Origin: Solirubrobacter pauli
GTDB lineage: Bacteria > Actinomycetota > Thermoleophilia > Solirubrobacterales > Solirubrobacteraceae
NCBI RefSeq assembly: GCF_003633755.1
Contig: NZ_RBIL01000002.1
Coordinates: forward strand, 1,302,001 to 1,366,000
Direction: 5' to 3'
DNA: 64,000 nt
The notes below the pieces were generated by a model. It had not been told where the DNA came from, searched no databases, and saw only the letters and a program-made list of their open reading frames with translations. The number at the start of each line of letters is the position of its first letter. Positions within the stretch are counted from its first letter, which is position 1. A program made the position numbers and the translations under genes. Below are positions 1 to 64,000 of the stretch, piece by piece.

Positions 1-1
1 G

Positions 2-247
2 CTCGGCGCCACGTACGAGGAGCTGACGTTCACGTTCGCGCCGGGAGACCGGCTCGTGCTCTACACCGACGGGCTCGTCGAGCGGCCGGGGGAGATGATC
101 GACGACGCGCTCCAGCGGCTCGTGGACGCCTGCGCGGACACCGCCGGCCTGGAGCCGCTGCGTGCGCATCTGTTCGCCACGCTGGTCGGGAACGAGCATC
201 CCCGCGACGACGTCGCACTGCTGCTGGCGCAGCGGCAGGTCCTCTAA
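2..247 (+). CDS. SpoIIE/PP2C-type protein phosphatase, C-terminal fragment
   Basis: Only the last 81 residues are inside the window; the gene starts upstream. The visible part is the end of a PP2C/SpoIIE fold: a stretch reading FAPGDRLVLYTDGLVE, the classical YTDG metal-site segment, followed near the end by RDDVALLLA, the conserved DD-containing last strand. Enzymes of this family dephosphorylate STAS-domain anti-sigma-factor antagonists (RsbU, SpoIIE type) in partner-switching circuits. The next gene, 11 nt downstream, is such a STAS protein, so it is the likely substrate. The N-terminal sensor domains cannot be seen. Confidence 0.85.
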   Translation, partial: LGATYEELTFTFAPGDRLVLYTDGLVERPGEMIDDALQRLVDACADTAGLEPLRAHLFATLVGNEHPRDDVALLLAQRQVL

Positions 248-258
248 GGTGGTCCGCG

Positions 259-582
259 ATGAAGCCGCCGGTGTTCGAGATCGAGTCCCGCGAAGCTGAC
301 GGCACCGTGCTTCTTGCGCTGTCCGGCGAGCTCGACCTGGCGGGCGCTCCAGAGCTCGACGCGGCGCTGTCCAGCGTCCGTGAAGCGGGCAAAGGGCTGA
401 CGATCGACTTGTCCGAGCTCGACTTCATCGACTCCTCGGGCCTTGGCGTGCTGGTGCGCTTCCACAACGCCGCGGGCACCGCGGGCTACGAGTACTCCGT
501 GATCGCCGGTCCGCCACCGGTCCACCGCGCGTTCGTGTTGTCGGGCCTGGATCAGGCCCTGCCGTTCGCGGCGCGCTCGTAA
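259..582 (+). CDS. STAS-domain anti-sigma factor antagonist
   Basis: A 107-residue single-domain STAS protein of the RsbV/SpoIIAA type. The phosphorylatable serine region reads LDFIDSSGLGVLV at about residues 53-65, in the expected place. Such proteins bind an RsbW-like kinase and release a sigma factor when unphosphorylated. It starts 11 nt after the phosphatase fragment, with AGGTGG as a ribosome binding site, so the two genes form an operon. No kinase gene is visible in the window. Assignment to the family is firm; the controlled sigma factor is unknown. Confidence 0.9.
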   Translation: MKPPVFEIESREADGTVLLALSGELDLAGAPELDAALSSVREAGKGLTIDLSELDFIDSSGLGVLVRFHNAAGTAGYEYSVIAGPPPVHRAFVLSGLDQALPFAARS

Positions 583-687
583 CGGTCAGCACAAGAACCT
601 TCGCAGAGGCGCATCCCCAGCGCCCCTGGACGATCGAGGGGGCCGTGGCCTTGCGTCGCGCCCCGATCGGCGGGAGGCTCGCGACGG

Positions 688-2259
688 ATGAGCACGCTGG
701 CACGTTGGACCGCCGTAGTCGGCGGAGTCGTCGCAGTCGCCGCCACCGCCGCCCCGGCCCACGCCTCGTTCCTCCAGGAGCTCGGCTCGCCGTTCCCCGT
801 CGGCACGGCGCCGTACGGGGTGGTCGCGGGGGACTTCAACCGCGACGGCCTGCCGGACCTGGTGGCGCTGAACGGCACGACCAGCTCGATCACCACGATC
901 CTGCGCCGGTCCACCGGCAGCTTCCAGGTCGAGGGGCCGACCGGCGCGGTCGCCGGGCCGAGCGGCGGCGCGGTCGCCGACTTCAACCGCGACGGCAACC
1001 CTGACGTCGCCGTCTCCGGCTACACCGGTAGTGGGGTGTCGGTGCATCTGCGCGTCCCGGGCGGGTTCATGGCCGCCAACGGGTCGCCATACCCGGTCGC
1101 CAAGGCCGGCGCGGTGGCCGTTGCCAACTTCAACGGCGACGAGTACCTCGACATCATCGCCTCACGCTACGACGCCGGCGGGTTGACGGTCCTGCTCGGG
1201 CAGGCCAACGGCAGCTTCGTCGCCGAGGGCAACGCGCCGTCCACCGGCGCCGAGCCGCGCGCGATCGCCGTCGGGGACTTCAACGGCGACAAGCGGCCCG
1301 ACGTCGCCGTGACCAACCGCGGGAGCGACACCGTCACCGTGCTGCTGCGCCGTGCGGCCACGCCCGGCTTCGACGCCGCGCCGGGCTCGCCGTTCGCGGT
1401 CGGGGACCAGCCGATCGGCATCGTGGCCACCGACCTCACCGGCGACAGCCAGCTCGACCTGGCGGTCGGCAACTACGGGACCGACAACGTCACCGTGCTC
1501 GCCGGGCAGTCCAACGGCGCCTTCGCGCCGCTCAGCGGGTCGCCGTTCGCGGCCGGTGATGGCGCCGCGGGCATCGTCTCGGCGGACTTCAACGGCGACG
1601 GCGCGGCCGACCTCGCGGTGTCCAACAACGTGGCCAACACCGTGTCGGTACTTCTGCGCACGGCCACCGGGTTCGCCCCCGAGCCGGGCTCTCCCTACCC
1701 GACCGGGCAACAGCCCGGCCAGCTCGCGACCGCGGACTTCAACGGCGACAAGAAGGCCGACCTGGCGATCCCGAACGGGTCCGACAACAACGTGACCGTG
1801 CTGCTGAACACGACGCCCGACCCGACGCCGCCGCCGGGGCCGGGTCCCGGCCCGGGCCCGGGACCTGGGCCGACGCCGCCACCTCCGACGCCGTCGATCA
1901 ACGCGCGGCTCGTGCTCACCTGGACGATCACCAAGCGCGACGTGCGCCTGAACTCGGCCACGCTCCACGACCTGCCCGCAGGCGGCGCGACGGTGAAGAT
2001 CGCGTGCAAGCCGTGCAAGGTCAGCCAGACGCTCAAGGCGAAGAAGGCGACCCTGTCGCTGCGCAAGCTCGTGAACAAGCGGCTCAAGCGCGGCACGACG
2101 TTCACGGTCGCGATCACCAAGCCCGGCTGGAACGGCCTGACGTTCACCCGCAAGGTCAAGCAGTACGGGCGCACGCGCAAGGCCCTCCGCAAGGCGGTGA
2201 AGGCGCCGTTCAGCGAGCGGCGCCGGTGCGTGCCGCTCGCGGCGGGGAGGAAGTGCTGA
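688..2259 (+). CDS. Secreted FG-GAP/VCBS repeat protein, copy 1 of 4
   Basis: 523 residues. An N-terminal signal peptide ends near AHA at residues 24-26. Seven FG-GAP/VCBS repeats follow, each with a Ca-binding loop such as DFNRDGLPDL or DFNGDGAADL, which predicts a seven-bladed beta-propeller. A Gly/Pro linker (about 375-400) leads to a C-terminal domain of about 120 residues with four cysteines, one pair in CKPC and one pair flanking the extreme C-terminus (RRRCVP, RKC). It is the first of four tandem paralogs. Unlike the other three it has a GGGAGG ribosome binding site at 672-677. An extracellular carbohydrate- or surface-binding role is inferred; no catalytic motif is visible. Confidence 0.88.
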   Translation: MSTLARWTAVVGGVVAVAATAAPAHASFLQELGSPFPVGTAPYGVVAGDFNRDGLPDLVALNGTTSSITTILRRSTGSFQVEGPTGAVAGPSGGAVADFNRDGNPDVAVSGYTGSGVSVHLRVPGGFMAANGSPYPVAKAGAVAVANFNGDEYLDIIASRYDAGGLTVLLGQANGSFVAEGNAPSTGAEPRAIAVGDFNGDKRPDVAVTNRGSDTVTVLLRRAATPGFDAAPGSPFAVGDQPIGIVATDLTGDSQLDLAVGNYGTDNVTVLAGQSNGAFAPLSGSPFAAGDGAAGIVSADFNGDGAADLAVSNNVANTVSVLLRTATGFAPEPGSPYPTGQQPGQLATADFNGDKKADLAIPNGSDNNVTVLLNTTPDPTPPPGPGPGPGPGPGPTPPPPTPSINARLVLTWTITKRDVRLNSATLHDLPAGGATVKIACKPCKVSQTLKAKKATLSLRKLVNKRLKRGTTFTVAITKPGWNGLTFTRKVKQYGRTRKALRKAVKAPFSERRRCVPLAAGRKC

Positions 2260-2263
2260 CGGC

Positions 2264-2301
2264 GTGACCGACGGGCGCGACGGGTACCGTCTCTCGCGCC
2301 C
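2264..2301 (+). promoter_or_regulatory. Promoter of FG-GAP copy 2, near-leaderless
   Basis: GTGACC (2264-2269), a 15-nt spacer and TACCGT (2285-2290), then 11 nt to the ATG at 2302. No Shine-Dalgarno sequence lies between. The same arrangement recurs before copies 3 and 4, which supports a promoter rather than chance. Transcription would begin only a few nucleotides before the start codon. Confidence 0.5.
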
Positions 2302-3849
2302 ATGAAGAAGTCGTATCGCTGGATCGGCGCGGCGCTCGCCGTCTTCGCCGTCGCCGCTCCGCCCGCCCGGGCGTCGTTCCTGCAGGAGCTCGGATCGCCC
2401 TTCGCCGTCGGGACGGTGCCGTACGGGCTCCTTCCGGCGGACTTCAACGGGGACGGCGCGCCGGACCTGCTGAGCATCAACGGTGGCTCGAGCAGCGCGA
2501 CGCTGCTGCTCCGCCGGGCGGCCGGCGGATTCGCGGCCGAGGGCACGACGCCGGTGGCGGGCGCGCCGAACTTCGGCGTGGTGGCCGACTTCAATCGGGA
2601 TCAGCGGCCGGACTTCGCCGCGGCCGGGTTCGCCGACCCGGGCGCGGCCGGCGTCTATCTACGCCAGAGCGCGGGTGGGTTCCTGGAGGCGCCCGCGAGC
2701 CCGTTCACGACCGGGCCGCTCGGCTCGATCGCCGCCGGCGACTTCGACCGCGACGGGCTCCTGGACCTCGTCGTCGGCCAGTTCAACGCGGGCACGGTCA
2801 CCGTCCTCCGCCAGCGGGCGAACGGCACTTTCTCGCAGGAGGGTGCCCCGATCCCCACCGGCGTCCAGCCCCGGTACATCGTCACCAGCGACTTCAACGC
2901 CGACGGCCGGACGGACGTCGCGGTCTCCAACGCCGGCCCTGGCACCGTCTCGATCCTGCTCGGCCAGGCCGACGGCAGCCTCCAGAACGAGCCCGGCTCG
3001 CCGTTCCGCGTCGGCGTGCAGCCGTGGATGATCGCCGTCGCCGACTTCACCCGCGACGGCCGGCCTGACCTCGCGGTCGCCAACTACACGTCGAACCAGG
3101 TCTCGCTGCTCGCGCGCGGCGCCGACGGCGGCTTCACGCCCATGGCAGGCTCGCCGATCGCGGTGCCGGGCGGGCCGGTGGGCATCGCGACGGCCGACTT
3201 CAACCGGGACGGGCAGGCCGACCTCGCCGTCTCGAGCGTCGACGCCAACGCCGTCACCGTCCTCCTCCGCCAGGGGGACGGCTCGTTCGCCCCGGAGCCC
3301 GGCTCACCGCTGCCGACCGGTGCGGCCCCGTACGGGCTCGCCACCGCCGACTTCAACCTCGACGGCAAGCCGGACATCGCCACCGCCAACCGCGACGCCG
3401 GAAGCGTGACGGTCCTGCTGAACACCACGCCGGACCCGGCCGCACCGCCCGCGCCGCCGCCGCCGCCCGCACCGGCGCCGACCCCGTCGATCAACGCGCG
3501 GCTCGTGCTCGCCTGGACGGTCTCCAAGACCTCGGTCAAGCTCAACTCGGCGCGTCTGCGGGACCTCCCGATCGGCGCTCGGGTGCGCGTCTACTGCAAG
3601 CCGTGCAAGGTCAGCCAGACGCTGACCGCCAAGAAGTCCACGTTGTCGTTGACGAAGCTCGTCAACAAGCGCCTCAAGCGCCGTGCGACGTTCACGGTCG
3701 CGATCTCGAGGCCGGGCTGGAACGGCCTGACGTTCACGCGCAAGGTCAGGAACTACGGTCGCACGAAGAAGGCGTTGCGCAAAGCGGTGAAGGCGCCGTT
3801 CACCGAGACACGCCGATGCGTGCCCGCGACGCCGGGGGGCAAGTGCTGA
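2302..3849 (+). CDS. Secreted FG-GAP/VCBS repeat protein, copy 2 of 4
   Basis: 515 residues with the same plan as its neighbours: signal peptide ending near ARA (about residue 24), the conserved post-cleavage motif SFLQELGSPF, seven DFNxDGxPDL-type repeats, a Pro/Ala linker (about 377-392) and a four-cysteine C-terminal domain with CKPC and a terminal GKC. It starts 42 nt after copy 1 and has its own promoter-like sequence, so each paralog is probably transcribed separately. It probably folds as a calcium-stabilised seven-bladed propeller outside the cell. Ligand unknown. Confidence 0.88.
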   Translation: MKKSYRWIGAALAVFAVAAPPARASFLQELGSPFAVGTVPYGLLPADFNGDGAPDLLSINGGSSSATLLLRRAAGGFAAEGTTPVAGAPNFGVVADFNRDQRPDFAAAGFADPGAAGVYLRQSAGGFLEAPASPFTTGPLGSIAAGDFDRDGLLDLVVGQFNAGTVTVLRQRANGTFSQEGAPIPTGVQPRYIVTSDFNADGRTDVAVSNAGPGTVSILLGQADGSLQNEPGSPFRVGVQPWMIAVADFTRDGRPDLAVANYTSNQVSLLARGADGGFTPMAGSPIAVPGGPVGIATADFNRDGQADLAVSSVDANAVTVLLRQGDGSFAPEPGSPLPTGAAPYGLATADFNLDGKPDIATANRDAGSVTVLLNTTPDPAAPPAPPPPPAPAPTPSINARLVLAWTVSKTSVKLNSARLRDLPIGARVRVYCKPCKVSQTLTAKKSTLSLTKLVNKRLKRRATFTVAISRPGWNGLTFTRKVRNYGRTKKALRKAVKAPFTETRRCVPATPGGKC

Positions 3850-3853
3850 CGGC

Positions 3854-3891
3854 GTGAGCGTCGAGCGGTGCAGGTACCGTTCCCGGCACTC
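3854..3891 (+). promoter_or_regulatory. Promoter of FG-GAP copy 3, near-leaderless
   Basis: GTGAGC (3854-3859), 15-nt spacer, TACCGT (3875-3880), then 11 nt to ATG 3892. Spacing and -10 sequence are identical to those before copy 2. This supports the ATG at 3892 over the in-frame GTG at 3868, which would place the promoter inside the gene. Confidence 0.5.
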
Positions 3892-5430
3892 ATGCTGAAG
3901 CCGCTTCGCTGGACCTGCGCGGTCCTTGCCGTCTCTGCAGTCGCCGCGCCGCCCGCCGACGCTGCCTTCCTGCAGGAGATCGGATCACCCTTCGCGGTCG
4001 GATCGGTCCCGTGGGGCGCGGTCGTCGCCGACTTCAACCGCGACGGGCGACCGGACATCGTCGCCATCAACGGCGGGACCGGCACGGCTTCGCTGCTGCT
4101 GCGCCAGACCTCCGGGGGCTTCAAGACCGAGAGCACCACCGCGGTGGCGCCGGCCACCAACTGGGGAGCGGTCGCCGACTTCAACCGTGACGGTTGGCCG
4201 GACTTCGCGGCCAGCGGCTGGGACCCCGGCTCGGCGAGCGTATCGCTGCGGAACCCGGACAACGGCTTCCTGCCGGCCCCGTCGACGCCGGTGGCCACGG
4301 GCCAGCTCGGCTCGATCGCCGCCGCGGACTTCAACGGCGACGGCCTCGTCGACCTCGCGGTCGGCCAGTACAGCGCCAACACGGTCACGATCCTCCAGCA
4401 GCGCGTGGACGGCACGTTCACGCCGGAGGGCCCCGCGCTCGCGACCGGCGCCGGGCCGCGCTACATCGCCACGGGCGACTTCAACGGCGACGCGCGTCCC
4501 GACCTCGCCGTGACCAACGCCGGCAGCGGCACGGTCACGATCCTGCTCAAGCAGGCGGGGGCAGGCTTCCTGCCGGAGGCCGGCTCGCCCGTCGCGGTCG
4601 GCGCGATCCCGTGGTTCGTCACCGCCGGAGACCTCAACGGCGACGGGCGCACCGACCTCGCCGTCGCCAACCTCGGCGCGGACACCGTGACGGTGCTCGA
4701 ACGCGGCGCCGCCGGTGGGTTCACCCCGTCGACGATCCCGGTCGCAGGCGGGCCGATGGGCGTCACGACCGCGGACTTCAACGGCGACGGGCGGCTCGAC
4801 CTGGCCGTCACCAGCCACAACGCCAACACGGTCAGCGTCCTGCTGCGCCAGCCGGCGGGGACGTACGTGCTGGACAGCGGCTCGGCGTTCGCGACCGGCG
4901 CGAACCCGGCCACGGTCGTGGCGGCGGACTTCAACCTCGACGGCAAGGCGGACCTGGCGGTCACGAACATCGGGGCGAACTCGGTCACGGTCCTGTTGAA
5001 CACGACCCCCGATCCCGTGCCGCCCGCGCCGCCCGCTCCACCCGCGCCGCCGACGCCGACGCCATCGGTGAACGCACGGCTCGTGCTCGCGTGGACGGTG
5101 ACCAAGACGTCCGTCAAGCTCAACTCGGCGACGCTGCGCGACCTGCCGGCCGGCGGGGCGACCGTGAAGGTCTACTGCAAGACGTGCAAGGTCAGCCAGA
5201 CGCTGCGGACCACGAAGCGCACGCTGGCGCTGAAGAAGCTGCGCAACCAGCGGCTCAAGCGCAAGGCGACGTTCACCGTGACGGTCACCGCCGCCGGGCA
5301 CAACGGCCTGAGCTTCACGCGTCGCGTCAAGAACTACGGGCGGACCCGCAAGGCCCTGCGCAAGACCGTGAAGTCCCCGTTCACGGAGACGCGCAAGTGC
5401 GTCTCCGTGGTTCCCGGCCGCCGGTGCTGA
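3892..5430 (+). CDS. Secreted FG-GAP/VCBS repeat protein, copy 3 of 4
   Basis: 512 residues from the ATG at 3892; an in-frame GTG at 3868 would add eight residues but falls before the -10 box. Signal peptide, the SFLQEIGSPF-like motif (here AFLQEIGSPF), seven repeats from DFNRDGRPDI to DFNLDGKADL, a Pro/Ala linker and the four-cysteine C-terminal domain (CKTC, RKC, terminal RRC). Same architecture as copies 1, 2 and 4. The gap to the previous gene is again 42 nt, so duplication included the promoter. Function is inferred to be extracellular binding or structural. Confidence 0.87.
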   Translation: MLKPLRWTCAVLAVSAVAAPPADAAFLQEIGSPFAVGSVPWGAVVADFNRDGRPDIVAINGGTGTASLLLRQTSGGFKTESTTAVAPATNWGAVADFNRDGWPDFAASGWDPGSASVSLRNPDNGFLPAPSTPVATGQLGSIAAADFNGDGLVDLAVGQYSANTVTILQQRVDGTFTPEGPALATGAGPRYIATGDFNGDARPDLAVTNAGSGTVTILLKQAGAGFLPEAGSPVAVGAIPWFVTAGDLNGDGRTDLAVANLGADTVTVLERGAAGGFTPSTIPVAGGPMGVTTADFNGDGRLDLAVTSHNANTVSVLLRQPAGTYVLDSGSAFATGANPATVVAADFNLDGKADLAVTNIGANSVTVLLNTTPDPVPPAPPAPPAPPTPTPSVNARLVLAWTVTKTSVKLNSATLRDLPAGGATVKVYCKTCKVSQTLRTTKRTLALKKLRNQRLKRKATFTVTVTAAGHNGLSFTRRVKNYGRTRKALRKTVKSPFTETRKCVSVVPGRRC

Positions 5431-5435
5431 GGGTG

Positions 5436-5474
5436 TTGACCGGGCGGGCGAGACGGCTACCTTCTTCCGGGCCC
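5436..5474 (+). promoter_or_regulatory. Promoter of FG-GAP copy 4, near-leaderless
   Basis: TTGACC (5436-5441), 16-nt spacer, TACCTT (5458-5463), then 11 nt to ATG 5475. This copy has the best -35 match of the three. No ribosome binding site is present. Confidence 0.55.
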
Positions 5475-7019
5475 ATGAAGAAGTCGCTTCTCCGGACTGG
5501 CGCGGTGCTCGCCGTCCTTGCCGCCGCCCCGTCCGCCCACGCGTCGTTTCTTCAGGAGATCGGGTCGCCGTTCGCGGTCGGGGCGTCCCCGATCGGGCTG
5601 TACGCGGTGGACCTCAACCGGGACGGGCTCCCGGACCTGGTCAGCGTCAACAGCGCCGGGAACTCGGTGACCCCGCTGCTGCGCCGGGCAGGCGGCGGGT
5701 TCGCCGCGGAGGCCGCCGTCCCCGTCGGGGGCAATCCGAGCTTCGGCGCGGTCGCCGACTTCAACCGCGACGGCTGGCCGGACTTCGCCACCGATGGCAG
5801 CAACCCCGGCACGACGTCGATCCTGTTGCGGGATCCGCCGTCCAGCTGGTTGGCCGCGCCCGCGTCGCCCGTCGCCACCGGGCCGGCGGCGTCGCTTGCG
5901 GCCGCTGACTTCAACGCCGATGGGTTCGTCGACCTCGCGGTCGGCCAGTACAACGCCGGCACCGTGCAGATCCTGCGGCAACGCCGTGACGGCGCCTTCG
6001 TCGCCGAAGGGGCGCCGATCGCGACCGGCGGCAGCCCGCGTTACATCACGGCCGCCGACTTCAACGCCGACGGGCGGCCCGATCTCGCCGTGACCAACAT
6101 CACCACGAGGACGGTGGCGATCCTCATCACCCAACCCGATGGCAGCCTGCTGCCGGAGGGCACGCCGATCCCGGTCGGCAGCGACCCATGGGTGACCGCG
6201 GCCGCCGACTTCACCGGCGACGGGCTCCTCGACCTGGCGGTCGCCAACTGGCTGTCGGACACGGTGACGCTGCTCAAGCGCGAGGCGGGTGGGTTCACCC
6301 CGATGGCGGGCTCGCCGATGGTGGTGCCGGGCGGTCCGGTCGGCATCGCGGCCGCCGACTTCAACCGCGACGGCCGCGCCGATCTCGCGGTCGGCAACCA
6401 CCGGTCCAACGCGGTGAACGTGCTGCTGGGGCAGCCCGACGGATCGTTCCTGCAGGACGCCGGCTCTCCGCTGTCGATCGGCGTCAACCCGTTCAGCGTG
6501 GTGGCGGCGGACTTCAATGGCGACGGCAAGCCCGACCTGGCGACGGCGAACGCCGGCTCCGCGAACGTCACCGTGCTGCTCAACACCACGCCCGACCCGC
6601 CCGTGCCGCCGGGACCGCCGCCGCCACCTCCGCCGCCACCGCCCGTGCCGCCGACGCCCTCGATCAGCGCGCGGCTGGTGTTGGGCTGGTCGGTGTCGAG
6701 GACGAGCGTCAAGCTCACGTCCGTGCGGCTGCGCGACGCGCCGGTCGGCTCGCGCGTGCGGATCTACTGCAAGCCGTGCAAGGTCAGCCAGTCGCTGACC
6801 ACCAAGGGCAAGACCGTGACGCTCAGCAAGCTGCGCAACAAGAAGCTCAAGCGCCGGGCGACGTTCACGGTGACGATCACCGCCCCCGGCTACAACGGGA
6901 TCACGCTCACGCGCAAGGTCAAGAACTACGGGCGTTCGCGCGCGGCGCTGCGCAAGGCGGTGAAGGCGCCGTTCATCGAAGGTCGGCGCTGCGTGCCGCT
7001 GTCCGGCCCGAAGTGCTGA
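5475..7019 (+). CDS. Secreted FG-GAP/VCBS repeat protein, copy 4 of 4
   Basis: 514 residues. The reading frame is open far upstream, through copy 3, but the ATG at 5475 is followed by a signal peptide (ending near AHA) and sits 11 nt after the conserved -10 box. Seven repeats run from DLNRDGLPDL to DFNGDGKPDL. A polyproline linker and the four-cysteine domain (CKPC, RRC, terminal PKC) complete it. It is convergent with the LigD-type gene, with only 16 nt between the two stop codons. An extracellular propeller of unknown ligand. Confidence 0.88.
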   Translation: MKKSLLRTGAVLAVLAAAPSAHASFLQEIGSPFAVGASPIGLYAVDLNRDGLPDLVSVNSAGNSVTPLLRRAGGGFAAEAAVPVGGNPSFGAVADFNRDGWPDFATDGSNPGTTSILLRDPPSSWLAAPASPVATGPAASLAAADFNADGFVDLAVGQYNAGTVQILRQRRDGAFVAEGAPIATGGSPRYITAADFNADGRPDLAVTNITTRTVAILITQPDGSLLPEGTPIPVGSDPWVTAAADFTGDGLLDLAVANWLSDTVTLLKREAGGFTPMAGSPMVVPGGPVGIAAADFNRDGRADLAVGNHRSNAVNVLLGQPDGSFLQDAGSPLSIGVNPFSVVAADFNGDGKPDLATANAGSANVTVLLNTTPDPPVPPGPPPPPPPPPPVPPTPSISARLVLGWSVSRTSVKLTSVRLRDAPVGSRVRIYCKPCKVSQSLTTKGKTVTLSKLRNKKLKRRATFTVTITAPGYNGITLTRKVKNYGRSRAALRKAVKAPFIEGRRCVPLSGPKC

Positions 7020-7035
7020 GCGAGCGGCGGCGCCG

Positions 7036-8187
7036 TCAGGCGTCGCCGTCCTCCTCGAACTCGTGCAGGTGGCCCTGTCCGGTGCGCGGCTTGGCACCGA
7101 ACCCGCGCTGAGAGCCGCCGAGCGAGACGCCTGGCGGCGGGCCGCCCGGCTGGGGGTCCCCGGCCCGGCCGCGGTGGGCCGGGCGGTCACGGTCGCGGCT
7201 GGGCTGCACGCGCTTGGGTTCCCGCGCGGCCTTCGGGAAGTGCGGCGGCCACGGGGCGTCGCCGAGCCCGCCCTCCTCGTCGCGGCGCGCGAGGTCCAGC
7301 AGCGCCTCGAGCGAGCCGGGCACGTCGTCGATGCTCGCCGCCGGGTCGCCGACCGCGGCCAGCCGGGCCGGAACGGTGTCGATCCGCAGGTCACCGGGCT
7401 CGACGTCCGCGACCTCCGACCACTCGAGCGCGCACGAGACCCGCGCGTCGGGCGTGGGGCGGACCGAGTAGCCCGAGGCCACCGTGCGGTCGCGCGCGTT
7501 CTGGTTGTAGTCGACGAACACGCCGTGCCGCTCCTCCTTCCACCACTTCGACGTGGCCAGGTCGGGAGCGCGCCGTTCCACCTCGCGCGCGAGCGCCAGC
7601 GCGGCGCGGCGGACCTCGAGGAACTCCCAGTCGGGCGTGATCCGCACGAGGATGTGGATGCCCTTGGAGCCCGAGGTCTTCGGGTATCCGCGCAGGCCGT
7701 GGTCACGCAGCACCTCGTCCGCCACGAGCGCGACGCGCCGCACGTCGTCCCACGCGACGCCGTCCCCGGGGTCGAGGTCCACGCGCAGCTCGTCCGGCCG
7801 GTCGAGGTCCGCGCGCCGGCACGGCCACGGGTTGAAGTCGATCACGCCGAGGTTCACGGCCCACACCAGGTGCGCCGCGTCGTTGGCCACGAGCTCCTCG
7901 GCCGTGCGGCCCGACGGGAAGCTGACGGTCGCCGTCTGCAGCCAGTCGGGCACCTTCTGGGGCACCCGCTTCTGCCAGATCGGCTCCTCCATGATCCCCG
8001 AGACGAACCGCTTCATCATCGTCGGGCGCTCGCGCACGTGGCGCAAGGCCGCCTCGCCGACCGTCAAGTAGTACGTCGCGAGGTCGAGCTTCGTCCACCC
8101 GGGCTTCGGGAAGTAGACCTTCGCGGGGTTCGAGAGCCGAACCTCGCGCCCCGCCACCTCGAGCATCGTGTATTCGCTCTTGGCCAT
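7036..8187 (-). CDS. ligD: LigD-type DNA polymerase/primase domain protein (NHEJ)
   Basis: 383 residues matching the polymerase domain of bacterial LigD, the archaeo-eukaryotic primase-like enzyme that fills gaps during non-homologous end joining. The metal-binding DLDPGDG lies at about 137-143, the conserved SGSKGIHIL at 172-180 and DYNQNARDRT downstream. There is no ligase or nuclease domain, so this is a stand-alone polymerase; a separate ligase and Ku would be needed and are not in the window. The last 80 residues are Arg/Pro/Gly-rich and look disordered. A TAGGCT -10 box at 8199-8194 lies 6 nt before the ATG, so the mRNA is probably leaderless. Confidence 0.88.
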   Translation of the reverse strand: MAKSEYTMLEVAGREVRLSNPAKVYFPKPGWTKLDLATYYLTVGEAALRHVRERPTMMKRFVSGIMEEPIWQKRVPQKVPDWLQTATVSFPSGRTAEELVANDAAHLVWAVNLGVIDFNPWPCRRADLDRPDELRVDLDPGDGVAWDDVRRVALVADEVLRDHGLRGYPKTSGSKGIHILVRITPDWEFLEVRRAALALAREVERRAPDLATSKWWKEERHGVFVDYNQNARDRTVASGYSVRPTPDARVSCALEWSEVADVEPGDLRIDTVPARLAAVGDPAASIDDVPGSLEALLDLARRDEEGGLGDAPWPPHFPKAAREPKRVQPSRDRDRPAHRGRAGDPQPGGPPPGVSLGGSQRGFGAKPRTGQGHLHEFEEDGDA

Positions 8188-8264
8188 GTCCGGAGCCTAT
8201 TCGCGGCGTCCTCGAGAACACCTGGACTGGTCGAGCGGTCTCCACCCTGAGAAGATCGTGGCGA

Positions 8265-8594
8265 ATGGAGGCCGGTCCGGACTTCACGGTGACGCGCACG
8301 CGCGTCGGCGACGCCACGATCGTGGCGCCTCATGGCGAGATCGACCTCGCCACGGTCGACCGCGTCGGCGAGGCGGTACTGGCCGTGCACGCGGACTCGG
8401 ACGGCCAGATCGTCCTGGACCTGCGGGAAGTCGCCTTCATTGACTCGACCGGGATCCGCCTCGTCGTCCAGCTCGCGCGCGATCTCGACGGCCGCTTCGC
8501 GGTCGTCCGCGGCAGCGGCGAGGTCGCACGCGTGTTCGACCTGGTCGGCCTGGACGGGCGCGTGCGCATGCTCGACACGCCACCGGAGAGCTGA
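8265..8594 (+). CDS. STAS-domain anti-sigma factor antagonist
   Basis: 109 residues forming one STAS domain, with the conserved serine segment VAFIDSTGIRLVV at about residues 55-67. It is the second such antagonist in the window. Its TGA stop overlaps the ATG of the following SpoIIE phosphatase (TGATG), so the two are translationally coupled and probably act as a pair: the phosphatase would reactivate this antagonist. Gene order here is antagonist then phosphatase, the reverse of the pair at the window start. Confidence 0.9.
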   Translation: MEAGPDFTVTRTRVGDATIVAPHGEIDLATVDRVGEAVLAVHADSDGQIVLDLREVAFIDSTGIRLVVQLARDLDGRFAVVRGSGEVARVFDLVGLDGRVRMLDTPPES

Positions 8595-10675
8595 TGCGCA
8601 ACGCCCTGGTCGTCGCCCCGCTGATCGCGGGGTGCGTCCTGTTGCTGACACTCCTGCTGAGCACGACGCTCGTGTTCGCGCCCGTGATCATCGTCGTCAC
8701 GGCGGTGGTGTTCGTGCTCGGTGTGGCCCACGGCCGCGCCGGCGTCGCCGCCGACCGCGAGCGGTTCGAGCTGATCCGCGGCGCGGCGTTGATCGCCGAC
8801 ACGCAGCTCAGCGTCGACGAGGTGCGCGAGCGCCTGCGCGAGCTGCTGACGCCCGAGTTCGCGACCACCTGCGAGATCGACCTCGAGCACACCGAGCCGG
8901 CCGCGCACACCTCCAGCACGATCGTCGTCCCGCTGCGCGCCCGCGGGCGCGACGTCGGGACGCTGCGGCTCTCCAGCGACCACCGCACGTACTCCGCCGA
9001 CGAGCGCGAGTTCGCGCAGCTGCTCGCCGGCCGCGTCGCGCTCGCGGTCGAGAACGCCGGGCTGTTCGTCGAGCTGCAGCGGCTCGCGACCGCGCTCGAC
9101 AGCCTGGCCGACGCGGTCACGGTGCAGGACCACACGGGCCGGCTCGTCTACGCCAACGAGGCCGCCGCCCACAACCTCGGCTTCACCACCGCCGCCGAGC
9201 TGCTCGCGACGCCGCCGCAGGCGATCATCGACAACTTCGAGACCTTCCTCGAGACGGGCGCCCCGGTCACGCTCGAGCACCTCCCGGGCCGAGCCGTGCT
9301 GCGCGGCGAGTCGCCCGAGCCGCTGGTGGTGCGCGGCATCCGGCGCGACACGGGGGAGGAGCGCTGGCGCGTGATCAAGGCCACGCCCGCTCCCGGCGGG
9401 CTGGCCGTGAACGTGATCGAGGACATCACCGAGGTCAAGCGTGCCGAGCACGCGCAGCGCTTCCTCGCCCAGGTCAGCGCGCTGCTCGCCTCCAGCCTGG
9501 ACTACGAGCGCACGCTCGACCGGATCGCGCGGCTGGCGGTCCCGCGGCTCGCCGACTGGTGCAATGTGACGATGCCGAGCGGCGACCGCCTGCGCAGCGT
9601 CGCGCTCGTGCATCGTGATCCGGCCATGCTCGAGCTGGCGCACGAGTACCAGGACCGCTACCCGGCGAAGCTGGATGCCCCCGGCGCGGTGCGCGTGCTC
9701 GGCGGCGAGTCGCTGCGCGTCAACGACATCGACGACGCGAAGCTGGCCGCGATCGTGTCCGACCCCGAGCAGCGCGCGGGCGCGGCCCGGCTCGGCCTGC
9801 GGGCGTTCATGGCGGTGCCGATGCTCGGCTCGGCCGGGCCGATCGGCTCGATCACGTTCGCCAGCGGCGAGTCCGGGCGTTCCTTCAGCGCCGCGGACCA
9901 GCGGCTGGCGGAGGACATCGGCCGGCGCGCGGGGATCGCGGTCGAGAACGCCCGGCTCTACCGCGAGCGCTCCGAGATCGCGCGGACGCTGCAACGCGGC
10001 CTGCTGCCCGACGCGCTGCCGAGCATCCCCGGCATGCGGCTCTCGAGCCTCTACCGACCGGCGGGCGTCGAGAACCTCGTCGGCGGTGACTTCTACGACG
10101 CGTTCCCGACCGCCGACGGCTGGATGCTGCTCGTCGGCGACGTCACCGGGCGCGGAGCGGCGGCCGCCGCGCAGACCGGCCAGGCCCGGCACACCCTCCG
10201 CACCGCCGGCCAGCTGCTGTCCGACCCGGCCGCCGCACTGGAGCAGCTCAACCGCGCGCTGGCCGACCGCCACGAGCTCGCGCCGTGCACCGTCGCCATG
10301 GTGCATGTCACCGCGCAGACCACCGATGTGCTGTGCGCGGGCCATCCTCAGCCGCTGCTGATCCGCGACGGCGAGCCGCGGCCAGTCGGCCGCTTCGGAC
10401 CGATGCTCGGCGCCTGGAGCGACGCGCGCTGGCAGCCCGAGTCGCTCGTGCTCGAGCCCGGCGACGTGCTCGTCCTCTACACCGACGGCGTCACGGACGC
10501 CGAGGGCGAGGCGGACCGCTTCGGCGACGAGCGGCTGCTCGAGGCGCTGCGCGGCACCGGCGACGCCGCGGGCGCGGTCGCCGCGATCGACCGCGCGCTG
10601 AACGCCTTCCAGCACGGCGAGCAAGCCGACGACACCGCTGTGCTGGCGATAGACCTACCGGTCAGCAGTGCTTGA
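8594..10675 (+). CDS. Membrane-anchored GAF-PAS-GAF SpoIIE phosphatase
   Basis: 693 residues. Two hydrophobic segments fill residues about 3-45. A GAF-like region follows (about 55-155), then a PAS domain (about 160-285, starting near ALDSLADAVTVQDHTGRLVYAN), a second GAF domain (about 290-450) and a C-terminal SpoIIE/PP2C domain (about 460-690). Metal-site motifs GGDFYD, GDVTGRG, LYTDGVTDA and DDTAVL are all present, so it should be an active Ser/Thr phosphatase. The multiple sensor domains suggest that it links a small-molecule or redox signal to the STAS antagonist encoded just upstream. The regulated sigma factor is not in the window. Confidence 0.92.
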   Translation: MRNALVVAPLIAGCVLLLTLLLSTTLVFAPVIIVVTAVVFVLGVAHGRAGVAADRERFELIRGAALIADTQLSVDEVRERLRELLTPEFATTCEIDLEHTEPAAHTSSTIVVPLRARGRDVGTLRLSSDHRTYSADEREFAQLLAGRVALAVENAGLFVELQRLATALDSLADAVTVQDHTGRLVYANEAAAHNLGFTTAAELLATPPQAIIDNFETFLETGAPVTLEHLPGRAVLRGESPEPLVVRGIRRDTGEERWRVIKATPAPGGLAVNVIEDITEVKRAEHAQRFLAQVSALLASSLDYERTLDRIARLAVPRLADWCNVTMPSGDRLRSVALVHRDPAMLELAHEYQDRYPAKLDAPGAVRVLGGESLRVNDIDDAKLAAIVSDPEQRAGAARLGLRAFMAVPMLGSAGPIGSITFASGESGRSFSAADQRLAEDIGRRAGIAVENARLYRERSEIARTLQRGLLPDALPSIPGMRLSSLYRPAGVENLVGGDFYDAFPTADGWMLLVGDVTGRGAAAAAQTGQARHTLRTAGQLLSDPAAALEQLNRALADRHELAPCTVAMVHVTAQTTDVLCAGHPQPLLIRDGEPRPVGRFGPMLGAWSDARWQPESLVLEPGDVLVLYTDGVTDAEGEADRFGDERLLEALRGTGDAAGAVAAIDRALNAFQHGEQADDTAVLAIDLPVSSA

Positions 10676-10745
10676 TTTCCGCGGCGGCGATGTGAAGACT
10701 GCCTGAGTCGGAGGGGACTCGAGGAAGACGAGAGGGGTCAGTGGG

Positions 10746-13700
10746 ATGAGAGTTGGACGGCTCACGGCTGGGCTGTTAACGGCTGCGGCAGCGGCCGCGG
10801 CGGCACCGGCCGCTGCGCAGGGGGACGTGTGGGAGCCGATCGCGGGATCGGTGTCGGCGAAGAACGCCGAGGTCAAGCCTGAGCGCTTCAAGGCGTTCAC
10901 GCTCGACGAGAGCGGGCTCGCGGCGGGGTTGGGCGCGAGCGCGAAGAGCCGCGGCGCCGCGGCCACCGTGCTGACGGTGCCCGGCCCGGACGGCGAGCTG
11001 CAGCGCTTCCGCGTGCGCGAGACGGCGATCATGGAGCCGGGCCTGGCGGCCGCGCACCCGGAGATCAAGACCTACGCGGGCGAGGGCATCGACGACCCGC
11101 GTGCGTCGATCGTGGCGGACACGAGCCCGATCGGGTTCCACGCCGCGGTCCGCACGGGATCGGGCAACTGGTACGTCGATCCGTACTACAAGGGCGCCGC
11201 GAAGGACGTCTACGTCAGCTACCGCACGCGCGACCTGGCGCACGACGAGGCCAAGGCGCTCGTCGAGGAGGAAGGCCTCGTCGACGCCAAGGGCTCGGCG
11301 GCCGCGACGGCCGAGGCGCTCGGGCCGGAGGTCCAGCTGCGCACGTACCGGCTCGCGCTGGTCACGGACCCCAGCTACGCCACCTACCACGGCGCCGCGA
11401 ACGTGACCGCCGCCAAGGTCGCGCTGATCAACCGCGTCAACCAGATCTACGAGACCGAGTCCGCGATCCGGATGGTCCTGATCAACGACACGGACAAGCT
11501 CAACCTCAACACGGCCGCGCTGGCGTCGCAGGCGAACGGGCCGTGCGGCTCCGCGCCGTGCTACCCGGCCGGCACCAGCTCGTGCGGCAACGTGCTGGAC
11601 CGCAACCGCATCGTGATCGGCCAGATCGTCGGTGCCGGCGCGTACGACATCGGCCACATCGCCATGGGCAACTCGGGCGGTGGCGTCGCCGGGCAGGGCG
11701 TCGGCGGCGACCAGAAGGCGCGCGGCTGCACCGGGCTCACCACCCCGGTCGGCGACTACTTCGCCGTGGACTACGTCGCCCACGAGATGGGCCACCAGTT
11801 CTCGGCGCCGCACTCGTTCAACGGCACCCAGGTCAACTGCGGCGGCAACCGCAGCGCGGCCAACGGCTACGAGCCCGGCTCGGGCTCGTCGGTGATGGCG
11901 TACGCGGGCATCTGCGGCCAGGACAACCTGCAGCCGCACTCGGACCCGTACTGGGTCCCGGCCAGCTACCACACGATCCTCAACTACGTGAGCTCGGACC
12001 GTCCGGCGATCAACGAGGTCCAGAACGTCGCGCTGCGCGACTTCGCGGGCACCGACTCGCTGACGCTGACGTGGGACGGCAAGACCGTCGGCCCGTTCGT
12101 CAACGGCGTCAGCTACACCGCCGCGGACATCCAGGGCGCGCTCAACGGCCAGGAGGTCCAGGCCGTGCGCCTCGTCGGCTACGACGCCAACGGTGACGCG
12201 TACAAGCTCGCCTACAAGGGCGCGGAGAGCCACGTGATCGTCCGCGGCCAGAACAACACGGCGGCCGGCATCGCGAACGCGCTGCTGGGCGGCAACGAGC
12301 AGCAGCAGGTCACGCTGACGGGCTTCAACCCGGCTCAGAGCGCCTACACGATCCAGGTCAACGGGCAGAGCACGCCGGCCTTCGGGCTCGGCGGCACGAC
12401 GCCCAGCGCCGCCACGATCGCCGCCGCCATCAACGCGATCCTGGGCTCGACGGGCACCGTCACGGTCACCGGCGTGGGCAACACCGGCTTCACCGTCACG
12501 TTCGCCGGCGCCCTGGCCGGCACCGACGTCCCGGCGATCGCCGTCACCCCCAGCGCGACGACGGTCACCGCCGCCGTGCGTGAGATCGCCAAGGGCGGCA
12601 CGAGCATCCTGCCCACGGGCGCGACGGTCGGCGTCAGCAACCTGAGCGACACCGGCTACACGCTGCTGTTCGGCGGCACGCTGGCCAACCAAGACCTCGA
12701 GTCGCTGGCCGTGGTCGGCGCGACCGGCGTCGACGGCACCGTGATCGAGACCACCAAGGGTGGCGCCGGCATCCTCGGCACCGGCGCCACCGCGGCCGTC
12801 ACCGGCTTCGGCGGCGGCGCATTCGACGCCACGGGCTTCCAGGTGACGTTCACCGGGACGCTCGCGGGCGCCGACCAGCCGCCGCTCAGCCTGGCGGTCG
12901 AAGGCGGGACGGGCTTCGTGGGCGAGACCGCCCGCGGCGGCGCGATCCAGAACGGCGGCAGCACGATCACGCCGACCGGCAACCGCTCGCCGGACGTGAC
13001 CGTGCCGGCGACCTACACGATCCCGCCGCGCACGCCGTTCGCGCTGACCGGCAGCGCCGTCGACCCCGACGGGGACGCGCTCACGTACATGTGGGAGCAG
13101 AACGACCCGGGCGGGCTGCAGAACGTCAGCAACGCGGGCACCGCGCTCGTCAGCCAGACCAAGACCAACGGCCCGCTGTTCCGCCAGCTCGGCGTCGGCA
13201 CGGACATCGCGCTGGCCGACTCGCTCAAGTACCACTCGCCGGGCCTGAACCTGGCCGGGACGAACCCCACGCGGACGTTCCCGGACATGCTGCAGATCCT
13301 GGCCGACAACACGAACGCCCGCACCGGGCGCTGCGAGGTCGGCACGCTGCCGGGCGGCAACACGGCGATCCCTGTCGCGGCGCGCGAGTGCTTCGCCGAG
13401 TGGCTGCCGACGGCGGAGTACGTCGGCTTCTTCAGCGATCGCACGATGACGTTCCGCCTGACCGCGCGTGACGGCAAGGCGGGCGGCGGCGGCCTCGGCT
13501 ACGCGCAGACGCGCGTGACCGTCGCCCCGGGCGCGGGCGCGTTCCGCGTCACCTCCCAGAACCTCTCGCAGGTGATCTTCGGCACCACGAAGCAGAACGT
13601 CACCTGGGACGTCGCGGGCACCGACCTCGCGCCGATCTCCGTCGCCAACGTGAAGATCTCGCTGTCCACGGACGGCGGCCTGACGTACCCGACGGTGCTG

Positions 13701-14201
13701 GCCGAGAGCACGCCCAACGACGGCGCGCACGAGGTCACGTTCCCGTCGGTCAACGCCACCAAGGCGCGCATCAAGGTCGAGGCGATCGGCAACGTCTTCT
13801 TCGACGTCAGCCACGCCGACGTGTCGCTCACCGCGGCGCCGACGGCTCCGGTCGGCGGCACCGTGCCGGCGACGCTGAGCCTCACGCTCGGCGCTGCCGC
13901 GACGTTCCCGACGTTCGTGCCGGGCGTCGCGCAGGACTACACGGCCACGTCGAAGGCCACCGTGATCTCGACGGCGGGCGACGCGACGCTGTCGGTGTCC
14001 GACCCCGGGCGCATGACCAACGGCGCGTTCTCGCTGGCCGAGCCGCTGCGCGTGGAGCTCTCGAAGTCCACCTGGACCGGCCCGACCTCCAACGAGGACG
14101 TCGGCATCACCTACAAGCAGCTGATCAAGGCCAACGATCCGCTGCGCACGGGGACGTACAGCAAGACGCTGACGTTCACGCTCAGCACGACGAACCCGTA
14201 G
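10746..14201 (+). CDS. Secreted reprolysin-like (M12B-type) metalloprotease with sorting-like C-terminal domain
   Basis: 1,151 residues. Signal peptide (about 1-25), a propeptide-like region, then a metzincin catalytic domain with HEMGHQFSAPH, the HExxHxxxxxH zinc motif, at residues 346-356 and a downstream MAYAGIC as Met-turn candidate. Residues about 430-740 are repeat-rich, with units such as FTVTFAGALAGTDVPAI. A cadherin/Ig-like segment beginning SPDVTVPATYTIPPRTPF follows. Residues 1036-1151 are a domain shared with four other secreted proteins here, ending TFTLSTTNP at the stop. The start is preceded by GAGAGGGG, a good ribosome binding site. Likely an extracellular protease; substrate unknown. 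Confidence 0.88.
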   Translation: MRVGRLTAGLLTAAAAAAAAPAAAQGDVWEPIAGSVSAKNAEVKPERFKAFTLDESGLAAGLGASAKSRGAAATVLTVPGPDGELQRFRVRETAIMEPGLAAAHPEIKTYAGEGIDDPRASIVADTSPIGFHAAVRTGSGNWYVDPYYKGAAKDVYVSYRTRDLAHDEAKALVEEEGLVDAKGSAAATAEALGPEVQLRTYRLALVTDPSYATYHGAANVTAAKVALINRVNQIYETESAIRMVLINDTDKLNLNTAALASQANGPCGSAPCYPAGTSSCGNVLDRNRIVIGQIVGAGAYDIGHIAMGNSGGGVAGQGVGGDQKARGCTGLTTPVGDYFAVDYVAHEMGHQFSAPHSFNGTQVNCGGNRSAANGYEPGSGSSVMAYAGICGQDNLQPHSDPYWVPASYHTILNYVSSDRPAINEVQNVALRDFAGTDSLTLTWDGKTVGPFVNGVSYTAADIQGALNGQEVQAVRLVGYDANGDAYKLAYKGAESHVIVRGQNNTAAGIANALLGGNEQQQVTLTGFNPAQSAYTIQVNGQSTPAFGLGGTTPSAATIAAAINAILGSTGTVTVTGVGNTGFTVTFAGALAGTDVPAIAVTPSATTVTAAVREIAKGGTSILPTGATVGVSNLSDTGYTLLFGGTLANQDLESLAVVGATGVDGTVIETTKGGAGILGTGATAAVTGFGGGAFDATGFQVTFTGTLAGADQPPLSLAVEGGTGFVGETARGGAIQNGGSTITPTGNRSPDVTVPATYTIPPRTPFALTGSAVDPDGDALTYMWEQNDPGGLQNVSNAGTALVSQTKTNGPLFRQLGVGTDIALADSLKYHSPGLNLAGTNPTRTFPDMLQILADNTNARTGRCEVGTLPGGNTAIPVAARECFAEWLPTAEYVGFFSDRTMTFRLTARDGKAGGGGLGYAQTRVTVAPGAGAFRVTSQNLSQVIFGTTKQNVTWDVAGTDLAPISVANVKISLSTDGGLTYPTVLAESTPNDGAHEVTFPSVNATKARIKVEAIGNVFFDVSHADVSLTAAPTAPVGGTVPATLSLTLGAAATFPTFVPGVAQDYTATSKATVISTAGDATLSVSDPGRMTNGAFSLAEPLRVELSKSTWTGPTSNEDVGITYKQLIKANDPLRTGTYSKTLTFTLSTTNP
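13851..14198 (+). other. Shared C-terminal domain ('STTxP' domain), copy in the M12B-type protease
   Basis: Encodes residues 1036-1151. The domain opens with VGGTVPATLSLTLG, has VPGVAQDYTA and ISTAGDATLSVSDPG in the middle and ends RTGTYSKTLTFTLSTTNP. It is almost superimposable on the end of the M14 carboxypeptidase encoded at 30170-32950. A predicted beta-sandwich tag for surface sorting or wall binding is inference. Confidence 0.8.
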
Positions 14202-14213
14202 CCGGCTGACCGG

Positions 14214-14242
14214 GCGGCGCGGTCAACCCTTGACCGCGCCGC
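14214..14242. terminator. Bidirectional hairpin terminator between convergent genes
   Basis: Perfect 13-bp inverted repeat GCGGCGCGGTCAA / TTGACCGCGCCGC with a 3-nt loop, lying between the protease stop and overlapping the stop codon of the convergent permease gene. No U-tract follows, as is common in very GC-rich actinobacteria. Confidence 0.6.
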
Positions 14243-15035
14243 TCGTGAGCCCGCGCACGAGATGGCGCTCGGCGAACGCGTAGAAGATCAGCGCGGGCAC
14301 CATCGACAGCGTCGTGAACGCGAGGATGCGCGCGATGTCCGCCGTGTACTGGGTCGAGTAGTTCGTCACGCCCAGCGGCAGCGTCCAGTGGTCGGCCTCG
14401 GTCAGCACGACGAGCGGCAGCAGGAACGCGTTCCACGAGCCGACGAGCGCGAGTACGCTCACGGTCGCCAGCACGGGGCGCGACAGCGGCAGCAGGATCT
14501 GCCAGAAGAACCGCACCGGTCCGCAGCCGTCGATCGCCGCCGCGTCCTGGAGCTCGTTGGGGAAGCTCGCGAAGAAGGGGCGCAGGATGACGATCGTCAG
14601 CGGCAGCCCGAAGGCGGCCTGCGGCAGCGCCACGCCGAACGGGTTGTCCAGCAGCCCGAGGTTGCGGACCATGATGAAGATCGGCAGGATCGCCACCGCG
14701 ACCGGGAACAGCAGCCCGAGCGTGAAGACCGTGTACAGCGCCTCCCGTCCCGGGAACGCGAACCGCGCGAACACGAAGGCGGCCAGCGCCGCGAGCGGGA
14801 CGGTGAGCAGCGTGCTGATCACCGCGATCAGCGTCGAGTTGAGCACCTGGCGCCAGAAGGAGCCGCTGCCGAGGATGTCGCCGTAGTTGGAGAACACCCA
14901 CGGGCTCGGCAGCCCAACCGGGTCGGCGGCCAGCTGCGCCGTGTCGCGGAAGCCGCCCAGCACCGCGTACAGCACCGGGACGAGGATCGCGAGGGCGACC
15001 AGGCCGGCGAACAGGTACAGGGCCGCCCGCCTCAT
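14223..15035 (-). CDS. Carbohydrate ABC transporter permease (MalG-like)
   Basis: 270 residues with about six membrane spans and the inner-membrane permease EAA-like loop reading NELQDAAAIDGCGPVRFFWQILLPLSRP, the contact site for the ATPase. It starts at the ATG at 15035, whose ATGA overlaps the stop of the preceding permease, which fixes the start despite a longer open frame. It is the last gene of the lacI-SBP-permease-permease operon and would form the channel with the neighbouring permease. Substrate probably an oligosaccharide, given the divergent GH5 enzyme. No ATPase gene is present. Confidence 0.92.
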   Translation of the reverse strand: MRRAALYLFAGLVALAILVPVLYAVLGGFRDTAQLAADPVGLPSPWVFSNYGDILGSGSFWRQVLNSTLIAVISTLLTVPLAALAAFVFARFAFPGREALYTVFTLGLLFPVAVAILPIFIMVRNLGLLDNPFGVALPQAAFGLPLTIVILRPFFASFPNELQDAAAIDGCGPVRFFWQILLPLSRPVLATVSVLALVGSWNAFLLPLVVLTEADHWTLPLGVTNYSTQYTADIARILAFTTLSMVPALIFYAFAERHLVRGLTSGAVKG

Positions 15036-15982
15036 CGGCCCATGCTCGTCAGCGCGCCGTCGAGGTCCCGGCGCAGCACGAACCGCTGGTAGGCGAGCGC
15101 GAACGCGAGCGAGATCGCGAGCATGATCACCGCGACGGCGCTGGCGTAGCCGAACTGGAAGCGCTTGAAGCCCCAGTCGATCATGTAGACCGCCATCGTG
15201 TTCGAGGCGTGGACCGGGCCGCCACCCGTCATCACCCACACCAGGTCGAAGAGCTGCAGCGCGCCGATGATGCTGAGGAAGACCGAGATGCGGATGGTCG
15301 GTCCGAGCAGCGGCAGCGTCACGTGCCGGAAGACGTCCCAGCGGTTCGCGCCGTCGACGATCGCGGCCTCCTCGAGCTCGCGCGGGATCTGCTGCAGGCC
15401 GGCGAGGTAGAGGATCATGTGGAAGCCGAAGTACTTCCAGGAGATTGCGACGAACAGCGTGTAGAGGACGATGCCGGGGTCGGCGAGCCACTCGCGCTCG
15501 ACCGGCAGCACGCTGTCCGCGAGGCCGCCCGGCTGCAGCATCAGGGTGAACACGACGCCGGTCACGACCTCCGACAGCACGAACGGCGCGAAGTACAGCA
15601 CCCGCAGCAGTGCCCGGCCCCGGATGCGCGCGCTCACGAGCAGCGCGACGGCGAGCGCGAACGGCAGCTGGATCACCAGCGACAGGACGATGAAGACGCC
15701 GTTGTGCCAGAGCGCGCCGGTGAAGACGTCGTCGGAGAACGCGCGGCGGAAGTTCTCGAGGCCGACGAAGTCGTCGAGGTCGCCGAGCCCGTTCCACTTG
15801 AAGCCGCTGTAGTACATCGCCTGCAGCACCGGGGCGATCACCAGCAGGCCGTAGAGCACGAGCGCGGGGGCGAGGAACAACGCGATCGTGCGCCAGCGCC
15901 GCCGGGCACGCGCGCGGCGTGCCCGGCGGACGGCGGTGGGGAGGACCCCGGCGACGGCGGCGCTATCCGGCCTTGGCGGCAT
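15032..15982 (-). CDS. Carbohydrate ABC transporter permease (MalF-like)
   Basis: 316 residues. A basic N-terminus (RRARRARARRRWR) precedes about six membrane spans. The EAA loop reads RELEEAAIVDGANRWDVFRHVTLPLLGP. It pairs with the MalG-like permease, which it overlaps by 4 nt, and its first codons overlap the end of the solute-binding protein gene by 20 nt. Together they form a CUT1-type sugar importer. An internal start beyond the basic tail is possible, but translational coupling favours the position given. Confidence 0.92.
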   Translation of the reverse strand: MPPRPDSAAVAGVLPTAVRRARRARARRRWRTIALFLAPALVLYGLLVIAPVLQAMYYSGFKWNGLGDLDDFVGLENFRRAFSDDVFTGALWHNGVFIVLSLVIQLPFALAVALLVSARIRGRALLRVLYFAPFVLSEVVTGVVFTLMLQPGGLADSVLPVEREWLADPGIVLYTLFVAISWKYFGFHMILYLAGLQQIPRELEEAAIVDGANRWDVFRHVTLPLLGPTIRISVFLSIIGALQLFDLVWVMTGGGPVHASNTMAVYMIDWGFKRFQFGYASAVAVIMLAISLAFALAYQRFVLRRDLDGALTSMGR

Positions 15983-17264
15983 CGGCGATCGTGCCCGCGA
16001 CGTCCTGCGGCGACGCCTTGCCCGCGAACAGCTCCTGCACCGCGTCGTTGACCGCCTGGCCGACGGCGGGCGCGTAGGCCTGGTCGAGGTAGAGCTGCAC
16101 GAAGTCGGCCTTGGCCCGCGCGTCGAGCACCGACTTCATGTTCACGTCGGTCACGGAGGACTCGGTGCCCTTCTTGACGGGCAGGATGCCGCCGCTGGCG
16201 CCCGCCTTGTTCGCGACGTCGCTGGTGACCAGGAACTTGGCGAAGTCGACGGCCTCGGGCGGCGCGTCCTTGCCGAACGCGAACCCGTCGCCGCCGCCGA
16301 ACTGCTCGGTCGGGCCCCCGGCGCCGCCGTCGACCGTCGGGAACGGGAACCAGCCGAGGTCGCCCAGGACCGCGTCGGCGTCCTTGGCGTTGGCGGCGTA
16401 GGTGCTCGGCGCCCACTGGCCCATCAGGCTCATCGCGGCCTTGCCGGTGCCGATCTGCGCGGCCTCACCGCCGGCGCCGTCCCACGGGGCGGCCAGGAAG
16501 CCCTTCTGGAAGGGCTGCAGGTCGATCAGCCGCTGGAGCTCGTCGCCCGCCTTGACGAAGCCAGGACCGTCGAACGAGCCGTCCTCGCCGGCCTGCGCGA
16601 GCGCGTCCTTGCCCGCGATCCGCAGGCTCAGGTTCGCCCACCAGAACATGCCCGGCCACTTGTCCTTCTCGCCGATCGCGAGCGGCGTGATGCCCTTGGC
16701 CTTGAGCGTCTGGACCGTGGTCAGGAACTCGTCCCAGGTGGCCGGTGGCGTCTCGATGCCCGCCTTCTCGAAGAGCGACTTGCGGTACCAGACGCCGACC
16801 ATGCCGAGGTTGAACGGGATGCCGTACTGCTTGCCGTCGAGCTCGTAGAGCCCGGTGGCGGCGGGGTTGAGCTCACCGATCCAGGCCTTGGTGGGCTCGG
16901 TGACGTCCTGGACGAGGCCGGCGTCCGCCTGCTCCTTGAGCGTGCCGCCACCCCAGGACTGGAAGATGTCGGGGACCTTGCCGCTCTGCATCGTCGTCGT
17001 GAGCTTGGCCTTGAAGGCCTCGTTCTCGAGCACCGTGACGTTGATCTTCACGTTCGGATGGTCGGCCTGGTAGGCCTGGACCGCGTCGGCCCAGATGCCC
17101 TTCATCGGCGGGTTGTTCTGGATGTGCCACCACTCGATGGTCACCGGCCCACCGTCGCTCTTCTTCGCGGCTGAGCCCGCGGGGTCGTCGTCACCGCCTC
17201 CGCAGGCGGCAAGCGACGCGGCAGCGGCCGCCAGGACCAGCGCGCTGCGGATCGGTCTCGTCAT
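15963..17264 (-). CDS. Extracellular sugar-binding lipoprotein of an ABC importer
   Basis: 433 residues. Signal peptide with lipobox LAACGGG (cysteine near residue 21), then a family-1 solute-binding fold beginning VTIEWWHIQNNPPMKGIW. It binds an oligosaccharide outside the membrane and delivers it to the two permeases encoded downstream. A strong purine-rich ribosome binding site (AGGAGGAGAGGGAG) lies in the 15-nt gap after the lacI-type gene. The exact sugar is unknown; the divergent GH5 gene suggests a beta-glucan or related oligosaccharide. Confidence 0.93.
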   Translation of the reverse strand: MTRPIRSALVLAAAAASLAACGGGDDDPAGSAAKKSDGGPVTIEWWHIQNNPPMKGIWADAVQAYQADHPNVKINVTVLENEAFKAKLTTTMQSGKVPDIFQSWGGGTLKEQADAGLVQDVTEPTKAWIGELNPAATGLYELDGKQYGIPFNLGMVGVWYRKSLFEKAGIETPPATWDEFLTTVQTLKAKGITPLAIGEKDKWPGMFWWANLSLRIAGKDALAQAGEDGSFDGPGFVKAGDELQRLIDLQPFQKGFLAAPWDGAGGEAAQIGTGKAAMSLMGQWAPSTYAANAKDADAVLGDLGWFPFPTVDGGAGGPTEQFGGGDGFAFGKDAPPEAVDFAKFLVTSDVANKAGASGGILPVKKGTESSVTDVNMKSVLDARAKADFVQLYLDQAYAPAVGQAVNDAVQELFAGKASPQDVAGTIADAAKAG

Positions 17265-17279
17265 CTCCCTCTCCTCCTG

Positions 17280-18263
17280 TCATCTGCTGTCCCGGGTGCT
17301 CTGGCGCACCACGAGCGTCGTCGCGAGCTCGACGCGACGGTCCTCGGCCTGGCCGAGGACGAGGCGAGCCGCTGTGGCGGCCATCTCCGTCAGCGGCTGG
17401 CGGATCGTGGTCAGGGGCGGCCCCACCCAGCGGGCCATCGGCAGGTCGTCGAACCCGACGACGCTGAGGTCCTGGGGGATGGTGATCCCCTTGACCCGAG
17501 CGGCCTCGTAGACGCCGAACGCCTGGAGGTCGGAGCCGGCGAAGATCGCCGTCGGCGGGTCGTCGAGGTCCAGCAGCGCGGTGCCCTGCTCGAAGCCGGC
17601 CTCGAGGTGGAACGTGCCCCAGCGGACCAGGTCCGGGTCGACGGTCAGCCCGGCCGTCTCCAGCGCCGCCCGGTAGCCGTCCACCCGGGCGCGGCTGCAC
17701 AGCATCGACGGTGGACCGCCGATCATGCCGATCCGCGTGTGCCCGAGCTCGAGCAGGTGCCGGGTGGCCGACAGGCCGCCGTTCCAGTTGGTCGCGCCCA
17801 CGGACGGGACGCCGGACGCCGGCTCCCCGGCGGGGTCGACGACCACGAACGGGATGCTGCGGGCGGTCAGCCGCCCGATCTGCTCCGGGGTGAGCTCGGA
17901 GACCACGAGGATGAGCCCCGCGCTGCGCCGGCTCGCGACCGCGTCCACCCACGAGCGCCCGATCGCTCCCGGACCCTCCTGCGCGGACAGGACGACGCCG
18001 AGGTCGTTCTCGCGCGCGACCTCTTCGACGCCCTTGATGATCTCCATCGCCCATGGGCTCTCGAGCTCGTTGAACACGACGTCGAGGAGCGAGGCGTTGG
18101 CGGGCGCGGCCGGCCGCCGGTAGCCGTGCTCGCGCAGCATCCGCTCGACCCGCTCCCGGGTCTCCGGAGCCACGTCGGCGCGGCCGTTGACGACTTTCGA
18201 GACGGTCGGTACCGAGACGCCCGCGGCGTCAGCGATGCGGGCGATCGTGACGCGCTGTGCCAT
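17280..18263 (-). CDS. LacI-family transcriptional regulator
   Basis: 327 residues. N-terminal LacI helix-turn-helix (VTIARIADAAGVSVPTVSKVVNGRADV at about 5-31) followed by a periplasmic-binding-protein-like effector domain. It is the first gene of the operon with the sugar importer and is divergent from the GH5 gene, so it probably represses both. A TACGTT -10 box at 18275-18270 lies exactly 6 nt before the ATG, so its transcript should begin at the start codon. The effector is probably the imported sugar or a breakdown product. Confidence 0.93.
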   Translation of the reverse strand: MAQRVTIARIADAAGVSVPTVSKVVNGRADVAPETRERVERMLREHGYRRPAAPANASLLDVVFNELESPWAMEIIKGVEEVARENDLGVVLSAQEGPGAIGRSWVDAVASRRSAGLILVVSELTPEQIGRLTARSIPFVVVDPAGEPASGVPSVGATNWNGGLSATRHLLELGHTRIGMIGGPPSMLCSRARVDGYRAALETAGLTVDPDLVRWGTFHLEAGFEQGTALLDLDDPPTAIFAGSDLQAFGVYEAARVKGITIPQDLSVVGFDDLPMARWVGPPLTTIRQPLTEMAATAARLVLGQAEDRRVELATTLVVRQSTRDSR

Positions 18264-18304
18264 CGCCGCAACGTATCAGATATGTTTCGAGAATGGCGCG
18301 AAAC
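18264..18304. promoter_or_regulatory. Divergent leaderless promoters and candidate LacI operator
   Basis: Only 29 nt separate the two divergent ATGs. TACGTT (18275-18270, minus) and TATGTT (18281-18286, plus) each lie 6 nt from their start codon. An inverted repeat GTTTCG (18284-18289) / CGAAAC (18299-18304) overlaps the GH5 -10 box and first codons and is a candidate LacI-type operator. The arms are short, so the operator call is tentative. Confidence 0.45.
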
Positions 18305-19669
18305 TTTCAGGGTCTGCGCGTTGTCGGTAACGCGATCGTGGACGAGGCCGGCGCGCGTGTGGTCCTGCGCGGCGTCGGGCTGGGCGGCTGGATGAACATG
18401 GAGAACTTCATCACCGGCTATCCGGCGAACGAGAGCGCGATGCGGGACGCGGTGGGGGCGGTGCTCGGCGAAGCGCGCGCCGACGCCTTCTTCGAGCGCC
18501 TGCTGGACCGGTTCTTCACGGCCGAGGACGCCGAGCTGCTGGCGGGGCTCGGCGTCAACTGCGTGCGGTTGCCGATCAATCAACGTCACTTCGAAAGTGA
18601 CGCGGAGCCGTTCAAGTGGCTTTCGAGAGGTTTCGAACGACTTGCGGCCGCGGTCGACGTGCTGGGGGCGCACGGCATCTACTCGGTGATCGACCTTCAC
18701 GCGGTGCCGGGCAGCCAGAACCAGCACTGGCACTCGGACAACGCGACGCACATCGCGGCGTTCTGGAAGCACCCGCACTTCATGGATCGGGCGACCGCGC
18801 TGTGGGTGGAGCTCGCCGGACGGTTCGCCGGGAACCGCTGGGTGGCGGGCTACAACCTGCTCAACGAGCCGGCCGATCCCTCCGGGCTCCTGGTCGGGCC
18901 GTGGCACGCGCGCACCGTCGCCGCGGTGCGCGAGGTCGATCCCGACCACATCGTCTTCCTGGACGGCAACACGTACTCGACGGACTTCTCGAGCTTCGGC
19001 GAGCCGGTGGAGAACGCGGTCTACGCGTGCCACGACTACGCCCGCGACGGCATGGCCTTCGGCGGGCCCTACGACGGCGACGCGTCGCGGCTCGAGGCGA
19101 CGTTCCTCAAGCGCACGCGCTACCAGCGGGAGACCGGGACGCCGATCTGGGTCGGCGAGTTCGGCCCGGTCTACACCGGGGTGCCGGAGTCGGACGAGCC
19201 GCGATACGCGCTGCTGGAGGACCAGCTGGAGCTGTACGCGTCCCGCGGCGCGGGCTGGTCGCTGTGGACGTACAAGGACGTCGGCCTGCAGGGCCTGGTG
19301 CACACGCCGCCGTCGTCGCTGTACATGCGTCTGTTCGGCGAGTTCCTGGGGAAGAAGGCCCGGCTGGGGGTGGACTCCTGGGGCTCGACGGATCGCGAGC
19401 AGGCGGAGGTGATGGAGCCGCTGCACGCCTTGATCGCGCGCGAGTTCCCGAGCTGGGAGCCGTACCCGTGGGACGCACGCTCGACGACCGACGACCTCGT
19501 GCGGCACCTGCTGTTCGCGCAGGCGATGGTGGGCGAGTACGCGGCCTACTTCGCGGGGCTCGACGACGCCGCGCTGGACGCCCTGGCGGACTCGTTCTCG
19601 CTCGCGAGCTGCGTGCGCCGTGAGCGCCTGTGCGAGATCGTGGCGTCGGCGGCCTTCGCCATGAGCTAG
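18293..19669 (+). CDS. Glycoside hydrolase family 5 (cellulase/exo-glucanase-like)
   Basis: 458 residues. A GH5 TIM-barrel with GVNCVRLPINQRHF early, the acid/base in YNLLNEPADP (Glu near residue 194) and the nucleophile in IWVGEFGPVY (Glu near 289). There is no signal peptide, so it should act in the cytoplasm on oligosaccharides brought in by the divergent importer. The ATG at 18293 lies 6 nt after TATGTT; an upstream GTG at 18257 would fall before the promoter. Codons around 18580-18640 are unusually AT-rich for this genome and contain TTTCGA-like palindromes. Confidence 0.87.
   Translation: MARNFQGLRVVGNAIVDEAGARVVLRGVGLGGWMNMENFITGYPANESAMRDAVGAVLGEARADAFFERLLDRFFTAEDAELLAGLGVNCVRLPINQRHFESDAEPFKWLSRGFERLAAAVDVLGAHGIYSVIDLHAVPGSQNQHWHSDNATHIAAFWKHPHFMDRATALWVELAGRFAGNRWVAGYNLLNEPADPSGLLVGPWHARTVAAVREVDPDHIVFLDGNTYSTDFSSFGEPVENAVYACHDYARDGMAFGGPYDGDASRLEATFLKRTRYQRETGTPIWVGEFGPVYTGVPESDEPRYALLEDQLELYASRGAGWSLWTYKDVGLQGLVHTPPSSLYMRLFGEFLGKKARLGVDSWGSTDREQAEVMEPLHALIAREFPSWEPYPWDARSTTDDLVRHLLFAQAMVGEYAAYFAGLDDAALDALADSFSLASCVRRERLCEIVASAAFAMS
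18584..18602. repeat. Perfect inverted repeat inside the GH5 gene
   Basis: CGTCACTT, spacer CGA, then AAGTGACG: 8-bp perfect arms. Two further TTTCGA motifs occur within the next 50 nt. The stretch resembles LacI-family operator sequence but lies about 300 nt inside the coding region. Confidence 0.5.
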
Positions 19670-19680
19670 GTTCGTCGTCC

Positions 19681-20511
19681 ATGACGACGGCGTTCGTGCT
19701 CGGCGGCGGTGGTCAGCTCGGCGCGCACGAGGCCGGGATGCTGCGCGCGCTCGTCGAGCGGGGCATCGCTCCGGACATGGTCGTCGGCACGTCGGTCGGC
19801 GCGATCAACGGCGCTGCGATCGCCACCTCGCCCACGGTCGAGCAGGCCGTCCGCCTCGGCGAGCTGTGGGGGACGCTCGAGAGCTCGGACGTGTTCGCGG
19901 GCTCGCTCTTCAACCGCCTGGCCACGCTGGCGCGGACGGGCACGCACCTGCACGACAACACCGCCCTGCGCGCGATCCTCGACGAGGCCCTCGAGCTGCC
20001 GCTGATCGAGCAGCTGCCGGTGACCTTCCAGTGCGTGGCGGCCAGCATCGAGCAGGCGGCCGAGCACTGGTTCACCTCCGGCTCGCTCGTGGACGCGGTG
20101 CTCGCCTCGGCCGCCGTGCCCGGCCTGCTGCCGCCCGTCGAGGTCGGCGGCGAGCACTTCATCGACGGCGGCATCGTCAACTCGATCCCCGTCGGCCGCG
20201 CCGTCTCCCTGGGCGCCGACCGCATCTTCGTCATGCACGTCGGCCGCGTCGACCGTCCGCTGCAACCACCCCGCCGTCCCTGGGAGGTCGCGCTCGTGGC
20301 CTTCGAGATCGCCCGCCGGCACCGCTTCGTCGGCGACCTCGCCGCGCTCCCGGACACCGTCGAGGTCCACGTCATGCCCACCGGCCAGGTCGAGCCCCCG
20401 AAGTACAACGACCTCTCGGCGCTGCGCTACCGGGGCGGCCTCGACGTGACCGAGAGCATCGCCCGTGCCCACGCGGCGTCCGCCGAGTACCTGCGAGAGC
20501 GCGGCCTGTGA
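19681..20511 (+). CDS. Patatin-like phospholipase / acyl hydrolase
   Basis: 276 residues. Glycine-rich oxyanion loop AFVLGGGGQLGAHEAG at the N-terminus, nucleophile motif GTSVG (Ser near 39) and catalytic Asp in FIDGGIVNSIPVG (about 162). These define a bacterial RssA/patatin-type serine lipase with a Ser-Asp dyad. It has no signal peptide. The ATG is preceded by TAGGTT at 19667-19672 with an 8-nt gap, which supports this start over an in-frame upstream one at 19630. A PlsC-type acyltransferase gene follows after 16 nt, which suggests joint phospholipid remodelling. Confidence 0.9.
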   Translation: MTTAFVLGGGGQLGAHEAGMLRALVERGIAPDMVVGTSVGAINGAAIATSPTVEQAVRLGELWGTLESSDVFAGSLFNRLATLARTGTHLHDNTALRAILDEALELPLIEQLPVTFQCVAASIEQAAEHWFTSGSLVDAVLASAAVPGLLPPVEVGGEHFIDGGIVNSIPVGRAVSLGADRIFVMHVGRVDRPLQPPRRPWEVALVAFEIARRHRFVGDLAALPDTVEVHVMPTGQVEPPKYNDLSALRYRGGLDVTESIARAHAASAEYLRERGL

Positions 20512-20527
20512 CGCGCGCCGCGGCCTG

Positions 20528-21502
20528 ATGCGCGTCCCGTCCCCGCGCGTGCGGCGCGTCACCGTCGCGCCCGTCGTGCTCGCGCTCGAGCTCGCGCTGA
20601 TCGCCGCGGCGCCGCTGCTCACCGCGATCGCGGCCCTGCTGTCGCCGCTGTTCGGCGGGCGCCGGCCGTTGCGGCTGCTGGCGCTCGTGCTCACGTACGC
20701 GGTCGGGCACGTCTCGGCGGTCGCCGCGTGTGCGCTGCTGTGGGCGTCCGGGCGCGGCGGGGCGCAGGGGCCGCACTACGCCGTCATGCGCTGGTTCGTC
20801 GGCGCGATCGCGCGCGCGGCGCTGCGGGTCGCGCGGGTCGGCATCACCATGCACGGGTCGGCCGCCGCGGAGGCGGCGCTGGCCGCGCGCACGCGGCCGC
20901 TCGTCGTGCTGTCGATCCACTCCGGTGAGGGCGACTCGCTGCTCGTGCTCGACCATCTGCTCCGGCGCCACCGCCGGCGGCCGCGGATCGTCATGCACCA
21001 GCTGCTCGCGCTGGACCCGCTGATCGACGTGATCGGCCGCCGCCTGCCGAACCGGTTCGTCGACCCGCGCGGCGGCGACATCGAGCGCGAGATCAAGGTC
21101 ATGAGCCACGGCCTCGGCCCGGAGGACGCGGTGCTGATCTTCCCCGAGGGCGGCAACGTCACCGCCGAGCGCCGCAAGCGGGCGATCGAGCGGCTGCTGC
21201 ACCGCGGCCACCACCGCGAGGCCGAGCGCGCCTCGCGCATGGGCCACCTCGGCGCGCCGCGGCCGGGCGGCGCGCTCGCGGCGCTCGAGGGCGCTCCGGA
21301 CGCCGACGTGGTCTTCTTCGCCCACTCCGGCTTCCCGGACGGCTTCCGCGACACGTGGCGGACGCTGCCGGACCGCAAGCGGATCGAGGTCGAGCTGTGG
21401 CTCGTGCCCGCCGAGGAGATCCCGGCGGGCACCGACGCGCGGATCGACTGGCTGTTCGGCTGGTGGGGCGAGCTGGACGCCTGGGTGGCGGCGCGCCGCT
21501 AG
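20528..21502 (+). CDS. PlsC-family 1-acylglycerol-3-phosphate acyltransferase-like protein
   Basis: 324 residues. One or two N-terminal membrane spans (about 14-75), then the acyltransferase HX4D motif in IHSGEGDSLL (about residue 131) and FPEGGN, the equivalent of FPEGT. These are the catalytic and glycerophosphate-binding motifs of PlsC-like enzymes. It follows the patatin gene closely, and its stop codon overlaps that of the convergent small membrane protein by 4 nt. The last 100 residues are less conserved, so the acyl acceptor may differ from lysophosphatidate. Confidence 0.8.
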   Translation: MRVPSPRVRRVTVAPVVLALELALIAAAPLLTAIAALLSPLFGGRRPLRLLALVLTYAVGHVSAVAACALLWASGRGGAQGPHYAVMRWFVGAIARAALRVARVGITMHGSAAAEAALAARTRPLVVLSIHSGEGDSLLVLDHLLRRHRRRPRIVMHQLLALDPLIDVIGRRLPNRFVDPRGGDIEREIKVMSHGLGPEDAVLIFPEGGNVTAERRKRAIERLLHRGHHREAERASRMGHLGAPRPGGALAALEGAPDADVVFFAHSGFPDGFRDTWRTLPDRKRIEVELWLVPAEEIPAGTDARIDWLFGWWGELDAWVAARR

Positions 21503-22068
21503 TCGCTGAAGACCGCGGAGGCCAGGAACTTCACGGCCTCCGGGTCGGCGGCGGTGATCATCACCGTCCGGCAGCCCTTGACGCCGACCGCGATCTGCTT
21601 GCCGCTCTGCAGCGGGATCAACGCGTAGCGGCCCGCGCGCTGGACCTCGGAGCCGGTGGCCTGCGAGCTCGCGATCAGCCGTGACGCGTAGTCGATCGGG
21701 TCCTTGCTCGGCACGCCGACGAGGCTGCCCAGGTTGAGCTTGCTGCTCGACTGCTGGACGTCACGCACGTCGACCTTGCCCTCGGCCTCGTCCAGGCGAA
21801 GCGCCTTGACCGTCTGCGCGCGCTTGTCCTCGGCGACGGGCACGTAGTCGAAGTCCTGCGGCGGCGTGCCGTACGGCGGGTCCAGCTCCTGGCAGGGCGT
21901 GGCCTCGGCGGTGGCCGTGGGCGTCGCGGCGGTGCGCTCGCTCTCATCGCCCTTGGACGGCAGGAACTGCGCCACCACGACGATCACCGCGATCGCGACC
22001 GCGAGGAAGATGACGGTGCCGAGCAGACCCAGCCGGCGATTGAGGAGCGACCGCAAACCTCGCCCCAC
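21499..22068 (-). CDS. Single-pass membrane protein of unknown function
   Basis: 189 residues, not recognised. A short basic N-terminus precedes one membrane helix (about 13-35, GLLGTVIFLAVAIAVIVVVAQF), a Thr/Ala/Glu-rich linker and an extracytoplasmic domain of about 130 residues with two cysteines, one in the CQELDPPYGTPP segment and one in KGCRTVMI. It is predicted to be anchored with its C-terminal domain outside. The start is GTG at 22068; a TTG a few codons later is an alternative because a TACCGT box overlaps the GTG. No functional clue comes from neighbours. Confidence 0.7.
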   Translation of the reverse strand: MGRGLRSLLNRRLGLLGTVIFLAVAIAVIVVVAQFLPSKGDESERTAATPTATAEATPCQELDPPYGTPPQDFDYVPVAEDKRAQTVKALRLDEAEGKVDVRDVQQSSSKLNLGSLVGVPSKDPIDYASRLIASSQATGSEVQRAGRYALIPLQSGKQIAVGVKGCRTVMITAADPEAVKFLASAVFSD

Positions 22069-22180
22069 GGTAGCGGCGCCACCGATGAGTTCCGGTCGCG
22101 CCGGTCGTCTATAGGAGCACGATGCCGCGCACAGACCGCAACCGCCACGGGGACCGCGCCAGCCGCGACGACGACCCGCC

Positions 22181-23806
22181 TCACCGCACGCGGAACGTGA
22201 CCGTCCGCGAGCCCATGCTCGTCGCGACGGTCAAGGTGTACTTCCCGGGCTTGAGCGTGCGGCCGTTCACGCGGCGCCCGAGGGTGAAGGTGCGCGACCC
22301 GGCCTTCGCCGACGCCGACCAGCGGCTCACCGCGCTCGCGCAGGCCTTCGCGCCGCACGCGCGGTGCACGGCCAGCGACACCTTGGTGGCGCCCGACACG
22401 GCGAACGTGACCTTCGCGCCCTTGCGGGCCGTGACGGTGCCGGTGACCGAGAGGTTGGAGACGACCGGCGCCGGGATCGGCGTGGCGGTCGGCGCGGGCG
22501 CCGGCGGGGCCGGGGGCGGCGGCGGCGCGGGCGGCTCCGGCGTGGGGGTGGGCGTCGGAGCGGGCGGCTCCGGCGTCGGCGTGGGCGTGGGCGTGGGCGC
22601 GCCGACGGCGTCGGTCGCGGCCGCGGCGTCCAGGCGGCCACCGGTCACCGACAGCCCGGCGAGCGGCGCGCGCACGTCGACCGAGCTGAGCAGCGCCGTC
22701 TTCAGCGCCGCGGTCGTCGCCGCCGGGCGCACGCCGAGCAGCAGGGCGGCGGCGCCCGCGACGTGCGGGGTCGCCATCGACGTGCCGTCCATGTAGACGT
22801 AGCCGCCGGGGACCGTCGAGGCGATGTCGACGCCCGGAGCGAACAGGTCGACGGCGGTCGCGCTGGTGTTGGAGAAGCTCGCGGCGAGGTCGTCCTCGTC
22901 GCTCGCGCCGACGCACACGACGTTGGCGGCGGCCGCGTTGCAGGGGTAGTAGCTCTCGGCGTTCGCGCCGTCGTTGCCGGCGGCGATCACGTACAGCGTG
23001 CCCGGGTGGGCCGCGATCACGCTCTCGACCGTCACCGAGTAGCCGAGCCCGCCGAGCGACGCGTTGACGACCTTCGCGCCCACGTTCCCGGCGTAGTCGA
23101 ACGCCGCCGCGATCCGGCTCGCGGACGCCTGCGTGCCCGGCGCGCCGAACACCTTCACCGGCAGGATGCGCGCGCCGGGGGCGACGCCCGCGATGCCGAC
23201 CCCGTTGTCGGCCAGCGCCGCGATCGTGCCGGCGACGTGCGAGCCGTGCGTGTGCGCCTGCGTCTCGACCGTGTTGTCGTTGTTGACGAAGTCCCAGCCC
23301 TGCCAGTCGTCGACGAAGCCGTTGCCGTCGTCGTCGACGCCGTTGGTCTCGCGCCCGTTGCCGCGCTCGCCCGGGTTGCCGGTGAACTGCCCGGCCAGGT
23401 CCGGGTGCGTCGTGTCGACCCCCGAGTCGACGACCGCGACGGTCGCGCCGGCGCCGGTGGTCCGCGTCCACGCGTCGGCGACGCTGATCCGCGGCAGGCC
23501 CCACAGGAGGCCCCAGTGCGTGTCGTTGGTCGCGGGGGAGGCGGGGAGGTCCGGCTCGGCGTAGACGACGTCCGGGTCGGCCTCGAGCGCGGCGAGTGCC
23601 GCCTCGACGTCGCCGTCACGCGGGGCGACGACCTCCGTGTCCGCCAGCGGGGACGTCTCGACGAGGCGGACGTCCGCGTCGCTGCGGACGGCCGCGCGCT
23701 CGCCGGCCGTCAGCCCGTCGACGCGCTTGACGATGATCGCGTCGTCGGCCCGGGCCGTGGCGGGAAGCACGAGAACGGCGAGGACGAGGCTGAGAGCGAG
23801 GCGCAC
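22181..23806 (-). CDS. Secreted subtilisin-like serine protease (S8)
   Basis: 541 residues from a GTG start. Signal peptide (about 1-19, ending ATARA), an I9-like propeptide (about 22-95), then a subtilase domain with catalytic Asp in VAVVDSGVD (about 123-131), His in HTHGSHVAG (about 185) and Ser in GTSMATPHVAG (about 340). A long Pro/Thr/Glu linker leads to a C-terminal Ig-like domain ending TVTFRVR. The minus frame stays open far upstream, but the signal peptide fixes the start. It lacks the STTxP domain of the other exoenzymes here. Likely a general extracellular protease. Confidence 0.9.
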   Translation of the reverse strand: MRLALSLVLAVLVLPATARADDAIIVKRVDGLTAGERAAVRSDADVRLVETSPLADTEVVAPRDGDVEAALAALEADPDVVYAEPDLPASPATNDTHWGLLWGLPRISVADAWTRTTGAGATVAVVDSGVDTTHPDLAGQFTGNPGERGNGRETNGVDDDGNGFVDDWQGWDFVNNDNTVETQAHTHGSHVAGTIAALADNGVGIAGVAPGARILPVKVFGAPGTQASASRIAAAFDYAGNVGAKVVNASLGGLGYSVTVESVIAAHPGTLYVIAAGNDGANAESYYPCNAAAANVVCVGASDEDDLAASFSNTSATAVDLFAPGVDIASTVPGGYVYMDGTSMATPHVAGAAALLLGVRPAATTAALKTALLSSVDVRAPLAGLSVTGGRLDAAAATDAVGAPTPTPTPTPEPPAPTPTPTPEPPAPPPPPAPPAPAPTATPIPAPVVSNLSVTGTVTARKGAKVTFAVSGATKVSLAVHRACGAKACASAVSRWSASAKAGSRTFTLGRRVNGRTLKPGKYTLTVATSMGSRTVTFRVR

Positions 23807-23923
23807 ATCCTGGTTGTCGGCCGCGATCGGCGGCCCCCGCACGGACTCGGCGCGTGTCCGGCCTGTGGCCGGATGGCTAAAGCCGTGGCGCGCACGGCGT
23901 CGCGCCCGGGTAGGTTGCAGGCC

Positions 23924-25093
23924 GTGATCGCGGTCCTCGACGACGACCCGACCGGCTCGCAGACCGTCCACGGCGCGATGATCGTCACCGCGCTCGACGA
24001 GCTCGCCGACGCGCCGTTGACCTTCTACCTGACCAACACGCGGTCGCTCCCGGAGCCCGAGGCGGTCGAGCGGACGTACGATCTGGCCCGCCGCCTGTTC
24101 GAGCACGACCCGGCGGTCGAGCTGATCAGCCGCAGCGACTCCACCCTGCGCGGGCACGTGGTCGCGGAGGTCGAGGCGATCGACCGGGCGCGGCGCGACG
24201 TGCTCGGGGACGGCTACGACGGCGTGCTGCTGATCCCCGCGTTCTTCGAGGCGGGCCGCTTCACGCGCGGCGACGTGCACTACGCGGGCGATACGCCGGT
24301 CGGCGAGACGGAGTTCGCGCAGGACACGACGTTCGGCTTCAGCGCGTCCAACCTCGTCGACTTCGTCGCCGAGAAGGGCGGCGGCGAGGCGTGGAGCTTC
24401 GACGCCGACCGCCTGCCCGAAGCGCGCGACGGCCAGTGGATCGTGGTCAACGCCGAGTCCTACGCGGACCTCGACGCGGTCGTGCACGGCGTGCGCGCCA
24501 GCGGCCGCACGTTCCTGTACCGCACCGGGCCGTCGTTCCCGCGTGCGCTGGCGGGGCTGGAGGAGCGCCCGCCGCTGGCCGGGATCCCGCGCCGGGAAGG
24601 CCACGGGCTCGTGGTCGTCGGGTCGCACGTCGGGCTCACCAGCCGCCAGGTCGCGGCCGCGCAGGAGCGCTGTGGGCTGATCGAGGTCGAGCTGGACGTC
24701 ACCGACCTCGACCCGGCCGGCGTGGGGGAGCAGGTGGCGGACGCGCTGCGCACCGGCGACGTCCTGCTCTACACGAGCCGCGAGCGCGTCGACGGCGACC
24801 TGTCCTTCTCGCGCCGCGTGTCGGAGGCGGTGACGGCGGTCGTGCGCCGCGCGTTGCGTGCCCGGCCGGGCTGGCTGATCGCCAAGGGCGGCATCACCTC
24901 GCACGACGTCGCCGTGCACGGGCTCGGCCTGCGCCGCGCTGAGGTCCTCGGCCAGCTGCTGCCCGGCATGATCTCCGTCTTGCAGCCGATCGACGCGGAC
25001 CCGGACGCGCTCGGCATGCCGTACGTGGTGTTCGCCGGCAACGTGGGAGACGAAGGGACCTTGGCCGAGATCGTGGAGCGGGTGCGGAGCTAG
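23924..25093 (+). CDS. Four-carbon acid sugar kinase family protein (DUF1537)
   Basis: 389 residues. The N-terminal motif VIAVLDDDPTGSQTVHG and RSDSTLRGH identify the four-carbon acid sugar kinase family (OtnK/DenK/LtnK type), ATP-dependent kinases of tetronates and 3-oxo-tetronates. A C-terminal nucleotide-binding half contains AKGGITSHDVAV. The GTG start at 23924 is 7 nt after TAGGTT (23911-23916); an in-frame ATG at 23873 lies before that box. The aldolase gene begins right after its stop, so the two enzymes probably act in one sugar-acid catabolic pathway. The true substrate cannot be read from sequence. Confidence 0.87.
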   Translation: MIAVLDDDPTGSQTVHGAMIVTALDELADAPLTFYLTNTRSLPEPEAVERTYDLARRLFEHDPAVELISRSDSTLRGHVVAEVEAIDRARRDVLGDGYDGVLLIPAFFEAGRFTRGDVHYAGDTPVGETEFAQDTTFGFSASNLVDFVAEKGGGEAWSFDADRLPEARDGQWIVVNAESYADLDAVVHGVRASGRTFLYRTGPSFPRALAGLEERPPLAGIPRREGHGLVVVGSHVGLTSRQVAAAQERCGLIEVELDVTDLDPAGVGEQVADALRTGDVLLYTSRERVDGDLSFSRRVSEAVTAVVRRALRARPGWLIAKGGITSHDVAVHGLGLRRAEVLGQLLPGMISVLQPIDADPDALGMPYVVFAGNVGDEGTLAEIVERVRS

Positions 25094-25918
25094 ATGCTGG
25101 CGACGGGGACAGCGCTGCTGGCGCGCGACGGCGCGGCCGTGGCGGCGATCACGACGTACACGCTGGAGTCCACCCGCGCGATCGTGCTCGCGGCCGAGCG
25201 GCTCGGCCGCCCCGTGATCCTGCAGGCGGGTGCGAGCTCGTTCGGCGCCGTCGGCCGCGAGCCGCTCGCCGCCGCGGCGCTCGCGTCGGCCCGCGCCGCA
25301 TCGGTCCCGGTCGGCGTCCACCTCGACCACTGCCGCAGCGTCGAGGAGATCGAGGCGTGCATCGAGCTCGGCTACAGCTCGGTCATGATCGACGGCTCGC
25401 ACGAGGACTTCGAGGCCAACGTCGCGGTCACGCGGCGGGTCGTGGAGCGGGCGCACGAAGCGGGCGTGTGGGTGGAGGCCGAGCTGGGCGCGCTCGCCGG
25501 CGACGAGGACGTTTCCAGCGACACCGACCACGAGGACGGCGCGATGACCGATCCCGCGCAGGCGGCCGAGTTCGTCGAGCGCACGGGCGTCGACGCGCTC
25601 GCCGTGGCGATCGGCAACGTGCACGGCTTCACGCCGCGGCCCGTCCGCCTCGATCTGGACCACCTGGCGAAGATCGCGGCGGCGACGCCGGTCCCGCTCG
25701 TGCTGCACGGAGCGTCCGGCCTGCCCGACGAGGACCTGCTGGGCGCGGTCGAGCGCGGCGTCGTGAAGGTCAACGTGAACGCCGAGCTGCGGCGCGCGCA
25801 CATCGGCGCGCTGACCGCCGACGTCGGCGACGACGTGCGCAAGCTCCAGCAGCTCGCGATCGACGCGATGACCGCCGTCGCCGCCGAGAAGATCGAGCTG
25901 CTCGCGCGGCGGTCGTAG
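25094..25918 (+). CDS. Class II fructose/tagatose-bisphosphate-type aldolase
   Basis: 274 residues. Class II aldolase signature residues are present: HLDHC (zinc His and catalytic Asp, about 76-80), MIDGSH, VEAELG, IGNVHG and VLHGASG (zinc His residues) and KVNVNAELR (phosphate binding). It resembles GatY/KbaY-type enzymes, which cleave a ketose bisphosphate to dihydroxyacetone phosphate plus an aldehyde. The ATG immediately follows the TAG of the kinase gene (no gap), so the two are coupled. The phosphorylated product of the kinase is the likely substrate. Confidence 0.9.
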   Translation: MLATGTALLARDGAAVAAITTYTLESTRAIVLAAERLGRPVILQAGASSFGAVGREPLAAAALASARAASVPVGVHLDHCRSVEEIEACIELGYSSVMIDGSHEDFEANVAVTRRVVERAHEAGVWVEAELGALAGDEDVSSDTDHEDGAMTDPAQAAEFVERTGVDALAVAIGNVHGFTPRPVRLDLDHLAKIAAATPVPLVLHGASGLPDEDLLGAVERGVVKVNVNAELRRAHIGALTADVGDDVRKLQQLAIDAMTAVAAEKIELLARRS

Positions 25919-25929
25919 GCTTCCCCCGC

Positions 25930-27027
25930 ATCGCGGACCTGCAGGACATCGTCGACGATCTCGAAGCGGAGCTGCTGCGACCGATCTCGGTCGAGGACCG
26001 CCGCTGGCGGCTGCTCGCCCACAGCGCGCAGCCCGACGAGACCGATCCCGTCCGCCGCAGCTCGATCCTGACCCGCGAGACCGCGCCCGAGGTCGCCGCC
26101 TGGCTCGAGGGGCTCGGCCTCCAGCGGGCGCGCGAGCTCGTCGACCTGCCGGAGAACCCGGCGCTCGGGATGACCCAGCGCGCGGTGCTGCCGATCCGCC
26201 ACGGCGACGTCCTCCTCGGCTTCCTCTGGGTGATCGTCGGCGAGCGCGAGCTGACCGACGACGACCGCGCCGCGATCACCCGCGGCGGCGCCCAGGTGGC
26301 CGACAACCTGTGGGGCCGCCTGCGCGAGATCGACGAGCGTCGCGGCCGCATCAACGCGCTGCTCGGCCGCGCCCTGGCCGGCGAGGACGTGGCCGCCGAC
26401 CTGGCCGCGACCCTGCGCTGGCCGCCGACCGGCTCGTTCGCCGTGGCCGTCTCCCGCGGCGGTGACGAGGTCCCCGAGCGCCTGCGGCGCCGCCGCGGCG
26501 CGGCCGACTACGCCTGGCTCGCCGACGAGGACCGCGTGGTGATCCTCGCCCGCGACCCCACGGCGACGCTCGCCGACGAGCTCGCGACCGCCGGCGCCAC
26601 CGGCGGCCTCTGCACGTTCACCGCGCTGTCCGGTCTCACGGAAGCGCTTCGCCACGCCGAGATCGCGGCGTTGTGCGCCCGTGCCGAGCCCGCGCTCGGG
26701 CCGGTCGCGGCGTGGGGACGGCTCGGCAGCTGGGGCATCGTCGCGGACCTGTGGACCTCGGCGGGGCGGCCGCTGCCGGTCTCGCCGCTGCTCGGCCTCA
26801 CGACCCATCGTCGCGCCGACCAGCTGTTCGAGGCGCTCACCGCCTTCCTCGACACCGGCGGGGACGTCGCGGCGGCGGCCAAGGCGCTCCACCTGCACCG
26901 CGCGTCGCTCTACCGGCGCATCCAGCGCATCGAGGAGGCCACCGGCCTCGACTTCTCCCGCGGCGACGACCTCCTCACCGCGCACCTCGGCCTTCGCCTG
27001 CTCCGCCTCTACGAAGCGCGTTCCTGA
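25930..27027 (+). CDS. PucR/CdaR-family transcriptional regulator, probable ATC start
   Basis: About 365 residues. The N-terminal part (IADLQDIVDDLEAELLRPISVEDRRWRLLAHS) is the usual opening of PucR-type regulators, and the C-terminus holds the PucR/CdaR helix-turn-helix (AAKALHLHRASLYRRIQRIEEATGLD, about 318-343). There is no ATG, GTG or TTG near this point; the first in-frame ATG (26169) would delete about 80 conserved residues. An in-frame ATC at 25930 lies 8 nt after TAGGCT (25916-25921), matching the leaderless pattern of nearby genes. It probably controls the kinase-aldolase pair upstream. A CTG at 25939 is another option. Confidence 0.82.
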   Translation: MADLQDIVDDLEAELLRPISVEDRRWRLLAHSAQPDETDPVRRSSILTRETAPEVAAWLEGLGLQRARELVDLPENPALGMTQRAVLPIRHGDVLLGFLWVIVGERELTDDDRAAITRGGAQVADNLWGRLREIDERRGRINALLGRALAGEDVAADLAATLRWPPTGSFAVAVSRGGDEVPERLRRRRGAADYAWLADEDRVVILARDPTATLADELATAGATGGLCTFTALSGLTEALRHAEIAALCARAEPALGPVAAWGRLGSWGIVADLWTSAGRPLPVSPLLGLTTHRRADQLFEALTAFLDTGGDVAAAAKALHLHRASLYRRIQRIEEATGLDFSRGDDLLTAHLGLRLLRLYEARS

Positions 27028-27101
27028 AGAGGGACTGTCCCTCTTCAGCGACAGCTGTCGCGTGAAGGGGTCAGACCCCGACGCGCGACAGCTGTCGCGT
27101 G
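27025..27101. repeat. Cluster of nested palindromes (REP-like, terminator)
   Basis: Four palindromes in 77 nt. TGAAGAGGGAC-T-GTCCCTCTTCA (27025-27047) includes the pucR stop codon. GCGACAGCTGTCGC (27048-27061) follows, then GGGGTC-A-GACCCC (27067-27079) and CGCGACAGCTGTCGCG (27084-27099). The first and third are the symmetric type often seen in intergenic REP repeats. The cluster may terminate pucR transcription and is probably a dispersed genomic repeat. No transposase is nearby. Confidence 0.7.
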
Positions 27102-27133
27102 TTGCTCGGTGAAGACGCGACGGCGGGTACCCA

Positions 27134-28477
27134 ATGCGCATGGGCGAGAAGGCGACGATTCCCGGTATGGCCGCAACGACCCAAGAGCGCCCGCTGGACC
27201 TGGAGCGCCCCATCAAGGAGATCGGGACCGATCTCGCCGCGCGGATGCCGCGCCCGCGGCTCGTCTCGACCGCTCGGGTCGAGCAGCGCATGACCGAGCT
27301 GCTGATGAAGGACCCGGCGCTGCGCGCGGCGCTGTTCCGCTTCGTCGACGTGCGCCCCGCGTGCGCGACGCCCGCCGACCTCATCCGCCACCTGCACGAG
27401 TTCCTCGCGGACGCCGAGTCCAAGACCGCCCAGCGCGCGACCGGCATCACCGGCCGCCCGCTCGCCCGCCGTCCGCTCGCGGCGGTGGCCGGTGCTGGCG
27501 TCAAGCGGATGGCGCAGCAGTTCATCGTGGGGGAGGACGCCAAGGACGCGCTCCCCGAGATCACGAAGCTGTGGCGGGGCGGGGTCGAGACGACCGTCGA
27601 CCTGCTCGGCGAGGCGACCGTCTCCGAGACCGAGGCCGACGTCTACATGCGGCGCTGCGAGGAGACCCTCCGCGCGCTGGCCGGCGCCGCCACCAAGCCC
27701 GGCCAGGTGAACCTCTCGGTCAAGGTCTCCGCGCTCACGCCGCTGCTGCGCCCGACCGCGCCCGAGCGCGGCATCGAGGGCGCGCGCCCGCGGCTCGAGC
27801 ACCTGCTGCGCGTGGCCAAGGAGGTCGGCGCGCACCTGCACGTCGACATGGAGTCGTTCGACACGCGCGAGGCGATCACCGCGCTCACGCTCGACCTGCT
27901 CTCCCAGCCGGAGTTCGCCGACGGCCCGAGCGCGGGCATCGTGCTCCAGGCCTACCTCGTCGACTCGCCCGAGCACCTCGACGAGCTGCTCGCGTGGGCC
28001 GAGCGCACGCCCCGCACGCACCCGTTCGTGATCCGCCTGGTCAAAGGCGCGTACTGGGACCATGAAGTGGTCCAGGCCGCGCAGAACGGCTGGGCGCCGC
28101 CGGTGTTCACCGACCGCCGCGAGTGCGACCGCAACTTCGAGGCGCTCAGCCGGCGCCTGATCGACGCCACGCCGACGGTCAAGGTCGCGATCGCCAGCCA
28201 CAACCTGCGGTCGATCTCGCACGCGGCGGCGTACGCGGACGCGCGCGGCGTCGGCAACGACGACCTCGAGTTCCAGATCCTCCGCGGCCTCGGCGACGAC
28301 ACGCAGGCCGCGATCGCCGCGACCGGCCGCCAGGTGCGCGCGTACTGCCCGGTCGGCGACCTCGTCGCGGGCATGGCCTACCTCGTGCGCCGCCTGCTCG
28401 AGAACACCGCCAACGACTCCTTCCTCGCCGCCCACGCCAGCGGCACCGACACCGCCGAGCTCCTCGAGGCCCCGTGA
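27134..28477 (+). CDS. pruB: Proline dehydrogenase
   Basis: 447 residues. FAD-dependent TIM-barrel enzyme that oxidises proline to pyrroline-5-carboxylate. Typical segments are VNLSVKVSAL, HVDMESFDTR, GIVLQAYLVDS, RLVKGAYWDHEV and KVAIASHNLRSI. The next gene encodes P5C dehydrogenase and overlaps the stop codon by one nucleotide, so two separate enzymes do what PutA does as a fusion. Starts at 27134, 27140 and 27167 are all in frame; a TACCCA box makes 27140 plausible, and conservation begins after residue 20. Confidence 0.92.
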   Translation: MRMGEKATIPGMAATTQERPLDLERPIKEIGTDLAARMPRPRLVSTARVEQRMTELLMKDPALRAALFRFVDVRPACATPADLIRHLHEFLADAESKTAQRATGITGRPLARRPLAAVAGAGVKRMAQQFIVGEDAKDALPEITKLWRGGVETTVDLLGEATVSETEADVYMRRCEETLRALAGAATKPGQVNLSVKVSALTPLLRPTAPERGIEGARPRLEHLLRVAKEVGAHLHVDMESFDTREAITALTLDLLSQPEFADGPSAGIVLQAYLVDSPEHLDELLAWAERTPRTHPFVIRLVKGAYWDHEVVQAAQNGWAPPVFTDRRECDRNFEALSRRLIDATPTVKVAIASHNLRSISHAAAYADARGVGNDDLEFQILRGLGDDTQAAIAATGRQVRAYCPVGDLVAGMAYLVRRLLENTANDSFLAAHASGTDTAELLEAP

Positions 28478-30021
28478 TGAACACCTTCCGCAACGAGCCC
28501 CTCCTCGAGCTGCGCCGCGGCACCGTCCGCGACGAGGCCCTCGCCGCGCTGAGCGCCCTCGACGCCAAGCTCCCGCTCGACGTGCCGATGTTGATCGGCG
28601 AGGACGTCGTGCACGGCCAGGTGTTCGCGTCCGTGGACCCGAGCGCCCCCGCCACGGTGGTCGCGAACGCGCACGCCGCGACCGCCCAGCACGTCGCCGA
28701 CGCCATCACGGCCGCCGAGCGTGGGCAGCGCACGTGGTCCCAGCGCCCGGCGAGTGAGCGCGCCGCCGCCCTGTCGCGCGCCGCCGGCATCCTGCGCAGC
28801 CGCCGCTTCGAGCTCGCCGCGCTCGCCGTCCGCGAGGCCGGCAAGCCCTGGGCCGAGGCCGACGGCGACGTGGCCGAGGCGATCGACTTCCTCGAGTACT
28901 ACGCCCAGGGCGCGCTCGCGCTCGACGGCGGCCGTCCCCTGATCCAGATGCCGGGCGAGCGCAACGCGATGCGCTACGTCGCCCGCGGCATCACCGGCGT
29001 GATCGCGCCGTGGAACTTCCCGCTGGCGATCGCCGCCGGGATGGTCTCCGCCGCGCTCGCGACCGGCAACGCGGTGATCCTCAAGCCGGCCGAGCAGGCG
29101 CCCGCGTGCGCGAAGGCCGTCGTCGACGCGCTGCACGCCGGCGGCGTCCCGCTCGAGGCGCTCAGCTTCCTTCCGGGCGGTGACGAGCCCGGCAAGGCGC
29201 TCGTCGCCGACCCGCGCATCCACACGATCGTCTTCACCGGCTCCTGCGCCGCGGGCCTGAACATCCTGCAGACGGCCAACACGTTCGTCCCCGGCCAGCG
29301 GCACATCAAGAAGGTCATCGCCGAGATGGGCGGCAAGAACGCCGTCATCGTCGACTCCGACGCCGATCTCGACGACGTCGTCCCCGGGCTGCTGAAGTCG
29401 GCGTTCGCGTTCGGCGGCCAGAAGTGCTCGGCGGCCTCGCGCGCGCTGATCCACAAGGCCGTCGCCGACGAGCTGGCCGAGCGCCTCGCGGGCGCGATCA
29501 GCACGCTCCGCGTCGGCCCCGCCGCGGACTTCGCCACCGACGTCCCGCCGGTGATCGACATCGCCGCCCAGCAGCGCATCCAGGGCTACATCGACAGCGC
29601 GAAGCCACTCGCCCAGGGCGACTCGCGCGACGACGGCTTCTACGTCGCCCCGACGCTGTTCCAGGGCCTGCCGACCGACCACAAGGTCATCCAGGAGGAG
29701 ATCTTCGGCCCGGTCCTGTCGCTGGAGACGGTCGAGAGCGTCGAGCACGCCTGCGAGCTCGTCGACCAGTCCGCGTTCGCCCTCACCGGCGGCCTCTTCA
29801 GCCGCTCCCCGCGCACGATCGAGTACGTCACCGAGCGCACGCCGGTCGGCAACCTCTACGTCAACCGTGAGATCACCGGCGCGATGGTCGGCCGCCAGCC
29901 GTTCGGCGGCGGGCGCCTCTCCGGCACCGGCCCCAAGGCGGGCGGCCCGGACTACCTGCTGCAGTTCGTCGAGGCCCGCGCAGTGAGCGAGAACACCGTG
30001 CGCCACGGCCTCGTCGTATAG
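28477..30021 (+). CDS. pruA: L-glutamate gamma-semialdehyde (P5C) dehydrogenase
   Basis: 514 residues of aldehyde dehydrogenase fold. The NAD-binding segment reads GVIAPWNFPLAIAAG; the catalytic Glu is in EMGGKNAVIV (about 283) and the nucleophile Cys in GGQKCSAASR (about 317). PFGGGRLSGTGPKAGGPDYL near the C-terminus is typical of P5C dehydrogenases. It completes proline breakdown to glutamate with the proline dehydrogenase upstream, whose TGA overlaps this ATG (TGATG). The open frame extends upstream but this start is fixed by coupling. Confidence 0.93.
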   Translation: MNTFRNEPLLELRRGTVRDEALAALSALDAKLPLDVPMLIGEDVVHGQVFASVDPSAPATVVANAHAATAQHVADAITAAERGQRTWSQRPASERAAALSRAAGILRSRRFELAALAVREAGKPWAEADGDVAEAIDFLEYYAQGALALDGGRPLIQMPGERNAMRYVARGITGVIAPWNFPLAIAAGMVSAALATGNAVILKPAEQAPACAKAVVDALHAGGVPLEALSFLPGGDEPGKALVADPRIHTIVFTGSCAAGLNILQTANTFVPGQRHIKKVIAEMGGKNAVIVDSDADLDDVVPGLLKSAFAFGGQKCSAASRALIHKAVADELAERLAGAISTLRVGPAADFATDVPPVIDIAAQQRIQGYIDSAKPLAQGDSRDDGFYVAPTLFQGLPTDHKVIQEEIFGPVLSLETVESVEHACELVDQSAFALTGGLFSRSPRTIEYVTERTPVGNLYVNREITGAMVGRQPFGGGRLSGTGPKAGGPDYLLQFVEARAVSENTVRHGLVV

Positions 30022-30024
30022 CCC

Positions 30025-30060
30025 GATCGGTCCGCGCGGCATGTTCGCGCGGTAACCGAT
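30025..30060 (+). terminator. Hairpin terminator after the proline operon
   Basis: CCGCGCG (30032-30038) / CGCGCGG (30046-30052) with a 7-nt loop, extended outward by ATCGGT / ACCGAT around a 2-nt bulge. It is followed by a weakly T-rich stretch. Confidence 0.6.
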
Positions 30061-30062
30061 TA

Positions 30063-30099
30063 TTGACCTTTGATGAGAGCCGGACATATGATCCGGCTC
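30063..30099 (+). promoter_or_regulatory. Promoter and candidate operator of the M14 carboxypeptidase
   Basis: TTGACC (30063-30068), an 18-nt spacer and TATGAT (30087-30092) form one of the best promoters in the window. A perfect inverted repeat GAGCCGGA-N7-TCCGGCTC (30077-30099) is centred on the -10 box and would be a natural repressor site. A leader of about 70 nt follows. Confidence 0.65.
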
Positions 30100-30169
30100 G
30101 TCGGGCCCTAGACGTTCGGAGGGGGGCGGGCTCGACCAATTGGGGGCTAATCGGGGATGGGGGGCAGGA

Positions 30170-32950
30170 ATGGCGCGTACGCGCAGCCGTTTGCTGGTGC
30201 TTGCCGCGTTGTCGGCGGGCGTGTTGGGCGGGAGCGCTCCGGCGTTCGCCAGCGGCACCGAAGACGGGACGGTGCGGGTGAAGCTCAAGGGCGCCGCGAT
30301 GCTGGCGGAGGCCCAGAACCGCGGGTTCGACCTCGACCACGGGCTCGAGCGGGTGCCGGACGGCATCGAGGCCAAGATGCACCTGACGAAGGAGCAGGAG
30401 CTCGAGCTGGTCGCGCTCGGCGGCGAGATCCTCGCTCCGGGCGAGGAGTTCCAGTGGGGCTTCGCGAAGGCGCAGATCGCCGCGGCCGACACGCTGCTGC
30501 GGCCGGCGGCGCCGACGGTGCGGATCGTCCGCGCCGACTACTTCACGACGAAGGGGCAGGGGTTCCTCTACGTCGAGGCGCGCACGACGCAGGGCGCGCA
30601 GACGACGCCGCTGGTGACGATGACGCTCGAGAACGACACCGGGGCGGGCACCGCCTTCGTCGCGCCACGGGCGATGAGCCGCTTCGTCGACTCGGGCGTC
30701 TACATGTTCCACCGCAACCAGTTCAAGGTGAGCTCGCGGCCGGACCAGATCCGCGTGACGTCGAGCACGGGCGGCGTGGCGGTCGGCAAGGTCTCGGACT
30801 GGTTGTCGGACGTGACGCCGCTCACCGCGGACCCGGAGTTCAAGTACGACTTCGTGGACGGCTACAAGACGCCGCAGCAGCTCTACGGCCGCTTCGACGA
30901 GATCGCGGAGCAGTACCCGGACATCGCCGAGGTCGTGCCGTTGCCGAACAAGACGAACGGCTACCAGCGCAAGGCGCAGGCGACGATCGGCTCGACCACG
31001 GGCACCGCGGCGAGCTCCGCCGTGGTCGTGAGCTCGGCCGCCTGGGGCCATGAGGGCGGCAACGGCATCACGGTCGAGATGGTCGACCGGCCGGGCGCGA
31101 ACCTCCCGCTCTCGGTGGAGGTCAGCGGCAAGGCCGTGAAGGTCAACCTGGCCAAGAACGCCGAGGGTGCGCTCGCCAGCACGGCCGCGCAGGTCGCCGA
31201 GGCGATCGAGGCCGGATCCCAGGGCCTGATCGACCGCGCGCACCCGTACCGGACGAGCACGGGCGCGGGCGTCGTGCCGGCCACGACGGCGCCGATCGTC
31301 CTCACCGACTTCCTCGACCAGAAGCGCACGGGCGCACCCGCGGGCGAGGTCCCGCGCGGCCCGTACACGATCCGGGCACTGCGGATCGGCAAGCACCGCG
31401 ACGGCAGCAAGCCGGGCGTGCTGATCCAGGCGTCCGACCACGCACGTGAGTGGGTGCCGATGACGATCACGCTCGAGACCGCCGAGCGGCTCGTGCACAA
31501 CTACAAGACCAACGCCGCGATCAAGGACATCCTCGACAACGTCGACGTGTTCCTGATCCCGGTCAACAACCCGGACGGCGCGAACTACTCGTTCTACAAC
31601 TTCGCGTCCCAGCGTAAGAACATGACCAACCACTGCCCGGACGCGACGGCCGATCCGGGCAACCGCAACTCGTGGGGCGTCGACCTGAACCGCAACTACC
31701 GCGTCGGCTCGGGCTTCGACGGCTACGACGGCGCGTCGTCGAGCTGCACGAGCGGCACCTATCAGGGCCCGGCCGAGCTGTCGGAGCCCGAGAGCAAGAA
31801 CTCGATCTGGCTCGCGGAGAACTTCCGCAACATCAAGTTCATGATGTCCGTGCACTCCAATGGCGGCCAGCTGTTCTGGCAGCCGGGCGCGTACATCGCC
31901 GACGGGCGGATCACCACGCCGCGGCCGCCGCTCGGGCACGAGTCGTTCTACTGGCAGTCGGCCAGCCGGATCCTGTCGCAGGTGCGGGCCACGCGACGCC
32001 AGACGGTCGTCACGCCGGAGAACGTCGGCGGCTCGTCCGACGTCCTGTACTCGTCCGCGGGCAACGTGCGCGAGGACATGTACTTCAACTACGGCATCTT
32101 CGCGTTCGGCTGGGAGGTCGGCGGGTCGGTCTACAACACCGAGACCGGCCAGTTCCAGGACGGCTCGTTCCAGCCCGACTGGGTCGGTTCGGAGAACCTG
32201 ATCAGCGGCCACGGCGAGACGCTCGAGTACGCGAACGGCATCATCGAGATGTTCCGGATCGCCGCTGACTTCGGCCGCGACAAGGCGCCCGCGACGTCCA
32301 CGCTGACGCCCGGCGGCCGCCAGTTCGACTCACCCACGGGCATGCGGTTCGAGACGAGCGAGCCGGCGACCGTCTACTACACGACGGACGGCAGCCGCCC
32401 GACCCTGCAGTCGCCGCGCTACAAGCAGACCGAGTTCCGCGAGGGCGGGGAGGAGCTGTGGATCGACAAGACCACGACTTTCAAGTGGTTCTCGGTCGAC
32501 GCGGCGGGCAACGTCGAGCCGGCGGGCTATGACCCGAACAACCCGGCGACGGCGGACAGCTACCGCTCGGCCACGGTGCAGATCGGCGAGAACGGCACCG
32601 TCGGCGGAACGGTCCCGGCGACGCTGAGCCTCGTGCTCGGCACGCCGGCGCGGTTCGCGCCGTTCGTGCCCGGCGTCGAGGACGACTACACCGCGTCCAC
32701 GACGGCCAAGGTCATCTCGACGGCCGGCGACGCCACGCTGTCCGTGGGCGACCCCGGCCACCTGGCCAACGGGGCGTTCTCGCTGCCCGAGCCGCTGCAG
32801 GTCCTGCTCTCGACGTCCACGTGGACGGCGCCGGTCGCGAACGACGACGTGACGATCACGTTCAAGCAGCACATCGGGCGCACCGCCCCGCTGCGGACCG
32901 GGACGTACAGCAAGACCCTGACGTTCACGTTGAGCACGACGACGCCGTAA
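30170..32950 (+). CDS. Secreted M14 zinc carboxypeptidase with sorting-like C-terminal domain
   Basis: 926 residues. Signal peptide (about 1-23), then a long N-terminal region and an M14 catalytic domain. The zinc motif HxxE is in SDHAREWV (His about 424, Glu about 427), substrate residues in GVDLNRNYRVG, the third zinc ligand in MSVHSNGG (about 561) and the catalytic Glu in GWEVGG (about 648). About 110 residues are inserted just before the HxxE motif. A chitobiase-type domain (YYTTDGSRPT, about 725-800) precedes the shared STTxP domain (811-926). GGCAGGA before ATG 30170 supports this start over an upstream TTG at 30140. Confidence 0.9.
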   Translation: MARTRSRLLVLAALSAGVLGGSAPAFASGTEDGTVRVKLKGAAMLAEAQNRGFDLDHGLERVPDGIEAKMHLTKEQELELVALGGEILAPGEEFQWGFAKAQIAAADTLLRPAAPTVRIVRADYFTTKGQGFLYVEARTTQGAQTTPLVTMTLENDTGAGTAFVAPRAMSRFVDSGVYMFHRNQFKVSSRPDQIRVTSSTGGVAVGKVSDWLSDVTPLTADPEFKYDFVDGYKTPQQLYGRFDEIAEQYPDIAEVVPLPNKTNGYQRKAQATIGSTTGTAASSAVVVSSAAWGHEGGNGITVEMVDRPGANLPLSVEVSGKAVKVNLAKNAEGALASTAAQVAEAIEAGSQGLIDRAHPYRTSTGAGVVPATTAPIVLTDFLDQKRTGAPAGEVPRGPYTIRALRIGKHRDGSKPGVLIQASDHAREWVPMTITLETAERLVHNYKTNAAIKDILDNVDVFLIPVNNPDGANYSFYNFASQRKNMTNHCPDATADPGNRNSWGVDLNRNYRVGSGFDGYDGASSSCTSGTYQGPAELSEPESKNSIWLAENFRNIKFMMSVHSNGGQLFWQPGAYIADGRITTPRPPLGHESFYWQSASRILSQVRATRRQTVVTPENVGGSSDVLYSSAGNVREDMYFNYGIFAFGWEVGGSVYNTETGQFQDGSFQPDWVGSENLISGHGETLEYANGIIEMFRIAADFGRDKAPATSTLTPGGRQFDSPTGMRFETSEPATVYYTTDGSRPTLQSPRYKQTEFREGGEELWIDKTTTFKWFSVDAAGNVEPAGYDPNNPATADSYRSATVQIGENGTVGGTVPATLSLVLGTPARFAPFVPGVEDDYTASTTAKVISTAGDATLSVGDPGHLANGAFSLPEPLQVLLSTSTWTAPVANDDVTITFKQHIGRTAPLRTGTYSKTLTFTLSTTTP
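32600..32947 (+). other. Shared C-terminal domain ('STTxP' domain), copy in the M14 carboxypeptidase
   Basis: Residues 811-926: opens VGGTVPATLSLVLG, contains FVPGVEDDYTAS and ISTAGDATLSVGDPGHLANGAF, ends RTGTYSKTLTFTLSTTTP at the stop codon. Closest relative in the window is the copy at 13851-14198. Confidence 0.8.
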
Positions 32951-32957
32951 CTCCAGG

Positions 32958-32982
32958 GCTGCCGCCCGATTGTCGGGCGGCA
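32958..32982 (+). terminator. Hairpin terminator after the M14 gene
   Basis: Perfect 11-bp stem CTGCCGCCCGA / TCGGGCGGCAG with a 3-nt loop, starting 7 nt after the stop codon. It is followed by the strong ribosome binding site of the next gene rather than by a U-tract. Confidence 0.65.
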
Positions 32983-33004
32983 GCGCAGGGAGGAGGGTGG
33001 CGTG

Positions 33005-33841
33005 ATGAGACGCCTCCCCACGCTCACCCTCCTCCTCGGGCTGACGCTCCTCGCGCCGTCGGCCGCACACGCGAACCGCGGCTACGGCGCGTTCGAGCCC
33101 TACGAGGACCTCGCGGTCGTCCAGACCAGCGACGACGGACGCGAGCTCCGCTCGCTCACGCTGCGCGTCCAGATGGCGTGCGACGACGACCGCACGTACG
33201 GCTGGGTCGCCGACGTGAAGGCCGCCCGCGGGGCGCTCAGCCCGAGCACGCGCGGACGCAACCGGCTCGTCGTCAAGCGCGGATCGCTGCACGGGAAGCT
33301 CGTCGGTCGGTTCGGCAATCGCCGCGACTACGCCGAGTACACAGGGAGGATCGTCGTGTCCGACGTGCGCGAGGACTCCGCCCGCGTGAAGGTCTCGCTG
33401 CTGCGCACGGAGCGCCTGGACCCGTCCGACCGCTGCCGCTTCGACGGCACGCTGCGCGCCGAGCGCGACCCCGGCACGCTGTACATCGGCGCCACGGACG
33501 ACGACGAGCCGGTGATCGTGCGTCGCCACGACGACGGGACCGGCGTCGAGTGGCTGTCGGGCTTCGGCACCGACTGCGACCCCGAGGGCTTCGTGCAGGG
33601 CATCCACACCGACGACCTCGGGCTGAGCCCCGACGACGACACGTTCGGCACCGAGGGGCTGGAGGCCGCCGGCACGTTCGATCCGTTCGGCACGGGCGAG
33701 TACGAGCGGTGGGTGGCGATCGGTGGCCGGCTCGAGGCCGACCGCGCCGCCGGCATCTTCCGGCTGGTCGCGAACGGCGACGGCGGCCCGGCCGAGACCT
33801 GCGACACCGCCATCCGCCGCTGGCGGGCGATCAGCTCCTAG
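33005..33841 (+). CDS. Secreted protein of unknown function
   Basis: 278 residues, not recognised. A signal peptide (about 1-23, ending AHA) is followed by a mature domain rich in Asp and Arg with three cysteines visible (MACDDD, DRCRF and TDCDPEGF) plus one near the end (AETCDT). No membrane anchor or catalytic motif was seen. A strong AGGGAGGAGGG site precedes GTG 33002 and ATG 33005; either could be the start. It ends one codon before the convergent VOC gene, with the stop codons overlapping by 4 nt. Confidence 0.7.
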   Translation: MRRLPTLTLLLGLTLLAPSAAHANRGYGAFEPYEDLAVVQTSDDGRELRSLTLRVQMACDDDRTYGWVADVKAARGALSPSTRGRNRLVVKRGSLHGKLVGRFGNRRDYAEYTGRIVVSDVREDSARVKVSLLRTERLDPSDRCRFDGTLRAERDPGTLYIGATDDDEPVIVRRHDDGTGVEWLSGFGTDCDPEGFVQGIHTDDLGLSPDDDTFGTEGLEAAGTFDPFGTGEYERWVAIGGRLEADRAAGIFRLVANGDGGPAETCDTAIRRWRAISS

Positions 33842-34224
33842 TTGGGGGAGTGGAGCTGGATCAGGTTCCCGCAGGTGTCGTCCAGCACCGCGGTGGTGAC
33901 CGGACCCATGTTCGTCGGGGCCTGCGTGAACGTGACGCCGAGCGCGGACAGCCGTTCGTGCTCGGCGTGCACGTCGTCGACCTCGAAGGACGTGAACGGG
34001 ATGCCGTCCTCGACCAGCGCCGCCTTGAACGGGCCGGCGGCCGGGTGCGCGTCGGGCTCGAGCGAGATCTCCGTGCCGCCCGGCTGCTCGGGCGATCCGA
34101 CCGTGAGCCACGCGTGCTCGCCCATCGGGATCTCGGTGCGCTTCTCGAAGCCGAGCACGTCGGTGTAGAACGCGAGCGCCTTCTTCTGGTCGTCGACCAG
34201 GACGCTCATCAGGGTGATCCTCAC
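33838..34224 (-). CDS. VOC (glyoxalase/bleomycin-resistance) family protein
   Basis: 128 residues of the vicinal-oxygen-chelate fold: RITLMSVLVDDQKKALAFYTDVLGFEKR at the start and DDTCGNLIQLHSP at the end, the usual C-terminal signature. Such proteins include metal-dependent dioxygenases, glyoxalases and resistance-type binding proteins; the specific role is unknown. Its GTG start overlaps the TGA of the ArsR-type regulator gene (GTGA), so it is translationally coupled and probably controlled by it. Confidence 0.87.
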   Translation of the reverse strand: MRITLMSVLVDDQKKALAFYTDVLGFEKRTEIPMGEHAWLTVGSPEQPGGTEISLEPDAHPAAGPFKAALVEDGIPFTSFEVDDVHAEHERLSALGVTFTQAPTNMGPVTTAVLDDTCGNLIQLHSPN

Positions 34225-34493
34225 TGCCGGGGCTCCTTCCAGCGCCGGACGATCTCGTCCAGGGGCGCCGTGTCGAGGTGGTGGAACTTGTACCGGCCGT
34301 CCCTGCGCGTGTTGACCAGCCCGGCCTGCTCGAGCACCTCGAGGTGCTGGGAGACCGCCTGGCGCGACATGCCCAGGCCCTTCGCGCTCAGCCGCGCGCA
34401 GATCTCGAAGAGCGTCTGGCCGTCGCGATCGGACAGCGCGTCGAGGATCGCTCGCCGCGCCGGGGCGGAGAGGGCGTGGAAGACGTCCGTGAT
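34221..34493 (-). CDS. ArsR-family transcriptional regulator, probable ATC start
   Basis: 90 residues. A winged helix-turn-helix: ITDVFHALSAPARRAILDALSD at the start, the recognition helix MSRQAVSQHLEVLEQAGLV and the wing TRRDGRYKFHHL. The frame has an upstream TAG and no ATG, GTG or TTG before the conserved region; the only fit is ATC at 34493, where homologs have Met. A TTGACA/TATGCT promoter places transcription start at or next to that ATC. It precedes and overlaps the VOC gene, which it probably regulates. No metal-binding cysteine motif was seen beyond EICARL, so the signal may not be a metal. Confidence 0.85.
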   Translation of the reverse strand: MTDVFHALSAPARRAILDALSDRDGQTLFEICARLSAKGLGMSRQAVSQHLEVLEQAGLVNTRRDGRYKFHHLDTAPLDEIVRRWKEPRQ

Positions 34494-34499
34494 GCACCC

Positions 34500-34529
34500 A
34501 GCATAGGCAAGTGGCTACTTGCCTGTCAA
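34500..34529 (-). promoter_or_regulatory. arsR promoter with embedded operator
   Basis: On the minus strand: TTGACA (34529-34524), an 18-nt spacer and TATGCT (34505-34500), then 6 nt to the ATC start. The whole spacer is an inverted repeat, GGCAAGT-N4-ACTTGCC (34506-34523), as expected for an autoregulating ArsR dimer. Confidence 0.75.
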
Positions 34530-34534
34530 CGGGG

Positions 34535-35134
34535 TCACGCGAAGACGATCACGTCCAGCACACGTGGCCCGTGCACGCCCTCGACGCGATCGAGCTCGAT
34601 GTCGGACGTCGCGCTCGGCCCGGAGACGAGCGTGATCGGGGCGTCGGGACCGAGCGCGGCGACCGCGTCCGGCACCGACGGCACGATCGAGGACGCCGCG
34701 ACCAGGCAGATGTGGTGATCGGGCACGAGCGTGAGCGCCCGCCGGCCCGAGGCTGCCCCGGAGACGAGGGCGATCGTGCCCGTGTCGGCGATCGCGAGCG
34801 CGCTTCCGGTGACGACCGCGTCGAGCGCGTCCAGCTCGGCGACCGACAGCCCGTGGTCCTCGACGACGGGCATCCCGAGGTCGCGGAAGCCCACGGGCAC
34901 GCCGACGCGCTTGCCCTCGCCGAGGATGGCTCGAACCGCGAACGCGACCTCGGAGTCCGCGACGCGATGGACCGTCGCCCGGTACTCGGCGACGTGCGCG
35001 CAGAACTGCTCGACGACGCCGTCGTGCGCGATCGAGCCGGCCGCCCGGTAGCCGCGCGGGATCTCCGGCACGACGGGTGACGGGCCGAGGGCGTCGCGGA
35101 TGCGGGTGAGGATCTCAGCCTTCGCCGCGCTCAC
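34535..35134 (-). CDS. lutC: Lactate utilization protein C (LUD domain)
   Basis: 199 residues of the LUD fold, with TGSALAIADTGTIAL and TLVPDHHICLV as typical segments. LutC is part of the LutABC complex that oxidises L-lactate to pyruvate. It overlaps the end of lutB by 20 nt and is the last gene of the lutA-lutB-lutC operon. The next gene downstream (arsR) has its own promoter. Confidence 0.93.
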   Translation of the reverse strand: MSAAKAEILTRIRDALGPSPVVPEIPRGYRAAGSIAHDGVVEQFCAHVAEYRATVHRVADSEVAFAVRAILGEGKRVGVPVGFRDLGMPVVEDHGLSVAELDALDAVVTGSALAIADTGTIALVSGAASGRRALTLVPDHHICLVAASSIVPSVPDAVAALGPDAPITLVSGPSATSDIELDRVEGVHGPRVLDVIVFA

Positions 35135-36491
35135 GCTTCCACCAGTCCCGGAACGTCTCCTTCGGCGGCTCGGGCAGGTCGCGCATCGCGGTCCAGCCGG
35201 GGATCGCGGCCTTCGCCAGCGGCCCGCGCCCGAGCCTGGCCAACCGCTGTGCGGCTTCGTAGCGCCGGCGGGTCGCGAACGCCGCCGCCATGCCCTTCAT
35301 CGCGAGGGCCTCGGGGGTGAGCTTGGACTGCTCCTCGCGCACGACGCGCCCGCGCAGGTGGATGAGGATCGACGGGATGTCGATCTTGACCGGGCAGACC
35401 TCGTAGCAGGCCCCGCACAGCGTGCTCGCCCACGGGAGCGACGGCGCCGCGTCGAGCCCGCGGAGCTGCGGCGTCAGGATCGCGCCGATCGGCCCGGGGT
35501 AGACGGACTCGTACGCCTGCCCGCCGACCCGCTCGTAGACCGGGCACACGTTCAGGCACGCCGAGCAGCGGATGCAGTGCAGCGCCGCGCGCCCGACCTC
35601 GTCCTCGAGCACCTGGGTGCGCCCGCCGTCGAGCAGGATCAGGTGGAACTCCCGCGGCCCGTCATCCGGCGTCACGCCCGTCCACAGCGACGTGTACGGG
35701 TTCATCCGCTCGGCGGTCGACGAGCGCGGCAGCAGCTGCAGGAACACCTCGAGGTCCTGCCAGCTCGGCAGCACCTTCTCGATGCCCATCAGCGTGACCA
35801 GCACGCGCGGCAGCGTCAGGCACATGCGCCCGTTGCCCTCGGACTCGACGACGCCGATCGTCCCCGTCTCGGCGATCCCGAAGTTCGCCCCTGAGACCGC
35901 CATCGGCACGGTCAGGAACTTGTTGCGCAGGTGCAGCCGCGCCGCCTCCGCGATCGCCGAGGCCTCGTTCCCGAGCGACTGCCCGCGCGCGATCGTCTGC
36001 TCGAACAGGGCGCGGATCTCGGCCCGGTTGCGATGGATCGCGGGCACGAGGATGTGCGACTGCTTGTCGTCGGGGTTCAGCTGGACGATCAGCTCGGCAA
36101 GGTCGGTCTCCAGCGCGTGGATGCCCTCGGCTTCCAGCGCCTCGTTGAGCTCGATCTCGTCCGTCGCCAGCGACTTGACCTTGATGACCTCATCCGTGCC
36201 GACCCGCTTGGCGATCGACGCGACGATCGCGTTGGCCTCGGCTCCGTCGCGCGCCCAGTGCACGGTCCCGCCGGCCGCGGTGACCGCCGCCTCCAGCCGC
36301 TCCAGCTGCTCGGGCAGCGTGGCCATCGCGGATGCCTTGATCGCCTCGCCGGCGTCGCGCAACCGCTCCCAGTCGGGCAGCTCGGCCACCGCGCGCAGCC
36401 GCTTCTCGCGGATCAGCGTGGTCGCCTTGCCGATGTTCCGGCGCAGCTGCGCGTCCTGCAGCGTCTCCCGCGCGGCGGTCTTGAAGCTCAT
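35115..36491 (-). CDS. lutB: Lactate utilization iron-sulfur protein B
   Basis: 458 residues. An N-terminal LUD-like domain (about 60-290, with ANFGIAETGTIGVVESEGNGR) is joined to a ferredoxin-like region with two 4Fe-4S motifs, CIRCSACLNVCP (about 305-316) and CGACYEVCP (about 355-365). It transfers electrons in the LutABC lactate oxidase complex. The start at 36491 overlaps the lutA stop as ATGA; the frame is open upstream but that part is lutA in another frame. Confidence 0.94.
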   Translation of the reverse strand: MSFKTAARETLQDAQLRRNIGKATTLIREKRLRAVAELPDWERLRDAGEAIKASAMATLPEQLERLEAAVTAAGGTVHWARDGAEANAIVASIAKRVGTDEVIKVKSLATDEIELNEALEAEGIHALETDLAELIVQLNPDDKQSHILVPAIHRNRAEIRALFEQTIARGQSLGNEASAIAEAARLHLRNKFLTVPMAVSGANFGIAETGTIGVVESEGNGRMCLTLPRVLVTLMGIEKVLPSWQDLEVFLQLLPRSSTAERMNPYTSLWTGVTPDDGPREFHLILLDGGRTQVLEDEVGRAALHCIRCSACLNVCPVYERVGGQAYESVYPGPIGAILTPQLRGLDAAPSLPWASTLCGACYEVCPVKIDIPSILIHLRGRVVREEQSKLTPEALAMKGMAAAFATRRRYEAAQRLARLGRGPLAKAAIPGWTAMRDLPEPPKETFRDWWKRERGEG

Positions 36492-37168
36492 TCTTGCGCC
36501 GCCAGGATCTCGGCGATGTGCATCGTGCGCACGCCCGTGCGGCCGCGCGAGAGCGCCCCGCCGATGTGCATCAGGCACGACGTGTCGGCCGACGCGCACA
36601 CCTCGGCGCGCGTGTCGAGCACGTGCCGCACCTTGTCGGAGAGCATCGCCATCGACGTGTCGGCGTTCTTGACCGCGAACGTCCCGCCGAACCCACAGCA
36701 CTCACGCGCGCCCTCGAGCTCGACGAGGTCGATCCCGCGCACCTCGCGCAGCAGCCGCAGCGGCCGGTCGCCCACGTCCAGCAACCGCAGCGAGTGGCAC
36801 GTGGGGTGGAACGTGACCCGGTGCGGGAACGACGCGCCCACGTCCGTCACGCCCAGCCGGTCGACCAGGAACTCGGTCAGCTCGAACACCTTGCCGCCGA
36901 TCGACTCGACCCGCTCGCGGACGTGCGCGGTGCAGGACGCCGACGGGGACACGATCGCGTCGTAGCCGCCGAACACGCGCGCGAACCGCTCGTGCAGCCC
37001 CTCGGCCTCGTGCCCGTAGCCCGAGTTGACGTGCATCTGGCCGCAGCACGTCTGCTCCAGCGGGAAGTCGACCTCGCACCCGAGCCGTTCGAGCAGCGTG
37101 ACGACCGCCTTGCCCGCGCCGGGGAAGAGCGTGTCGTTGAAGCACGTGATGAAGAGCGCGACCCGCAC
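36488..37168 (-). CDS. lutA: Lactate utilization Fe-S oxidoreductase A
   Basis: 226 residues from the GTG at 37168, giving MRVALFITCFND, the usual LutA opening; a GTG four codons earlier (37180) overlaps the likely -10 box TAGTGT (37184-37179). Two cysteine-rich CCG domains are present: TCCGQMHVNSGY and ARECCGFGGTF. LutA is the Fe-S oxidoreductase of the lactate oxidation complex. It is the first gene of lutABC and starts 24 nt downstream of a TetR gene on the same strand, though it seems to have its own promoter. Confidence 0.92.
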   Translation of the reverse strand: MRVALFITCFNDTLFPGAGKAVVTLLERLGCEVDFPLEQTCCGQMHVNSGYGHEAEGLHERFARVFGGYDAIVSPSASCTAHVRERVESIGGKVFELTEFLVDRLGVTDVGASFPHRVTFHPTCHSLRLLDVGDRPLRLLREVRGIDLVELEGARECCGFGGTFAVKNADTSMAMLSDKVRHVLDTRAEVCASADTSCLMHIGGALSRGRTGVRTMHIAEILAAQE

Positions 37169-37192
37169 CGTGCCGCGCACACTAACGGTCGC

Positions 37193-37828
37193 TCAGCGCG
37201 CGGTGTCGCGCAGGGCGCGGATGCCCGCGTCCACGAACACCAGCGCCCGGTCGAGCAGCTCGAGGGCGTCCGCGGGGGAGTGCTCCTCGCAGTCGCTCTT
37301 GTCCTTCTTGAGCGAGTCGAGGACGCCGAAGATCGCAAGCGTCGCGGCCGAGGCGAGCCGGGGCTCGAGCTCGTCCGGCTCCGCGGAGAGGTCCTCGGCG
37401 ATCGAGCGCGCGATGATCTCCTCGCCGCGGACGCGGTGCCCCGCGAAGTAGGCGATCAGGTGCTCGTCGTTCTGGATCACGCGACGGGCGAGCGCGGCGT
37501 GCTCGGTCTCCAGCCGCGGCAGCTCCTCGGCGAACCACCTGCGCAGCGTGTCGGCCGTGGTGCCGTCGGCGCCGCGGGCGGCGAGCATGACTTCCAGCCG
37601 GTCGAACATCTGCGAGCTGTCGGGGAAGACGAGGTCTTCCTTGGCCTGGAAGTAGGTCGAGACCGTGCGCGGCGAGACGTTGGCCGCCTCGGCGATCTCC
37701 GGGATCGTCGTGGCGGCGAAGCCCTGGCGGTCGAACAGCTCGAGCGCGGTGCGGATGATCGTGTCGCGCGTCTGGCGCTTCTTGCGCTCGCGCAGCCCTT
37801 CGCGTTCTGACTCTGCCTGGACGGCCAC
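37193..37828 (-). CDS. TetR-family transcriptional regulator
   Basis: 211 residues from the GTG at 37828. N-terminal TetR helix-turn-helix: RDTIIRTALELFDRQGFAATTIPEIAEAANVSPRTVSTYF. A TACGCT -10 box (37840-37835) with TTGCAT 17 nt upstream sits 6 nt before this GTG; an earlier in-frame GTG at 37849 precedes the box. It is divergent from an MMPL transporter gene and shares with it an intergenic region rich in TTGCAA motifs, so it probably represses the transporter. The ligand is unknown. Confidence 0.9.
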   Translation of the reverse strand: MAVQAESEREGLRERKKRQTRDTIIRTALELFDRQGFAATTIPEIAEAANVSPRTVSTYFQAKEDLVFPDSSQMFDRLEVMLAARGADGTTADTLRRWFAEELPRLETEHAALARRVIQNDEHLIAYFAGHRVRGEEIIARSIAEDLSAEPDELEPRLASAATLAIFGVLDSLKKDKSDCEEHSPADALELLDRALVFVDAGIRALRDTAR

Positions 37829-37834
37829 GACACC

Positions 37835-37974
37835 AGCGTAGCTCCACACCGCGACCCATGCAATTCTGCATGTCTTGCAAATTTACGTGACAAGCGAACT
37901 TGCAAGGGCTACATTGATGCACGTCTTGCGTCGTTCATGGAGCGGCGATTCCCCCTTGCACAGGAGTCATCCGG
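37835..37974. promoter_or_regulatory. tetR/MMPL divergent control region
   Basis: Minus-strand tetR promoter TTGCAT-N17-TACGCT (TACGCT at 37840-37835) with a palindrome CATGCA-N4-TGCATG (37857-37872) over its -35. Plus-strand MMPL promoter GTGACA (37887-37892)-N17-TACATT (37910-37915). The palindrome CTTGCAAG (37899-37906) lies inside the MMPL spacer, and CTTGCAA recurs at 37874-37880. AGGAG before 37975 is the ribosome binding site. These are candidate TetR operators. Confidence 0.6.
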
Positions 37975-40191
37975 ATGTCAGACGTCCTTGCGCGGTTGGC
38001 GCGCACGCTCACCCATCGATGGCGACGCAGCCTGGTCGTGGCGCTGGCGGCGCTCGTGGTGCTCGGTGCGTTCGCGGCGAACGGCGAACCGGCTTCGGAC
38101 GACTTCAACGTCCCGGGCAGCGAGTCGCAGATGGCGGTCGACCTGCTGAAGGCGCACACGCCCGCGCTGGCCGGCGCCGACTCGCAGCTGGTCTTCACGG
38201 CCACCGACGGCAAGGTCTCCGATCCCGCGAACCGCGCGGCGGTCGAGTCGGCGATCGCGCGCGTCGCCAAGCTGGACGGCGTCAGCGGCGTCGTCAGCCC
38301 GTTCGACGCGGACGGGCTGATCTCGCGTGACGGCACGATCGCGCAGACCACCGTGCAGTACGACCTGCCGCCGATGGAAGCCGAGAAGGCCGACGGCGAG
38401 CGCCTGCTCGAGGCGGCCGAGTCGGCGGAGCGGCCCGGGCTCGAGGTGTCGGCGCGCGGCATGATCGTCGACCTCGCCTCCGAGCAGGAGGCGCCCGTCG
38501 GCGAGCTGGTCGGCATCGGGATCGCGATCATCCTGCTGACGCTGCTGTTCCGCTCGCTCGCGGCGATGACGGCCACGCTGTTCGGCGCGCTCGTCGGCGT
38601 CGCCTTCGGCCAGCTGGTGCTGACCGCGGTCTCGGGTCCGCTCGGGCTGCCCGCGTTCGCCGCGACGATCGCGATCATGCTCGGGCTCGGCGCGGGCATC
38701 GACTACGCGCTGCTGATCATCGGCCGCTTCCGGGAGCAGGTCGCGGCGGGGGACAGCGTGCGCGACGCGTCGGCCAAGGCGCTCGCGACGTCCGGCTCGG
38801 CCGTCGTCACGGCGGGCCTGATCGTGATGGTGGCGATCGCCGGCCTGCTCGTGATCGGCATCCCGCTGATCGGCAAGATGGGCATCGGCGCGGCGATCGG
38901 CATCGCGGCCGTCGTGGTGTCGGCGATCACGCTGCTGCCGATCCTGATCGGCGCGTTCTCCAAGCGCCTCGCGCCCAAGCGCTACGCGCACGTCGCCCCG
39001 TCGCGGCCGTTCGCCCGCTGGGGCGAGATCGTCACCGCCCGCCCGTGGCTGTCGGTCGGCGCGGGCGTGCTCGTGCTGCTCGTGCTGGCCTTCCCGGTCA
39101 CGCAGCTTCGCCTCGGCCAGCCCGACGACGGCAACAAGCCGGCCGACACGACGCAGCGCGTCGCCTACGACCAGATCAGCCAGGGGTTCGGCGCGGGCGT
39201 GAACGGCCCGCTGCTGATCACGGTCGACACGCCCAAGGGCGACGCCGCGACCGCGCAGCAGCTCGAGCGGCTCCGGACCGCCATCGCCGGCACGGACGGC
39301 GTCGTCGCCGCCATGCCCGCCACGCCCAGCCAGGACGGCGAGATCGCCACCCTGACCGCCATCCCGGCGACCGCGCCGCAGGACGAGCGCACCAGCGACC
39401 TGGTCGACGAGCTGCGCGACCGCGTGATCCCGGGCGCGCTCGCGGGCACGCCGCTGAAGGCCTACGTCGGCGGCAACACGGCCGGCTTCCAGGACTTCTC
39501 GGAGAAGACCGCCGCCGGCCTGCCGGTGTTCATCGCGGTCGTGATCGGGCTGTCCGTGCTGCTGCTGATGGCCGCGTTCCGGTCGATCTGGATCCCGCTC
39601 GTCTCGGCGCTCTTCAACCTGCTGTCGATCGCCGCGTCCTACGGGATCGTCGTCGCCGTCTTCCAGCTGGGCGTCGGCGCCGACCTGCTCGGCGTGGGTA
39701 GCGACGTCCCGATCGTCTCGTTCATCCCGGTGATGATGTTCGCGATCCTCTTCGGGCTGAGCATGGACTACAACGTCTTCCTGCTCTCGCGCATCCACGA
39801 GGCGCACAACGAGGGCGACTCGCCGCGCGCGAGCGTGATCCACGGCGTCTCGCGGATCGGCAAGGTGATCCTCTACGCGGGGCTGATCATGGGCTCGGTG
39901 TTCCTGGCGTTCGTGACGCAGCCCGACGTCACCGCCAAGATGATCGGCCTGGGCCTCGGGCTCGGCGTCCTGGTCGACGTGCTGATCGTGCGCCTCGTGA
40001 TCGCCCCGGCCGTCGTGCAGCTCCTCGGCGCCCGCGCCTGGTGGCTGCCGCGCTGGCTGGACCGCCTGCTGCCGAACGTCTCGCTCGAGGGGCACCTCGT
40101 CGCCAACCGCGACCCCAAGCGCGCGCCGATGGCCGGGCACCCGGACGCGGTCGAGGAGCCGGTCGAGCCGCGGGTGCCGGTGGCGGTGTGA
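37975..40191 (+). CDS. MMPL-family RND transporter
   Basis: 738 residues with the MMPL plan: one N-terminal membrane helix, an extracytoplasmic loop (about 40-170), a block of five to six helices (about 175-325), a second loop (about 370-500) and a second helix block. Typical segments are GLGAGIDYALLIIGRFREQ and LFGLSMDYNVFLLSRIHEA. Family members export lipids or drugs using the proton gradient. It is divergent from a TetR gene, a common arrangement for efflux. The following PAP2 gene overlaps its stop codon (TGATG). Confidence 0.93.
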   Translation: MSDVLARLARTLTHRWRRSLVVALAALVVLGAFAANGEPASDDFNVPGSESQMAVDLLKAHTPALAGADSQLVFTATDGKVSDPANRAAVESAIARVAKLDGVSGVVSPFDADGLISRDGTIAQTTVQYDLPPMEAEKADGERLLEAAESAERPGLEVSARGMIVDLASEQEAPVGELVGIGIAIILLTLLFRSLAAMTATLFGALVGVAFGQLVLTAVSGPLGLPAFAATIAIMLGLGAGIDYALLIIGRFREQVAAGDSVRDASAKALATSGSAVVTAGLIVMVAIAGLLVIGIPLIGKMGIGAAIGIAAVVVSAITLLPILIGAFSKRLAPKRYAHVAPSRPFARWGEIVTARPWLSVGAGVLVLLVLAFPVTQLRLGQPDDGNKPADTTQRVAYDQISQGFGAGVNGPLLITVDTPKGDAATAQQLERLRTAIAGTDGVVAAMPATPSQDGEIATLTAIPATAPQDERTSDLVDELRDRVIPGALAGTPLKAYVGGNTAGFQDFSEKTAAGLPVFIAVVIGLSVLLLMAAFRSIWIPLVSALFNLLSIAASYGIVVAVFQLGVGADLLGVGSDVPIVSFIPVMMFAILFGLSMDYNVFLLSRIHEAHNEGDSPRASVIHGVSRIGKVILYAGLIMGSVFLAFVTQPDVTAKMIGLGLGLGVLVDVLIVRLVIAPAVVQLLGARAWWLPRWLDRLLPNVSLEGHLVANRDPKRAPMAGHPDAVEEPVEPRVPVAV

Positions 40192-40955
40192 TGCTGCGCC
40201 GCCCCGGAATCCGCGAGCTCGTGGTGTTCGGGCTCGCCTACCTGCTCTACAACGCCGGCCGCTGGGCCACCAACGGCGACGTGGATCTCGCGCTGGCCAA
40301 CGCGCGGTGGGTGGTCGACTTCCAGGGCGGCCTCGGCGTCGAGCACGCCGTCCAGGGCGCGCTCGACACGCCCGTGGTGCAATGGCTGCTCAGCCACGTC
40401 TACCTCGCGGCGCAGATCGTCGTGCTCCCGCTCGCGCTGCTGGCGTTCTACCGCTGGCGCCCGAGCCTGTACCGGCCGCTGCGCACGACCGTGATCGCCA
40501 CCTGGATGCTCGCGCTGGTCGTCTACGCGCTGTTCCCGGTCGCTCCGCCGCGCCTCGCCGGCGTCGGGCTTGCGGACTGGGTGTCGCAGCAGTCCGCGGT
40601 CGCGCTCGCGGGCCACTCGACGCTGTTCTACAACCCGATCGCGGCCGTGCCGAGCCTGCATTGCGGGTTCGCGTTCGCGCTGGGGATCGCGGGCGCCGCG
40701 GCCACCTCCCGCCCGTGGCTGCGGGGCCTCGCGCTGCTGTGGGGCCCGCTCGTCTCGCTCTCGACGATCGCCACCGGCAACCACTACGTGTTCGACCTCG
40801 TCGCGGGGCTCGCGGTCACCGCGCTGGGCGCGGCGGTCGCGCTCACGTTCGCCGCCCGTTCAGCCGGCGAGCGCGGCGGTGAGCGCCGCCCGCGTGCGCA
40901 CGCCGAGCTTCACAAAGGCACCCGCGAGGTGGCTCTCGATCGTCTTCTCGCTTAG
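40191..40955 (+). CDS. PAP2-superfamily membrane phosphatase/transferase
   Basis: 254 residues with about six membrane segments. The PAP2 motifs are PSLHCGFAFALG (about 155-166) and GNHYVFDLVAG (about 197-207), which hold the catalytic histidines; the family includes lipid phosphatases and inositol phosphotransferases. It is coupled to the MMPL gene by a TGATG overlap, suggesting lipid handling together with transport. Its last 96 nt overlap the convergent LuxR-type gene; the tail encoded there (RSAGERGGERRPRAH) is basic and may be non-conserved. Confidence 0.87.
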   Translation: MLRRPGIRELVVFGLAYLLYNAGRWATNGDVDLALANARWVVDFQGGLGVEHAVQGALDTPVVQWLLSHVYLAAQIVVLPLALLAFYRWRPSLYRPLRTTVIATWMLALVVYALFPVAPPRLAGVGLADWVSQQSAVALAGHSTLFYNPIAAVPSLHCGFAFALGIAGAAATSRPWLRGLALLWGPLVSLSTIATGNHYVFDLVAGLAVTALGAAVALTFAARSAGERGGERRPRAHAELHKGTREVALDRLLA

Positions 40956-43688
40956 GAACAAGGTCTCGGCGATCGCCCGGTTCGTCAGCCCGCGCGCGAC
41001 GAGGCGGGCGATCTCGAGCTCACGTGCGGTCAGCGCGGCGAGCCCGGCGGCGTCGGCGCGGCCGGCACGGCCCGCCCGGTTCACGCGGCGCCCGATCTTG
41101 CGCAGCTCGCGCACGGCTTCCGCGCGCAGATGGCCGGCGGGCGCATCGATCAGCAACCCTTCGGCGGCGCGCAGCTGCTCGGCGGCGGCGTCGCGATCAC
41201 CGGTGGCGGCGAGCGCCCGTCCGGCGAGGATGCGCCCGCGCGCGGACTCGACGGCGAGTTCGAGCGCGTCGGTGGTGGCGACCGAGCCGAGCGCGAGGGT
41301 GGCCGCCTGCGTCGCGTCACCCGCGTGCAGCAGGACGAGCGCCCGCGCCCGCTGCGCGAGCGCACCGGCGAGCGGCAGCTCCGCGGCGGCCTCGGCACGG
41401 GCGGCCCAGGTCTCGCCCCGCGCCGTGTCCCCGGTGAGCAGGGCCGCGCGGACGAGGACCTCGTAGCACCCGGAGCGCTGGCCCGCGAAGAAGCGCGGCA
41501 GGTCCGGTCCGCCCTGCAGCTCGAGCAGGACGTTGGTCGCGCGGTTGCCCTCGCCCGTCGCGACCAGCGCGGCGGCCAGCGCCGAGCCGCAGCCCGCGAC
41601 GATCGTGGACGGCTCCAGGCCCGCGGTGAGCGCGACGGCTTCTTCGCCCGCGCGGACCGCGGCCGCCGGGTCGCCGCCCGCCTCCAGCACCGTCGCCTGC
41701 GCGAACAGCGTCCACACGAGCGACTGGGCGCTGCCCAGCGGCCGCGCGTCCTCGACGGCGCCGTCGGCGACGTCGAGCGCCTCGGCGATGCGGCCGCGTG
41801 CGAGCAGGCTGAGCGCCTCGCCGACCGCCAGCTCCAGGGCGAGCACGGCGCTGCCGGCGCGACGGGCGATCGCGGTGCCGCGAGTGAAGTGCCGCAGCGC
41901 GGCCGCGAACTCGCCCCCGAAGTACTGCGCCCAGCCGAGGAACAGCAACATCTCCAGGCGGGTGCCGAGTTGCTGGTCGCTCAAGGCGGCGATCAGCGTC
42001 GTGGCGCGCGCGCCGAGCGTGCGGGCCTCGTCGTAGTGCTCGAGCGTGTAGGCGGCCATCGCGAGGGCGGCGGTGGCGGCGGCCACCGGGATCGGCTCGG
42101 TCGCGCCGTCCAGGGCCGCACGTGCGCACACGCGCATCTCGAGCGGGTCGCCGCGCAAGGAGGCGTGCGCGGCGAGCTCGAGGTTGAGCGCGACGGCCTC
42201 CCGCGGGTCGGCGTCGATCAGCGCGCTCCGCAGCCGCGTGCGCGCGCCGTCGTGGTCACCGAGGAGGCGGTCCATCATCGCGCAAGCGCCGATCAGCTCC
42301 GTGCGCGCGGGGTGGTCCTCCGGCAACGGCGCGAGCAGCTCCAGGAAGACGCGGCGGGCATCGGCGAAGCGGCCGGAACCCGCCAGCGCACCGGCGAGCG
42401 GGCCGAGCAGCTCAAGCTCCTGCGGACCCCGCGCGAGCGTGCGCGCGACGGTGAGCCAGTGCACCGCGGTCTGCGGTGCCCGGCCGGCGACCTGCGCGGC
42501 GGCCTCGGCCAGCAGCGCCACGGCGGCCTCGTCGCCGGGCGCGGCCGACTGCTCGACGTGGTGAGCGAGCGCGACCGGGCCGGCGCCTGCGCGCTCCAGA
42601 CCGGCCGCGGCCCGTGCGTGACCGGCCAGCCGCCGCCCCGGGCCGACCGTCTCGTACACGGTCCGGCGCACGATCGGATGGCGGAAGCGGAACCGGCGCA
42701 CGTCGTCGGTCACGCGCACGAGGTCCGCGGCCACCAGCACGTCCAGCGCCTCCAGCGCGGTCGCGCGATCGAGCCCGGCGACCTCCGCCGCGAAGTCGAT
42801 CTCGAACGGGTCGCCGACGATCGCGGCGCCGTCCAGCAGCGCGCGGGCGTCGGTGCCGAGCGGCGTGGTCTCGCTCAGGACCGCCTCGCGCACCCCTTCG
42901 GGGATCTCGCCGTAGCCGGGATCGCTCGCGCGCGCCACCGCCGGCGTGGTGGTGCGAGCGAGCTGCATCAGGTGGAACGGGTTGCCGCCGCTTTCCTCGT
43001 ACAGCGTGCGCAGCGACCGGTCGTCGGCGGGACGCTCGAGCAGCCGCGACGCCTCGTCGGGCGTCAGCGGGCCGATGTGCAGCCGGCGTGAACGCCCTGC
43101 GTCAGCCGCGCGCCGCAGCTCCGGGTCCAGCGCCGAGTCGATCTGCCGGTGCCGGTGGGCGAGCGCCAGCAGCAGCCGTGACGGCGGGCGGCGCACGATC
43201 GAGGCGACCAACGCGATCGACGCCGGGTCGGCCCAGTGGAGGTCGTCGAGCGCGACCGTGAGCCCGCGCGGGGCGGCGAGCAGCGCCAGCAGCGCCCGGA
43301 CGGCACGGTGCAGCTCGTGGCGCTCGACCGCCGCGCCGGACGCGTGGACCGCCAGTGCCGGGAACGTCCCGCCCAGCGCCGCGAGCTGCTCGGCGGCCAG
43401 GCCGGCCGGAGCGCCGTGCGCCGCCAGGTGCGGGTCCAGTGCGTCGATCAGCAACGCGTACGGGACGTCGCGCTCGTACTCCGAGCAGCGCGCCGTCAGC
43501 ACCAGCGCCCCCGCATGCCGCGCGGAGGCGCTGAGGTGCTCGAGCAGGGTCGTCTTGCCGATCCCCGCTTCGCCGACGAGCTCGATCACCGAGACCTGCG
43601 TCGTGCGGGCGGCCTCATCCAGCACCGCGAGCTCGCTCGTCCGGCCGACGAGCGGTGTGTGGCTCGCGGCTGGCCTTGAGTCCGTCAC
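40860..43688 (-). CDS. LAL-type LuxR regulator with N-terminal ATPase
   Basis: 942 residues. Walker A in VGEAGIGKTTLLEHL (about 38-52), Walker B in GLTVALDDLHWADP, a TPR-like helical middle of about 500 residues and a C-terminal LuxR helix-turn-helix (TARELEIARLVARGLTNRAIAETLFLSEKTIESHLAGAFVKLG). This is the large ATP-binding LuxR (MalT/LAL) class. GTG start at 43688. It follows the giant secreted protein gene on the same strand, so that gene or the nearby operons may be targets, but this is not shown by sequence. Confidence 0.92.
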   Translation of the reverse strand: MTDSRPAASHTPLVGRTSELAVLDEAARTTQVSVIELVGEAGIGKTTLLEHLSASARHAGALVLTARCSEYERDVPYALLIDALDPHLAAHGAPAGLAAEQLAALGGTFPALAVHASGAAVERHELHRAVRALLALLAAPRGLTVALDDLHWADPASIALVASIVRRPPSRLLLALAHRHRQIDSALDPELRRAADAGRSRRLHIGPLTPDEASRLLERPADDRSLRTLYEESGGNPFHLMQLARTTTPAVARASDPGYGEIPEGVREAVLSETTPLGTDARALLDGAAIVGDPFEIDFAAEVAGLDRATALEALDVLVAADLVRVTDDVRRFRFRHPIVRRTVYETVGPGRRLAGHARAAAGLERAGAGPVALAHHVEQSAAPGDEAAVALLAEAAAQVAGRAPQTAVHWLTVARTLARGPQELELLGPLAGALAGSGRFADARRVFLELLAPLPEDHPARTELIGACAMMDRLLGDHDGARTRLRSALIDADPREAVALNLELAAHASLRGDPLEMRVCARAALDGATEPIPVAAATAALAMAAYTLEHYDEARTLGARATTLIAALSDQQLGTRLEMLLFLGWAQYFGGEFAAALRHFTRGTAIARRAGSAVLALELAVGEALSLLARGRIAEALDVADGAVEDARPLGSAQSLVWTLFAQATVLEAGGDPAAAVRAGEEAVALTAGLEPSTIVAGCGSALAAALVATGEGNRATNVLLELQGGPDLPRFFAGQRSGCYEVLVRAALLTGDTARGETWAARAEAAAELPLAGALAQRARALVLLHAGDATQAATLALGSVATTDALELAVESARGRILAGRALAATGDRDAAAEQLRAAEGLLIDAPAGHLRAEAVRELRKIGRRVNRAGRAGRADAAGLAALTARELEIARLVARGLTNRAIAETLFLSEKTIESHLAGAFVKLGVRTRAALTAALAG

Positions 43689-43691
43689 GGT

Positions 43692-43718
43692 GCGGGAGGG
43701 ATATTACGTCCCTCCCGC
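43692..43718 (-). terminator. Hairpin between the giant gene and the LAL regulator, with -10 box in the loop
   Basis: Perfect 10-bp stem GCGGGAGGGA / TCCCTCCCGC (43692-43701 and 43709-43718) with a 7-nt loop, right after the giant gene's stop. On the minus strand TAATAT spans the loop and stem edge (43706-43701), 12 nt before the GTG of the LAL gene, and could be its -10 box. Confidence 0.6.
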
Positions 43719-43721
43719 TCA

Positions 43722-46700
43722 CTACTTCCGGTGCTTGGGCCGTTTCGTGGGCACCTTGGTCGTGAAGCGGACCGCCGGCCCCTTCACGCCGGCCTTCGTC
43801 GTGCCGGTCACCATCACGGTCAGCTTCGTCCCCGCGGCGGGGAGGGCGATCGCGGTCGTCGGGCGCTTGACCGTCCGCGTCACGTTCAGGCCCTTGCTGC
43901 TGCGGATGTCCACCTGCTGGCGATACGCCTTCCCGCGCCAGCGCAGCACGAGCTTCTTGCCCGAGCGCTTGACCGTGAGCCGCTTCGCGCCGGCCGGCCG
44001 CTGCGGAGCGGGGGCGGTGTACTTGCCGAGCTCCAGGCGAGCCGTGACGAAGCCGTCCGCGCCGTAGACGACGGCCTTGATCTCCCGCGCACCGGGCGCA
44101 CCGCCGGCCGGGTGGAACGCGAGCGTGCCGCGACCGTCGGCCCTGACGGCGCCGATGCGCCCGCCGCCGCCTGCGCCGGCCTCGGTGAACTCGACGCGGC
44201 TGCCCGCCGGGAGCCCCTTGACGGTGTAGTCGAGCGTGCGGTCGTGGCCGGACCCGGTGACCTTCGCGGTCGCCGTGACCGGACGCGTGCCGTCGGCCTG
44301 GATGCCCTGCACGAGCCGCGAGGAGTCCGGCGCGGCCTCGATCGTCCAGCGGCCGCCGGCGGGCTTCTCGATCACGATCTCGGTGATGTCGAGCTTGTCG
44401 TTCTTGAGCGCGGCGAACCCCGGCAGCTGCACGGGCGCGTTGCCGGCGCCCGAGTCGAACACCTGGCCCGACGGGCCACGGAGGATCACGTGCGGAGGCG
44501 CGTCGGCGCCCTTGAACGCCATCACCGTGCCGGGCAGCCCGCTCGGGACGTCGACGGGGTCGGGCCCGGCCTGCGCGGCCTTCGCCGTCGGCTTGCCCTC
44601 GTAGCGGACGAGCCCGGCCGAGTTCCCGTGGCCGCCCGTCGGCATCGCCTTGACCACCGGCGTGCCCGCCTTGGCCGCGCTCGCCGACGTGCCCGGGGGC
44701 ACGATGTCGCCGATCACCTTGTCGCCGGACAGGGCGTGCGTGATGACGACCTTGTAGTCCTTGACGTCGCAGCCGAACAGGTACAGCGTCGGGCCGTGGC
44801 CCCACATCGCGCCGGCGCCCGGTCGCCAGGTGCCCAGGAACGTCTTGAAGTACAGGCAGGCCGCGACGCCCTTGTTGGACACGAGCACGTTCGCGCCGGT
44901 CGTGAACTCCAGCGGCACGATCGTGAGCGCCGCGTGCGCCTCGGCGTTGAACTGCTTCTTGTAGTACTCGAAGTCCAGGCCGACGTTCCACTCCACCCAC
45001 GGGTCCGACTTGGGGTAGCCGCCGCCGACGTCGGCCTTGAAGTGCACGTAGCCGTCGGTGGTGAACTCGGCCGCGATCTCGGCGTCGATGGCCTTGGCGA
45101 TCGTCGCGTGGCCCTGGAAGAAGAACAGGTTCGGGTACGGGTTGTCGTAGCGGGCGAAGCCGAACTTCACGTCCGCGTCGATCACCTCGGCGAGGCTGAG
45201 CCCGATCGACCCGCAGAGCGCGAACGTGGGGACCGGGTAGCGCTGGAACGTCTTGTGGAACAGGTCGCCGAAGTACTGCGGGTTGGCCGTCGCGAGCTGA
45301 CGCAGCTGCGGCACGTAGTAGTCAAGCGCCTTGTAGAGGTCGTACGGCGTCGTCTCGACGAGCCCGACGGTCTTCACGCACTCCTTCTTGGGCGCGACCT
45401 TGGGGCCGAAGTCGATGTGCAGGCCGAGCGACTGGATGATGATCGGCGTCGGCGTGGGCAGCGCGCCCTTGAGCTCGAGGTCGACCTCCTTGACGTGGCC
45501 GGCGACGATCACGAGGCGGCCGGCGACCTTCGTCGGGACCGGGTACGGGATCTCCGCCTCGGCCTCGATCAGCCAGCTGCCCGCGCCGTCGTAGGAGACG
45601 GTGACGGGGCCGAGGAGGATCACGCCGAGCGGGATCTGGTCGACCTTGAAGCTGAACGCGCCGAGCGCCGACGCGTTGGCCGACGGGCCGAAGACGAGGT
45701 GCTTGGGCCCACTCGGCGTCTTGCCGAGGAGCTCCGGCGGCATGCCCGGGAGCACGTCGAGGCTGGAGGAGCCGTCGGTGCCGAGCTTGACGGCGCTCAG
45801 CACCTTCAGCGGCAGGCCGCCGATACCGGCGCTGGGATCGACGACGAAGCCCACGATCGTGGTGCCGTCCAGCCCCCAGTTGATCGAGCCCTCGTGGAAC
45901 GTGAAGTCGGTCTGCTGCGCCGTGCCCTCGACCCGCGCGTTCTTGGCGGTGAGCGTGAGCGAGAGCGTCTTCTTGTCGCCGCTCTTGTTGCGCTTCCACT
46001 CCAGCGTCGCCTCCGAGCTTCCGAGCGTGTCGACCTCGAGCCCGTTGACGCGGAAGTGGCCGGACGTGGTGTAGCTGGTGGTGCGCACGCCGCCCTTGTC
46101 GGTGGTCACGCCGTGGAAGCAGCCGGCACCGCCCGCGACGTCGGCGCCCTGGGTGACGATCACCGCGCGCTCGATCTTGATGACCGGGTTCTCGACGCAC
46201 GGCGCGTCCTTGACGGTCACGTTCAGCTTCGCCGTGGCGGTCGCGCCCTCGTCGTCGGTGACGCGCACGCCGACGGTCGCCGGCCCCTTGTGGCCGAACG
46301 TCGTCGTCGCCAGCGGCGAGGTGCCGGCGTCGGTCTCGTAGCTGCCGTCGCCGTCGAAGTCGAACGCGTAGCGCGCGATCGTGCCGTCGGGGTCGTTGGC
46401 GCTCGCGCCGAACAGGAACGGCTTGCCCGCGACCGGCGCGGTGGTCGGATTGACGAACGCGACCTTCGGGGCCTGGTCGGCCTGGACGTGCACGGTCGCG
46501 CCCGAGACGGCGGTGAGCCCGTCCGCGTCGGTCACGCGCAGGGTCACGGCGGCCTGGGTCGGTGCCGGGTAGCTGCCGAGCACCTTCGCGCCGCTGCGCT
46601 CGAACGTCCCGTCTCCGTCGATGTCCCACTCGTACTGGGCGATCGCGCCGTCCGGGTCGGTCGAGGCCGAGGCGTCGAAGCCGACCGTCTGGCCGGGCCG

Positions 46701-48086
46701 GACCGCGCGCCCCGGCACCGCCTGCTCCCAGCTGAGCTTGACCGCGGCCTGCGGCGCGTGCGCATCGCCGCCGAGGCGGACGATCGCGCTCAGGTTCTGC
46801 TCGCTCGGCGTCTGGCTCGTGCCCGCCGCGAGGAGCCGGCCCTGCGGGGTGACGGCGAGGGCGGCGATCCGGTCGGGACCGCCGGTGCCGACCTGCAGGT
46901 TGGCGGCGTTCTTCGTCGCGCCGCCGGGGTTGAGGGTCTGGTCGGGCGAGCCGTCCTCGAGGTAGCCGGCGAGGCCGAACTGGGTGGTCGACCCGACGGT
47001 CATCGCGCCGCCGACGACGAAGCCGCCGGGGATCGTGACGAGCGCGGCCGGGTCCATCACGTGCGAGGGGGAGACATCCTGCGTGCGGGTGCCGCCGGTG
47101 CCGAACGAGCCGTCGAGCGCGCCTGCGGGCGTGAGCCGGGCGAGGCCGATGAGCTGCGACGTCGGCCCGGTCGCGCTCTTGACGGCCGCGAGGACGAGCG
47201 CCGTGCCGGCGTTGTCCACGCGCAGGCGCCGCCCGGTCACCTCGTAGACGGCCGAGGAAGCGCCGTTGAGGTCGGCGGCGGCGTAGCCGCTGGTGCCGTA
47301 GGTGGTGTCGAGCGCGCCGGCGGCGGTGAACCGGGCCACGGCGAGCTGGCGGCGCGGCGTGGTCACGCGGCTGCCGACCAGGTAGATGCGGCCCGCGCCG
47401 TCGAGCGCGAGGTCGCTCACCGTCGTGGGGGCGCCGCCGAGCCGGAAGGCGACCTCGCCGCCTGTGCCGAAGCCGGCGTCGCGGGCGCCGGCGGCCGTGA
47501 GCCGCACGAGCAGGCCGCGGTCGGTGCCGCTGCCGGTCGCGGTCGCGGCGACGAGGATGTGGCCGTCACCGGTGACGGCCAGGCCGCCGAGGGTCGTCTC
47601 GGGGCCGGAGGTGGTGATCAGCGTGCCGCCGGTGCCGAAGCTCGGGTCCAGATGGCCATCCGCGGTCAGCCGGGCGACGAGCAGCGAGGGTGTGCTGTCG
47701 ACGGCGAGCGTCGTGCCGCCGAGCAGCACGGTGCCGTCGGGGCGGACGCTCAGCGCCGCCGGCGCGACGCCGTTCTGGGCGGAGACGACGAGCAGCCCGG
47801 GTGTGGGTTGGTCGCCGGCCCAGGTCGTGTCCAGCTCACCGGCGGCGGTGAAGCGGGCGACGGCGGCCTGGCCGGTGGGGGTGCGGCCGGCGGCCAGGAA
47901 GCGGCCGTCGGGCAGCATGGCGACGGCGGCCCAGCGGGCGCTGCCGTCGGCGGGCGAGGCGGCGAGCCCGGTGTGGGCCCACGTCGTATCGCGGTCGAAC
48001 GTCCCGGCGTTCGCGGCGGGCGCGACGAGCAGGGATATGAGGAAGACGAAGAGTGCAGCGAGGAGCGCAGGGGAGGAGTGCGACAT
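43722..48086 (-). CDS. Giant secreted delta-60/PKD repeat protein
   Basis: 1,454 residues from ATG 48086; the frame is open upstream, but the signal peptide (ALLAALFVFLISLLVAPAANA) begins here. Residues about 30-430 contain delta-60-type repeats (for example ARFTAAGALDTTYGTSG and LTADGHLDPSFGTGG), predicted to form a propeller. Two PKD domains follow (GFDASASTDPDGAIAQYEWDIDGDG; GASANDPDGTIARYAFDFDGDG). The next 650 residues are not recognised and contain several cysteines. The C-terminus is a basic Ig-like tail ending TKRPKHRK. Extracellular; probably adhesive or structural. It lacks the STTxP domain. Confidence 0.85.
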   Translation of the reverse strand: MSHSSPALLAALFVFLISLLVAPAANAGTFDRDTTWAHTGLAASPADGSARWAAVAMLPDGRFLAAGRTPTGQAAVARFTAAGELDTTWAGDQPTPGLLVVSAQNGVAPAALSVRPDGTVLLGGTTLAVDSTPSLLVARLTADGHLDPSFGTGGTLITTSGPETTLGGLAVTGDGHILVAATATGSGTDRGLLVRLTAAGARDAGFGTGGEVAFRLGGAPTTVSDLALDGAGRIYLVGSRVTTPRRQLAVARFTAAGALDTTYGTSGYAAADLNGASSAVYEVTGRRLRVDNAGTALVLAAVKSATGPTSQLIGLARLTPAGALDGSFGTGGTRTQDVSPSHVMDPAALVTIPGGFVVGGAMTVGSTTQFGLAGYLEDGSPDQTLNPGGATKNAANLQVGTGGPDRIAALAVTPQGRLLAAGTSQTPSEQNLSAIVRLGGDAHAPQAAVKLSWEQAVPGRAVRPGQTVGFDASASTDPDGAIAQYEWDIDGDGTFERSGAKVLGSYPAPTQAAVTLRVTDADGLTAVSGATVHVQADQAPKVAFVNPTTAPVAGKPFLFGASANDPDGTIARYAFDFDGDGSYETDAGTSPLATTTFGHKGPATVGVRVTDDEGATATAKLNVTVKDAPCVENPVIKIERAVIVTQGADVAGGAGCFHGVTTDKGGVRTTSYTTSGHFRVNGLEVDTLGSSEATLEWKRNKSGDKKTLSLTLTAKNARVEGTAQQTDFTFHEGSINWGLDGTTIVGFVVDPSAGIGGLPLKVLSAVKLGTDGSSSLDVLPGMPPELLGKTPSGPKHLVFGPSANASALGAFSFKVDQIPLGVILLGPVTVSYDGAGSWLIEAEAEIPYPVPTKVAGRLVIVAGHVKEVDLELKGALPTPTPIIIQSLGLHIDFGPKVAPKKECVKTVGLVETTPYDLYKALDYYVPQLRQLATANPQYFGDLFHKTFQRYPVPTFALCGSIGLSLAEVIDADVKFGFARYDNPYPNLFFFQGHATIAKAIDAEIAAEFTTDGYVHFKADVGGGYPKSDPWVEWNVGLDFEYYKKQFNAEAHAALTIVPLEFTTGANVLVSNKGVAACLYFKTFLGTWRPGAGAMWGHGPTLYLFGCDVKDYKVVITHALSGDKVIGDIVPPGTSASAAKAGTPVVKAMPTGGHGNSAGLVRYEGKPTAKAAQAGPDPVDVPSGLPGTVMAFKGADAPPHVILRGPSGQVFDSGAGNAPVQLPGFAALKNDKLDITEIVIEKPAGGRWTIEAAPDSSRLVQGIQADGTRPVTATAKVTGSGHDRTLDYTVKGLPAGSRVEFTEAGAGGGGRIGAVRADGRGTLAFHPAGGAPGAREIKAVVYGADGFVTARLELGKYTAPAPQRPAGAKRLTVKRSGKKLVLRWRGKAYRQQVDIRSSKGLNVTRTVKRPTTAIALPAAGTKLTVMVTGTTKAGVKGPAVRFTTKVPTKRPKHRK

Positions 48087-48107
48087 CCGGCGATCGTCCG
48101 CGACCCC

Positions 48108-48150
48108 GTTCTCATGAACAACGCCGCGTCCCCTGAACCACCCCCTGAAC
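48108..48150 (-). promoter_or_regulatory. GTTC direct repeats upstream of the giant gene
   Basis: On the minus strand GTTCAGGGG occurs twice with a 12-bp period (48150-48142 and 48138-48130), followed by the inverted repeat GTTC-N4-GAAC (48119-48108). The array ends 22 nt before the ATG at 48086. It looks like an activator or repressor site; no clear -10/-35 pair was found. Confidence 0.4.
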
Positions 48151-48221
48151 GGCGACCCTCGCCCTCCGGGCTCGGGTCGCAGAGAACGCTCGCCTGACGG
48201 CTCGCTTTCTCGCGCATCCAA

Positions 48222-49061
48222 CTACTCGTGCGGGAGCGTCGTCACCCACGTCTCGCCGCGGCGCGCCACCACGCCGCGCTCCTCCAGCCCGTAGAGCGCG
48301 ACGTCGACGATCGCGCGGGCGTTCTCGCCCAGCGCCTCGGCCGCGACCGGCGCCCACGGCAGGTCGGCCAGGGCCTCGGCGCTGCGCGGCTCGATCATCA
48401 GATGGGAGACGAGCGCGCGACGGATCGCGTGCCAGACGGCCTTGTGCGGCTGCGCGGCGAACGTGTCGTAGCGGCGCAGCGTGAAGTCGACCGCCGCCGG
48501 CACGTCCTCGACCAGACGGCCGTGGCCCGAGAGGCAGCGCGCCGGCCGCAAGGCCGCCAGCGTTCGCACCGACTCGACCATCCGCTCGAGCGCGCCGTCC
48601 GCCCACGGGCCGCCGAACGGGACCCAGGCGACGTCGCCCGCCTGCATCAGGTCGCCGGTGATGGCGGTGCGCGTCGGCTCGTGCCAGTAGGCGACGTGGC
48701 CCGGCGTCTGGCCGGGCGTGTGGATGACCACCAGGTCACCGACCGCGTCGCCGTGCTGCAGCGCGCGGTCGACGCGGTAGGGCGGGATCGCGAAGCCGAG
48801 CCACGGGTCGCCGCTGCGTGGGTCCTCCGTGTCCGCCTCGGCCTCGTGCGCGGCGACGGGCAGGCCGAGCGCGGCCACGCCGCCGGCGTGGTCGGCGTGG
48901 AAGTGCGTGAGCGCGACCTGCTCGGCGCCCTGGGCGAACGTCCGCAGCCGCGCGATCGAGGCCGCGGTGCCGCTGCCGGTGTCGACCAGGACCGGACCGA
49001 CGCGAATCGTGTTCGCGCTCGGCCCGGGACGCAGGTCGACCACCGGCAGCGTCGCGCTCAC
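48222..49061 (-). CDS. MBL-fold metallo-hydrolase
   Basis: 279 residues. The metallo-beta-lactamase signature THFHADHAGG (about 58-67) and the downstream GDLMQAGD and SGHG metal ligands are present; the C-terminal helical part resembles LACTB2-like hydrolases. The GTG start overlaps the stop of the SGNH hydrolase gene as GTGA, so it is the last gene of a three-gene operon (deacetylase, SGNH, MBL). No signal peptide, so it is cytoplasmic, unlike its operon partners. Substrate unknown, possibly a thioester or lactone. Confidence 0.88.
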   Translation of the reverse strand: MSATLPVVDLRPGPSANTIRVGPVLVDTGSGTAASIARLRTFAQGAEQVALTHFHADHAGGVAALGLPVAAHEAEADTEDPRSGDPWLGFAIPPYRVDRALQHGDAVGDLVVIHTPGQTPGHVAYWHEPTRTAITGDLMQAGDVAWVPFGGPWADGALERMVESVRTLAALRPARCLSGHGRLVEDVPAAVDFTLRRYDTFAAQPHKAVWHAIRRALVSHLMIEPRSAEALADLPWAPVAAEALGENARAIVDVALYGLEERGVVARRGETWVTTLPHE

Positions 49062-50722
49062 GGACTCGTCGTGGAGAGCGTCATGACGAGCGCCTTGGCG
49101 TAGGTGCCGGTGCGCAGCGGCTCCGTCGCGCCGACGGCCTGCGTGAAGGTGAGCTCGACAGGATCTGCCGTCACGGGTCCAGCGTAGGTCGCGAGCGTCG
49201 TCGGCGCGGCGCCGACGGGCGCGGACGGACCGTTCTCGGCCGCGACGCGCAGCGGCGCTGCGAGGGCGAAGGCGCCGTTGACGAGGCGCCCGGGGGCGAC
49301 GGGGCTCGGGTCGTGGACCGTGAGCCGCGCGTCGGCCGCGGTGCTCGTCGCGGTGGCGGTGAGCGGCGCGCGGTACTCGTTCGCGACGCCGGGGATCAGC
49401 GCGCCGAGGCTCGGCGCCGGGCCGAGCGTCAGCGCCAGCGTGGCCGGGACGGTCCCGCCGACGGTCGTGGCGGGCGCGTCGATCGGCAGCGACGGATCGT
49501 CGAGCCAGGTGACCGCGTCGGCGAGGGCCTGCATGCCGGCGTCGTTGGGGTGCAGGTGGTCCCCGCTGTCGTAGGCCGGCAGCATCCGCAGCGGGTCGGC
49601 GGGGTCCGCGAGCGCCCGCTCGAAGTCGACGATGCCGTCCCAGTACGGGGCATTGCGGATGAACGCGTTGACCGCCATCCGCTTGGCGTCCTTCTCGAGG
49701 CTGTAGTAGCCCGGCAGCGTGGCGACGGCGAACGGCGTCAGCGTCGCCATCAGCACCTGCTTGTCGGCGCGGTGGAGCCGGTCGGCGATCTGGCGCAGCC
49801 CGTCGGTGATGTCGGCGACGTCGACCGTCTCGTTCGGGTAGTTGCCGATGTCGTTGATCCCGAGCGCGACGATCACCGCGGTGACGCCGTCGTGGGAGAG
49901 GACGTCGCGGTCCAGGCGGGAGAGCCCGCTCGGGTTGCCGCCGCAGCAGTTGAAGTCCTTGGTGACGGCGTTGCCGCTGATGCCCTCGTTGACCACGCCG
50001 CGCACGCCGACGCGGTTGCCGACGGCGTTCAGCCGCGCGGCGAGCAGGTCGGGCCAGCGCCGGTTGGTGTTCGCGGTCGAGTTCGCGCCCTCGGTGATCG
50101 AGTCGCCCAGCGCGACCACCGCGCCGACCTGGTCGCTCGTCTCGACGCTCACCGCGTCCAGGAACCACCACGAGTTGGTGATCGACGTGAAGCCGGTGGC
50201 GTCAGCCTGCGCCGAGCGGTCACCGCCGTTGGCCGGCGTCATGTAGGACCGCTGGCGCGCGCCGCTGTGGTAGCTCGCGTTCGGGGTCGTGCCCGGGACG
50301 TAGATCGACACGGCGAGGTTCTCACCGTCGGCGACCGCGAGCGGGATCGGGTCGCTCACGACGTCGCTGCCCGCCGCGACGCGGACGCCCGGCCGCCCGC
50401 CGAACGTCACCCGCGTCTGCGTCTCCGGCACCACGCCGGCGGTCGTGCCGACCTGGCGCCCGACGTAGACGCTGCCGACGCGCAGCGCGTTGTCCCCCGT
50501 CGGCGCGTAGCCGCCGAACGCGTTGGAGATCCGCAGCCGGACGCGCTCGCCGCCGACGCTGATGTGCACGACCTGGCGGATCGTCAGCTCGGTCAGCGTG
50601 CGGCGCGAATCCGGTTGCGTGCTCGCGCCCCACGTGGTGACCCAGTGCGTGCCGGCCGAAGCCGGGGCAGGCATGACCGCCGCGGCGGCCAGCGCGGCCG
50701 CCGCGTACTTCAGGAACCTCAT
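49058..50722 (-). CDS. Secreted SGNH/GDSL hydrolase with sorting-like C-terminal domain
   Basis: 554 residues. Signal peptide (about 1-23, ending ASA), a beta-rich N-terminal domain and an SGNH catalytic domain: block I GDSITEG (about 203-209), block III GINDIG and block V DHLHPND. This indicates a serine esterase, often acting on acylated polysaccharides. After residue about 415 comes the STTxP domain (MTLSTTSP at the stop). It is the second gene of the operon, 13 nt after the deacetylase gene, whose TAG is part of the purine-rich ribosome binding region. Deacetylation of glycans by both enzymes is a reasonable inference. Confidence 0.9.
   Translation of the reverse strand: MRFLKYAAAALAAAAVMPAPASAGTHWVTTWGASTQPDSRRTLTELTIRQVVHISVGGERVRLRISNAFGGYAPTGDNALRVGSVYVGRQVGTTAGVVPETQTRVTFGGRPGVRVAAGSDVVSDPIPLAVADGENLAVSIYVPGTTPNASYHSGARQRSYMTPANGGDRSAQADATGFTSITNSWWFLDAVSVETSDQVGAVVALGDSITEGANSTANTNRRWPDLLAARLNAVGNRVGVRGVVNEGISGNAVTKDFNCCGGNPSGLSRLDRDVLSHDGVTAVIVALGINDIGNYPNETVDVADITDGLRQIADRLHRADKQVLMATLTPFAVATLPGYYSLEKDAKRMAVNAFIRNAPYWDGIVDFERALADPADPLRMLPAYDSGDHLHPNDAGMQALADAVTWLDDPSLPIDAPATTVGGTVPATLALTLGPAPSLGALIPGVANEYRAPLTATATSTAADARLTVHDPSPVAPGRLVNGAFALAAPLRVAAENGPSAPVGAAPTTLATYAGPVTADPVELTFTQAVGATEPLRTGTYAKALVMTLSTTSP
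49061..49462 (-). other. Shared C-terminal domain ('STTxP' domain), copy in the SGNH hydrolase
   Basis: About the last 134 residues: opens VGGTVPATLALTLGPAP, contains IPGVANEYRAPLTA and DPSPVAPGRLVNGAF, and ends RTGTYAKALVMTLSTTSP. It is longer in the middle than the protease copies. Confidence 0.78.
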
Positions 50723-50735
50723 CGTCGCTTACCCC

Positions 50736-52874
50736 CTACGGCGTGGTGGTGGACAAGGTGAACACGAGCGTGCGCGTGTAGCTGCCGGTCCGGAGCGGCT
50801 CGTCGGCGCCGATCGCCTGCGTGAACGTGATCGTGGCCTTGCCGTTGGCGACCGGCCCGCTCCACGCGGCGGGCGCGATCGCCACCTGCAGCGGCTGCGC
50901 GAGCGTGAACGGCCCGTTGGCCAGGTGACCGGGCTCGCCGACGGCGAGCGTCGCCTCACCCGCGGTGCTCGTGGCCGTCGCGTCCGTGGTCGCGGTGTAC
51001 GTGCGCGCGACGCCCGGGGTGAACGGCTCGAACGCCGCCGGCGCGCCGAGCGTCAGGGCCAGCGTCGCCGGCACGGTGCCGCCGACGTCGCCCGGGACCG
51101 GCGCGGCGGTGCTGATCCGGTCGCTCGTCGTGTCGATCCAGACGTTGCCGCTGCGGCCGGTCACGCGCGGCGCGGTGGTGATCACGGCGGGCGCGCCCGT
51201 CGCGACGGCCACCGCGATCGTGATCGGCGGGAACGCCGCGCCCGCGGCGAGCACGTCGCCGCGCGTGCAGGTGATCGTGGTCGTGCCCGCGCACGACCAG
51301 CCGGTGCCGGAGGCGCTCGTCGCCGTCAGGCCGGCCGGGAGCGGGTGGGTCACGGTCGTGGTGCTCCCGTCGGTGGCGGTGCTCGTCGGGTTCGCGACCG
51401 TGAGCGTGAGCGTCCCGGTCCCGCCGCGCACGAACACCGCCGGGCTGTGCGTCGCCTCGACCTGCAGGGGCTGCGGGACGAGCTCCCACGCGCCCGGCGG
51501 TGTGCCCGGGTACGCGAGCGGGACGTACGGCACCGGTGCGGTCAGCGCCGGGATCGGGTCGCTGCGTCCGGCGAGCCGGGCCGCCGTGACCTGGCCCGCG
51601 CGGTCGACGACGCCGAAGCAGTAGCCGCGCGCGCGAGCGCCGTCGACGATCAGCGGGATCGCGTCGACGGTCGCCTGGCCCGCGGGCGAGTCGACGGGAC
51701 CGTCGTGGAGCAGGATCGCCGCGCCTGGACGCAGGCCGTTGAGCGCCGCGGTGGCGATCTGCTGCGGCGTCCGCGCCGGGTCCCAGTCGGTCGTGGCGAC
51801 CGGCCCAGGCGCGACGGTGAAGCCGAGCGCCGCGATCGCGGCCGTGGTGGCGGCGGTCGAGCTGAGGAACGGCGGCCGGATGACGTTCGCGCTGTACGGA
51901 GCGCCGAGCGCGGCGAAGCGGGCGGCGGTCTCCGCGACCTCGAAGGCCAGCAGGGACGCCGGGATGCTGTTGAGGTTCGGGTGGTCGTGGCTGTGGCCGA
52001 GCACGGTGTGGCCCTCGGCGAGCGCGAAGCGCACCAGGTGCGGATTGGCCTCCAGCCGCATGCCGAGATCGAACAGCGTCGCCGGCACGCCCTTGGCTCG
52101 CAGCGCCGCCAGCGTCGCCGGGCGGTAGTAGGAGGGGCCGTCGTCGAACGTCAGCGCGATCCGGCTGGTGCACGAGTTGTCCGGGCCGGCGGTCGGCGCG
52201 CGCGTGGCGGCGATCACCGCGTCCGCGTCGGCACCGGGGAAGCCGGCGGCGACCGCCCGCACGTGGGCGGCGAACGCCGCGTCGTCGGCGAACGGCTCGC
52301 CCGCCCAGACCAGGTCGAGCAGCGTGCAGCCGTCCGCGCGCTCGGGGTTGAGCGCGGCGGCCGCCCAGCCGTTCGGGCACGCGTCGGCGACCACGCCGAG
52401 GTCGTCGCTCGCGGTCCCGTCGGTCGCGTCGCCGCCGCCGGACACCGTCGCCGTGTTGCGCAGCGTCGCCGCGGCGTTGCTCGCCACCGCGACCGTGAGC
52501 GTGATCGGGGGATAGGCCGCCCCTGGCGCGAGCACGTCGCTGCGCGTGCAGCGGCTCGTCGCCGTGCCCGCGCACGTCCAGCCCGGGCCCGACGCGGCGA
52601 CGGGGCCGGCGCCCACGCCCGGGTTGTTCACGAGCGCGCTCAGCCCGGCGGGCAGCGCGTCCGTGACCGTGACCGTGCTGCCGTCGGTGGGATCGGGCCC
52701 GGTGTTCGTGACGCGCAGCGTCAGCGCCGCCGCGTGGAGCGTCGTGTTCGGCGCCTGCGCGCGCAGCAGCGGCTCACGCGCATGCGACGCGCTCAGAGTG
52801 AGCTCAGGCGCGGCGTGCGCGGGCGCAGCGGACAGCAACGCCAGCGCGGCGCCGAGCGCCACGGACAACCTCAT
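50736..52874 (-). CDS. Secreted polysaccharide deacetylase (NodB) with DUF11-like and sorting-like domains
   Basis: 712 residues. Signal peptide (about 1-22), a DUF11-like beta domain (about 25-165), a NodB deacetylase domain with the metal Asp pair in LTFDDGPSYY (about 240-250) and the metal histidines in GHSHDHPN, then a second DUF11-like domain (about 465-590) and the STTxP domain ending VFTLSTTTP. It should remove acetyl groups from an extracellular glycan. First gene of the operon with SGNH and MBL hydrolases. A GGGAGGAG ribosome binding site lies before the ATG, and a strong promoter with an operator array lies upstream. Confidence 0.9.
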   Translation of the reverse strand: MRLSVALGAALALLSAAPAHAAPELTLSASHAREPLLRAQAPNTTLHAAALTLRVTNTGPDPTDGSTVTVTDALPAGLSALVNNPGVGAGPVAASGPGWTCAGTATSRCTRSDVLAPGAAYPPITLTVAVASNAAATLRNTATVSGGGDATDGTASDDLGVVADACPNGWAAAALNPERADGCTLLDLVWAGEPFADDAAFAAHVRAVAAGFPGADADAVIAATRAPTAGPDNSCTSRIALTFDDGPSYYRPATLAALRAKGVPATLFDLGMRLEANPHLVRFALAEGHTVLGHSHDHPNLNSIPASLLAFEVAETAARFAALGAPYSANVIRPPFLSSTAATTAAIAALGFTVAPGPVATTDWDPARTPQQIATAALNGLRPGAAILLHDGPVDSPAGQATVDAIPLIVDGARARGYCFGVVDRAGQVTAARLAGRSDPIPALTAPVPYVPLAYPGTPPGAWELVPQPLQVEATHSPAVFVRGGTGTLTLTVANPTSTATDGSTTTVTHPLPAGLTATSASGTGWSCAGTTTITCTRGDVLAAGAAFPPITIAVAVATGAPAVITTAPRVTGRSGNVWIDTTSDRISTAAPVPGDVGGTVPATLALTLGAPAAFEPFTPGVARTYTATTDATATSTAGEATLAVGEPGHLANGPFTLAQPLQVAIAPAAWSGPVANGKATITFTQAIGADEPLRTGSYTRTLVFTLSTTTP
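50739..51086 (-). other. Shared C-terminal domain ('STTxP' domain), copy in the polysaccharide deacetylase
   Basis: The last 116 residues: VGGTVPATLALTLGAPA, FTPGVARTYTATT, STAGEATLAVGEPGHLANGPF and the end RTGSYTRTLVFTLSTTTP. Same length as the two protease copies. Confidence 0.8.
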
Positions 52875-52903
52875 GGGCCTCTCCTCCCGGTGAAAGCGAG
52901 GCG

Positions 52904-52982
52904 AGGCTAAGCGGGGAGTTCGTCGCTGTCAACGACGAATTCCCCACCGCGCGACGAACGGTCGCTCAGGCGCGACGAACGG
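52904..52982 (-). promoter_or_regulatory. Promoter and CGACGAA operator array of the deacetylase operon
   Basis: Minus strand: TTGACA (52932-52927), 17-nt spacer, TAGCCT (52909-52904). The -35 box is the centre of a 13-bp inverted repeat with one mismatch, GGGGAGTTCGTCG (52913-52925) / CGACGAATTCCCC (52933-52945). Upstream, GCGCGACGAACGG occurs twice with a 21-bp period (52949-52961, 52970-52982). All share the CGACGAA half-site. The array fills the gap to the zwf stop codon. Confidence 0.7.
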
Positions 52983-54401
52983 CTACGTCGAGGGGAGCCA
53001 CCAGCGCCGGGGCGCGATCAGCTCGTGCATCTTCTGCGGGCCGTAGCTGCCCTGCGCGTAGCGGTGCAGCGGCGGCGGGTCCTTGAGCAGGTCCGCGGAC
53101 GCCGCCCACAGGCGCTCGATGCCGTCCGAGTCGGTGAACAGCGTGCGGTCGCCGAGCATGGCGTCGTAGAGCAGCCGCTCGTACGCCTCGAGGCCCTCGG
53201 TGTTGAACGAGCCCTCGTAGGAGAACTTCATCTGCGCCTGGCCGAGCCGCATGCGCGGGCCGGGCACCTTGGCCAGGAACGAGGTGGTGATGCCGCCCGG
53301 GTCGCCGAAGTCGAACGAGATGTGGTCGGGGCCGTAGTCCTCGACGAACGCCTTCGCGTCCCGGAACATCTTGCGCGGGGGCTCGCGGAAGGCGATCGTG
53401 ATCAGCCGCTTGGACTCGCCCAGGCTCTTGCCGGTGCGCAGGAAGAACGGCACGCCCGCCCAGCGCCAGTTGTCGATCTCCGTCCGCATCGCGATGAACG
53501 TCTCGGTCTGCGAGTCGGGGTCCACGCCGTCCTCGTCGCGGTAGCCCGCGTACTGGCCGCGGATCACGCACTTGGGGTCGATCGGCCGCATCGAGCGGAA
53601 CACCTTGCCGCTCTCCTCGATGATCGAGCGGCCGTCCAGCGCGGTCGGCGGCTCCATGGCGACGAAGCCGAGCACGTGGAACAGGTGCGTGACGACCATG
53701 TCGCGGTACGCGCCGGTGCCTTCGTAGAAGGCCGCGCGGTCCTCGACCGACAGCGTCTCCGGCACGTCGATCTGCACGTGGTCGATGTGGTCGCGGTTCC
53801 AGATCGGCTCGAACATGCCGTTCGCGAACCGCAGCGCCAGCAGGTTCTGCACCGCCTCGCGGCCCAGGAAGTGGTCGATCCGGAAGACGCGTTCCTCCGG
53901 GAACACGGAGTGCACGAGCGCGTTGAGCTCGACCGCGCTGTCGAGGTCCACGCCGAACGGCTTCTCGAGGACCACACGCGCGCGCGCGTCCAGCCCGGCG
54001 TCGCCGAGCGACTTGACCGTCGCCCCGAACGCCCCGGGAGGCACCGACAGGTAGAACAGGCGGCGCGGCTCGTCGAGCTCCTTGTCGGCCTCGGCGAGCG
54101 CCTGGACCAGCGGGCCCGGGTCGTCGGCGTTGAACGCGCTGAAGCCGAGCCGCGAGGAGAAGCGGTCCCACACCTCGCCCTTCGCGGCGGCGCCGATCGC
54201 GGTCTTCGCGATGTCGCGGAAGTCAGCCTCGGAACCACCCTTGCGGGAGGTGCCGATGATCTTGTAGTTCGCCGGCATCAACCCGGCGCGGTCGAGGTGG
54301 AAGAGGCCCGGCAGCAGCTTGCGACGCGAGAGGTCGCCCAGCGCGCCGAACAGCACGATCACGTGGTCGTCAGGGGTAGTTGCGCCGTCAGCTCGGGTCA
54401 T
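52983..54401 (-). CDS. zwf: Glucose-6-phosphate 1-dehydrogenase
   Basis: 472 residues. NADP-binding motif FGALGDLSRRKLLP near the N-terminus, the catalytic RIDHFLGRE at about 171-179 and EKPFG before it. It oxidises glucose 6-phosphate to 6-phosphogluconolactone, the entry to the pentose phosphate pathway. The start at 54401 (MTRADGATTPDDHVIVLFG) is preceded by CATACT at 54417-54412; a longer frame starting at 54443 is less likely. No other pentose phosphate genes are adjacent. Confidence 0.94.
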   Translation of the reverse strand: MTRADGATTPDDHVIVLFGALGDLSRRKLLPGLFHLDRAGLMPANYKIIGTSRKGGSEADFRDIAKTAIGAAAKGEVWDRFSSRLGFSAFNADDPGPLVQALAEADKELDEPRRLFYLSVPPGAFGATVKSLGDAGLDARARVVLEKPFGVDLDSAVELNALVHSVFPEERVFRIDHFLGREAVQNLLALRFANGMFEPIWNRDHIDHVQIDVPETLSVEDRAAFYEGTGAYRDMVVTHLFHVLGFVAMEPPTALDGRSIIEESGKVFRSMRPIDPKCVIRGQYAGYRDEDGVDPDSQTETFIAMRTEIDNWRWAGVPFFLRTGKSLGESKRLITIAFREPPRKMFRDAKAFVEDYGPDHISFDFGDPGGITTSFLAKVPGPRMRLGQAQMKFSYEGSFNTEGLEAYERLLYDAMLGDRTLFTDSDGIERLWAASADLLKDPPPLHRYAQGSYGPQKMHELIAPRRWWLPST

Positions 54402-54454
54402 CTGCCGCACGAGTATGCCAGCGGGGTGTGGAGAGACCTCCACGTGCTAAGGCC

Positions 54455-54484
54455 TTCATTAAGACCTCATCAAACCCGTAGGGT
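54455..54484 (+). promoter_or_regulatory. Possible promoter of the LVIVD protein gene
   Basis: TTCATT (54455-54460), 18-nt spacer, TAGGGT (54479-54484), followed by about 40 nt to the ATG. The -35 box is weak. The region between zwf and this gene is divergent and noticeably richer in A and T than its surroundings. Confidence 0.4.
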
Positions 54485-54526
54485 TCGCGGATGGTCCATG
54501 AGGGGGCCATGAACGAGAGGGGTTCA

Positions 54527-56845
54527 ATGCGTTTTGCGAAGGGTCTCGCCGGTTTGGCGAGCGTAGGCGCGATGCTGGCGGTGGGGGCTCTCGCTCCGTC
54601 CGCCGCGCTCGCACATCCGTGCATCACGGAGACCGAGGCGGCGATGGGGAAGTCGCTGACGCTCCACACCGGCGGCAACTGGGCCGGCAACATGCCGTCC
54701 TTCAACGACCTCGAGCATGAGTGCGCCGAGGACACGAACTCGTACCTGTACGACGCGTCGAAGGTCAAGTCGGCCGCCGCGGGCGAGCCCGTCGGCCCGG
54801 TCATCTCGGCCGCCGGCTACGTCATCAAGAACCTGACGGCGGTCGGCTACAGCCGCCGCGACGTGCCGCTCACCGGCGCGGGCTCGGGCGTCTACAACTC
54901 CGACCTGGCCTTCAAGGACAACCTGGTCATCGCTGGTACGTACGAGGGCTTCCGCATCCTCGACTTCACCGACAAGGCGAACCCGACCGAGGTCGTCAAC
55001 TACAAGGGCTGCGACGTCGGCCAGGGCGACGTGGTCGTCTACGGCAACCTCCTGATCCGCTCCTGGGACCAGGCCGCGGGCCCGTCGAGCATGTGCGCCG
55101 GCCAGCTCGTCGGCAACGGCTTCGAGGGCATCCACGTCTTCGACATCTCCAACCCGGCGGAGCCGAAGTTCATCCGCCAGCTGCGCTTCGCCGCTGACAA
55201 CCCCGGCCTCGTCGGCTGTGGCTCGCACACCGCGACCGCCGTGCCGGACCCGGCCCGCGACGCGCTGTACATCTACAACGGCGGCTCGTCGAGCGCCTGC
55301 AACGGCATCGACATCTTCAAGATCAAGATCTCCGACCCGACGAAGATCGACATCATCGGCCGCGCCACCAACAAGGGCATCGACGCCCGCACCGGCGTCG
55401 AGCGCGTGGGCAACAACTCCTGCCACGACAACAACGTGCTGCTGAACGTCGGTGGGACGAGCACGGGCTACGCCATGTGCGCGGGCGGCAACGGCCTCAC
55501 GATGTACAAGTTCGACCTCGCCAAGCCGGTCACCGAGGAGGGCTCCGTCGAGAAGCCGACGCAGCTCTGGACGCAGCAGATGCCGGGCGTCGGCACGGGC
55601 CACTCCGGCTCGTTCACCTACGACGGCAAGTACCTCATGTTCGGCCACGAGCCGGGCGGCGGCAGCGCGGCGCGTTGCCAGGCCTCGAGCACCATCGTCG
55701 AGCGCACGCTGTACCTGCTCGACCCGCTGACGGGCGAGACGAAGGGCGAGATGCTCCACCCGCGCCCGCAGGGCTCGCGCGAGAACTGCACCTGGCACAA
55801 CTTCAACGTCGTGCCGACCAAGGCCGGCTACTACGCGACGTCGGGCTCCTACCAGTCCGGGATCTCGATCATCGACTTCTCGACGCCGGCGGCGCCGAAG
55901 GAGATCGCCTACGCGGATCCGGCTCCGCTCGTGACCGAGCCGGAGACCACCGGCATCGTGCTCGGCGGCGACTGGTCGACTTACTGGCACAACGGCACCA
56001 TCTACCAGTCGGACATCAAGCGCGGCGTCCTCTCCTGGCGGCTGAACCTGGCCGGCGACGCGTCCGCGGCGCAGGCCGATGCGCACCTGAAGAAGATCAA
56101 CACGCTCGTCGAGTCGAACCCGCAGACGCAGATCGGCTCCTACGCGGCTGACTCGACGGTGCCGGCGATCACGTTCAAGACGCCGAGCGAGGGCCAGACC
56201 TACAAGGTCGGCGCCGCCGCCACGATCGACTACGAGTGCACGGACGCGTCCGGCATCGAGTCCTGCGTCGGCAGCGTCGCGAGCGGCACCCCGCTCGATA
56301 CGTCCAAGCTGGCGACCAAGACGATCTCCGTCACGGCCACCGACGGCGCGGGCAACATCGCCACCAAGACGGTGACCTACAAGGTCAACGCGGTCGACTT
56401 CCCGGTCGCGGTCGGCAGCGAGGAGCTTCCCTCGGTGCTCGGCCTCTCCCTGCCGGGCAAGCTGACCTTCGGCGCGTTCGTGCCGGGCATCGCCAAGTCC
56501 TACGAGGCGAACCTCACGGCGTCGGTCACGACGAACACGCCTGACACGACGCTGAGCGTGTTCGACCCGTCGACCACGAACACCGGTCGCCTGGTCAACG
56601 GCACGCGCTCGCTTGCCACGCCGCTCACGATCAAGTTCGCGAGCGGCACCGGCGCGACCGGCCTGGCCGGTGGCCCGGTCGGCGGCTCGGCCACGCCGAC
56701 GCCGCTGCTGACGTACGCCTCGCCGTCGAACACGGCCCGCAACGCCACGCTCTTCTTCCAGCAGAAGGTCGCGGCCAACGAGACGCTGCAGAACGGCTCC
56801 TACGGCAAGACGCTCGTCTTCACGATGAGCACCACCACGCCGTAG
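54527..56845 (+). CDS. Secreted LVIVD-repeat protein with sorting-like C-terminal domain
   Basis: 772 residues. The start at 54527 gives a clean signal peptide (ending ALA, about residue 30) behind GAGAGGGG; in-frame ATGs at 54491 and 54509 are alternatives. The mature N-terminal 500 residues form a beta-propeller with LVIVD-type blades (GFRILDFTDKANPTEVV; GIHVFDISNPAEPKFI; GISIIDFSTPAAPKEI). An Ig-like domain (about 540-625) is followed by a divergent version of the shared C-terminal domain ending VFTMSTTTP. Extracellular; ligand unknown. A hairpin after the stop is shared with the convergent EAL gene. Confidence 0.87.
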   Translation: MRFAKGLAGLASVGAMLAVGALAPSAALAHPCITETEAAMGKSLTLHTGGNWAGNMPSFNDLEHECAEDTNSYLYDASKVKSAAAGEPVGPVISAAGYVIKNLTAVGYSRRDVPLTGAGSGVYNSDLAFKDNLVIAGTYEGFRILDFTDKANPTEVVNYKGCDVGQGDVVVYGNLLIRSWDQAAGPSSMCAGQLVGNGFEGIHVFDISNPAEPKFIRQLRFAADNPGLVGCGSHTATAVPDPARDALYIYNGGSSSACNGIDIFKIKISDPTKIDIIGRATNKGIDARTGVERVGNNSCHDNNVLLNVGGTSTGYAMCAGGNGLTMYKFDLAKPVTEEGSVEKPTQLWTQQMPGVGTGHSGSFTYDGKYLMFGHEPGGGSAARCQASSTIVERTLYLLDPLTGETKGEMLHPRPQGSRENCTWHNFNVVPTKAGYYATSGSYQSGISIIDFSTPAAPKEIAYADPAPLVTEPETTGIVLGGDWSTYWHNGTIYQSDIKRGVLSWRLNLAGDASAAQADAHLKKINTLVESNPQTQIGSYAADSTVPAITFKTPSEGQTYKVGAAATIDYECTDASGIESCVGSVASGTPLDTSKLATKTISVTATDGAGNIATKTVTYKVNAVDFPVAVGSEELPSVLGLSLPGKLTFGAFVPGIAKSYEANLTASVTTNTPDTTLSVFDPSTTNTGRLVNGTRSLATPLTIKFASGTGATGLAGGPVGGSATPTPLLTYASPSNTARNATLFFQQKVAANETLQNGSYGKTLVFTMSTTTP
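56414..56842 (+). other. Shared C-terminal domain ('STTxP' domain), divergent copy in the LVIVD protein
   Basis: About 143 residues: begins GSEELPSVLGLSLPG in place of VGGTVPATL, keeps FVPGIAKSYEANLTAS and FDPSTTNTGRLVNGTRSL, and ends QNGSYGKTLVFTMSTTTP. The most divergent of the five copies, but the end is unmistakable. Confidence 0.75.
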
Positions 56846-56860
56846 ACCACGTGTGATGAT

Positions 56861-56886
56861 GCGCGCCGCCTCACGGGGCGGCGCGC
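56861..56886. terminator. Bidirectional hairpin between convergent genes
   Basis: Perfect 10-bp stem GCGCGCCGCC / GGCGGCGCGC with a 6-nt loop, extended by imperfect GTGTGA / TCACAC pairing outside. It lies between the LVIVD stop and the EAL stop and could terminate both. Confidence 0.62.
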
Positions 56887-56887
56887 G

Positions 56888-58603
56888 TCACACCGACACG
56901 GGGTGGTTGAGCCATCCCGCGAGCTCGACGGCCGGCAGCGGCCGCGAGAAGTAGTAGCCCTGCGCGAGGTCGCAGCCCAGCGCCACGAGCGCGTCGAGCG
57001 TCCGCTGGTCCTCGACGCCCTCCGCCACCACCCGCAGCCCGAGCGTCTGGGCGAGCTGGATCGACGTGGCCACGATCGGGCGCTCGGAGGTGTGCATGTC
57101 GGCCACGAACGAGCGGTCGACCTTCAGCTCGGAGATCGGGAACTCGGCGAGCCGGGCGAGCGACGAGTGGCCGGTCCCGAAGTCGTCGACGGACAGCTCG
57201 ACGCCGAGGTCGCGCAGCGCGCGCAGGACGTGCCCGGTCATGGCGTTGTCCTCGACGGCGGCGGTCTCGGTGATCTCGAGCGTGAGCGTGCCGGCACCGA
57301 GCTCGTTGCGGCGCAGGGCGGTGAGCACGCGGCCGGGCAGGTCGGGCTCGCTCAGGTTGCCCGTCGCGAGGTTGACGCTGACGCCGATCCGGTGGCCCGA
57401 GCGGTGCCAGCCCGCCGCGGCGGCGAGCGCGCGGTCGAGGACCCAGTCGGTCAGCGGGCGCATCAGCTCGCTGCGCTCCACCGCGGGCAGGAACACGTCG
57501 GGCGGGACGAACACGCCGTCGGCGCGGCGCCAGCGCAGCAGCGCCTCGGCACCGACGACCTCGCCGTCGCCGACGCGCACCAGCGGCTGGAAGTAGACGT
57601 CGAGCTCGCCGTTGTCCATCGCGTCGCGGACGTCCTCGACCATCTCGCGCTCCCGGGCGGCCTCGCGCGCGGCGCGCAGGCTGTCGGCGAGCGTGCGGCC
57701 GCTGCCCTGCATCGTCAGGAGCAGACTGAGCGCGGCGAGCACGATGGCGACGTCCGGCACCGCCAGCCAGGCGTTGGCGGCGAGCAGGCCGATCGACAGG
57801 ACGCCGCTCACCAGCGCGGCGGCACGTGTGCGGACGCCGCTGCCGAAGTGGGCCGTGCGCGCGACGGGCGTGGGGTACCAGGCGGCCGCGGCGGCGAACG
57901 CCGGCCACAGCGGGAACACGGCGTTGCTGCTCATCACCGGCGCCCACGTGCCCGCGGCGGCCTCCAAGACCCACAGGGTGTCGCCCACGACGAGCGCGAG
58001 CGCCCCGGCGGAGAGCAACGCCCAGGTCCGGCCGGCACGCCAGCCGGCCACCGCCGCGCCGATCACGCCGATCGCCAGCAGCGCGGAGTCGGCGAGGGGG
58101 TAGACGAGGTTGATCGCGCGGGCGACGAGGCTGAGCCCCGCGGCGTTGTCGACCACCCACGGCACGGTCGCGGCCGCGACGACCGCGGTCGTCCCGAAGC
58201 CCACGGCCAGCGCCTCGAGCGCGACCGCCTTGGGCACGCGCTTCAGCCACGGCCGGGCGAGCAGGGTGACGCTCGCGAAGACGAACGGGTAGGCGCCGAG
58301 CCAGAACAGGTCGGCGACGCTCGGGAAGGGCGGCTCCGTCGCACCCATCAGGTCCCCGACCACCTGCCAGATCGAGCCCAGCGTCCACGACGAGAGCCCG
58401 ACCGCCAGCGCCGCCCACGCCGGCCGGGCCTCGGCGCGCCGCACCGCGCGGGCGATCACCAGCGCCACGAACAAGACGTGCAAGGCGAGGTAGACGCCGT
58501 GCGTGACGAGCGGGTCGTCCACGCCGACGGCCAACGCCACCCAGTAGGTGGCCAGGACGAACGCCGCGACGGTGGCGACGGTCAGCTGACGCTGCGGAAC
58601 CAT
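56888..58603 (-). CDS. Membrane EAL-domain c-di-GMP phosphodiesterase
   Basis: 571 residues. About eight to nine membrane helices (about 1-300) are followed directly by an EAL domain (about 320-565) without a GGDEF domain. Catalytic motifs are intact: EALLRW (about 351), SVNLATGN, EITET, DDFGTGHSSL, KVDRSF and AEGVED, ending QGYYFSRPL. It should hydrolyse cyclic di-GMP in response to a membrane signal. It is the only c-di-GMP gene in the window, next to secreted surface proteins, which would fit control of surface behaviour (inference). Confidence 0.92.
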   Translation of the reverse strand: MVPQRQLTVATVAAFVLATYWVALAVGVDDPLVTHGVYLALHVLFVALVIARAVRRAEARPAWAALAVGLSSWTLGSIWQVVGDLMGATEPPFPSVADLFWLGAYPFVFASVTLLARPWLKRVPKAVALEALAVGFGTTAVVAAATVPWVVDNAAGLSLVARAINLVYPLADSALLAIGVIGAAVAGWRAGRTWALLSAGALALVVGDTLWVLEAAAGTWAPVMSSNAVFPLWPAFAAAAAWYPTPVARTAHFGSGVRTRAAALVSGVLSIGLLAANAWLAVPDVAIVLAALSLLLTMQGSGRTLADSLRAAREAAREREMVEDVRDAMDNGELDVYFQPLVRVGDGEVVGAEALLRWRRADGVFVPPDVFLPAVERSELMRPLTDWVLDRALAAAAGWHRSGHRIGVSVNLATGNLSEPDLPGRVLTALRRNELGAGTLTLEITETAAVEDNAMTGHVLRALRDLGVELSVDDFGTGHSSLARLAEFPISELKVDRSFVADMHTSERPIVATSIQLAQTLGLRVVAEGVEDQRTLDALVALGCDLAQGYYFSRPLPAVELAGWLNHPVSV

Positions 58604-58685
58604 TGTCCGGTGAATCGGTCATGACGTGCGGGTGGCGCAGCCCGCGGGAGGTTCCAGCCGTCTCGGCGAGCTTTGCGGCGCGAAA

Positions 58686-58733
58686 TACGGCAGGGGACGC
58701 GCGTAGGTACGGCAGTCCTGCCGATGCTGCCGG
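58686..58733 (+). promoter_or_regulatory. CGGCAG half-site cluster before the DUF4242 gene
   Basis: TACGGCAG occurs at 58686-58693 and 58708-58715 (22-bp period), followed by CTGCCG at 58718-58723 and 58727-58732 in inverted orientation. CGGCAG-N2-CTGCCG is a 14-bp palindrome. It lies 26-73 nt before the ATG and is a candidate operator. Confidence 0.45.
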
Positions 58734-58758
58734 GGCGGGGACCCGAGAAGGTTGACGC

Positions 58759-59052
58759 ATGAACCTCTACGCCATTCGCCGCCGTGACTTCTGGGGTACG
58801 CCCGAGGAGCTGCAGGAGACCGCCGCCCGGAGCGCCGAGGTGGGCGCCGAGATGTCCGACGACGTCCGTTGGATCCGCACCTACGTCGTCCAGGAGGAGT
58901 CGGGCAAGCTCGGCACCGTCTGCCTGTACGAGGGCACGAGCGCGGCCAAGGTCCGCGAGCAGGCCGAGCGCACCGGCATGCCGGCCGACGAGATCACGCT
59001 CGTGGCCGACACCGTGATCGTGAATCCGGACCCCGGCAAAGTCCTCGCCTAG
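58759..59052 (+). CDS. DUF4242 family protein
   Basis: 97 residues of the small ferredoxin-like DUF4242 fold, whose streptomycete member SCO4226 has been described as nickel-binding. Visible segments are MNLYAIRRRDFW, VRWIRTYVVQEE and TLVADTVIVNPDP. GAGAAGG before the ATG is a good ribosome binding site. It stands alone between the EAL gene (divergent) and a LAL regulator gene. Metal binding here is not shown by the sequence. Confidence 0.8.
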   Translation: MNLYAIRRRDFWGTPEELQETAARSAEVGAEMSDDVRWIRTYVVQEESGKLGTVCLYEGTSAAKVREQAERTGMPADEITLVADTVIVNPDPGKVLA

Positions 59053-59137
59053 CGGCTCGCGCTTCGCTGGGAGTACTCGCCGGGGCGGCTCGTACTCCCG
59101 CCGCACGGCGCGGTCGGCGGGGGCGTAGGGTTTGCCC

Positions 59138-61972
59138 GTGCCTGCTCCAGCGCTCATCGGCCGTCGCCGCGAGCTCGTGTGGCTCGCGGAGGCGGCGCAC
59201 GAGGCGCTGGCCGGGCAGGGCGCGCTCGTGCTGCTCGCGGGGGAGGCCGGGGTCGGCAAGACGCACCTCGCCGAGGCCGCGTTCGCGGACGGGCCCTTCC
59301 TGCGCGGCTCGGCGTCCCTGCCCGGCGGAGCGCCGTACGGTCCCGTCGTCGCCGCACTGCGGCAGCGCCTGCGAGACGCGCCCGACGTCCTGGACGCGTG
59401 CCCGCTGCGCGCGCACCTCGCTCTGCTGTTGCCCGAGCTGGGCCCGGCCGCCGAGTCGAGCGACCGCGCGACGATGTTCGAGGCGCTTCGCAGCGCGCTC
59501 GCCGCGGTGTCGCCGGCGGTGATCCTGCTCGACGACCTGCAGTGGTCCGACAGCGCCACCCTCGACCTGCTCGCCGCGCTGGCCGCGCCGGTGCGGGAGC
59601 TGCCGCTGCTGCTCGTGGCCGCGTACCGCTCCGACGAGATCGGGCGCGGCCACGTGCTGCGCCGCCTGCGCGCCGACCTGCGCCGCGCGCGGGCGCTGCG
59701 CGAGCTGCTGGTGACGCCCCTGGACGCGGCCGCGACGCGTGAGCTCACCGCGCTGGCGCTCGACGCCGACCCCGGGCCCGCTCTCGCGGCGACCGTCCTC
59801 GACCGCACCCAGGGCTTCCCCTTCTTCATCCAGGAGCTCGTCGCCGTCCTGCAGGCGGATCGGCGCCTGACCGCCGGCCCGGACGGGCTCGAGCTGCTGA
59901 GCGACGCCGACGTGCCCATCCCCGAGACGATCCGCGACGCCGTCCTACTGCGCATGACGGGCGTGACCGAGGCCGGCCGCGCGGCCGCCGAGGCCGCCGC
60001 GGTCGTCGGGCCGGAGTTCCGCCTCGACCTCGCCCCAGCGCTCGACGAGCTGCTCGAGACCGGCCTGATCGTCGAGACCCGCCCCGGCCACGCCGCCTTC
60101 CGCCACGCCCTCGTCCGCGACGCGATCTACGAGGGCATCCCGTGGCGCCGCCGCCGCGACCTGCACGCCGCCTTCGCCGACGCGCTCCAGTTCGGCGGCG
60201 CCCCGAGCGGCCAGATCGCCGCCCACCGCCTCGCCGCCGGCGACCGCGACCGCGCGCTCGACGCCTTCCTCGCCGCCGCCCGCGAGCTCGCCTACGTGCA
60301 CGCCCACCGCGACGCCGCCACCGCCGCTCTGCAGGCCCTCGACCTGTGGCCGGACGGCGAGCGCACCGAGGAGCGCCTGACGGCCCTCGACGACTACGCC
60401 CACTCGACCGAGCTGGCCGGCGACCTGCCCGAGGCGACCCGCGCGCTCCGCGAGGCGGCCGCGCTCCGCCGCGCCGCGAGCCACGGCGGCGCCGCGCTCG
60501 CCATCACCGAGCGGCGGCTCGCCGCCCTGTACGACCTGCAGGGCGATCGCGACCACGCGCTGCTCGCGCGGCGGGCGGCGGTCGTCGCCTTCGACGCCGC
60601 CTCGCTTCCCGGCGAGGCGGCGGCCGAGCGGCTGCTGCTCGCCGGATACGGGCAGAGCGCCGGACGGCACGCGGAGGCCGCGGACCTCGCGCGAGCGGCG
60701 CAGGCCGACGGCGAGCGCGCCGGCCGGCCCGACCTGCGGGCGCGGGCGCTGGGGCTGGAGGGCGTCGCGCGGGCCAAGCGCGGCGACTACGCCGAGGGCG
60801 TGGAGACGATCCGCGTCGGGCTCGCCCTCGCCCTCGAGCACGAGCTGACCACGGAAGCCGCCGAGCTCTACCAGCGGCTCGCGACCGCGATGGAGACCGC
60901 GGCCGACTACGGCGGCGCGCGCGAGGCGCTCTCCACCGCGGTCGGGCTGTGCGAGCTGTCGGGCGCGAGCGGGCAGGAGTACGTGTGCCTGAGCTGCATG
61001 GCCTACGTGCTGCGGGAGCTCGGCGACTGGGACCAGGCCGCGCAGCTGAGCCGCGAGCTCGGGGCGGGGGAGGCGCGACCGGACGACGCGTGCGTGGCCG
61101 ACGGCATCCTCGGCGCGATCCTCGCCTACCGGGGTGACACGCGGGCCGGCGAGCCGCTGCTCCTGCGCTGCCGGGCGACGGCGATGCGGCTGGACGTCGT
61201 CTCCATGGACGTCGACAGCTCCGCCGCGCTCGCCTGGGTCGCCGCGCACGCGGGCGACCGCTCCACGGCCGCCGAGCACGCGCGGCACGTGCTCGCCCGC
61301 TGGGAGCGCAGCGAGGACCACCACTACGCGATCCCGGGCCTGCGCTACGCGGCGACCGTGTTCGCCGCCGACGAGGATCTCGCGCGCTCCCGCGCGACCG
61401 CGGAGGCGCTCTCGACGATCGCCGCCGGCACCGGCCACGCCGACGCCCTGGCCGCGCTCGCCCACGCCCTCGCCGAGGTCGCGCTCGCCGAGGGTGAGGC
61501 CGATGCGGCCGCGGACAAGCTCAGCCGTGCCCTCGAGCTGCACGCCGACCTCGAGCTCCCGTTCGAGCGCGCGCAGATCGCGCTCCGCGCCGGGGTCGCG
61601 CTCGCCGCCGCCGGCCGGCGCGAGCCCGCGCTCCAGCGCTTGGAGGAGAGCTACCGCACCGCGCGCCGGCTGAACGCCCGCCCGCTCGCCGCCGCGGCGG
61701 CCGCCGAGTTCGAGCGCCTGGGCGAGCCGCTCGAGCGCCGGCTCGGCGCCCGGGCGGCGCAACAGCACGCCGCCGCCGGGCTCTCGCGCCGCGAGCTCGA
61801 GGTCACGCGGCTGGTCTCCCTGGGCCGCACGAACCGCGAGATCGCGCGCGAGCTGTTCCTGAGCCCGCGCACGGTCGACATGCACGTGCGCAACATCCTC
61901 GCCAAGCTCAGCTGCCGGACGCGGACCGAGGCCGCGAGCCGGGCGGCCGAACTCGGCCTACTCGGCGGCTGA
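59138..61972 (+). CDS. LAL-type LuxR regulator with N-terminal ATPase (second copy)
   Basis: 944 residues from the GTG at 59138, which lies 6 nt after TAGGGT (59126-59131). Walker A in LAGEAGVGKTHLAEA (about 36-50), Walker B in VILLDDLQWSD, a TPR-like middle and a C-terminal LuxR helix-turn-helix (RRELEVTRLVSLGRTNREIARELFLSPRTVDMHVRNILAKL). Same architecture as the regulator at 40860-43688 but clearly divergent in sequence. Its last 15 nt overlap the convergent acyl-CoA synthetase gene. Targets unknown. Confidence 0.92.
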   Translation: MPAPALIGRRRELVWLAEAAHEALAGQGALVLLAGEAGVGKTHLAEAAFADGPFLRGSASLPGGAPYGPVVAALRQRLRDAPDVLDACPLRAHLALLLPELGPAAESSDRATMFEALRSALAAVSPAVILLDDLQWSDSATLDLLAALAAPVRELPLLLVAAYRSDEIGRGHVLRRLRADLRRARALRELLVTPLDAAATRELTALALDADPGPALAATVLDRTQGFPFFIQELVAVLQADRRLTAGPDGLELLSDADVPIPETIRDAVLLRMTGVTEAGRAAAEAAAVVGPEFRLDLAPALDELLETGLIVETRPGHAAFRHALVRDAIYEGIPWRRRRDLHAAFADALQFGGAPSGQIAAHRLAAGDRDRALDAFLAAARELAYVHAHRDAATAALQALDLWPDGERTEERLTALDDYAHSTELAGDLPEATRALREAAALRRAASHGGAALAITERRLAALYDLQGDRDHALLARRAAVVAFDAASLPGEAAAERLLLAGYGQSAGRHAEAADLARAAQADGERAGRPDLRARALGLEGVARAKRGDYAEGVETIRVGLALALEHELTTEAAELYQRLATAMETAADYGGAREALSTAVGLCELSGASGQEYVCLSCMAYVLRELGDWDQAAQLSRELGAGEARPDDACVADGILGAILAYRGDTRAGEPLLLRCRATAMRLDVVSMDVDSSAALAWVAAHAGDRSTAAEHARHVLARWERSEDHHYAIPGLRYAATVFAADEDLARSRATAEALSTIAAGTGHADALAALAHALAEVALAEGEADAAADKLSRALELHADLELPFERAQIALRAGVALAAAGRREPALQRLEESYRTARRLNARPLAAAAAAEFERLGEPLERRLGARAAQQHAAAGLSRRELEVTRLVSLGRTNREIARELFLSPRTVDMHVRNILAKLSCRTRTEAASRAAELGLLGG

Positions 61973-63760
61973 TCCCTCGTAGAGCGTGTCGACGTCGCCC
62001 GCGTACTTCTTGTAGACGACCGAGCGCTTGACCTTCAGCGTCGGCGTCAGCTCACCGTCCTCCTGGGAGAGGTCACGCGGGAGGATCGCGAAGCGCTTGA
62101 TCTGCTCGATCCGCGCGAAGCGCTGGTTGACGGCGTCGATGTCCTCCCAGATGCGCTGGCGCACCTTCTCGTCGCGCGCCATCGACTCCGGGTCGGCGGG
62201 CACGCCGAGCTCCGCGGCGAGCTTGGGCGCCTCGTCGGGATCGATCGTCACGAGCGCGACCAGGTACGAGCGCCGGTCGCCGGCCGCGATCGCCTGCGAG
62301 ATCCAGCGGGTCTCGCGCAGCGCCGACTCGAGCATCTCCGGCGAGACGTTCTTGCCCGAGGACGTGATGATCAGGTCCTTCTTGCGGCCCGTGATGCGCA
62401 CGTAGCCGTCGACGACCTCGCCGAGGTCACCCGTGTGCAGCCAGCCGTCGCCATCGATGATCGCCGCCGTGGCCTCGTCGTTGCGGTGGTAGCCCTTGAA
62501 CACGAGCGGGCCGCGCACGAGGATCTCGCCGTCCTCGCCGAGGGTCACCTCGACGCCGGCCAACGGGCGGCCGACCGAGCCGACCTGCACCTCTGTCAGC
62601 GTATTCAGCGTCGCCGCCGCGCACGTCTCCGTGAGCCCGTAGCCCTCGAGCACCGGCACGCCGCAGGCGTAGAAGAACTCGATCACCTCGGCGCCGATCG
62701 GCGCCGCGCCGGTGATCAGCACCGGGTCGTTGGGGCCGAGCGCGTTCTTGACCTTCGACAACGCCAGCTTGTGGCCGAGCGCCGCCTGCGCCTTGGTCAG
62801 CGGGTTCACCGAGCCCCCGTCGCGCTTGGCCTTGGCCACGGCCTCGCCCGTGGACAGGGCGCGCTTGAAGATCGCCGCCTTGACGCCGCCCGCCGACTCC
62901 GCCGTGCTGATCACACGGGTCATGATCTTCTCGAGCAGGCGCGGGACCGTCGGGATGTGCGTCGGCTTGGCCTCGGCGATGTCCGCCGCCAGGCTCTTCG
63001 TGTCCCCGCCCCAGAACGCGAGCGTGCCGCCGACGTCCAGGCACACGAACGACACCATCCGGGCGAGCACGTGCGCGAGCGGCAGGTACTGGAAGATCAC
63101 CGGCGGCGACGTGCGCAGGTCCAGGCGGTCGATGTACGCGCCGGCCGTGTACAGCAGGTTCGCGTGCGAGAGCACGCAGCCCTTGGGCGGGCCGGTCGTG
63201 CCGCTCGTGTAGACGATCGTCGCCGTGTCGTCGGGGGAGACGGCCTCGGTGCGCTCGCGCGCGACCTGCTCGCCCGTCTGCGCTCCCCGCGCGCGCAGAT
63301 TTGCCAGCGTGATCGCGTCCGGCGCCTCGCCGGTGAGCACGACGACGTGCTCCAGGTTCGGCAGCCGGCCGCGGATCGACGCGATCTTCGCCGCCTGGCC
63401 GGCGTCCTCGAGCAGCACCACCTTCGCGCCGCTGTGCTCGAGCACGTACTCGCACTCCTCCGGCGAGTTCGTGTGGTAGACGGGCACGACCACCGCGCCG
63501 GCGCAGAACGCGCCGAAGTCGGCCATCGTCCACTCGGGGATCGTCCCGCACAGGATCGCGACCGGGTCGCCGGCCTCGACGCCCAGCGAGGCCAACCCGC
63601 CGGCGATCTCGCGGATCGCGCGGCCGAAGTCGGCGTAGGTGATCGCCGCACGGCCCGGCGCGCGCATCGCGTCCCCCGAGTGACGGTCGGCAGCGGCGAG
63701 CGCGAGGCCGCCGAGCGAGCGCAGGTCGGCGGAAGAGGAGCGTTGGGCGGTGTCGGCCAT
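61958..63760 (-). CDS. Long-chain acyl-CoA synthetase (AMP-forming)
   Basis: 600 residues of the ANL superfamily. AMP-binding P-loop YTSGTTGPPKG (about 183-193), GYGLTETCA, TGDLGEVVDGYVRITGRKKD and a C-terminal catalytic-lysine segment TLKVKRSVVYKKY. The pattern fits FadD15-like long-chain fatty acyl-CoA ligases. A TAGGGT box at 63775-63770 lies 9 nt before the ATG. It activates fatty acids for beta-oxidation or lipid synthesis; no further lipid genes are adjacent. Confidence 0.92.
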   Translation of the reverse strand: MADTAQRSSSADLRSLGGLALAAADRHSGDAMRAPGRAAITYADFGRAIREIAGGLASLGVEAGDPVAILCGTIPEWTMADFGAFCAGAVVVPVYHTNSPEECEYVLEHSGAKVVLLEDAGQAAKIASIRGRLPNLEHVVVLTGEAPDAITLANLRARGAQTGEQVARERTEAVSPDDTATIVYTSGTTGPPKGCVLSHANLLYTAGAYIDRLDLRTSPPVIFQYLPLAHVLARMVSFVCLDVGGTLAFWGGDTKSLAADIAEAKPTHIPTVPRLLEKIMTRVISTAESAGGVKAAIFKRALSTGEAVAKAKRDGGSVNPLTKAQAALGHKLALSKVKNALGPNDPVLITGAAPIGAEVIEFFYACGVPVLEGYGLTETCAAATLNTLTEVQVGSVGRPLAGVEVTLGEDGEILVRGPLVFKGYHRNDEATAAIIDGDGWLHTGDLGEVVDGYVRITGRKKDLIITSSGKNVSPEMLESALRETRWISQAIAAGDRRSYLVALVTIDPDEAPKLAAELGVPADPESMARDEKVRQRIWEDIDAVNQRFARIEQIKRFAILPRDLSQEDGELTPTLKVKRSVVYKKYAGDVDTLYEGSAAE

Positions 63761-63858
63761 GTTGGACCAACCCTACTTCGAACCGGTGCCGCGGTGCCAC
63801 GCATGAGGTACCGCGTTGCGGGGTACTGGGGGCGGCAGAGACGGGTCAGCCCGCGTGT

Positions 63859-63892
63859 CGCGGCGCCGTGCGAGGGGTCGCACGGCGCCGCG
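63859..63892 (-). terminator. Strong hairpin after the GNAT fragment
   Basis: Perfect 15-bp stem CGCGGCGCCGTGCGA / TCGCACGGCGCCGCG with a 4-nt loop, the longest perfect stem in the window. It lies between the GNAT domain and fadD-like promoter and would end GNAT transcription. Confidence 0.7.
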
Positions 63893-63902
63893 CCGGGTCG
63901 CG

Positions 63903-64000
63903 TCAGGTCGTAGCTCATCAGCACGTCGTCGACCGCGCGGCCCTCGATCTCGAACAGCCCGCGCAGGGTGCCCTCGACCTCGAAGCCGCAGGCGGCGTAG
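63903..64000 (-). CDS. GNAT-family N-acetyltransferase, C-terminal fragment (stop unclear)
   Basis: The minus-strand frame entering from the window end reads YAACGFEVEGTLRGLFEIEGRAVDDVLMSYDL, the usual C-terminal end of GNAT acetyltransferases (GFxxEGxLR then VLMxYxL). A stop is expected right after this, before the hairpin at 63859-63892, but in this frame none occurs until 63097, deep inside the acyl-CoA synthetase gene. A TGA at 63905-63903 lies in a neighbouring frame. Either a frameshift is present or the protein has an odd long tail. The end given here marks the recognisable domain only. Confidence 0.6.

What the first reader, a model, noticed from the sequence alone, without database searches (positions are those of the whole stretch)
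25916..34505. Two regulator genes that appear to start with ATC
The pucR-like (25930) and arsR-like (34493) genes lack ATG, GTG or TTG at the place where homologs start; in arsR an in-frame TAG closes the frame just upstream. In both, an ATC falls exactly where a Met is expected and exactly 8 or 6 nt after a TANNNT box. Leaderless initiation may allow ATC here, perhaps as a low-efficiency start suited to regulators. Two independent cases with matching promoter geometry are hard to ascribe to chance, although G-to-C errors in the assembly are possible.
Basis: partly seen in the sequence, partly recalled or inferred. Interest (0 to 1): 0.7.

Follow-up and report, generated by a model that had tools for sequence, protein, structure and literature searches.

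The report
Regulator genes starting at ATC codons
In soil bacteria of the genus Solirubrobacter, several transcription-regulator genes appear to begin translation at the near-unused start codon AUC, at the very 5' end of an mRNA with no leader; the codon is conserved between species, so it is not a sequencing error, and it contradicts the rule that leaderless mRNAs need AUG or GUG.

Summary
In pucR (25930, +) and arsR (34493, -) an ATC sits at the first conserved codon, 8 and 6 nt after a TANNNT box, with no usable ATG/GTG/TTG. The G-to-C error idea is refuted: both genes have ATC at the same codon in four Solirubrobacter species. More distant homologues have TTG or GTG at that site, with the same promoter layout in arsR. 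Coding conservation begins at ATC and both genes are under purifying selection. In every species arsR is closed upstream by an in-frame TAG/TGA inside its operator; in S. deserti pucR is closed by a TAG four codons upstream. Leaderless ATG/GTG starts are common in this genome, and the spacings match. A targeted look found two more leaderless ATC candidates, both regulators: a MarR gene (ATC also in S. phytolaccae) and an Lrp/AsnC gene (ATC in one genome; its paralogue has GTG). Most likely these are real, probably low-efficiency, leaderless AUC starts read by ordinary initiator tRNA, limiting synthesis of autoregulated regulators. AUC starts and leaderless mRNAs are each known; I found no report of the two combined and conserved in bacteria. 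Translation itself was not tested.

The parts
25930..27027 (+). pucR-type regulator gene (365 codons from the ATC, then TGA), next to proline dehydrogenase
   Evidence: PF13556 PucR HTH, E 1.2e-17; dN/dS 0.20-0.43 among four species; stop 27025-27027
25930..25932 (+). ATC start codon of pucR
   Evidence: ATC in four species, TTG in G005
25916..25921 (+). TAGGCT -10 box of pucR; its TAG is also the stop codon of the upstream aldolase gene
   Evidence: TAGGCT kept in all four species, spacing 8/7/7/6 nt; kept in S. deserti, where the upstream gene is different
34226..34493 (-). arsR regulator gene with ATC start, first gene ahead of a glyoxalase-family gene
   Evidence: PF12840/PF01022, NF033788 ArsR/SmtB; dN/dS 0.17-0.29
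34491..34493 (-). ATC start codon of arsR
   Evidence: ATC in four species; TTG in G060 and G002, GTG in G155 and G146
34500..34505 (-). TATGCT -10 box of arsR, 6 nt before ATC
34506..34523 (-). palindromic operator GGCAAGTAGCCACTTGCC between -35 and -10; contains the in-frame TAG (34517-34515)
   Evidence: sequence; conserved in congeners; S. taibaiensis has two tandem copies
34524..34529 (-). TTGACA -35 box of arsR
33838..34227 (-). glyoxalase/VOC-family gene directly downstream of arsR (likely same transcript)
   Evidence: PF00903 E 2.3e-19
27134..28477 (+). proline dehydrogenase gene downstream of pucR (likely target)
   Evidence: PF01619 E 8.5e-80, PF18083 E 8.3e-22

Best explanation
Both genes are transcribed from sigma-70-type promoters whose +1 falls at or within a base or two of the A of ATC, giving mRNAs that begin with AUC. 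A ribosome (probably a 70S with fMet-tRNA, where IF3 proofreading is weak) starts at this 5'-terminal AUC despite the C:C mismatch at the third base, giving Met at residue 1. The start is probably weak and keeps the level of autoregulated or low-dose regulators down. It derives from a TTG/GTG/ATG start in the ancestor of four Solirubrobacter species. Shown from sequence: conservation, absence of other starts, promoter geometry, purifying selection. Inferred: that mRNA begins there, that AUC is decoded as Met, the 70S/IF3 route, and the low efficiency.
For: ATC at both starts in G000, S. phytolaccae, S. taibaiensis and S. deserti. NTG at the same site outside that clade: TTG in G005 (pucR) and G060/G002 (arsR), GTG in G155 and G146 with the same -35/operator/-10/6-nt layout. 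In-frame TAG/TGA just upstream in all arsR orthologues and four codons upstream in S. deserti pucR. dN/dS 0.17-0.43; pucR codons 2-26 have no nonsynonymous change against 1-5 synonymous changes per pair. Leaderless starts are common in this genome: in 1.6 Mb, ATG 164 against 11 expected and GTG 91 against 16 at 6-9 nt after TANNNT. Two further ATC candidates, MarR (conserved in S. phytolaccae) and Lrp/AsnC (paralogue has GTG). The literature holds that AUC is a rare bacterial start (PMC9094748) and that leaderless initiation is antagonised by IF3 and may use 70S (PMC4611024).
Against: No transcript or protein data. In E. coli leaderless mRNAs are reported to need AUG (PMC4611024, PMC3898074), and IF3 rejects weak third-base pairs in vitro (PMC10158994). 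pucR has no clear -35, and the TAG of its -10 box doubles as a stop codon in three of the four species. By count alone ATC is not enriched after TANNNT in the 1.6 Mb sample (2 seen, 0.9 expected from distant spacings); the case rests on homology.
Confidence: 0.8

Rival explanations
1. Sequencing or assembly error (ATG read as ATC).
Against: ATC at the same codon in both genes in four separately sequenced species.
Confidence: 0.01
2. Translation starts elsewhere and the ATC is an ordinary internal Ile codon.
For: In G000, S. phytolaccae and S. taibaiensis the pucR frame has no stop in the 30 codons upstream of ATC. In fused ArsR homologues of other genera an in-frame ATG lies six codons upstream of this position.
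Against: The arsR frame is closed 7-8 codons upstream in all four species with no NTG between; pucR is closed by TAG in S. deserti. In the window the nearest upstream in-frame pucR start is 154 codons off. Residues upstream of ATC are not conserved. The nearest homologues carry NTG at this codon.
Confidence: 0.1
3. The genes lost their start codon and are silent or decaying in this clade.
For: AUC is a very poor start in E. coli (general knowledge), so expression could be close to nil.
Against: dN/dS 0.17-0.43, full-length frames, promoter, operator and ATC all kept in four species.
Confidence: 0.05
4. AUC is read by a special initiator tRNA (GAU anticodon), so the proteins begin with Ile or are efficiently started.
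For: An Ile-type initiator would explain AUC use.
Against: The initiator-type anticodon arm GGGNNNATAACCC occurs once in the genome, with CAU; the other pattern hits that I tested with ARAGORN are not tRNAs.
Confidence: 0.02

Closest known systems
Leaderless mRNAs of Actinobacteria (Mycobacterium tuberculosis, Streptomyces)
   Same: TANNNT box 6-9 nt before the start codon, no leader; many genes (PMC3898074, PMC8079986)
   Different: Those start at ATG or GTG; here AUC
Non-canonical bacterial starts discriminated by IF3 (AUU of E. coli infC and pcnB, from memory; AUC listed as a rare start)
   Same: AUN codon with third-base mismatch to the CAU anticodon, on genes kept at low level
   Different: Those known to me are leadered; here leaderless, on transcription regulators. 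infC itself is canonical in these genomes
Weak start codons on regulators (E. coli lacI GUG, from memory; PMC11445065, seen only as a search hit, treats non-canonical starts in the E. coli lactose operon)
   Same: Inefficient start codon lowering a regulator's level
   Different: AUC in place of GUG, and no leader

Membership tests
Leaderless gene | -10 box 6-9 nt before the start codon | tested here: met
   6 nt (arsR) and 8/7/7/6 nt (pucR) in four species; canonical leaderless starts peak at 6-9 nt
Leaderless gene | mapped transcript start at the start codon | not testable with these tools
   no RNA data
Leaderless gene | AUG or GUG at the 5' end | tested here: not met
   ATC in both genes
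Non-canonical (AUN) start codon | homologues have a canonical start at the same codon | tested here: met
   TTG in G005 (pucR), G060 and G002 (arsR); GTG in G155 and G146
Non-canonical (AUN) start codon | no in-frame canonical start available | tested here: met
   closed frames in arsR (four species) and S. deserti pucR
Non-canonical (AUN) start codon | protein begins with Met from that codon | not testable with these tools
   no proteomics
ArsR/SmtB regulator | ArsR winged helix profile | tested here: met
   PF01022 38.7 bits (cut-off 22), NF033788 65.4 bits (cut-off 55)
PucR regulator | C-terminal PucR HTH | tested here: met
   PF13556 63.9 bits

The most novel reading that the evidence does not exclude
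In Solirubrobacter AUC is a regular, selected start codon on leaderless mRNAs of transcription regulators (ArsR, PucR, MarR, Lrp), a translational setting that keeps autoregulated regulators scarce and is possible because leaderless initiation escapes IF3 proofreading.
Probability: 0.45. Interest if true: 0.75.

Novelty: new variant of a known kind. Interest (0 to 1): 0.62.

Why it matters
Leaderless translation is thought to need AUG (E. coli) or AUG/GUG (mycobacteria). Conserved AUC starts would show that the 5'-terminal start signal is looser than believed in some bacteria, would suggest a way to tune regulator dose, and would mean that gene finders, which consider ATG/GTG/TTG, miss or truncate such genes.

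Tried and rejected
An ATT candidate at G000:C2:1423471, conserved in S. deserti, was rejected: the ATT overlaps a TTGAC -35 and an ATG lies 13 codons on. The genus-wide pattern TTGAC-N17-19-TANNNT-N6-8-ATH gave arsR; of the other hits whose loci I read (30), none was a convincing ATH start. infC as a second non-canonical gene: it starts at ATG/GTG. A changed IF3: alignment unremarkable. A GAU initiator tRNA: none found. Orthologues of the Lrp gene: congeners hold only homologues of about 50% identity, whose DNA could not be fetched. The MAFFT alignments of unoriented loci are meaningless; one search replaces them.

Full report
What is there. The window lies in a Solirubrobacter genome (congeners named; 7.1 Mb, 4 contigs). 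pucR runs from 25930 on the + strand, between a class-II aldolase gene and a proline dehydrogenase gene; arsR runs from 34493 on the - strand, ahead of a glyoxalase-family gene. In both, the first codon that aligns with homologues is ATC.

Not an error. Orthologues from G003 (S. phytolaccae), G004 (S. taibaiensis) and G001/G006 (S. deserti; the two assemblies appear to be one strain, CPCC 204708) all have ATC at the same codon in both genes. That is four species and two genes with no exception inside this clade.

Why ATC is the start. For arsR the frame is closed by TAG (TGA in S. taibaiensis) inside the operator in all four species, with no NTG before ATC and none for 40 codons after it (distance measured in G000, S. 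phytolaccae, S. deserti and S. taibaiensis). For pucR the S. deserti gene is closed by TAG four codons upstream; in the window the nearest upstream in-frame NTG is 154 codons away within the aldolase gene. Residues upstream of ATC are not conserved, those after it are. Outside the clade the same codon is TTG in G005 (pucR) and in G060 and G002 (arsR). In G155 and G146 it is GTG, preceded by the same TTGACA-operator-TANNNT-6 nt arrangement. Both genes are under purifying selection (dN/dS 0.17-0.43), and pucR codons 2-26 show only synonymous changes.

Why leaderless. In 1.6 Mb of this genome ATG and GTG are strongly enriched 6-9 nt after TANNNT (164 and 91 against about 11 and 16 expected), TTG is not (4 against 7), so leaderless starts are common. 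The ATC spacings (6; 8, 7, 7, 6) fall in that range. pucR has no recognisable -35, and its TAG doubles as the aldolase stop in three species, which weakens its promoter call; but TAGGCT is kept in S. deserti, where the upstream gene differs.

How common. A comparison of 301 orthologue pairs with S. deserti found these two genes as the only convincing shared non-canonical leaderless starts, against 33 shared ATG and 8 shared GTG. By count alone ATC is not enriched (2 seen, 0.9 expected), so each case must be argued from homology. Looking at 30 regulator loci of the genome gave two more candidates, a search biased to regulators. One is a MarR gene, TACATT-N6-ATC, at G000:C2 about 2021972 (the start is visible in the match 2021947-2022003); S. 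phytolaccae has TACAGT-N6-ATC at the same place. It has an in-frame GTG 14 codons upstream, before the -10 box, so a leadered start is not excluded. The other is an Lrp/AsnC gene at G000:C1:2994779 (-), TTGCCT-N18-TAGCTT-N7-ATC, whose paralogue at C2:112691 has GTG at that codon; it has no conserved orthologue to test.

Mechanism. Inferred: mRNAs start at AUC, ordinary fMet-tRNA (the only initiator-type anticodon arm found has CAU) pairs with AUC with a third-base mismatch, and the leaderless route tolerates it because IF3 acts less there. Literature: non-G-ending starts are discriminated by IF3, leaderless translation is antagonised by IF3 and may use 70S (PMC4611024); [quoted passage not shown] E. 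coli leaderless mRNAs need AUG whereas in M. tuberculosis ATG and GTG are used alike (PMC3898074); AUC is a rare bacterial start (PMC9094748). I found no paper on leaderless AUC starts in bacteria in the library searched; the library lacks most subscription journals. All four candidates are DNA-binding regulators, and arsR has an operator between -35 and -10, so a dose-limiting weak start is plausible; efficiency was not measured.

Verdict. Observation confirmed, error refuted, first reading supported as the best explanation; a new variant of a known kind.

Noticed in passing
L268 about 1917 (+), G000:C2 about 2021972: MarR-family gene with a leaderless-type ATC start, also ATC in S. phytolaccae (G003:C108:2829-2885); in-frame GTG 14 codons upstream.
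   Followed up: partly
L284, G000:C1:2994333-2994779 (-): Lrp/AsnC regulator with ATC 7 nt after TAGCTT; the paralogue at C2:112691 has GTG at the same codon.
   Followed up: partly
34506-34523 and L010: arsR operator palindrome lies between -35 and -10; S. taibaiensis has two tandem copies.
   Followed up: no
27029-27098: Cluster of palindromes downstream of pucR (GAGGGACTGTCCCTC, GGGGTCAGACCCC, two GCGACAGCTGTCGC); related palindromes recur elsewhere in this genome and in S. deserti.
   Followed up: partly
1.6 Mb of G000:C2: TTG is not enriched after TANNNT although ATG and GTG are, so leaderless starts look limited to RTG apart from the ATC cases.
   Followed up: partly
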